Below, in pieces: positions 1 to 25,350 of a stretch of 25,350 nt of DNA. The translations under genes and the position numbers were made by a program. Each line of letters begins with the position of its first letter. Positions within the stretch are counted from its first letter, which is position 1. The stretch comes from a virus. Below the pieces are notes generated by a model. That model was not told where the DNA came from, ran no database searches, and worked only from the letters and a program-made list of their open reading frames with translations. The stretch is taken from IMG/VR virus record IMGVR_UViG_3300009285_005139, positions 1-25,350 of that record, one strand, 5' to 3'.

Positions 1-92
1 ATGCTGGCAACTTGGCGCGCGAGGCCGCGGAAGCGGTTGCGCCGCTCCTCGGCTTGGGCGCGCTGCTCAGGGGTAGCGGCGCGGCGGTTCAC
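1..92 (-). CDS. Partial leftward gene, unknown function (N-terminus only)
   Basis: Reading leftward from a GTG at 92-90, an open frame runs off the left edge. The GTG overlaps the TGA stop of the upstream leftward gene (GTGA, 4-nt overlap), the coupling style used throughout this genome. About 30 residues are visible, beginning MNRRAATPEQRAQAEERRNR and continuing in a charged, alanine/arginine-rich helix-like stretch. That is too little for a family call. The frame is open and in operon arrangement with the gene at 89-601, which is the main support. Confidence 0.45.
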   Translation of the reverse strand, partial: MNRRAATPEQRAQAEERRNRFRGLARQVAS

Positions 93-601
93 TCGGCACC
101 GTCCAGCGCAGCGGCGTTGTAGACCACTTCGCCGCCTTGGCTGTCGCGCTCGTGGCGCTCGGCTGCGGCAACCGCCGCGAGGCGGCAAGCGTGCTCGCTC
201 ACTACCTCGTCCATCCCGTCCCACACGCCGAGCGTGCAAGCCTCGCCCGCGTCGGGCGGCCGGTGCCCCTCGCTCGCCACGATGTAGTACTCGGCGCGGT
301 GGCTCCGCGCCACGAAAGCCGAGCAGTTGCCGCCCGTGCCCTCGATGTGCCAATCGAGCGGGCGGGTTCCCGTGCGCTGCGCCGACCACTGCGGGCACAC
401 GTCGCGCGCGTTGCCGTCATCCTCCACCCAGACCGCGCGCGCCAGCGTCAACGCTTGGCCGCAGTCGCCGCAGCGGATAGCGGGTACCGGGTGGCGGACG
501 TGGAAACAGAGCGACAGGTGGGCCTCTGGCGCGCTCGGACAGTCACAGTCCGCGCCGTCGTCGGTCTCAACCGCCGCGCTGCTGCTGCTGGTGTCGTACA
601 T
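89..601 (-). CDS. Small Cys-containing accessory protein, possible zinc binder
   Basis: This 170-aa leftward gene starts at the ATG 601-599. A GGAGG-type ribosome site lies at 609-614 about 8 nt upstream, so this ATG is preferred over a TTG five codons earlier. The protein has an acidic, Ser-rich N-terminus, then an RCGDCGQ motif (CxxC) and further Cys/His residues (DVCPQW, GNCSAF, SEHACR), suggesting a zinc ribbon-like fold. I do not recognise a named family. It lies in an accessory leftward operon with the partial gene at 1-92. One copy of a 24-bp repeat sits 6 bp upstream of its ribosome site, which suggests regulation by a phage repressor or activator. The rightward frames across this region are antisense shadows. 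Confidence 0.65.
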   Translation of the reverse strand: MYDTSSSSAAVETDDGADCDCPSAPEAHLSLCFHVRHPVPAIRCGDCGQALTLARAVWVEDDGNARDVCPQWSAQRTGTRPLDWHIEGTGGNCSAFVARSHRAEYYIVASEGHRPPDAGEACTLGVWDGMDEVVSEHACRLAAVAAAERHERDSQGGEVVYNAAALDGAE

Positions 602-620
602 GGCTCTATCCTCCAAAGGG

Positions 621-644
621 GTAGGTACGAGCCTACACCACTAT
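621..644. repeat. 24-bp direct repeat, copy 1 (possible operator)
   Basis: This is an exact copy of the 24 bases at 758-781. Each copy contains a short inverted repeat (GTAGG, 6-nt gap, CCTAC). Copy 1 lies just upstream of the ribosome site of the leftward gene at 89-601. The position and dyad suggest a protein-binding site controlling leftward transcription. Confidence 0.6.
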
Positions 645-757
645 CCTCGGCGCCGTACTTGGAGGCGGGCGGTAGAGTTGGCGATCTACGGGAGCACACG
701 GTTACTACCGAGGGTTTGACCCCACTCCCTACTGCGCCCTACCGCCCGCCCATCAAT

Positions 758-781
758 GTAGGTACGAGCCTACACCACTAT
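758..781. repeat. 24-bp direct repeat, copy 2 (possible operator)
   Basis: This is the second exact copy of the repeat at 621-644, 137 bp away. On the minus strand its outer end merges with TATAGT (777-782), a five-of-six match to the -10 consensus. The leftward promoter and this copy would therefore overlap, as expected for an operator. No good -35 at 17 bp was found, so the promoter is uncertain. Confidence 0.55.
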
Positions 782-875
782 ACTAGGGCCTCACGCCCTA
801 CACCGCAAGAGCGAGTTCTGTAACAAAACCACCGTATTACGCAAAACCTAACCCTCGCATTACACCCCACCCCAC

Positions 876-904
876 TTGACTCAACCGTCAAAAAACTATA
901 CACT
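876..904 (+). promoter_or_regulatory. Putative promoter for a leaderless transcript
   Basis: TTGACT (876-881) is followed after 17 bp by TACACT (899-904), a four-of-six -10 match. The ATG of the zinc-ribbon gene starts at 911, where transcription would be expected to begin. There is no Shine-Dalgarno sequence between them. This fits a leaderless mRNA, a common arrangement in some bacterial phyla such as actinobacteria. Confidence 0.45.
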
Positions 905-910
905 CGCCCC

Positions 911-1105
911 ATGCACCCGCCCCACTGCTCCGCCTGCCTAGCCCCGCTCGACCCCGACGAGCTCGACTGCCCGCTATGCGGTCAGCCTATTGACACGCCC
1001 ATACCCACTAGCGCTATACTGAACTCGTGCTCAACTCCGGAGCGCCCCACAGAGCCAGGGGAGCGGATGGGGTGGAGTGTCGCCGCTAGCCAGGGCCGCA
1101 CATGA
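911..1105 (+). CDS. Small double-CxxC zinc-ribbon protein
   Basis: This 64-aa protein has an N-terminal zinc-ribbon signature: CSAC at residues 7-10 and CPLC at about 20-23, followed by GQPI. The remainder is low complexity, rich in Pro, Ser and Thr. Four cysteines spaced as two CxxC knuckles strongly suggest a structural zinc site, as in many small phage regulators or accessory proteins; the partner is unknown. No ribosome site precedes the ATG, but promoter-like boxes end 6 bp before it, so translation may be leaderless. The coding strand is C-rich and G-poor (31 C against 13 G in 911-970), unlike the virion genes. A near-consensus promoter lies within its last third (990-1020). Confidence 0.55.
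   Translation: MHPPHCSACLAPLDPDELDCPLCGQPIDTPIPTSAILNSCSTPERPTEPGERMGWSVAASQGRT
990..1020 (+). promoter_or_regulatory. Near-consensus sigma70-like promoter inside the zinc-ribbon gene
   Basis: TTGACA (990-995, perfect -35) and TATACT (1015-1020, five of six for -10) are separated by 19 bp, longer than the ideal 17. The spacer contains CTAGCGCTA (1008-1016), abutting the -10, which recurs as a perfect palindrome at the promoter near 1431. It would transcribe the non-coding region beyond 1105. Confidence 0.45.
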
Positions 1106-1297
1106 CCGGATGCGGGACCCGGGGCCGCTACGCCTTAACCGTAGCCCGAGCCCAACCCTGACACCAACCGGACTACCGCTCTAACCAGTGCACCGCTCCC
1201 GACAACCTCGGCGCCTGCATACTCTGTAGCCAGCCGTGCACAACTCTAACCCAGCGTCAACCCGCCCCCAGGGATATCGCCGCCAGCGTTGACGCGC

Positions 1298-1324
1298 GTT
1301 GAGAATGAGAATCATCTTCTCAAC
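1298..1324. promoter_or_regulatory. Palindromic operator-like site 1
   Basis: GTTGAGAA (1298-1305) and TTCTCAAC (1317-1324) form perfect 8-bp arms around 11 bases, followed by TAG. The related site 2 has its centre 33 bp away, about three helical turns, which is typical of cooperative repressor binding. No DNA-binding regulator gene is recognisable in the window. Confidence 0.5.
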
Positions 1325-1334
1325 TAGGGGATTG

Positions 1335-1353
1335 GTTGAGACTGGTTCTCAAC
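1335..1353. promoter_or_regulatory. Palindromic operator-like site 2
   Basis: GTTGAGA (1335-1341) and TCTCAAC (1347-1353) form perfect 7-bp arms around 5 bases, again followed by TAG. It shares the half-site TCTCAACTAG with site 1 but has a shorter centre. It lies about 80 bp upstream of the TATAAT box at 1431. Confidence 0.5.
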
Positions 1354-1408
1354 TAGATGTTCCGTAATCGGCAGGTTGGGCCAGCCTCGGCTAACCTGTT
1401 GCTAGCGC

Positions 1409-1436
1409 TAGACCTAGTAATCGGACTTCGTATAAT
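1409..1436 (+). promoter_or_regulatory. Putative promoter with consensus TATAAT
   Basis: TATAAT (1431-1436) is a perfect -10. TAGACC (1409-1414, four of six) lies 16 bp upstream and overlaps the perfect palindrome CTAGCGCTAG (1402-1411). Transcription would start near 1443 and run into non-coding sequence ending in the hairpin at 1567-1596, so the product might be a small RNA of roughly 150 nt. Confidence 0.45.
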
Positions 1437-1566
1437 ACAGATTACGTAACCCGGCATGCCTCTAGTTCGCGCTAGGCGCCCGCCTGACGCCAGCCAATCC
1501 CAGGGGGTATCCGGATACGGTTAGCTGGCCCCAACTCGCCAGTGATCGGCCCGCAGCGCGGCGCTA

Positions 1567-1596
1567 ATGCGCTCGGCTCAACCGAGCCGAGCGCAT
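1567..1596. terminator. Perfect 13-bp hairpin, possible terminator or RNA structure
   Basis: ATGCGCTCGGCTC (1567-1579) pairs perfectly with 1584-1596 across an AACC loop. The stem is GC-rich and very stable. There is no T-tract on either side, so if it ends transcription it is not a standard intrinsic terminator. It lies 215 bp beyond the leftward epimerase stop and about 125 bp downstream of the rightward TATAAT promoter. Confidence 0.5.
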
Positions 1597-1811
1597 GCCT
1601 AGGCCGGCGGAGCCAGGCACCAGCCGAGCCCCGACCCCACCCGAGCCCTAACCCGACCCGGCCGACCCCCTTTGAGCACCGCAGCGGTCGACGTAGCCCC
1701 GTCAACTCGCGCGATATCTTTTCGGAAGTTGGCTTTATGTCGGGATGGTGTCGGGTTAGGAAGGTGTTTTCCCGAGAAAGTGGTACTGGGTGTCGGGATG
1801 GTGTACAGGGA

Positions 1812-2855
1812 TTAGGCATATGTAACTGTCTTGGTGATGCGTTGGGCGGCATAGCCGTCGCCGAAGGTAAGGGAAGGGGGTAGTCGGCCGTGGTTGAGTG
1901 CCCAGTTGAGGGAGGTTTGGATGGAATGGGGTGAGGTACCGGCTAGTTGGGCGTAGCCTGTGGCGATGGCTTCGGGTCGTTCGGAGTGGTTGCGGGCGAT
2001 GGTGGTGGGGATACCGAGGGTGGCAGCTTCTTCGATGGCGCCACCGGAGTCGGTGAGTAGGGCTTTAGCGGAGGCGAGGTTGACGAGGAAAGTGTGGTAG
2101 GGCATGGGTGGGCGGAGTCTGATGTTAGGGGGCAGGTTAGTGGAGTTGAGGGCGGTTTGGATGAAGGGGTTGGGGTGGATGGGCCAGGTGAAGGTGGTGC
2201 TGGGGTGTTGTTGGGCGGTTTGAGCGAGGCCGGCGAGGATATGGGCGAGTGGTGAGCCGGCGGATTCTCTGCGGTGGAGGGTGACGAGGGCGGTGTTTTG
2301 TTCGGGTTGGGGGGTGATGCCGAGGTATAGGAGGGCGTCGACGATGGTGTTGCCGGTGATTGAGGCGCTTTGGGCGAGGTGTTCGCGTTCGAGGTTGTTG
2401 AAGGCGTGTTGGGTTGGGGCGAAGTTGTAGGTAGCGAGGCGGTCTATTTCTTGACGGAAGGCTTCTTCGGGCCAGGGGTCGAGGATGTCGTAGGTACGGA
2501 GGCCGGCTTCGACGTGGGCCAGGGGCCAGTTGAGGGTATTGGCTGCGAGGGCGGCGCCGTAGGTGGATGCGGTATCGCCTTGGACGATGACGGTGTGTTG
2601 GGGTTTGCCTTTGGCCCACTGGTGGGCGAGGTGCTGGTGGAGTGAATTGGCGAAGGCGTAGGGGTCGTTTGGGTTGGGGAGGTTGAGGTGTTGCACGTGA
2701 AACTCGTTCTCGAAGCCGGTGTCTTTGAGCAGGGATGTGTGTTGGCCGGTGACGAGTATGGTGTGTCGAAGGTCGCGGCGGCAGAGTTCGCGGACAATGG
2801 GGGCGAGTTTGATGGCTTCGGGCCGGGTGCCGAGGACGATCAGGAGCGGATTCAA
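1812..2855 (-). CDS. wecB: UDP-N-acetylglucosamine 2-epimerase (non-hydrolysing)
   Basis: This 347-aa leftward gene encodes a WecB/MnaA-type enzyme, which interconverts UDP-GlcNAc and UDP-ManNAc for surface polysaccharide synthesis. Family motifs appear in order: GTRPEAIKLAP (9-19), VTGQHT (35-40), QGDTAST (92-98, catalytic-type Asp94), HVEAGLR (114-120, Glu116), PWPEEAFR (127-134, Glu130/131), ITGNTIVDAL (166-175), LHRRES (193-198, His194), TDSGGAIEEA (268-277) and SERPEA (291-296). Length is slightly short of the usual 370 or so. The likely start is a TTG at 2855-2853 with GAGGGA just upstream. It stands alone, opposite to the virion operon. Its coding strand is extremely C-rich (32 G against 5 C on the + strand in 2101-2160), unlike the virion genes, suggesting separate origin. 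Function is secure; the phage role is inferred. Confidence 0.93.
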   Translation of the reverse strand: MNPLLIVLGTRPEAIKLAPIVRELCRRDLRHTILVTGQHTSLLKDTGFENEFHVQHLNLPNPNDPYAFANSLHQHLAHQWAKGKPQHTVIVQGDTASTYGAALAANTLNWPLAHVEAGLRTYDILDPWPEEAFRQEIDRLATYNFAPTQHAFNNLEREHLAQSASITGNTIVDALLYLGITPQPEQNTALVTLHRRESAGSPLAHILAGLAQTAQQHPSTTFTWPIHPNPFIQTALNSTNLPPNIRLRPPMPYHTFLVNLASAKALLTDSGGAIEEAATLGIPTTIARNHSERPEAIATGYAQLAGTSPHSIQTSLNWALNHGRLPPSLTFGDGYAAQRITKTVTYA

Positions 2856-2891
2856 CGGGTTCCCTCGCGATGAGGAGTCTTCGTGGACAAC

Positions 2892-2920
2892 AGGCTAAGT
2901 CTTGTTGGTGGGCGGGTCAA
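2892..2920 (-). promoter_or_regulatory. Possible leftward promoter of the epimerase gene
   Basis: On the minus strand TTGACC (2920-2915, five of six) is followed after 17 bp by TAGCCT (2897-2892, three of six). It points into the epimerase gene and lies in the 81-bp divergent gap with the small terminase gene. No comparably good rightward promoter was seen in the gap. Confidence 0.35.
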
Positions 2921-2936
2921 GGGATAGGTTCAGCGC

Positions 2937-3512
2937 ATGGATGAGCCGAAGTCCTTCCTGCCCGCTGTGGTTGACGCTGGTCGCGTTATCAAACACCGTC
3001 GGCCCCGACGGATGGCGCAGTTGACCGAGTCTGAGCGGCGTATCGCGGCTACATGGGCTCGGCTGGTTGGCTTCACGGAACGTAAGCATGTGGATTACGT
3101 GATGCTGGAGTCCGAGGTTGAGCGCCGTTACGGCATCAAGGTGACCCAACCCGAACTCAAGTTCCTTTCGACTAGTCCCAGGTTCAGGCGTTACCTGACG
3201 CGGATGGTCACTAGCAGTCGCGAGGTGGTGCGCGAGCGGCTGCTGGAGTCGGCCCCGGACGCGGTGGAAGACCTGCTCTGGGCTCGGGAGACGGCGAAGG
3301 CCGAGGGTGACTACAAGGAGACGCGGCTCGCCAGTGGCCAGCACCTGGACCTAATCGGCGCGGCGGAGAAGTCTGTACCCGGCACGGTGAACGTGGTGAC
3401 CGTTGTCTTGCGTGGCCGGAACTTTGACGCCGACTCGATGGACAAGGCATTGCCCGGCATAGAGGTCACGGAAGTCAAGGTCACCGACACGCCGGAGGGT
3501 TCCGCTGGCTGA
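2937..3512 (+). CDS. terS: Putative terminase small subunit
   Basis: This 191-aa protein lies directly before the large terminase gene, the usual position of the DNA-recognition subunit. The N-terminal half contains helices suggestive of a DNA-binding region (LTESERRIAATWARLVGF and a RYGIKVTQPELKFL segment). A central helical part (about 95-145, SSREVVRERLLESAPDAVEDLL to LIGAAEK) resembles the oligomerisation helices of small terminases. The acidic, Val-rich tail could contact the large subunit. The ATG at 2937 has a modest AGG site; an internal ATG at 3012 is possible. The end overlaps the proposed CTG start of the large subunit. The call rests on position and general architecture, because small terminases vary greatly in sequence. 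Confidence 0.6.
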   Translation: MDEPKSFLPAVVDAGRVIKHRRPRRMAQLTESERRIAATWARLVGFTERKHVDYVMLESEVERRYGIKVTQPELKFLSTSPRFRRYLTRMVTSSREVVRERLLESAPDAVEDLLWARETAKAEGDYKETRLASGQHLDLIGAAEKSVPGTVNVVTVVLRGRNFDADSMDKALPGIEVTEVKVTDTPEGSAG

Positions 3513-5214
3513 ATTCACACTTGAACCCAATTCCGAGAACTGGAAGAAACAGCGCCACCGCGCGCTGACGGACTTGTTTTGGTTCTGCGACGTGGTGCTG
3601 GGTTATGGTGCGGTGGTGCCCATGAGCGTGCCAGCGCATTTCCTGCTGTGCCGCTTTGCGGAACGCAGGACTGGGTGCAAGGAGCTGGACAACGTGCATA
3701 TCCGCATGATCCAGATGCCGCGAGAGACGGGGAAGAGCACGCTGATTACTCAGGGCCTCGCGATTCAGAAGGCGTGTGCCAACCCCGATACCAGTATCCT
3801 GTTGGTCAACGAGAACATCAGTACTGCTAATGCGTTCCTGACCAGCATCAAGCGCCAGTTCGAGAGCAACGAGTACCTGAGAGCGTTGTTCCCCGAGGTG
3901 ATACCCGAGGACTTCAAGCAGACGCGCTGGTCGGAGATGGCGGCGACGCTCAAGCGCGGTACGCATCGCAAGGAACCGACGTTCTTCACGGTTGGTGTCG
4001 AGGGCACGGTCACGGGCATGCACCCGGACACCATCATCTGCGACGACATGATTAGCCGCGAGGCGATGGAGAACGCGCGGGCCGGGAACTGGACGATCAT
4101 GGAGAAGGTCAACCGCTGGGTTCACCAGCTCATGCCCATCGTGAACAAGGGTGCGGACTTCTGGGAACTCATTGTTATCGGGACCAGGTGGTGGAGAGGC
4201 GATTCATACGAGCACATCGAGGAAGGATTCGCCTACGGGGAACCGCGGCGGATGTTCAGCATGGTTGCCCGGCTGGAAGACGGGTCCACGCAACACGTCC
4301 CCGCATTCCGCCGCGGTGACATCGCGCTGTTCATCCGTTCCGCGATTGAGAACGGGGCCAGTATCTTCCCTGAGAAATGGTCGCTGGACGACTTGGCCAA
4401 GCTCCGCGTCCTAGATAGCGCGTTGTTTGCGTGCAACTACCAAAACCAGCCTAGCGATGAAGTGACCTCGGTGTTCAAATCCGAGTGGCTGCGATACTAC
4501 ACCCAGCCCGTGCGCGAGTCCTACCAGTACAAGGACAACGAAGGCAAAGACCAGTACGTCGCGCTGCCCGACCTCGACCGACTCATGGTTGTTGATCCCG
4601 CGTTTAGTGATGTGGTGAAGTCCGACCGCTCGCGAGCTGCACTGGTCGTTACCGGCACCACGTCGGGTGGCGAGCACCTGATTCTGGAAGCGGAGGCTGT
4701 GCGGGAGAGTACCGAGACGCTGATCCAGCGTGCCGTGAGCATGGTTCAGCGCTACCGGCCGAGGAAACTCTGTTGCGAGCGCATCGCGCAACAGATCGCG
4801 TTCATCATCCTGCTGCGCCAGGCGCTTGAAAAGGCTGGCTGCCCGGTACCGATGGAGGAAGTCCTGCCCTCGGGCCGGATGAAGGAACTGCGTATCCGGG
4901 GCCTCGAACCATACTTCCAGCGCGGCAGCATCTACCTGAATCGCGGTCAGCAGGCGCTGCTGGATGAGTACAAGGATTTCCCCCGTGGTCGGCACATGGA
5001 CGTGCTGGATGCCCTGGCCTACCTACCCGAGTTCTGGATGAAGCCGGGCCTCGGCTGGGGGCCGGGCCAGGGTCAGATGCAGCGCCAGAGAGTCAATGCC
5101 GAGTTGGCGGCACTGGAGGCGCGGATGGGCCGGTCAGTGCCACGGACACTGGGTATGACGATGCCGAAGGGGGAGGTTGGCAGGTTGCGCGCGGACGGTA
5201 GCCGGCGCTGGTGA
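3505..5214 (+). CDS. terL: Terminase large subunit, likely CTG start
   Basis: This is the ATP-driven DNA-packaging motor and headful/cos nuclease, docking on the portal. From the proposed CTG start (569 aa): Walker A PRETGKST at about 72-79, Walker B TIICDD at 176-181, and IGTRWW at about 225-230 as the coupling motif. The RNase H-like nuclease domain has VVDPAFS (Asp364), CCERIA (Glu425) and HMDVLDALAY (Asp499/502). The first standard start codon in frame is a TTG at 3574, with no ribosome site and cutting into the conserved LTDLFWFCDVVLGY segment. The CTG at 3505 has GGAGGG (3494-3499) 5 nt upstream and overlaps the small terminase by 8 nt; no ATG, GTG or TTG occurs in frame between the upstream stop at 3460 and 3574. 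Function is very secure; the start is an inference. Confidence 0.92.
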   Translation: MAEFTLEPNSENWKKQRHRALTDLFWFCDVVLGYGAVVPMSVPAHFLLCRFAERRTGCKELDNVHIRMIQMPRETGKSTLITQGLAIQKACANPDTSILLVNENISTANAFLTSIKRQFESNEYLRALFPEVIPEDFKQTRWSEMAATLKRGTHRKEPTFFTVGVEGTVTGMHPDTIICDDMISREAMENARAGNWTIMEKVNRWVHQLMPIVNKGADFWELIVIGTRWWRGDSYEHIEEGFAYGEPRRMFSMVARLEDGSTQHVPAFRRGDIALFIRSAIENGASIFPEKWSLDDLAKLRVLDSALFACNYQNQPSDEVTSVFKSEWLRYYTQPVRESYQYKDNEGKDQYVALPDLDRLMVVDPAFSDVVKSDRSRAALVVTGTTSGGEHLILEAEAVRESTETLIQRAVSMVQRYRPRKLCCERIAQQIAFIILLRQALEKAGCPVPMEEVLPSGRMKELRIRGLEPYFQRGSIYLNRGQQALLDEYKDFPRGRHMDVLDALAYLPEFWMKPGLGWGPGQGQMQRQRVNAELAALEARMGRSVPRTLGMTMPKGEVGRLRADGSRRW

Positions 5215-5256
5215 CATTGCGTGTCGGGGCGTTTCGTCCTACGTTAGCACCCGAGC

Positions 5257-5263
5257 GGGAGGG
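5257..5263 (+). promoter_or_regulatory. Strong ribosome site for a 14-codon gene
   Basis: GGGAGGG ends 3 nt before the ATG at 5267. It is the only strong site upstream of the 5267 and 5308 reading frames, so translation of the second probably depends on translation of the first. Confidence 0.5.
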
Positions 5264-5266
5264 CTG

Positions 5267-5311
5267 ATGCCGACCAAGACCAAGAACCGCAACAAGAAAC
5301 GCCGCAGATGA
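5267..5311 (+). CDS. 14-aa basic micropeptide or translational coupler
   Basis: The frame encodes MPTKTKNRNKKRRR, with 8 Lys/Arg out of 14, preceded by GGGAGGG. Its TGA overlaps the ATG of the next gene (ATGA). It may be a DNA- or RNA-binding micropeptide, or only a leader that brings ribosomes to 5308. Short coding length makes this uncertain, but similarly small basic genes occur at 8082 and 8507 in this operon. Confidence 0.4.
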   Translation: MPTKTKNRNKKRRR

Positions 5312-5688
5312 TAGCTTGGCTTAAGCGGTTCCTTGACTGCTGGCGGCTAGCTCGCCGGATTCAGCGTGGCGACCTCATCGCCGTCAAGCCAATCCCCGTC
5401 TCCGCAATCGCGAGTCAGATTCAGAACGCTTGGCTTTCTCGCCCCGCCGAGGCGCCGATTCCAGAACTACCGGATGTTGTTGAAGTCGAGGAGGCGGTCG
5501 AGGTTGCGACTCCGCATCGTTATGCCGTGGTTCTGGCGCGCGATGGCCAGCGGAAACTGCTCTACGCGGGCGATGACGACCGCGAGGCCAAGACCCACCT
5601 GAACCTGCCCGTACGCGCGGGCGCGGTGGTCGAACTCTGGGATCGCAACTTCGACCCGCCACTCTGTCGCGGTCACCGGGAGACCTGA
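5308..5688 (+). CDS. Hypothetical protein after terminase
   Basis: This 126-aa protein is not recognised. The N-terminus (MIAWLKRFLDCWRLARRIQR) is an amphipathic, basic helix. A proline/valine/glutamate-rich linker follows (about 48-68, PIPELPDVVEVEEAVEV), then a compact C-terminal part with RYAVVLARDGQRKLLYAG and VELWDR, which looks like a small beta-rich domain. It is translationally coupled to the 14-aa frame (ATGA) and lies 3 nt before the next gene. The operon position between terminase and portal suggests a minor virion or assembly factor, but no function is evident. Confidence 0.65.
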   Translation: MIAWLKRFLDCWRLARRIQRGDLIAVKPIPVSAIASQIQNAWLSRPAEAPIPELPDVVEVEEAVEVATPHRYAVVLARDGQRKLLYAGDDDREAKTHLNLPVRAGAVVELWDRNFDPPLCRGHRET

Positions 5689-5691
5689 TCC

Positions 5692-6135
5692 GTGTCCAAC
5701 AACACCCTCAAGTGGACAGCGCTACAGACTGCGGCGGTCATTTCCAATACCACCGCTACGGCTGCGGCAGGATATGCCACACCCGCAACAGTGTACGACA
5801 ACTCACTCGCCACCACGCTCGACCAGTACGGCTTCCTTTCACTGGACTTAGCGTCCCTGGCCGTGGCGAATCCCGGCTACGTGACATTTTTCGGTATCCC
5901 GTCCTTTGATGGCACCAACTATCCCGACGCTCCTGCGGCAACTAATCCCGCACAGGACTTGGTTGTGGGAACGGTGTCTACCGCAACGACTACGGCGGCG
6001 CATATCCTGAACTGCGGCCCGTTCAGGATATCGCCTACCAAGTACAAGTTCGCATTCCAGAACCAGTTGGGTGTGGCACTCAGTAATTCAACTAACACGC
6101 TGACGTTCCGCGCCGCGGACGACATGGTGCTCTAG
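5692..6135 (+). CDS. Putative small virion structural protein
   Basis: This 147-aa protein starts at GTG 5692 with GGGAG upstream. It is rich in Thr, Ala, Asn and Ser, without charged helices, and looks all-beta. The C-terminal part (about 95-147) has GTVSTATTTAAHILN, GPFRISPTKYKFAFQNQLG and NTLTFRAADDMV, a pattern I associate with small phage decoration or fibre-tip proteins in which a xxPxKxKFxxxN segment precedes two strands. The TAG stop overlaps the next GTG by one base. The exact role is not established by sequence. Confidence 0.6.
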   Translation: MSNNTLKWTALQTAAVISNTTATAAAGYATPATVYDNSLATTLDQYGFLSLDLASLAVANPGYVTFFGIPSFDGTNYPDAPAATNPAQDLVVGTVSTATTTAAHILNCGPFRISPTKYKFAFQNQLGVALSNSTNTLTFRAADDMVL

Positions 6136-6970
6136 TGCCGCGCGGCGTGCCGGTGATGACCGAGTCGGCGGCGCTCTCGTCGGCCGGGAACCTCACCGAT
6201 AATGTCAACGTCGGCGCAGGGACAATCTTTGCCAACATCTGCGCGAATGGCGCGACGTTCCTGTTCTGGCTCCTGGCTTCGGATACCGCCAACGCGGTGC
6301 GTGACATGTTCGGCAAGTCGCTCACGAGCGGCGGCTACGAGATGTTCAAGCGCGGCGTGGACGGGACCATCGTGCGCTTTACCCGCTATCGGACAAGTGG
6401 CCAAGTCAACATCGAGACGGCTTCGGGCGGGCTCGTTGCCAACGAATGGGCCTTCTGGGCAGTCACCGTCCAGGATGGTGTGACGGCGAACGACGCCATT
6501 TACAAAGGCACGGTCGCCAGGGCGGCGGCAACGTCACCTCCGGGACACCGACCGAAACGGGCACGGCGCCCGCGAGCGATGCGGCGATTAGCCTGCGCCT
6601 GATGTCTACGGTGACCCCCAGCTCGTCGTGGCCCGGGAAACTGGCGCCGTTCGGTCTTTTCAATCGCGTGCTCTCTCTCTCCGAGATTCAGGCGTGGCAG
6701 TTCTCCGCGCTGGACGAGCCCTATCCCGCCGTCATGGGCGGCTGCGTCGGCCTCTGGTATCCGGGCAACGATGGACCGAACAAGGTGATCGACTACAGCG
6801 GTTACCATAACGATGGCACGATCACCGGCGCGACCATAAGCCGCGGCTTGGTGTTGCCAACGCAAAACATCTGGACGCGCACCCGCCCGAGGTTCCGCAC
6901 ACCGGATGCTGCGGCTGGCGCATTCGCCGCCTACTACCGGCAGTACTATCGTGACGTGGTGGCTGCGTGA
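6135..6970 (+). pseudogene. LamG/concanavalin-like virion protein split by a -1 frameshift
   Basis: Two adjacent frames together make one LamG-like lectin-fold protein of about 279 residues. The first frame, from GTG 6135, carries GTIFANICANGATFLFWLLAS, SGGYEMFKRGVDGT and the ANEWAFWAVTVQDG strand, then leaves the fold at about 6525. The second frame, entered near 6500-6530, carries TSGTPTETGT, APFGLFNRVLSLSEIQAWQ (the typical last strand 'G.F.RALS..EI') and a C-terminal extension ending YYRQYYRDVVAA. The shift is -1, near a GGCGGCGGC run, with no standard XXXYYYZ slippery site in the zero frame. A missing base by mutation or sequencing error is most likely. It may have been a carbohydrate-binding fibre or head protein. 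The stop overlaps the next GTG. Confidence 0.65.
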
Positions 6971-8082
6971 GCGTTCTGATAGAGAAAGACGAGGGCACCG
7001 CCGCTCGGCGCAGGGTGCCGATGCGGCTGTTCACGTCCAACGGTACGGCGCCGGATACAGGTGCGTCGAACGATTCGGTCATCTTGGGTGTCAGTTCGGC
7101 CGGAACCATCGTGCCTGACGTTCTTGTCACTGCGGTACACGCTGCGCAGGGTATGTACTACGTTGAGTTGTCGCAATCCAACGTCTCGGTTCTCGGGCTG
7201 CATCCGCTGTACCACACGCAGGGCGACTTCCCGCAGCATGTCGCCACAGTCGAAGTCGTCAACTACAACCCGATGTCGCGCAGTTCTGCGTTCACGTCGG
7301 CCGATTCAGTTGGGCTCAAGGCCGCGACGCATTCCGGCGCGACCATCGGCGTCGGTAGTATCGCGCCAGCGGTCTATAGCGGCGTCACTGTGGGCATCAA
7401 CGACGCGGTTGGCGACATGTCGTCCAAGTTCACTGTAGGCGCTGGTATCGCCGCACCGTCACTCGTGACGGTGCAGGTGTCGGGTGGCACTGTTGCCGGA
7501 GTCACAAATAAGGTTGACCTCCGGGCCGGTGTGTACTCGGACATCTCACTGCGGTTGGATGCTAACGCTGTGCCCGCCGGAGCGTTCCAAGCCGACTCGA
7601 TTGACGCGATAGCGCTTGCGGCCATGAACCTGTCGGACGTGACCGTGCGGGTTCATCCAATGACATACTCCGGCATGACCGTGGGCGTGAACGATCTCGC
7701 TGGAACCTTCAGCGCGGCAACGGTGCGGGTATCGGGCGGTACAGTGACCGGCGTCACGAACATGGTGCAGTCGAATGTCTCACAGATAGACAGTGTCCGG
7801 GTGCTGGCACAAGTCCTAGCGTCCCATGTTTCCAGTGTGGTGACGGGGCAGGCCAGCGCAGGCAGCCTCGCGGTTAACGCGATGACCGCCGACGTGCCGG
7901 AAACCACGAACGACCACTTCAACGGCCGCGTGATCCTGTTCACTGGCGGCGCGTTGCACGGTCAAGCCACGAGCATCAACACGTCGGGTGGCTATATTGG
8001 CTTCAGCAACGGGTCGAGTCGCTTCCACTTCCCGAGTCTGACGGAAGCACCGACCGCAGGCGACAACTTCATCATTGTCTGA
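6967..8082 (+). CDS. Virion structural protein, fibre-like with repeats
   Basis: This 371-aa protein starts at GTG 6967, overlapping the previous TGA by 4 nt. The N-terminal 100 residues look like a beta domain (VPMRLFTSNGTAPDTG, MYYVELSQSNVSVLG). The middle contains related repeats: YSGVTVGINDAVGD (137-150) with YSGMTVGVNDLAGT (234-247), and VSGGTVAGVTNKV (171-183) with VSGGTVTGVTNMV (255-267). The C-terminal 60 residues (TNDHFNGRVILFTGGALHGQ to PTAGDNFIIV) match a short module I recognise from the ends of many phage structural proteins. The position upstream of the portal, repeats and lack of catalytic motifs suggest a head- or tail-associated fibre. No receptor specificity can be read. Confidence 0.65.
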   Translation: MSVLIEKDEGTAARRRVPMRLFTSNGTAPDTGASNDSVILGVSSAGTIVPDVLVTAVHAAQGMYYVELSQSNVSVLGLHPLYHTQGDFPQHVATVEVVNYNPMSRSSAFTSADSVGLKAATHSGATIGVGSIAPAVYSGVTVGINDAVGDMSSKFTVGAGIAAPSLVTVQVSGGTVAGVTNKVDLRAGVYSDISLRLDANAVPAGAFQADSIDAIALAAMNLSDVTVRVHPMTYSGMTVGVNDLAGTFSAATVRVSGGTVTGVTNMVQSNVSQIDSVRVLAQVLASHVSSVVTGQASAGSLAVNAMTADVPETTNDHFNGRVILFTGGALHGQATSINTSGGYIGFSNGSSRFHFPSLTEAPTAGDNFIIV

Positions 8083-8252
8083 TGGCTGACTTGTCGCAGG
8101 CGCGGACACGGGTAGGAGTTGGCGGCGCGAGTCTGAGAGTCACCAGCGCCGCGCAGTTCAGCGGCAAACAGGAGTCGCAGGGCGGGTTGCCCGCGATGCT
8201 GGGACGTTACGAACGCAAACGCAAACGCCGGCCGCGGCAGAGGCCGCACTAG
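8082..8252 (+). CDS. 56-aa protein with strongly basic C-terminus
   Basis: This 56-aa frame starts at ATG 8082 inside the previous stop (TGATG) and ends at TAG 8250-8252. The first 40 residues are neutral (MADLSQARTRVGVGGASLRV...), followed by RYERKRKRRPRQRPH, nine Arg/Lys in fifteen. It could bind DNA or RNA during packaging, or contact a capsid or portal surface. The stop merges with the ribosome site of the next gene (TAGGGGGG). Tight packing on both sides supports it as real despite its size. Confidence 0.6.
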   Translation: MADLSQARTRVGVGGASLRVTSAAQFSGKQESQGGLPAMLGRYERKRKRRPRQRPH

Positions 8253-8261
8253 GGGGGCGCC

Positions 8262-8507
8262 ATGATGATGAGCCAGCATGACCCGATGATGGACATGAAG
8301 TCCACCAAGGCCAAGACCGACGCGATGCCCAAAATGCCGACGACAGGCGAGAAGACCTGTTGCGACATGGCCGAGGCGCACGACGGCAGTGAGAACGTGG
8401 GCACCACGACCATGTCCAAGGACGCTCCGCCCGCGCCCGCGAGTCCGGGCGAGAACGGGAACAAGTGTTTCGGCGCGCCCGATTACTTCGATGGGGGTAG
8501 CGTCTGA
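8262..8507 (+). CDS. Small Met-rich hypothetical protein
   Basis: This 81-aa protein begins with three consecutive ATG codons after GGGGGG at 8252-8257. The first 45 residues have many methionines (MMMSQHDPMMDMKS...MPKMPTTGEK). A CCDMAEAH segment and a later Cys suggest possible metal or redox contact, but there is no known zinc motif. A disordered Pro/Gly tail follows. No family is recognised. It sits between two small basic genes just before the portal gene. The stop overlaps the next ATG (TGATG). Confidence 0.6.
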   Translation: MMMSQHDPMMDMKSTKAKTDAMPKMPTTGEKTCCDMAEAHDGSENVGTTTMSKDAPPAPASPGENGNKCFGAPDYFDGGSV

Positions 8508-8632
8508 TGAAGAAAATGGGTGGCCGCAAGCCCGGCTCGATGGCGGGTATCGGTGCAACCGTGCGAGCGCCCAAGGCGCCAGCGGTGCCGACACTCAGGA
8601 AAACCCGCGTCAAGCGTGTGGGCAGGATGTAG
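8507..8632 (+). CDS. 41-aa highly basic protein before the portal
   Basis: The 41-aa frame starts at ATG 8507 inside the preceding stop and ends at TAG 8630-8632, immediately before the portal GTG at 8633. It begins MKKMGGRKPGSMAGIG and ends TLRKTRVKRVGRM, with basic clusters at both ends, no acidic residues, and an Ala/Pro-rich middle. This could be a nucleic-acid-binding peptide or a minor head protein. Gap-free packing between two genes is the main evidence that it is coding. Confidence 0.6.
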   Translation: MKKMGGRKPGSMAGIGATVRAPKAPAVPTLRKTRVKRVGRM

Positions 8633-10591
8633 GTGGCTGAGGCACTGAAGTGGGGTGCCGGGCAGAAGGAACGATTCCTTCAGTGGATCGTCGTCGAGCT
8701 GCGTACCGCACTCGATGACCGAAAGCCACTGGAGACGCGCTGGGTCAAGTGGCTCACACAGTACCGTGCCGCGCATGACCAGCAGGCGGTGAAGTCGTTC
8801 CCGTTCGTCGGTGCGAGCAACAAGCTGTTGCCGATCACGGCGATGGATGTTGACCCCACGATAGCACGCGAACTCACCACACTGCACGCGGCACCGAACC
8901 TGTGGACGCTCCAGGCGTTGAATGAGCGCTGGGTTGACGCGGCGAAACCGCTTCAGGACTATCTCCAATACTTGGAATACCACACGCTCAAGATGTGGGA
9001 TGTGAACTATCGTGCCCGGCTTGAGCGCGCGAAGCTCGGCACCTGCATCTACAAGCATGGCTGGCGCTACGAGCGCCGCAAGACGCGCACCTATGACAGC
9101 AAGGGCGCTCTAGTTACTGGGACATCAATCATCAGCGCGCCGTTTGTTGACCATGTGCGGAACGTGGACTTTGTCATGCCGGGTTACGCCTACGCGATCC
9201 AGCCTGACGATCAGGGTGGTGCCCCGTGGGTCGCGGAACGCATCTGGCTACGGATTGACCAGTTCGAGGCGAGAGCCAGCGGTCAGAGCCCGTTCCTGCC
9301 GAACTACGATACAGAAGCCGTGTCGCGGGTACGCAAGCTCTACGAGCAGCGCTTCACTGATGACGAGGCCACGCGCCAGAAACTGGATGAGAACGAAGCC
9401 ACTCGTGGACTCTTGCAGCGGGTTGAGTTGTTCGAGGTACACGCGCGGTTCGACGTGGGCGGCAATGGCGAGGTGGATGACGTTATCGCACTCGTCCACT
9501 TGGATAGCCGTAGTCTCCTGCGTGCGACGCCCAACCCCTACCGTCACGGCCAGCGGCCCTACGAGGTTGACCGCTACTTCCGCAGTGACGGGTTCTGGGG
9601 CATCGGTATCGGTGAACAGACGGAGATGTTCCAGGGTGCGGAATCCGAACTACTGAACCTTCAGTTTGACAATGTGCTGGCGAGCAACAGCATCATGCTC
9701 GGCGTCAAGATGGGCGCCAACGTCGTAGCGGGCGAGCCCATCTACCCGTTCAAAATCTGGATGCTGGATAACCCGGACAAGGATATTCGCGAGATACGGT
9801 TCGGGCAGGTGCGCTCCGATCTGCCGATACTGCAAGCCTACATCGGCCAGATGCGCGAACGCCGGGATGGCTACAGCGATCTTCAGCGCGGCAACCCGAG
9901 CCAGTTGCCCTCTCGGACACCGGCGACGACGATGCTCAGTCTGTTGCAGGAGGGTAACCGTCGGTTCGACCTCTCGCTCAAGGACACACGACTTGACTGC
10001 CTGGGTCGTGTGGGCCTGCGGGTTTTGCAGAACCTACAACAGTTCGGCGCCGATCCCCAGCGGACAGCGGATGGCGCCTACTACCTGCAACTCGCCGCGA
10101 CGGTGCTGGGCCAGCCGGAAGGTGCGTTGGTGCAACAGATGCTCGCCCTGCCCATCGAGGACATCGAGAACGGTATCGGGTGCAGCATCACGGCGACGAG
10201 CGGAATGGCGAACAAGGAAGTCGAGAAACAGTCACTTCTCGCCTTGCTCCAACTCCAGACGCAACTGGGCCAGCAGTTCATTCAGTTGGCGCAGGTGGCA
10301 AGTAATCCGGCCGTGTTGATGCAGATGCCGGCTGTGGCGATGGTCGCGCAACAGGTGGCCAAGGGTCTGACCGAACTCCAAAAGAGGGTGTTGGAGCAAT
10401 ATGACATCCGGAATCCTGAAGACATTCTCATCAACACTGCGACGCTTCAATCCGCTACGCAAGCGTTCGCCTCCGGCGTCCCCTTCCAGCCCGGCACTGA
10501 TTTTGTCGGAGGGGGAAATGGAGGCGCTGGGCCGATGGTGGGGGGCGCCGGGGTCGGCGCACTACCGCCGGCTGCTGGAAACCCTGTATGA
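8633..10591 (+). CDS. Portal protein
   Basis: This 652-aa protein has the size and features of podovirus-type portals, the dodecameric ring at the capsid vertex that binds the terminase and tail. The N-terminal part has LETRWVKWLTQYRAAH, SFPFVGASNKLLPITAMDVD (55-74) and the helical segment around LERAKLGTCIYKHGWRYE, a pattern typical of P22-like and related portals. The central part contains VAERIWLRIDQFE and RYFRSDGFWGIGIGEQTE, then the long helices around ESELLNLQFDNVLASNS. The C-terminus is a coiled, Gln-rich barrel-like region (QLQTQLGQQFIQLAQ). Start is GTG 8633 with AGGA upstream. The last 74 nt overlap the next gene in another frame. The identification is by architecture and synteny with terminase and capsid. 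Confidence 0.85.
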   Translation: MAEALKWGAGQKERFLQWIVVELRTALDDRKPLETRWVKWLTQYRAAHDQQAVKSFPFVGASNKLLPITAMDVDPTIARELTTLHAAPNLWTLQALNERWVDAAKPLQDYLQYLEYHTLKMWDVNYRARLERAKLGTCIYKHGWRYERRKTRTYDSKGALVTGTSIISAPFVDHVRNVDFVMPGYAYAIQPDDQGGAPWVAERIWLRIDQFEARASGQSPFLPNYDTEAVSRVRKLYEQRFTDDEATRQKLDENEATRGLLQRVELFEVHARFDVGGNGEVDDVIALVHLDSRSLLRATPNPYRHGQRPYEVDRYFRSDGFWGIGIGEQTEMFQGAESELLNLQFDNVLASNSIMLGVKMGANVVAGEPIYPFKIWMLDNPDKDIREIRFGQVRSDLPILQAYIGQMRERRDGYSDLQRGNPSQLPSRTPATTMLSLLQEGNRRFDLSLKDTRLDCLGRVGLRVLQNLQQFGADPQRTADGAYYLQLAATVLGQPEGALVQQMLALPIEDIENGIGCSITATSGMANKEVEKQSLLALLQLQTQLGQQFIQLAQVASNPAVLMQMPAVAMVAQQVAKGLTELQKRVLEQYDIRNPEDILINTATLQSATQAFASGVPFQPGTDFVGGGNGGAGPMVGGAGVGALPPAAGNPV

Positions 10592-10802
10592 GCAGCAGAG
10601 CGGCGCACTGTTGCGCCTGCTACCGCCCGAGGAGACGGCCTATCTCCGGGGCAAACTCGCCGCCTACGCAGAAGTCGCCGCGCAGGTGGACGCCATCGTG
10701 GCCAAGACCGAGGAGCTGAAAGCCCATGACCGCACCCGACACGTCGAACAGCACGGCAGCGGGACTTTCCTCAACAGCCCCTACGCCGCCCGCGCCGACT
10801 GA
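10518..10802 (+). CDS. Small helical protein overlapping the portal gene end
   Basis: This 94-aa protein starts at ATG 10518, with GGAGGGGG (10508-10515) upstream, inside the portal reading frame (74-nt overlap). The frame can be extended upstream, but the ribosome site picks this ATG. The sequence (MEALGRWWGAPGSAHYRRLL then LYEQQSGALLRLLPPEETAYLRGKLAAYAEV) predicts two or more helices. It overlaps the scaffold-like gene by 77 nt. A role in head assembly, such as a portal chaperone, is guessed from position only. Confidence 0.6.
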   Translation: MEALGRWWGAPGSAHYRRLLETLYEQQSGALLRLLPPEETAYLRGKLAAYAEVAAQVDAIVAKTEELKAHDRTRHVEQHGSGTFLNSPYAARAD

Positions 10803-11511
10803 GTTCCGCTACGCCAGTAGTCCCGAGGTGCCGGAATGGGCTCGCGGGAAGACAGCCGCGGAGGTGCTGGGGATCGCGCAGACGCTAGCCGCTAGCGCCG
10901 CCGCCCCGCCCCCCCCGCCGGCCCTGGCACCGACAGCCGACCAGTGGCTTTTGGACCCGGACAAAGCATTCGAGGCAGGGCTCCAGTCGCGGGTGGCGCC
11001 GGCCCTGGGTGCTCTGGCGAACCAGTTGGCAGGGATGGTGCGGATGCAGGCGCAGCAAGCCGAACCCGTGGTATTCCAACGCTGGGCTAGTGAGGTGGAC
11101 AAGCTTGTTGAGCAGGTGCCTGCGCACAACCGCACTCTTGACACCTACCGCTACGCAACCGACATTGTGAAGGGGCGGCACATCCAGGAACTCGCCGCGG
11201 ACCTCGCGCAAGCAAAGATGGCTGGCTTGCCAGTGACGGAACGCGCGACGGGGGGAGCGAGTACGGGATTGCCGACGCCGACCAGCGGATTCGACTTCGA
11301 GAAGTTGTCACCGACGGTCAAGGAGAAGTGGCAGGCGGCAGGTATCACGGCAGCAACGATCAACGAGTGGTGCGGGAAGATGGGCCTTAGCCCGGAGCAG
11401 TTCTTGAAGATGACGCTGGACGAAACGGTGATCGGCGAGACCTTGGACGGCGGTCAGGTCATGCGACCTGACCCACTGAAGGTGGGCAACACGCAGAGGT
11501 TCTGGTCGTGA
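10726..11511 (+). CDS. Putative scaffolding protein
   Basis: This 261-aa protein lies between portal and capsid, where internal scaffolds are normally encoded. It has a low-complexity Ala/Pro/Thr N-terminus (to about 65, with a run of prolines), a helical central part (PTADQWLLDPDKAFEAGLQSRV through HIQELAADLAQAKMA), and a C-terminal segment (FEKLSPTVKEKWQAAGITAATINEWCGKMGLSPEQFLKMTLDE) with predicted helices. Scaffolds are usually helical, acidic and low in sequence conservation, which fits. The ATG at 10726 has GAGGAG upstream. No protease motif is visible. The call is by position and composition. Confidence 0.55.
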   Translation: MTAPDTSNSTAAGLSSTAPTPPAPTEFRYASSPEVPEWARGKTAAEVLGIAQTLAASAAAPPPPPALAPTADQWLLDPDKAFEAGLQSRVAPALGALANQLAGMVRMQAQQAEPVVFQRWASEVDKLVEQVPAHNRTLDTYRYATDIVKGRHIQELAADLAQAKMAGLPVTERATGGASTGLPTPTSGFDFEKLSPTVKEKWQAAGITAATINEWCGKMGLSPEQFLKMTLDETVIGETLDGGQVMRPDPLKVGNTQRFWS

Positions 11512-12068
11512 GGCGCCCACTGGTTTCTAGCCGTCCCCGCGCATTCCAGGGCGAGACCCGTGAGAAGCCGGAGTTCTACGACCCCAGCATCAGCCAAGAC
11601 TACTCGTTTGTTCCGGGTTACAGTGACATCCGTCGGCGTCGGGATGCGGCACTGAGTAAGGGCCGCGAGCCTGACGCTTTGCCGTTCCGGCTCCAGTGGG
11701 TTCGGACGCAGTCACCCCTTGGCCGAGCGGACATGCGGGCGGTGAGCGAGTGGAAGGCGAAGGGATACAAGCCGGTAACGGCCGCTACGCTGGCCGAGTT
11801 GCACCTGGAGGCGCCCATAGCGGGCGAAGTGACAGCCGAAGGGTATTACCAGAACGGGGACGTGAGACTGTTCTGGGCGCCAGCCGAAGTCGCGGCTCGG
11901 CATGAGGAGAACTGGCATCGCGCCACGGAGGAAGCCCAGTCATCTGAGTCGGCCCCAGCCCTTGAGCGGGCGGGTCGCGAGGTGGCGAAGCCGGGAGAAG
12001 ACCTGACTTTTTCTTCCGGCACCCGTGTCAGCGATGACAAGGTTGCACCCCCGGAGGGGTCCGCCTAG
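11508..12068 (+). CDS. Hypothetical head-region protein
   Basis: This 186-aa protein starts at GTG 11508 overlapping the scaffold stop (4 nt). It has FYDPSISQDYSFVPGYSDIRRRRDAALS near the N-terminus, a middle segment (LGRADMRAVSEWKAKGYKPVTAATL), a short strand-rich part (YYQNGDVRLFWAPAEVAARHEE) and an acidic, disordered tail ending PPEGSA. The 'GDxRLFxxP' and 'EWKAKGYKPVT' parts look like a compact fold, perhaps a minor capsid or head-completion factor. I do not recognise a named family. Confidence 0.6.
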   Translation: MRRPLVSSRPRAFQGETREKPEFYDPSISQDYSFVPGYSDIRRRRDAALSKGREPDALPFRLQWVRTQSPLGRADMRAVSEWKAKGYKPVTAATLAELHLEAPIAGEVTAEGYYQNGDVRLFWAPAEVAARHEENWHRATEEAQSSESAPALERAGREVAKPGEDLTFSSGTRVSDDKVAPPEGSA

Positions 12069-12112
12069 ACATCCACTGAGACGGCCGAACCTTTTCCCCG
12101 GAGGGCAGTCAC

Positions 12113-12571
12113 ATGGGGATCGGTTTTCGGCCCGTGCGTGGTCGGTTTGACGACATCCGAGAGTTCAATACCGCCAGCGCGGCAACGTTCCAGCAGTACG
12201 CACCCGTCACGTTTGACGGTGCGCGCAATCTGATCGAGGCCACCAGCGCCTCGACGGCCATCGTAGGAATTGCCTTGTCGGGCTCCACGAGCAGCTTCCC
12301 GGCTGGCAAGGTTCAGGTTCTGATTCCGGGGCCTGACACCGTGTTCGAGTGCAAGGTGCAGACGGGCGTGGCAACGTCTGCGCTCTCCATCGGCCAAGCC
12401 TACAACATCGAGAAGGCGACCAACAACCTGCGGATTGATCCCGACTCGCAGGCATCGGCGCTGGTCGAGATAGTGGGTTTGCCGAAGGTGTCCACCGACT
12501 CCATCGTTGAGGTGCAGTTCCTGCGCAACGTCATTGGAGTCTCCAGTGTCAGTTCCATCGTGGTCTTCTAG
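12113..12571 (+). CDS. Putative head decoration protein
   Basis: This 152-aa beta-rich protein is encoded 12 nt before the major capsid gene. It includes QQYAPVTFDGARNLIEA, GIALSGSTSSFPAGKVQVLIPGPDTVFECKVQTG and PKVSTDSIVEVQFLRN, resembling small capsid stabilising proteins that project from the shell. The ATG at 12113 has GGAGG upstream. Its stop is merged with the ribosome site of the capsid gene (TAGGGAG). Decoration genes adjacent to capsid genes are common; the fold cannot be proven here. Confidence 0.6.
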   Translation: MGIGFRPVRGRFDDIREFNTASAATFQQYAPVTFDGARNLIEATSASTAIVGIALSGSTSSFPAGKVQVLIPGPDTVFECKVQTGVATSALSIGQAYNIEKATNNLRIDPDSQASALVEIVGLPKVSTDSIVEVQFLRNVIGVSSVSSIVVF

Positions 12572-12583
12572 GGAGACTGAGCC

Positions 12584-13486
12584 ATGACCATTACAAGAGC
12601 CCAGTTCCCGCTGCTGCTTGAGCCGAAGCTCCGGAACATCTGGAACGACGGCTTCCCACGCTGGGAACTGATCTATCCGGGGTTGCTCAACATCGGGAGC
12701 AGCAAGAAGGCGCAGGAAACCGACTACCGGATCAGCGGCTTGGGGAGTTTCCAGGCCATGACCGAGGGCGGCGCGGTCAGTTATTCGGACGCGCTGAGTG
12801 GTCCCACCAAGGTGTACACTCACACCACGAACGGGTTGGGCTACAAGATCACCGACGAGATGCGTCGGCACGAGCTGTACGGCCAGATGACGAAGATGGA
12901 GCAGTCGCTCATGCGGGCCGCGATAGACAAGCAGGAGACGGATGCTGCCGGCGTGTTCAACAACGCCTTCAGTACCGCAACCGTTGGCTTCACCGCAGGC
13001 GAGTCGCTGTGCAGTACATCGCACGCGCGGCTTGACGCCGGTACGGCCAACGCCAACCGCCCGACCACGGACGTGAGCCTGGGCGTGACCGCGCTACAGA
13101 ACGCGGTCATCCAGTTCATGGCTTGGAAGGACGACCGTGGGCGCCCGATCCGGGGTCGCCCGAGCAAGATCGTGATTCACCCGAACGACATCTTCACCGC
13201 ACGGGAGTTGCTTGGCAGCGCCCTGAAGCCGGGCACGACCAACAACGACATCAACGCGCTACGTGAGGAGGGTTTGACGTTTGTGGTGAACCCGTACCTC
13301 ACCGACACCAACGCATGGTTCCTGTTGGGGACGGAGCATGACCTCAACTTCATCTGGGACTTGCGGCCGACACCGAGCATGGAGGAGGAGTTCGACACTG
13401 ACGTGCTCAAGCGGAAGGTGAAGCAGGCGTACTCGGTGGGTTTCGGAGCGTGGGAAAACACTTACGGCTCCAGCGGCGTGTCGTAA
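12584..13486 (+). CDS. Major capsid protein (HK97-fold, Mu gpT-like)
   Basis: This 300-aa protein is the best capsid candidate. It resembles the Mu gpT-type family in the segments FNNAFSTATVGFTAGESLCSTSHARLDAGT (125-154), the following AWKDDRGRPIRGRPSKIVIHPNDIFTARELL (180-210), and VVNPYLTDTNAWFLLG (234-249). In that family these are the P-domain and A-domain strands that make the shell. The N-terminus (MTITRAQFPLLLEPKLRNIWNDGF) forms the arm. No cleavage site for a prohead protease is evident and no protease gene is seen in the window. A GC-rich hairpin (13502-13525) follows the stop. Moderate-high confidence. Confidence 0.82.
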   Translation: MTITRAQFPLLLEPKLRNIWNDGFPRWELIYPGLLNIGSSKKAQETDYRISGLGSFQAMTEGGAVSYSDALSGPTKVYTHTTNGLGYKITDEMRRHELYGQMTKMEQSLMRAAIDKQETDAAGVFNNAFSTATVGFTAGESLCSTSHARLDAGTANANRPTTDVSLGVTALQNAVIQFMAWKDDRGRPIRGRPSKIVIHPNDIFTARELLGSALKPGTTNNDINALREEGLTFVVNPYLTDTNAWFLLGTEHDLNFIWDLRPTPSMEEEFDTDVLKRKVKQAYSVGFGAWENTYGSSGVS

Positions 13487-13501
13487 GCACTGAGCCCTAG
13501 C

Positions 13502-13525
13502 GTGGGGGCGGGCGACTGCCCCCAC
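13502..13525 (+). terminator. Hairpin after the capsid gene
   Basis: GTGGGGGC (13502-13509) and GCCCCCAC (13518-13525) form a perfect 8-bp stem with an 8-nt loop. It sits between the capsid stop and the ribosome site (AGGGAG, 13526-13531) of the next gene, without a T-tract. It may slow transcription or protect the capsid mRNA 3' end, giving higher capsid expression. Confidence 0.45.
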
Positions 13526-13539
13526 AGGGAGCATGAACG

Positions 13540-14034
13540 ATGGCAGTCAACACGGAAGCTCTGGACGACGGCAAGTACAACACCATGAGTTCGTTGTCCC
13601 TCGTGGGGAGCCGCGCGACACTGGCGGCGCAAGACGTTGTCGCCACGTCCACGCTGTCGGTTGGCGGGGCGGTGACGCTGTCCGCCAGTACGATCAGTCC
13701 GAGCGCGGTACGGGTGAACTCCGGTGCGGCGATTGGCCCGACACTGGCGATGACCTCCGAGGTTTCGCTCGGGTTCTATCGCAGTGCCGCGAGCCAGATT
13801 GCGCTGTCCTACGGCACGTTCAACGCGACGGGTGTCTCGGCTAGTGGTGTGCTGGCGGCGACCGCTATCCTGATTAGTTCGGCGACCACGGCCCAATCGG
13901 CGGCGTCGGCCAAGATACCGAACCAGGGGCAGATCGTGTTCTCGATTCTGTCGCTGACCACGAATGGGGCGGCGATCTTCTACCGTTCCGGGAACAGCGT
14001 CTTTGGCTGGCCATCGTCGCTTGTCGTAGGCTAG
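13540..14034 (+). CDS. Beta-rich virion protein with GxYRS-type fibre motif
   Basis: This 164-aa protein is Ser/Ala/Thr/Val-rich. It contains EVSLGFYRSAASQIALSYGTFNATG (about 68-92), the same pattern as in the fibre at 15833-17032 (QSLGLYRSGASTIAQSYGTFSVTN). That pattern is known to me from phage fibre and tailspike head-binding or shaft segments. The C-terminal part (IPNQGQIVFSILSLTTNGAAIFYRSGNSVFGWPSS) looks like a small beta domain. It could be a short capsid fibre. The ATG at 13540 has GGGAG upstream; the TAG stop fuses with the next ribosome site. Confidence 0.6.
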   Translation: MAVNTEALDDGKYNTMSSLSLVGSRATLAAQDVVATSTLSVGGAVTLSASTISPSAVRVNSGAAIGPTLAMTSEVSLGFYRSAASQIALSYGTFNATGVSASGVLAATAILISSATTAQSAASAKIPNQGQIVFSILSLTTNGAAIFYRSGNSVFGWPSSLVVG

Positions 14035-14043
14035 GGGGCCGCC

Positions 14044-14382
14044 ATGCCCGGTTGGGGAACGGCCAAGTACATCCAGACTCCCGCCCCGTGGGGCGGGTTG
14101 GCGGAGAGCGTCGCGACCAGCAATGTCATCTTCACGGGTGACGCAGCCATGGTCAACTACTCGCTCACCACGTCCAGCGCCACGGCTTCGCGCTGGACGT
14201 GGCAGGGTAACAACGGTGACGGCTTCACATCAGCGTTGGATGCGGGGGACTGGTTCAGTGTCAAGGCTGTAACAGCGCAGGGGTTCCACTCCTTCGACAC
14301 GATCCCGCGCTGGGTGCGGTTGCAACGCACACCGAGCCATTCGAGCAGCACGGTTCTGCTGGCTATTTACGTGGGGGTGTAG
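14044..14382 (+). CDS. Small virion-associated protein
   Basis: This 112-aa protein is beta-rich with aromatic positions (YSLTTSSATASRWTWQGNNGDGFTSAL, FHSFDTIPRWVRLQRTPSHSSSTVLLAIYVGV). Such a pattern, with RW(V/L)RxxR and a hydrophobic last strand, is found in small phage structural proteins, but no name can be given. ATG 14044 follows a stop-fused ribosome site (TAGGGGG). It ends 3 nt before the first connector. Confidence 0.6.
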   Translation: MPGWGTAKYIQTPAPWGGLAESVATSNVIFTGDAAMVNYSLTTSSATASRWTWQGNNGDGFTSALDAGDWFSVKAVTAQGFHSFDTIPRWVRLQRTPSHSSSTVLLAIYVGV

Positions 14383-14385
14383 AAC

Positions 14386-15009
14386 ATGCCCGCGATGACG
14401 TTGCAGACGCTGATGAGTGAGGCGACGGCGATGGCGGGCAACCGCATGGAGTTGAACGCCTCTACTGTGTCACTCCAGGTCAACCTCGCGCAACTCGAAG
14501 TCGCGGCCATGCTGCCGCATACCGAGTTGATGGCGAACACCAACGTCATTCTGACTGCGGGCTCTGGTGCGACAACCCTGCCAGCGGACTTCGGCGAAGC
14601 GGTAGACCTGTTCCGGCAGAACAGTTTCGACTCCTTCGGCCATCGGCTGTTGACGCCGGTGCCGGTGCGGTACGTGGACGACGCGCCGAACTCGACCGGG
14701 ACGGCGACTGGTGTGGCGCTGGCCTACGCGATCAGCGCGAACAGTCTGCTGGTGTATCCGCCGACGACCTCGGCCGATACTCTGACTCTGCGCTACGTCA
14801 AGGTGCCGGCCGACATGACGGCGCTCACCAACTTGCCGAGCCTGCACACCCGCTACCATCCGGCCATTCTGCTCAAGACAGTTGAGTACCTGTGTGACCG
14901 GGCACTGGACTCTGAGCGCGCGGCCTACTACCGCAATCGTTTCATCTCGGTCATGGGTTCCGTGCCCACGGCTGACCAAGTGCGGTTCCGCTCCGAACGC
15001 ACGATGTAG
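14386..15009 (+). CDS. Head-tail connector/adaptor-like protein, copy 1
   Basis: This 207-aa protein has the layout of phage adaptor proteins that extend the portal: an N-terminal helix bundle (TLQTLMSEATAMAGNRMELNASTVSLQVNLAQLEVAAMLPH), a strand-rich centre (LPADFGEAVDLFRQN, GVALAYAISANSLLVYPPTTSADTLTLRYVKVPADMTAL), and C-terminal helices (HPAILLKTVEYLCDRALDSERAAYYRNRF). The LPADF..., L.YP...LTLRYVK and following 'HTRYHPAILLKTVEY' motifs agree with the gp6/gp4-type adaptor family. It is followed by a paralogue at 15019, an obvious tandem duplication. Confidence 0.65.
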   Translation: MPAMTLQTLMSEATAMAGNRMELNASTVSLQVNLAQLEVAAMLPHTELMANTNVILTAGSGATTLPADFGEAVDLFRQNSFDSFGHRLLTPVPVRYVDDAPNSTGTATGVALAYAISANSLLVYPPTTSADTLTLRYVKVPADMTALTNLPSLHTRYHPAILLKTVEYLCDRALDSERAAYYRNRFISVMGSVPTADQVRFRSERTM

Positions 15010-15018
15010 GGGGCCACA

Positions 15019-15660
15019 GTGCCCTATACGCTGCGGATGTTGATGAGCGAGGCGACCACGATGAGTGGCACCTCGCCCGAAGTCCACGCCTCGCAGGTCA
15101 GTTTCTACGTCAACGAAGCGCAGCGCGACGTGGCGGTAAGACTGCCACACGCGGAGTTCGAGGCACTGGCGGTGTCCTCCACGACCAGCGCGGAGGACAA
15201 ACTCTATCTGCCGGGTGACTGCGAAGCGATACTGAGTCTGTCCTATCTCACGGAGGTTACCGGCGTCGGAGGTCGAGTCATCCGGCAGGCCAGTGTGTGG
15301 GAAGTGGACGCGATGAGTGCGGGAACGAGTCTTGGCGTCCCGACGATGTACCTTTCCTACGCGACTTGGCTTCAGTTCTACCCGAGCCCGGATAGTTCCT
15401 ACTCGCTGCAACTGAGGTATCAGCGGCGGGTGAGCGACATCACGAGCTTGGACGCGATCCCGAGTGTGGACACCAAGTACCATCGTGCCGTGCTCCTGCG
15501 TACCGTCGAGGCGTTGCACCTGCGCAAAGGCGAGTACCAGCAGGCGGCACTGGTCGGCTCGTACTACGAGAAGGAAATCGGCGACCGACCCAACATGTTC
15601 CAGCAGCGGCAGCAGAACCGCAGCGGGATGGCGATGAGATACCAGAAGGATGAGGACTAA
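15019..15660 (+). CDS. Head-tail connector/adaptor-like protein, copy 2
   Basis: This 213-aa protein is a paralogue of the 14386 gene. Matching segments include LMSEATTMSGTSPEVHASQVSFYVNEAQRDVAVRLPHAE against the first copy's N-terminus, LYLPGDCEAILSL, the strand LSYATWLQFYPSPDSSYSLQLRYQRRVSDITSL, and C-terminal KYHRAVLLRTVEALHL. The start is GTG 15019 after a stop-fused ribosome site. The C-terminal extension is basic (RPNMFQQRQQNRSGMAMRY). Two connectors could stack in the neck or take different positions; podoviruses often have two adaptor or nozzle layers. Confidence 0.65.
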   Translation: MPYTLRMLMSEATTMSGTSPEVHASQVSFYVNEAQRDVAVRLPHAEFEALAVSSTTSAEDKLYLPGDCEAILSLSYLTEVTGVGGRVIRQASVWEVDAMSAGTSLGVPTMYLSYATWLQFYPSPDSSYSLQLRYQRRVSDITSLDAIPSVDTKYHRAVLLRTVEALHLRKGEYQQAALVGSYYEKEIGDRPNMFQQRQQNRSGMAMRYQKDED

Positions 15661-15836
15661 TGGCGTGGACTAACAGTGGCCAACCCGCGGACGTGAGCCG
15701 CCAGTTCATAGGCGTTGGCGGGATAGCGGACGCTGACGACGGGGTGGACTTCGTTATGAGCGTTGAGGAGGACCGCCCGATATGGTTGGGGGAAACGCCG
15801 TATCTCACGATAGGTGAGCCTGGGAGCGAGCCATGA
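15660..15836 (+). CDS. 58-aa acidic hypothetical protein
   Basis: The 58-aa frame starts at ATG 15660 inside the connector stop (TAATG) and overlaps the fibre ATG by 4 nt (ATGA) at 15833. It encodes MAWTNSGQPADVSRQFIGVG followed by an acidic middle (GIADADDGVDFVMSVEEDRP) and ends ITIGEPGSEP-like (YLTIGEPGSEP). Its exact tiling between neighbours argues for a real gene. A role as a small tail or neck factor is only positional. Confidence 0.55.
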   Translation: MAWTNSGQPADVSRQFIGVGGIADADDGVDFVMSVEEDRPIWLGETPYLTIGEPGSEP

Positions 15837-17032
15837 GTATCTGGGCCAGTGGCGATAGCCTGACACCGGCGACACTGAACCGCAAACTCGCGAGCGCGAG
15901 CACCACGGCAGGGTTCAGCAGCAATACACTCGCAGCTGAGAGTGGGAACACTCTAGTTGTGAACAGTGTGCTCAGTGTCGCCACGCTGTACGCGGGCACG
16001 GTGCCGATTTCGGCACTGGACTTGGCCAGCGGGAGTGCGGTGGACCCCTCCCTGGGATTCCAGTCAGAACAAAGCCTCGGACTCTACCGTTCGGGAGCTA
16101 GTACGATAGCCCAGAGTTACGGGACGTTCTCGGTGACCAACTTGGGCGGCACGCTCTCGACTGCCACGCAGCCGAACGTCACAACGATGGCGGGCTTGGT
16201 CACGGTTGGCGCGCTCGCTTCGGGCTCCATCGCCAGCGGATTCGGCGCCATTAATATCGGCGCCAACGCGCTGACGTGCGGGGCGGCGACGGTCTCTGCC
16301 GCTGTCGCAGTAGCCCGCCTTGTTTTGACTTCTGCCGGGGGTTCCGGCCGTTCATATGAATTAAGGAGCCTTACCGACGGTCGTTTTATGGTGTTTGACG
16401 CCACGGCGGTGTCGGGACGAGTCGAAGTTAGCGCAACTGGTGCTTGGGACTTCGAAGGCAACGCCGTCGCGATGGGCGCGCTCACCGCCAGCGGCCTCAT
16501 CTCCGCCAACGCGGGCCTCACGGTCGCCAGCGGCCAGACGCTCACGCTGACCGGGGCGACGATCACCGGCTTCACGGGCAACATCACGGGCAACTGCTCG
16601 GGCTCGGCGGCAACCGTGACGGGAGCAGCGCAGAGCGCGATCACGAGTCTTGGGACGCTGACGAGCCTAACAACAGGCGCGATCACACTGACCGCCGCCG
16701 CGATTACACGCAACACCTCAGACGGTGCCGACAACAGTTACATCGAAATCTGCGGAGGCGGCGGTGTTGGCACGGACCGCGGTGCCGCCATCGTTTTTAA
16801 CGGGAACGAGAATGGTGGGGTGTTGATTCTCTATAGCGGCGGCATAGCTGGCAGCTACGTCAAGGTCGTGGACGCAGGGAATACGGAGGTCGCTCGCTTT
16901 GATGACAGCGCCGTTGCCGGAAACACCCGGCTCATGCTCTACGACGTGGACAACGCGACGCTTGAACGAGTGACAGTGGGTGCAGCGGAGAGCGGCGGGG
17001 CGGGCTACAAGTTGCTGAGGATTCCAAACTAG
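15833..17032 (+). CDS. Phage fibre-like protein
   Basis: This 399-aa protein is low in charge and rich in Ala, Ser, Thr, Gly and Val. The N-terminus includes the GLYRSGAST motif (about 83-91) shared with the 13540 gene. The middle contains fibre-like repeats: LTASGLISANAGLTVASGQTLTLTGATITGFTGNITG, then 'SAITSLGTLTSLTTGAITL', a phrase common in trimeric phage fibre shafts. The C-terminal part (IEICGGGGVGTDRGAAIVFNGNENGGVLILYSGGIAGSYVKVV, then FDDSAVAGNTRLMLYDVDNATLERVTVGA) ends in a small domain. No lyase or lectin motif is visible, so this may be a structural fibre rather than an enzyme. Confidence 0.65.
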   Translation: MSIWASGDSLTPATLNRKLASASTTAGFSSNTLAAESGNTLVVNSVLSVATLYAGTVPISALDLASGSAVDPSLGFQSEQSLGLYRSGASTIAQSYGTFSVTNLGGTLSTATQPNVTTMAGLVTVGALASGSIASGFGAINIGANALTCGAATVSAAVAVARLVLTSAGGSGRSYELRSLTDGRFMVFDATAVSGRVEVSATGAWDFEGNAVAMGALTASGLISANAGLTVASGQTLTLTGATITGFTGNITGNCSGSAATVTGAAQSAITSLGTLTSLTTGAITLTAAAITRNTSDGADNSYIEICGGGGVGTDRGAAIVFNGNENGGVLILYSGGIAGSYVKVVDAGNTEVARFDDSAVAGNTRLMLYDVDNATLERVTVGAAESGGAGYKLLRIPN

Positions 17033-17041
17033 GGAGGCGAA

Positions 17042-17467
17042 GTGGCGGACCCCCTGAAACTCACGAACGGGCAACTCCAGCGGATGCGCGCGGCGCTCGC
17101 CAACCTCGGCAACCGCCGGATGGCGAACCTCGGCGCCGACCTCAAGGTGGCGCGGCTGCTGCGCGCACTCGCGGCCTACGTCGAGCCGCTGGAAGCCGTG
17201 AAGCGCAAGGCGGCGCTCGCCCTGATTGACGAACTCGGCGAGGGCGCCGAACTGACGCGGACGCAGGAGCAGGTGCTCTCCATGCGGATCGCGGAGAAGC
17301 AGTCAGAGGTGGACGACGCCGAAGTCGAGGTGAGCCTGCCGATGGCGTGCGCGCTCAAGGAAGCGGACTTGCCGAAGGCCGAGACAGGGCCGACGGGGTG
17401 GGCCAATGGAGCCCAACTCGGTGCCCTGCTCGCCGACCTTGGCCCGCTCTACCTGATGGAAGGGTGA
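17042..17467 (+). CDS. Small helical phage protein, DUF1617-like
   Basis: This 141-aa protein is helical and charged: LKLTNGQLQRMRAALANLGNRRMANLGADLKVARLLRALAAYVEPLEAVKRKAALALIDELGEG, then a beta part with VDDAEVEVSLPMACALKEADLPK, and a C-terminal ALLADLGPLYL. This order (helices, Glu-rich VEVSLP strand, final 'LGPL') recalls the DUF1617 group of phage proteins of unknown function. GTG 17042 follows a stop-fused ribosome site (TAGGGAGG). Family assignment is from memory and only moderate. Confidence 0.6.
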   Translation: MADPLKLTNGQLQRMRAALANLGNRRMANLGADLKVARLLRALAAYVEPLEAVKRKAALALIDELGEGAELTRTQEQVLSMRIAEKQSEVDDAEVEVSLPMACALKEADLPKAETGPTGWANGAQLGALLADLGPLYLMEG

Positions 17468-17530
17468 GAATGTTGGGCGGACATGGCGCCGGGCTTGACA
17501 GTCACACCATGGACGCCAACATTGGCATCC

Positions 17531-17713
17531 ATGAAATCGCTGACCTTCGGGGTCGCGGCGCTGTTCGTTCTCCTGTCGTATGCCTGCGATTCCACAACCG
17601 CACCGACCGTCTGTCGCACGGTGGACACGCTCTGGGCCGACGCCGCCCGTCGGATACCGCTTGCCATCGTCGAGGTCGTTGCCGACTGTCGTCTGAAGGT
17701 GCGCGTTGGGTAG
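17531..17713 (+). CDS. Putative small lipoprotein or secreted protein
   Basis: The 60-aa frame has a clear export signal: MKSLTFGVAALFVLLSYACD, a Lys followed by a hydrophobic core and a Cys at 19. After it comes STTAPTVCRTVDTLWADAARR and a second Cys pair. The lipobox is imperfect (SYAC, not LxGC), so it may be a lipoprotein or simply a secreted or membrane-anchored protein. The ATG at 17531 lacks a good ribosome site; an upstream in-frame ATG at 17483 with GGGCGG would put 16 extra residues before the signal. Its TAG overlaps the glycosyltransferase start. Possible roles include superinfection exclusion or an outer spanin; none is shown. Confidence 0.5.
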   Translation: MKSLTFGVAALFVLLSYACDSTTAPTVCRTVDTLWADAARRIPLAIVEVVADCRLKVRVG

Positions 17714-19607
17714 AGTGCGGTTCGCCACCGCTCTACTGGTCAAGAACGAACTCGGACGATACCTCGCGGAAGTGCTGGATCATCACGCGAAGTTCGGCCC
17801 GCTGGTCATACTGGACGACGGCTCGACAGACGGCACATACGAGTTCTGCCGGAACCATCCCGCGACGCTGGTCTGCGAGCAACGCACAGAGCAAGAGGCG
17901 TGGGGTCGCGAATCACCGGCTCGCGCCCGGCTCTGGGACTTGGCGGCGGAACGCGCCGAGTGGGTACTGATCTGTGACGCCGACCAACTCCTCATCGGCG
18001 ATCCACTGGCGCTTTGTCAAGCCAGCCAAGTCAATGCCTGGGCTTTCGCTCTCTACGACTGTTGGAGCCCCGATAGGGTTCTCTATCGCGAGGACCGTTT
18101 TTGGCGAGGCCATCTGCATCCTCGGGCCTGGCTTTTCTGTCCACATCGCACCCCAACCGGATACATGCCTCAGTGGTCAACCCGTGGCGTACACTGTGGT
18201 CATGCCCCTGACAATTTCCCGCTTCAGGCGGGTGTAGTACATCCTGAGAGCATGCACTGGCTTCATCTGGGCTACGCTACGGAACAGGACCGAGCAGGTA
18301 AACTTGGACGCTACCGACAAGTGAGGGACCAGTTGACCGTCGAGGAACGCGCACACGCCGAGAGTATTGCCGACTCCGAACCCAACCTGCGGGTACTGCC
18401 GAGCCAGCGCACCTACACGGTTGTCGTGGGGTCCAGTGTGCGGAAGCCGCTGGACGTACTGACGGCGCATCTGGCGTCACTGGAGTCCCAACGGCTCCCC
18501 GAGCGGGTGAGCCTCAAGTACGCTTTCGTGCCCGACTATGAGAACCCGGCCGATCCGGCGTTGCCCTACCTCTCTGATTGGGTCCAGAAACGCAGTGGGG
18601 TGATACTCCAAGGCGTGCCGCCAATAGCGAACGACTTCGTGGTAGATCAGGTGACACACCACTGGACGCCGACCGCGATGAACCGGGTTGGGCAAAACAA
18701 GGACCGCATTCTCGCCTACGCGATGGCCGAGAAGGCGGACGCGATCTGGTTGGTGGACAGTGACCTTGTCGTTGACCCGATGACGCTCTGGAATCTCTGG
18801 TACGACCAGCGGGAAGTTGTCTCAGCGGTGTTCTGGACCCGGTGGCAGCGGAGCGAGAAGAAACTCCACGCCGCCCCCAATGTCTGGCTTGCCGGCGTTT
18901 ACGAGCCGTTCCAATCTGGACGGCCCGTCCGAGGGTACACGACCGAGGAGTTCCGAGCTGCGTTGGTCAACCGGACACTCACTCAGGTGTGGGGCCTTGG
19001 TGCCTGTACACTGATCCGGGCCGATGTCGTGCAGAAGGGTGTGAGTTTCCGTCGGCATCCGGCTCTGCCCTCTGGCGGGCTCTGGGACGGCGAGGATCGG
19101 CACTTCTGCGCTTGGGCCACCGCGCTACACGTCAGTCTCTGGGCTGACCCGTGGCCTGACATCTACCACGTCTACCATCCTGGAGACGAAGCGCGTATCC
19201 CGGAGGTGCAGGCGCGGTTCGCTCAGGGTCGTGGTGCGCATCCCGAGTTAGGCGACTCGATCAATGTCGCGCTCTATCCGTTGGAAGACCCAGCGATAGG
19301 GACGCATCACCTGCGGTGTAGATTGGGCGACGGGTTGTTGTTGCCTGACCTAGAGTTGCAACTACTCGCCATGCGGCTAGGCGAGCGAGCGATAGTGCCG
19401 GTGCAGTTCCCAGCACACCACGAGTTGGTGGCTTACCGGGGTCAGCAGCGGCTAATCGAGACTGTGCTGATAGATTTCAAGCCGATGGGGTTCCCGCCTG
19501 TACTGGAGGACGAGATGCTGTCGGATAGTACGCTGACCGTGGTACGTGACGCGACAACACTGAGCCGCGAACAGCACCGGAGACTAGAGGTGATGGCCGA
19601 TGACTGA
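17706..19607 (+). CDS. Two-domain glycosyltransferase
   Basis: This 633-aa protein contains two GT-A-like nucleotide-sugar-binding folds. The N-terminal one has ATALLVKNELGRYLAEVLDHH, VILDDGSTDGT (34-44) and CDADQ (DAD at 91-93), as in glycosyltransferase family 2 and related proteins. The second, from about 235, has YTVVVGSSVRKPLDVLTAHLASLESQRLPE, then AIWLVDSDLVVDP (DSD at 351-353) and a GLWDGEDRHFCAWATALH segment with likely acceptor or divalent-metal residues. The C-terminal 80 residues are beta-rich. The start is the TTG at 17706, with AAGG 6 nt upstream, or the GTG at 17715. It overlaps the lipoprotein gene and the next glycosyltransferase (8 nt). A role in building a disaccharide on virion proteins or host surface is inferred. 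Confidence 0.8.
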   Translation: MGRVRFATALLVKNELGRYLAEVLDHHAKFGPLVILDDGSTDGTYEFCRNHPATLVCEQRTEQEAWGRESPARARLWDLAAERAEWVLICDADQLLIGDPLALCQASQVNAWAFALYDCWSPDRVLYREDRFWRGHLHPRAWLFCPHRTPTGYMPQWSTRGVHCGHAPDNFPLQAGVVHPESMHWLHLGYATEQDRAGKLGRYRQVRDQLTVEERAHAESIADSEPNLRVLPSQRTYTVVVGSSVRKPLDVLTAHLASLESQRLPERVSLKYAFVPDYENPADPALPYLSDWVQKRSGVILQGVPPIANDFVVDQVTHHWTPTAMNRVGQNKDRILAYAMAEKADAIWLVDSDLVVDPMTLWNLWYDQREVVSAVFWTRWQRSEKKLHAAPNVWLAGVYEPFQSGRPVRGYTTEEFRAALVNRTLTQVWGLGACTLIRADVVQKGVSFRRHPALPSGGLWDGEDRHFCAWATALHVSLWADPWPDIYHVYHPGDEARIPEVQARFAQGRGAHPELGDSINVALYPLEDPAIGTHHLRCRLGDGLLLPDLELQLLAMRLGERAIVPVQFPAHHELVAYRGQQRLIETVLIDFKPMGFPPVLEDEMLSDSTLTVVRDATTLSREQHRRLEVMADD

Positions 19608-20430
19608 GACCGTCAATATTCCGGCGGGTATCGTGACGGTCACGACTTACGGCACGCTCCAGTTCGAGACCGTGCAGTCGCTACTCGACATGCGTTCGTA
19701 CTCCGAGAAGAACGGACTCACGAATATCGCGTGGACATTCGTGCCCGGTAGCCTCGTTGACCGGGCGCGCAACGAGGCGGCCAGGCAGTTCATCCGGGAC
19801 AAGTCGCGTGGATGGCTGTTGTTCGTGGATGGCGATGCCGTGTTCCCGCAGGATGCGCTTGAACACTTGCTGCGCTACGCCTATCACGCCGACCCGGCCT
19901 GTGACATCGTGGGTTCCTACAACCCGCTTCGTGGTGCGCCATACTTGCCGACGATTGACACCGGCACGGGGACATGGGAAAGCCACTACCCGTTCGAGGG
20001 GCCGAAAGAAGTGATACGCACGGGCTCCGCGTTCATCCTCGCCAAACGGCATGTCTACGAGCAGATGGAACCGCCTTGGTACGGCATTCGGCACCCGGCC
20101 CGCGCGATAGACGCCTTCGCCGAGTTGGACAACTTTGCGCGCCAGAAGTTCGATGGCGAGAACCCACTGGCCAAACATCCGGCGTGGACCGTGTTGCTGC
20201 GGTGCGCGAAGGATGATCCGGGTACTCAGTGCCGACCCGAACCTTCGATGTTCGTGGGCGAGGACTCCAATTTTTGTGACCGGGCGAAGTTCCTGGGCTT
20301 CAAGATTGTGGTGTTGACTGACGTGGCTTGCGGTCATGTTGACCGCAAGGTCATCACAGCCGAGGATCACAAGACCGAGATGCGGCGCTCGGATCGGCTG
20401 CGCCGGCTCGCGGTCGGGGGAACGAGGTAA
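19600..20430 (+). CDS. Glycosyltransferase, GT-A fold
   Basis: This 276-aa protein has the hallmarks of a GT2-like enzyme: TTYGTLQFETVQSLLDMRSYSEKNG at the start, FVPGSLVDRARNEAARQFI, WLLFVDGDAVFP (DGD 77-79, the metal-binding DxD), GSYNPLR, and SAFILAKRHVYEQM. A later GEDSNFCDRAKFLGFKIVVL and ACGHVDRK fit the catalytic base and metal-binding His positions seen in such proteins. It is translated together with the two-domain glycosyltransferase (8-nt overlap). The donor and acceptor are unknown; the presence of a UDP-HexNAc epimerase in the window makes UDP-sugars likely candidates. Confidence 0.75.
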   Translation: MTETVNIPAGIVTVTTYGTLQFETVQSLLDMRSYSEKNGLTNIAWTFVPGSLVDRARNEAARQFIRDKSRGWLLFVDGDAVFPQDALEHLLRYAYHADPACDIVGSYNPLRGAPYLPTIDTGTGTWESHYPFEGPKEVIRTGSAFILAKRHVYEQMEPPWYGIRHPARAIDAFAELDNFARQKFDGENPLAKHPAWTVLLRCAKDDPGTQCRPEPSMFVGEDSNFCDRAKFLGFKIVVLTDVACGHVDRKVITAEDHKTEMRRSDRLRRLAVGGTR

Positions 20431-20432
20431 CC

Positions 20433-21017
20433 GTGGCTATAGCATGGGACGAGACGGCGCCTGCGGACGGTGACGCGGCGAGCGGTGGTGACGATGCGAT
20501 AAGGTCGCTCAAGACCGCGCTTGCGACCGGCTTGAGTCAGAGCATGTACTGGGCAGGCTCGGGCGGCGGATCGGCTGCATCCTCGGGCCAGATGAAGCCG
20601 GGTGCGGCCCGGACATTCTTCGCGGCACAGTCGGTCATCAGCGCTAATAGTGACGGTTGTTTGTTCATCGCAAGCGATACCAGTCGTTTGTTCCACGTTG
20701 GTTCGGCGGGCTCAACGCTCCTCGGGTCCGCGCGAGCGATTGAGGCCGACAGCGTGCCCGGCGGCAACGCCAGGTGGGTTGTCTCTGCTAGCACGATTCC
20801 CAACGGAACCAATACGGCGCATGGCGTCACCTATGACGGGATACCGTCTGTGGCGCTGTCGCTCACAACCAGCGCCTCGACATTCGGCGCTGCGGTCATC
20901 TCCGCGCTCACGACCGGCGGGATCACGGTAGAAGTCTACCGTGTAGGTTCCGGTGCGGCCTACGCAGCGGGCGTTTGGAGTGTCGGGGTCATCTCGCGCG
21001 GGACCGCGACGTTCTGA
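20433..21017 (+). CDS. Tail-associated virion protein, copy 1
   Basis: This 194-aa protein begins MAIAWDETAPADGDAASGGDDAIRSLKTALATGLSQSM, a pattern I know from the N-terminal region of small phage tail or fibre proteins, then YWAGSGGGSAASSGQMKPGAARTFFA. The rest is beta-rich (IEADSVPGGNARWVVSAST, VTYDGIPSVALSLTTSASTF, VEVYRVGSG). Start is GTG 20433 with GAGG 5 nt upstream. The gene is a tandem paralogue of the next one, which suggests two related fibres, or alternative tips. Confidence 0.6.
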   Translation: MAIAWDETAPADGDAASGGDDAIRSLKTALATGLSQSMYWAGSGGGSAASSGQMKPGAARTFFAAQSVISANSDGCLFIASDTSRLFHVGSAGSTLLGSARAIEADSVPGGNARWVVSASTIPNGTNTAHGVTYDGIPSVALSLTTSASTFGAAVISALTTGGITVEVYRVGSGAAYAAGVWSVGVISRGTATF

Positions 21018-21610
21018 TGATCGCGTGGGACGAAGCACTCGAACGAGATAGCGACTATCTGAGCCAGTTCCCAACGGCTCTGCGCTCGCTCAAGAGTAAT
21101 CTGGCTACGGGTCTATCTCAGAGCATGGAGTGGCCCGGCTCGGGTGGCGGGTCGTTGGCGAGCGCGGGCCAGATGAAACTCGGCACGTTCCGCGCATTCC
21201 TCGCACTACAGAGCGCGTTCAGTATCGGCAGTCCCGGCACCACGGGTCGTCTCTACGTGACCAGTGGCAATATGGCGCAGGGCGCGGGTCGGTTGTTCGC
21301 CACGGGTAGCGCGGCCACGATGTTCCTAGGCGGTGACCGTGTCATGGAGTCGGCCACGGCTATCATCGCACCGCATCGCTGGGTTCTATCGGCTGGGACC
21401 TCGGCAGGGGGTGCGGTGAGTTACGGCACGGTGTACGCGGGCATCCCCACGGTCGCGGTGAGCGTTGAAACCAGTGTGGCGTCTACCGTGTGGCCGTGTC
21501 TCAGTTCTGTGACTCAGGGTGGCTTCACCTACGACCTCGGGCCTGGGGCCATAGTTGATGATACGACCACGCTAGGCTGGGAAAGCGTGGGCACGGTGGT
21601 ATTCGGATGA
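21017..21610 (+). CDS. Tail-associated virion protein, copy 2
   Basis: This 197-aa protein starts at ATG 21017, overlapping the previous TGA by 1 nt. Its order of motifs follows copy 1: IAWDEALERDSDYLSQFPTALRSLKSNLATGLSQSM, EWPGSGGGSLASAGQMKLGTFRAFLA, a middle part with GRLYVTSGNMAQGAGRLFATGS, and a C-terminal region (AHRWVLSAG-like, TVYAGIPTVAVSVETSVAST). Only the scaffold is conserved; the loops differ, as in duplicated receptor-contact proteins. Its last codons overlap the next gene's ATG. Confidence 0.6.
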   Translation: MIAWDEALERDSDYLSQFPTALRSLKSNLATGLSQSMEWPGSGGGSLASAGQMKLGTFRAFLALQSAFSIGSPGTTGRLYVTSGNMAQGAGRLFATGSAATMFLGGDRVMESATAIIAPHRWVLSAGTSAGGAVSYGTVYAGIPTVAVSVETSVASTVWPCLSSVTQGGFTYDLGPGAIVDDTTTLGWESVGTVVFG

Positions 21611-23469
21611 GTTTCGGCCAGCCCCTTGACCCCACACAGGTGCCGCGGGCGCCCAGAGTGTCCCCACAGGCGCCCCTAGCGCCGGGGCAGCCGCTTGACC
21701 CCACACAGGTGCCGCGGGCGCCCCCCGTTCCGGGGATGCCATCGGTGGCGCCGGGCCAGCCCCTTGACCCCACAATGGTGCCCAAGGCGCCCCCTAGGAC
21801 GGCCCCAGCGGCCATTCCAACCCCTGGACAGGGTCTGGACCCTCAGCAAGCCCCGCCGAGGCCCCCGGCGCCCCCAGCGCCCCAACCGAGGCTGGGGCAG
21901 TCGGTTCAACTCGCACCCGAACCCAACCGCGTCAGCACGCAGGAAGTGGCATTGGGGTTCAGCCAGCAGAAAGCGGCCGTCAACCTGCCGCCCGGTGCGA
22001 GCCCGCAGGCACAGAACTGGGTTGCGCGTGAGGGCGGGTTGGAACCCCGGTGGCGGGTCGGTGCCTTGGGTTCGATGAACACGTTTGCCGATGACGTGCT
22101 CTGGCTCGGGGAATACTCGACGGTGAGCGGTGGTCGGTTCCCGGTCGCGCTATCCGCCCGGACGCTGGCGTGGTACAGCGCGCTCGCGTGGCGGAAGGCG
22201 AGTTACAGCACTCAGCCGACAAACGACCCCCTGTCGGGGAACGACACAAACTACATTGACGCCACCGTTCTCTACGACCCGGTGCTGGATGAGAACACAC
22301 TCTGCTTCGTTAACGGAGTGGATCAGGCGTTCGTCTTTGACGGGCCGAGTCGGAACACATTCAGCACGTTGACCAACGCGCCGATTGCCGGCACCGTGAC
22401 CGTGCTGGACAACCGAGTCATCTTTGGCAATGTGACCAGCGGCGGGACGCAGTTCGTCCAGCGCGTGATGTGGAGTGCGAGAGGCGATCCGCAGACATAT
22501 GCCGAACCCACGGGCGGCACGGAAGACTTGCTCTCAGCTCGCGGCACGATACAGAAGATACTGGGTGACGGGGATCAGCTAGTTGTCTGGTTCGACAACG
22601 AAATCTGGATCGGGTTGAAGTACGACTATCCCTTCGATTTCCAGTTCGTGCCGCTTGACCAGACAATCGGCACCGTCTCGCCTTGGACGGTGCGTCGCAC
22701 GCCAATGGGTATCATGTTCTTGGGTAGCGACAACCAGGTCTACGTCCTGCCCCAAGGCGGCACGCCGCGCCCGGTCGGTGGAGATGTGTGGCGCTATATC
22801 CGCGAGCAGATTGACAATCCCGCGCGTGCTTGCGGTGAGTTGGACCCGTCACAAGGCGCGTATCTCCTCGCCTTCCCGATACAGGGCGGTACGGGTAGAG
22901 GGGATGTGGGCGTGCAGGTCGAACCCGCGACAGGTGCATGGATGCCGCAAACGTTCGCGGCCCCGGTGACCGCGCTGGGAATCGCGCAACTCTCCTCTAG
23001 TGCGACAACCTGGGGCGGGCTCATCGGCACATTCCAGCAGCAGACCGCAACCTACGCGCAATTGGGTGGTAGTGGTACAGCTCGTTCGCTACTGGTGGGG
23101 CACTCGACCGGCACGGTCGGTCAGTTCGCGAGCGGAATCACGGGCGACCTCGGAGCGTTGGTGGATAGTCGGGCGCTGATAGCGATACCTGTTGTGGATG
23201 CGACGAAGCGGACCTACCTACGGGAACTGCGGATAGATTACCGTGCGCCGAGCGCGAGTAGTGTGACGTTGCGTCTGTCGGCAGATTGGGGTGCCAGTTT
23301 CCCGCAGGAGATCGGCGTGGCGTTGCCAGCGGCCAGTGTCTCCGGGCAAACGGTAGTGCCGTTGGGCTTCGCAGCCATCGAGCCCAGCATCCAGGTACAG
23401 CACGATCAGGGCCATCGGTTCGCGTTGACGCGGATGAACGCCGTGACGGAGAGCATCGGGCGTGGCTGA
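21607..23469 (+). CDS. Tail protein, P22 gp10-like, with proline-rich repeats
   Basis: This 620-aa protein has an N-terminal proline-rich tail (about 1-110) with a 23-24-residue repeat starting at residues 4, 27, 50 and 74, each GQPLDPTQVPRAP or a variant. After it, the body has the layout of P22 gp10-type packaged-DNA stabilisation/tail nozzle proteins: GASPQAQNWVAREGGLEPRWRVG, FVNGVDQAFVFDGPSRNTFS, VTVLDNRVIFGNVTSGG, MWSARGDPQTYAEPTGGTEDLLSARGTIQKIL, WFDNEIWIGLKYDYPFDFQFVPL, TIGTVSPWTVRRTPMGIMFLGSDNQVYVL, a bladed beta-propeller. The C-terminal part (after about 540) is another beta domain. If correct it seals DNA in the head and forms the tail knob, supporting a podovirus. Confidence 0.65.
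   Translation: MSFGQPLDPTQVPRAPRVSPQAPLAPGQPLDPTQVPRAPPVPGMPSVAPGQPLDPTMVPKAPPRTAPAAIPTPGQGLDPQQAPPRPPAPPAPQPRLGQSVQLAPEPNRVSTQEVALGFSQQKAAVNLPPGASPQAQNWVAREGGLEPRWRVGALGSMNTFADDVLWLGEYSTVSGGRFPVALSARTLAWYSALAWRKASYSTQPTNDPLSGNDTNYIDATVLYDPVLDENTLCFVNGVDQAFVFDGPSRNTFSTLTNAPIAGTVTVLDNRVIFGNVTSGGTQFVQRVMWSARGDPQTYAEPTGGTEDLLSARGTIQKILGDGDQLVVWFDNEIWIGLKYDYPFDFQFVPLDQTIGTVSPWTVRRTPMGIMFLGSDNQVYVLPQGGTPRPVGGDVWRYIREQIDNPARACGELDPSQGAYLLAFPIQGGTGRGDVGVQVEPATGAWMPQTFAAPVTALGIAQLSSSATTWGGLIGTFQQQTATYAQLGGSGTARSLLVGHSTGTVGQFASGITGDLGALVDSRALIAIPVVDATKRTYLRELRIDYRAPSASSVTLRLSADWGASFPQEIGVALPAASVSGQTVVPLGFAAIEPSIQVQHDQGHRFALTRMNAVTESIGRG
21625..21792 (+). repeat. 69-bp-period tandem repeat in the gp10-like gene
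   Basis: A 30-bp unit encoding LDPTQVPRAP plus flank is exact at 21625-21654 and 21694-21723, and diverged at 21763-21792; spacing is 69 bp each time. A weaker fourth unit (GQGLDPQQAPPRP) follows 72 bp later. The two exact copies show the expansion is recent. Confidence 0.75.
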
Positions 23470-23728
23470 CACCTTCCCAACTCACCGCGTCCGGTCACCG
23501 CCGTCAAGCGTCATGGGCGACTTGAGACTGTACCTGACCGAGATGGCATCGGCACTCAACATGATGCCGCGCGTGTCATACACCAGCTACGGGAACCCGA
23601 ACAGTAATGTCACGGGCCAGCGCGGGGACTTGTTGGTCAATCTAGTGGCTAGCACCAACACCGCCCTCTGGTGGGGCAAACTCTACGGCTCGTCAAATAC
23701 CGGCTGGATCAGCTTGGCGACGGCATGA
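23462..23728 (+). CDS. Small tail or fibre protein
   Basis: This 88-aa protein starts at GTG 23462 with GGAGAG upstream, overlapping the gp10-like stop by 8 nt. It has RSPPSSVMGDLRLYLTEMASALNMMPRVS and then GNPNSNVTGQRGDLLVNLVASTNTALWWGKLYGSSNTGW, the latter of a type seen in small fibre-end or head-fibre proteins ('GDLA...S...LW.K..G...GW'). Role inferred from that pattern and position. Confidence 0.55.
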   Translation: MADTFPTHRVRSPPSSVMGDLRLYLTEMASALNMMPRVSYTSYGNPNSNVTGQRGDLLVNLVASTNTALWWGKLYGSSNTGWISLATA

Positions 23729-23805
23729 CACGACTACTACTTGTGCTAGGGGTATTGCTCGCAGGAGCGCCAGTCCTTAGTGTCCTCGGGTGGACTCTGA
23801 GATGA
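23725..23805 (+). CDS. 26-aa single-pass membrane peptide
   Basis: The 26-aa frame begins MTRLLLVLGVLLAGAPVLSV and ends LGWTLR, a basic residue on each side of one hydrophobic helix. It overlaps the previous stop (ATGA) and the next start (ATGA). Such arrangement suggests a very small membrane protein in the lysis cassette, perhaps a holin, antiholin or leader for coupling. Confidence 0.5.
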   Translation: MTRLLLVLGVLLAGAPVLSVLGWTLR

Positions 23806-24098
23806 GCGCTGAAGCCATCGTGGCCGTTGTCGTGCCCGCCGCTGTCGCGGTGGGCTGGCTCACCAAGCACATCCAAGCCCAGCGCGCCAACGGCGGCTCG
23901 ACGGCGGGTCACCAGATGCGGGTTGAGAACTTACTGACTGGTCTGTTGGAGGTCTCGCGTAACGTCGAGAAACACGTGGCGCAGATACCGCTTCTGGCGC
24001 AGAAGATGGAGCAGCACGAGGACGCCACGCGCTCGGCTCGTGAGAGTGTGGGCGAGCTGGTGGCCGACATGAAGATGCGGCAGCGGAGGCGCGAATGA
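23802..24098 (+). CDS. Membrane-anchored coiled-coil protein, lysis-like
   Basis: This 98-aa protein starts at ATG 23802 (an upstream GTG in frame at 23790 lacks a ribosome site). One transmembrane helix (AIVAVVVPAAVAVGWLT, about 5-21) is followed by a long helical, charged part (VENLLTGLLEVSRNVEKHVAQIPLLAQKMEQHEDATRSARESVGELVADMK) ending in RQRRRE. This N-in, short TM plus coiled-coil layout is typical of inner-membrane spanins or some holin-associated proteins. It forms an ATGA overlap with the next gene. Confidence 0.6.
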   Translation: MSAEAIVAVVVPAAVAVGWLTKHIQAQRANGGSTAGHQMRVENLLTGLLEVSRNVEKHVAQIPLLAQKMEQHEDATRSARESVGELVADMKMRQRRRE

Positions 24099-24487
24099 GC
24101 GATCCCAACGAAACGATCTCGCCCGCCGAGGCTCGCAAAGCCCCGACCGGACGGCGGGCCGCGCTCACCGTGGCCGTCGCGAAGGTCGCGGAAGACTTGG
24201 CTGGCAAGCAGACCAGAATCCCTCCGACGCCTAACCGGCTGCTGGCCGCAAAGCTCGCGCGGCTGGTTATCGGCGGCGCGGTGCTGATTGTAGCATACCG
24301 TACGTTTGACGGCGCGCTGACGCTCATGCTCAAGGCCGACACGTTGCGCGTGGTGGACTGTGTGCGCGTGGGGCTCGGCCTCGTGCTGGCGCTCGCGGCG
24401 TCCTACATCGTCACGCCCGACCGCACGGTAGCCGGGCTCAAGATCGCCCAGGCGCTCGCGCTCAGTTGGAAGCGGCCACCGCCTTAA
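24095..24487 (+). CDS. Two-pass membrane protein, holin-like
   Basis: This 130-aa protein has a basic, helical N-terminus (about 1-50) and two hydrophobic segments, LVIGGAVLIVAYRTF (57-71) and VGLGLVLALAASYIV (92-106), followed by a basic tail ending WKRPPP. Size, two helices and position after tail genes fit a holin or other lysis membrane protein, though no endolysin is present in the window. It ends the virion/lysis operon, followed by a 63-bp gap. Confidence 0.55.
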   Translation: MSDPNETISPAEARKAPTGRRAALTVAVAKVAEDLAGKQTRIPPTPNRLLAAKLARLVIGGAVLIVAYRTFDGALTLMLKADTLRVVDCVRVGLGLVLALAASYIVTPDRTVAGLKIAQALALSWKRPPP

Positions 24488-24550
24488 ACTGGCAAGCCGG
24501 TCACCATGTCAATAGATTCAACCTAGGTTCGTTCCCATCGAGGGAGGCGT
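24488..24550. promoter_or_regulatory. Short gap with 10-bp palindrome before the sugar genes
   Basis: The 63-bp gap contains the palindrome AACCTAGGTT (24520-24529) and a strong ribosome site GGGAGG (about 24542-24547) for the following gene. No good promoter match was found, but the gap suggests a separate transcription unit. Confidence 0.35.
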
Positions 24551-25189
24551 ATGTCAATCGCGTGTGTCATCGGGACGGCGGCGCTAGCCGAGCACGCTAG
24601 CAGTACGCTGTCCAGTGGGGGCCAGCCGTACAGCAACCGCGCGTGGCTCCTGCGCAATGTCATCCTGCCGTGGTACGTCTCCGCGGGCACCTTCTCCGAA
24701 ATCGTCGTCGTCGGTGAGTTCGAGCCCGGCCCCGGATACACACACATCCCATTCAACAGCGTGTACAAGAACTGCGCGGATGCACTAGTCAAACGCCAAG
24801 CGGGATGGGATGCACTGAAGCACAAGAACGTGGAATGGATACTGTTTCAGCACGACGACCATCTCTACGATCCATCGAATCCCTACCCCGCACACGATGC
24901 CGCCGGTGTCCTGAGCCCGAGTCGTTTCACGCGAGCGCGCTGTACCCAAGGCGAGGCGCTGAACGACGGCTCTGGAGTCGGTCCCAACGCACTGGTTCAC
25001 GTCAACGGTCACGTCTGTTTGATGCGGCACAGTGTGTTGGAGAACGGGTTCGCGTGGACTCAGTCACCGCCCCTGTTCACCTGGGACGTGGAGGTGACCC
25101 ATTTGCTGAGGCAGCGCAACGTGCCGATACGCTACGCGCCCGAACTGGTGACCTGGGACATGGAAGCGGGAGCCGAACCGTGGAAGTAG
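24551..25189 (+). CDS. Glycosyltransferase-like protein
   Basis: This 212-aa protein has a Rossmann/GT-A-like layout: SNRAWLLRNVILPWYVSAGTFSEIVVVGEFEPGPGY at the start, KNCADALVKRQAGWDALKHKNVEWILFQHDDHLYDP with the acidic HDDH at 101-104 in the position of a DxD, and a later VHVNGHVCLMRHSVLENGFAW then FTWDVEVTHLLRQRNVPIRYAPELVTWDME. These features resemble short GT2-like proteins of polysaccharide clusters. ATG 24551 has GGGAGG 3-4 nt upstream. It is followed by an SDR sugar epimerase, so they probably work in one sugar pathway. Exact activity is unknown. Confidence 0.65.
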   Translation: MSIACVIGTAALAEHASSTLSSGGQPYSNRAWLLRNVILPWYVSAGTFSEIVVVGEFEPGPGYTHIPFNSVYKNCADALVKRQAGWDALKHKNVEWILFQHDDHLYDPSNPYPAHDAAGVLSPSRFTRARCTQGEALNDGSGVGPNALVHVNGHVCLMRHSVLENGFAWTQSPPLFTWDVEVTHLLRQRNVPIRYAPELVTWDMEAGAEPWK

Positions 25190-25193
25190 CTCA

Positions 25194-25350
25194 ATGAACA
25201 TTCTTGTGACCGGCGGTTGCGGATTCATTGGGAGTTTTGTGGTCGAGCAACTGGTTGCTGAAGGCCACGCAGTACGGGTGGTGGACGTGCTGGAGCCGCG
25301 GGTGCATGGCGGCAAGAAGCCAGCACTGCCCGAGGGGGTAGGGTTCGAGC
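25194..25350 (+). CDS. Partial NAD-dependent sugar epimerase/dehydratase (SDR)
   Basis: Only the N-terminal 52 residues are in the window. MNILVTGGCGFIGSFVVEQL carries the extended SDR NAD(P)-binding motif TGGxGFIG, followed by GHAVRVVDVLEPRVHGG. The 'D.LEP.VHGG' segment after strand 2 is typical of a group annotated as dTDP-L-rhamnose 4-epimerases and related nucleotide-sugar epimerases. The start ATG is 4 nt after the previous stop, with GGAAG upstream. Catalytic YxxxK lies beyond the window, so the substrate is not certain. Confidence 0.8.
   Translation, partial: MNILVTGGCGFIGSFVVEQLVAEGHAVRVVDVLEPRVHGGKKPALPEGVGFE

Follow-up and report, generated by a model that had tools for sequence, protein, structure and literature searches.

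We propose that the large terminase gene (TerL) of this virus very probably initiates translation at the CTG codon at position 3505, and that this initiation is probably coupled to the stop of the gene directly upstream. The stretch of DNA analysed here (the window, 25,350 bases) is a complete virus record. A sequence-only reading of the same DNA had placed the TerL start at this CTG, an interpretation that conservation of the N-terminus and the start positions of homologous genes now support at the level of sequence. The features of the terminase region, all on the plus strand, are listed below.

2937..3512 (+), presumed small terminase gene (TerS), 191 aa, with an ATG start and the stop TGA at 3510-3512; named from its position, its size and the presence of a homologue upstream of TerL in relatives
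3494..3499 (+), Shine-Dalgarno sequence GGAGGG, separated from the CTG by 5 nt; pairing with the anti-Shine-Dalgarno sequence, -10.0 kcal/mol
3505..3507 (+), CTG, proposed TerL start codon; the only in-frame start-like codon before the conserved N-terminus, coinciding with the starts of homologues
3505..3512 (+), overlap CTGGCTGA of the upstream gene and TerL, 8 nt, as read from the sequence
3505..3573 (+), the 23 codons lost with a TTG start, which contain conserved residues 10-23 and helix 11-22
3505..5214 (+), large terminase gene (TerL) as to be annotated, 569 aa; phrog_38, Terminase_6C, fold matches to the T4, T7 and PhiV-1 terminases
3574..3576 (+), TTG, the earliest canonical start codon in frame, not accepted as the TerL start; pairing +0.7 kcal/mol, downstream of the conserved block

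The TerL reading frame is open from 3463 to 5214 and follows the ORF at 2937-3512. The protein encoded at 3505-5214 is a large terminase: it matches phrog_38 in PHROGs (E 2.6e-77, residues 17-515) and Terminase_6C in Pfam (residues 363-506, the nuclease part), so that the profile matches span both the ATPase and the nuclease parts. The best solved matches of its AlphaFold2 model (12 sequences, mean pLDDT 80) are terminases as well, and the predicted structure has their two-domain fold. Its parts align with the ATPase domain of T4 gp17 (Z 18.3, rmsd 3.1 over 240 residues) and with the G20c nuclease (Z 14.2, rmsd 3.3 over 158 residues); the PhiV-1 terminase is matched over the whole chain with its domains differently placed (Z 22.0, rmsd 17.4 over 429 residues).

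Phage records yielded 192 matches to TerL, all distant, with less than 60% identity. As a single query, the window TerL found no relative among IMG/VR viral contigs; these were reached through a GTRWWxGDxY motif pattern, the capsid protein, and alignments or single proteins of relatives. The closer relatives obtained are 35-59% identical and all come from uncultivated IMG/VR contigs. A search of genome contigs returned one relative (L156, 25% identity), which does not point to a host. For a Manatee Spring phage (L002:1941-4478, MW202554.1), the annotation splits TerL in two, and a long stretch inserted midway through the terminase stands out in the alignment; it may be an intein.

The presumed TerS has no match at E 0.001 in Pfam and PHROGs, and nothing was found for it in phage records. 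A homologue lies upstream of TerL in three relatives, L113 (33.7% identity, E 6e-25), L119 and L139. In all three the two genes are separated by others, so the tight TerS-TerL junction of the window is not common to them. The intervening DNA holds a methyltransferase-like gene together with a small ORF (L113:1131-1990), an RlaP-family gene (L119:1201-2004) or an ORF without a Pfam match (L139:1501-1998); the interval seems to take up cassettes.

Elsewhere in the window, the strand opposite to the terminase genes carries, beside them, a gene for UDP-N-acetylglucosamine 2-epimerase (1812-2855, minus strand; Epimerase_2, E 1.3e-66), and two glycosyltransferase-like genes stand amid structural genes (17706-19607 and 19600-20430, both plus strand). 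Two ORFs that overlap, 6135-6602 and 6446-6970, give the impression of a single Laminin_G_3-like gene with a frameshift near 6490, due either to a genuine mutation or to an error in the contig; the Laminin_G_3 match at 6135-6970 is sub-threshold in Pfam and covers the first half only.

The upstream in-frame stop of the TerL frame is TAG at 3460-3462. From there to the TTG at 3574 the frame contains no ATG, GTG, ATT, ATC or ATA, and no TTG before 3574; the start-like codons in 3463-3576 are CTG 3505, CTG 3565 and TTG 3574. Inspection of the frame thus agrees with the sequence-only reading, which had reported no ATG, GTG or TTG in this interval, and the coordinates it gave for GGAGGG 5 nt before CTG 3505 and for the 8-nt overlap with the upstream gene are exact. 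It was equally right that a TTG start shortens the N-terminus by 23 residues, the product being 569 aa long from CTG 3505 and 546 aa from TTG 3574. The conserved protein extends upstream of any canonical in-frame start, as in a CTG-initiated gene, and we place the start at CTG 3505 because no other in-frame start precedes the conserved block. The first residue would be formyl-methionine, and TerL would begin (M)AEFTLEPNSENWK.

Numbering residues from CTG 3505 as residue 1, 12 aligned TerLs all share W13, R17 and L24, with D23 nearly constant. We further compared 25 homologues with the window without gaps, sliding each by at most 2 codons to its best fit. Residues 10-23 are identical to the window in 150 of 350 residue pairs (43%); residues 24-35 in 147 of 300 (49%), a figure lowered by five to seven rows that visibly lose register beyond residue 23 (L114, L130, L133, L134, L136, L138, L141). 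Identity is poor over residues 1-9 (31 of 225 pairs, 14%) and over the 14 codons before the CTG (57 of 330 pairs, 17%; mean BLOSUM62 score -0.12). The difference between 43% for residues 10-23 and 17% before the CTG indicates that the frame is under selection well before the TTG and that this weakens towards the CTG. The conservation sought by the sequence-only reading in AEFTLEPNSENWKKQRHRAL is hence present in SENWKKQRHRALTD but not in the first nine residues.

The structural model bears on the same segment. A helix is predicted at residues 11-22 with high confidence (pLDDT block means of 94-95), and a start at TTG 3574 would remove this predicted helix. Residues of the model from 1, 7 and 12 on align to the T4, PhiV-1 and T7 terminases, respectively, and the N-terminal segment can still be made out in terminases of Zobellviridae, at about 25% identity. 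A start at CTG 3565 was rejected: it would lose W13 and R17, and this codon is not among the CTGs pairing at -9 kcal/mol or better.

Start positions were also compared in the 25 homologues, with offsets counted in codons and the window CTG taken as 0. An ATG, GTG or TTG is found at -6 to +1 in 21 of them (19 of 23 when one member of each near-duplicate pair, L133/L134 and L170/L171, is dropped):

ATG: L113 at -1, L129 at -6, L115 at -2, L120 at +1, L124 at -5, L136 at -1, L138 at 0, L141 at 0, L172 at -1
GTG: L139 at -1, L112 at -4, L121 at -3, L123 at 0, L130 at +1, L133 and L134 at 0, L170 and L171 at -6
TTG: L159 at -5, L119 at 0, L122 at 0

Some homologues have additional start codons further upstream (L139, GTG at -8; L141, GTG at -15 and TTG at -19), so the listed starts are candidates rather than proven ones. 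Homologues starting at the position of the window TTG, which the sequence-only reading had named as contrary evidence, were not seen; the 21 have their candidate starts near the CTG instead. CTG is the sole start in 0 of the 25. The four homologues outside the interval are L114, whose TerL frame is open much further upstream, L128, whose contig is cut at -14 and which has a TTG at -10, and L157 and L158. The 25 exclude contigs that begin within TerL (L125, L126, L127, L131, L132, L135, L137, L140) and relatives below about 30% identity (L142-L155, L162-L166, L173-L176; L173 has an ATG at -1). Three loci (L073, L074, L084) were looked at for start-like codons only, and contigs carrying two locus names were counted once (L157, L158 and L159, for example, are L118, L117 and L116).

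L157 and L158, whose TerLs are 88% identical and come from two metagenomes, deserve separate mention. From the upstream stop to residue 23, their TerL frames contain no ATG, GTG, TTG or CTG (L157:2385-2500, L158:158-245); the candidate codons are GTA at -2 and ACG at +1 in both, and ATC at -4 in L158 only. As in the window, the first canonical in-frame codon of L158 is a TTG at residue 24. Their relative L159 offers a TTG at -5 or a CTG at -1, with weak pairing. The TAG stop of the upstream ORF overlaps the TerL frame in L157 and L158 too, and neither alignment of the junction nor Shine-Dalgarno strength singles out a TerL start codon in any of the three. Either L157 and L158 use a still weaker start beside the upstream stop, or their TerL is reached in another way; this absence of the usual starts is more curious than the CTG of the window. 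It is conceivable, though we consider it doubtful, that initiation outside ATG, GTG and TTG arose more than once in this branch of terminases and was selected, with CTG in the window and an ACG- or GTA-type codon beside the upstream stop in L157, L158 and perhaps L159, a weak start coupled to TerS termination setting the TerS:TerL ratio.

The ribosome-binding site was evaluated on the assumption that the host has the common anti-Shine-Dalgarno sequence. On this assumption pairing amounts to -10.0 kcal/mol at CTG 3505 versus +0.7 at TTG 3574, and the Shine-Dalgarno sequence stands at initiation spacing from the CTG, so that GGAGGG at 3494-3499 would position ribosomes for CTG 3505. The same value is reached at 5 of the 29 scored positions of the window, CTG 3505 included (one of the 29, at 21020, was placed 3 nt off), and an ATG gene, at 12113, likewise has GGAGGG in front of it. 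A CTG can also be preceded by strong pairing through chance, which counts against the reading as a CTG start: 5 of the 481 plus-strand CTGs in the window reach -10.0 kcal/mol. One of these five is CTG 3509, the frame-shifted neighbour of CTG 3505 that shares its GGAGGG; it was discarded as a start, since it opens just 19 codons.

The start of TerL overlaps the stop of the upstream gene by 8 nt, as in termination-reinitiation pairs. Since it lies inside the last codons of TerS, initiation would probably be achieved largely by re-initiating ribosomes: those ending TerS at TGA 3510-3512 would resume at CTG 3505, held there by Shine-Dalgarno pairing, and the weak CTG codon would keep the amount of TerL below that of TerS. 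Short overlaps are described as overrepresented in genes for subunits of the same complex (PMC10666635), and a Shine-Dalgarno sequence as increasing re-initiation (PMC2268962). We infer the coupling, and the effect of the codon on the amount of TerL and on the TerS:TerL ratio, from this arrangement.

The most serious competing explanation is that the C at 3505 stems from faulty sequencing or assembly, or is a variant specific to this contig, and that the phage usually has ATG, GTG or TTG there behind the same Shine-Dalgarno sequence. A single base change would suffice, 21 of 25 homologues carry canonical codons nearby, and the apparently frameshifted gene at 6135-6970 suggests that the contig may hold another error; nothing, however, points directly to an error at 3505, and we regard this explanation as rather unlikely. 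A search with a junction pattern carrying N at 3505 matched three contigs (L167-L169), none of them terminase-encoding, and so yielded no second contig of this phage for comparison, although such a search may omit very near records. Far less probable is a start at TTG 3574 with a product of 546 aa, the result expected from gene callers limited to ATG, GTG and TTG. This TTG is the first canonical codon in frame, and several homologues have TTG or CTG at that leucine, but using it would discard the conserved W13 and R17 together with predicted helix 11-22. It also lacks Shine-Dalgarno pairing, and the starts of homologues lie far upstream of it; we therefore reject it.

Alternatively, ribosomes could shift by +1 within the overlap and produce TerL fused to the upstream protein. 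The TerL frame is +1 to that of the gene before it, both in the window and in L157 and L158, where a usual start is missing, and the overlap region has a Shine-Dalgarno sequence and a stop codon, elements that occur at known frameshift sites such as that of prfB. On inspection, however, the codons before the stop (GCT GGC TGA in the window) offer no slippable codon, barring the P-site tRNA from re-pairing one base on, and GAC CAG TAG (L157) and GAC GAC TAG (L158) are likewise unsuited. Moreover, the spacing of the Shine-Dalgarno sequence suits initiation at the CTG, and in most homologues TerL has its own start, in a frame that is not constant relative to the upstream gene. Given the unsuited codons and the homologues' own starts, we reject such a fusion as highly improbable and retain initiation at CTG 3505.

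Phage trees are often built on TerL, and packaging type is commonly predicted from it. Software that accepts only ATG, GTG and TTG as starts would shorten the window TerL, and that of L158 as well. If CTG starts beside upstream stops are real here, there is a small class of phage gene starts that escapes automated annotation and could be found by combining homology with Shine-Dalgarno strength.

NCBI code table 11 lists CTG among the possible starts. The sequence-only reading had called such starts rare, and the figure quoted in the literature, 20 of nearly 85,000 genes, bears this out (PMC11983097); the same rarity counts against the CTG reading of TerL. Among the matches listed for literature on CTG/CUG starts in phage, and within the excerpts they offer, a phage terminase with a CTG start was not found; in the one paper matched for terminases with non-canonical starts, the excerpts contain CTG solely within oligonucleotides and inverted repeats.

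The closest parallel is the rep gene of IncFIB plasmids, which like TerL has a CTG start behind a good ribosome-binding site (PMC11983097). There the start was proven by N-terminal analysis and a CTG-to-CTC mutation, whereas for the window TerL we infer it. Database records misplace the rep start at a downstream canonical codon, by 14 codons compared with 23 in TerL; the window start overlaps an upstream gene, while the excerpted account of rep mentions no such overlap (PMC11983097). In Bacteroides phage phiB124-14, whose genome has overlapping starts and stops, ORF10 likewise has a predicted CTG start, presented in the excerpted text as a prediction without a test by homology or ribosome-binding site (PMC3338817). 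Termination-reinitiation pairs share with TerS-TerL a short overlap, membership in one complex and the aid of a Shine-Dalgarno sequence, but their commonest overlaps are 4 or 1 nt, compared with 8 nt and a CTG re-initiation codon here (PMC10666635, PMC2268962). Among phages, the window TerL joins the phrog_38 large terminases, which include those of Zobellviridae such as ICP2, CW02 and O4; the N-terminal helix before the ATPase core is conserved there, and identity to the ten distant TerLs aligned is 23-26%. ICP2 also has an 8-nt overlap between TerL and the gene ahead of it, as in the window. Altogether, CTG gene starts are of a rare but already known kind, to which this TerL very probably adds a case.
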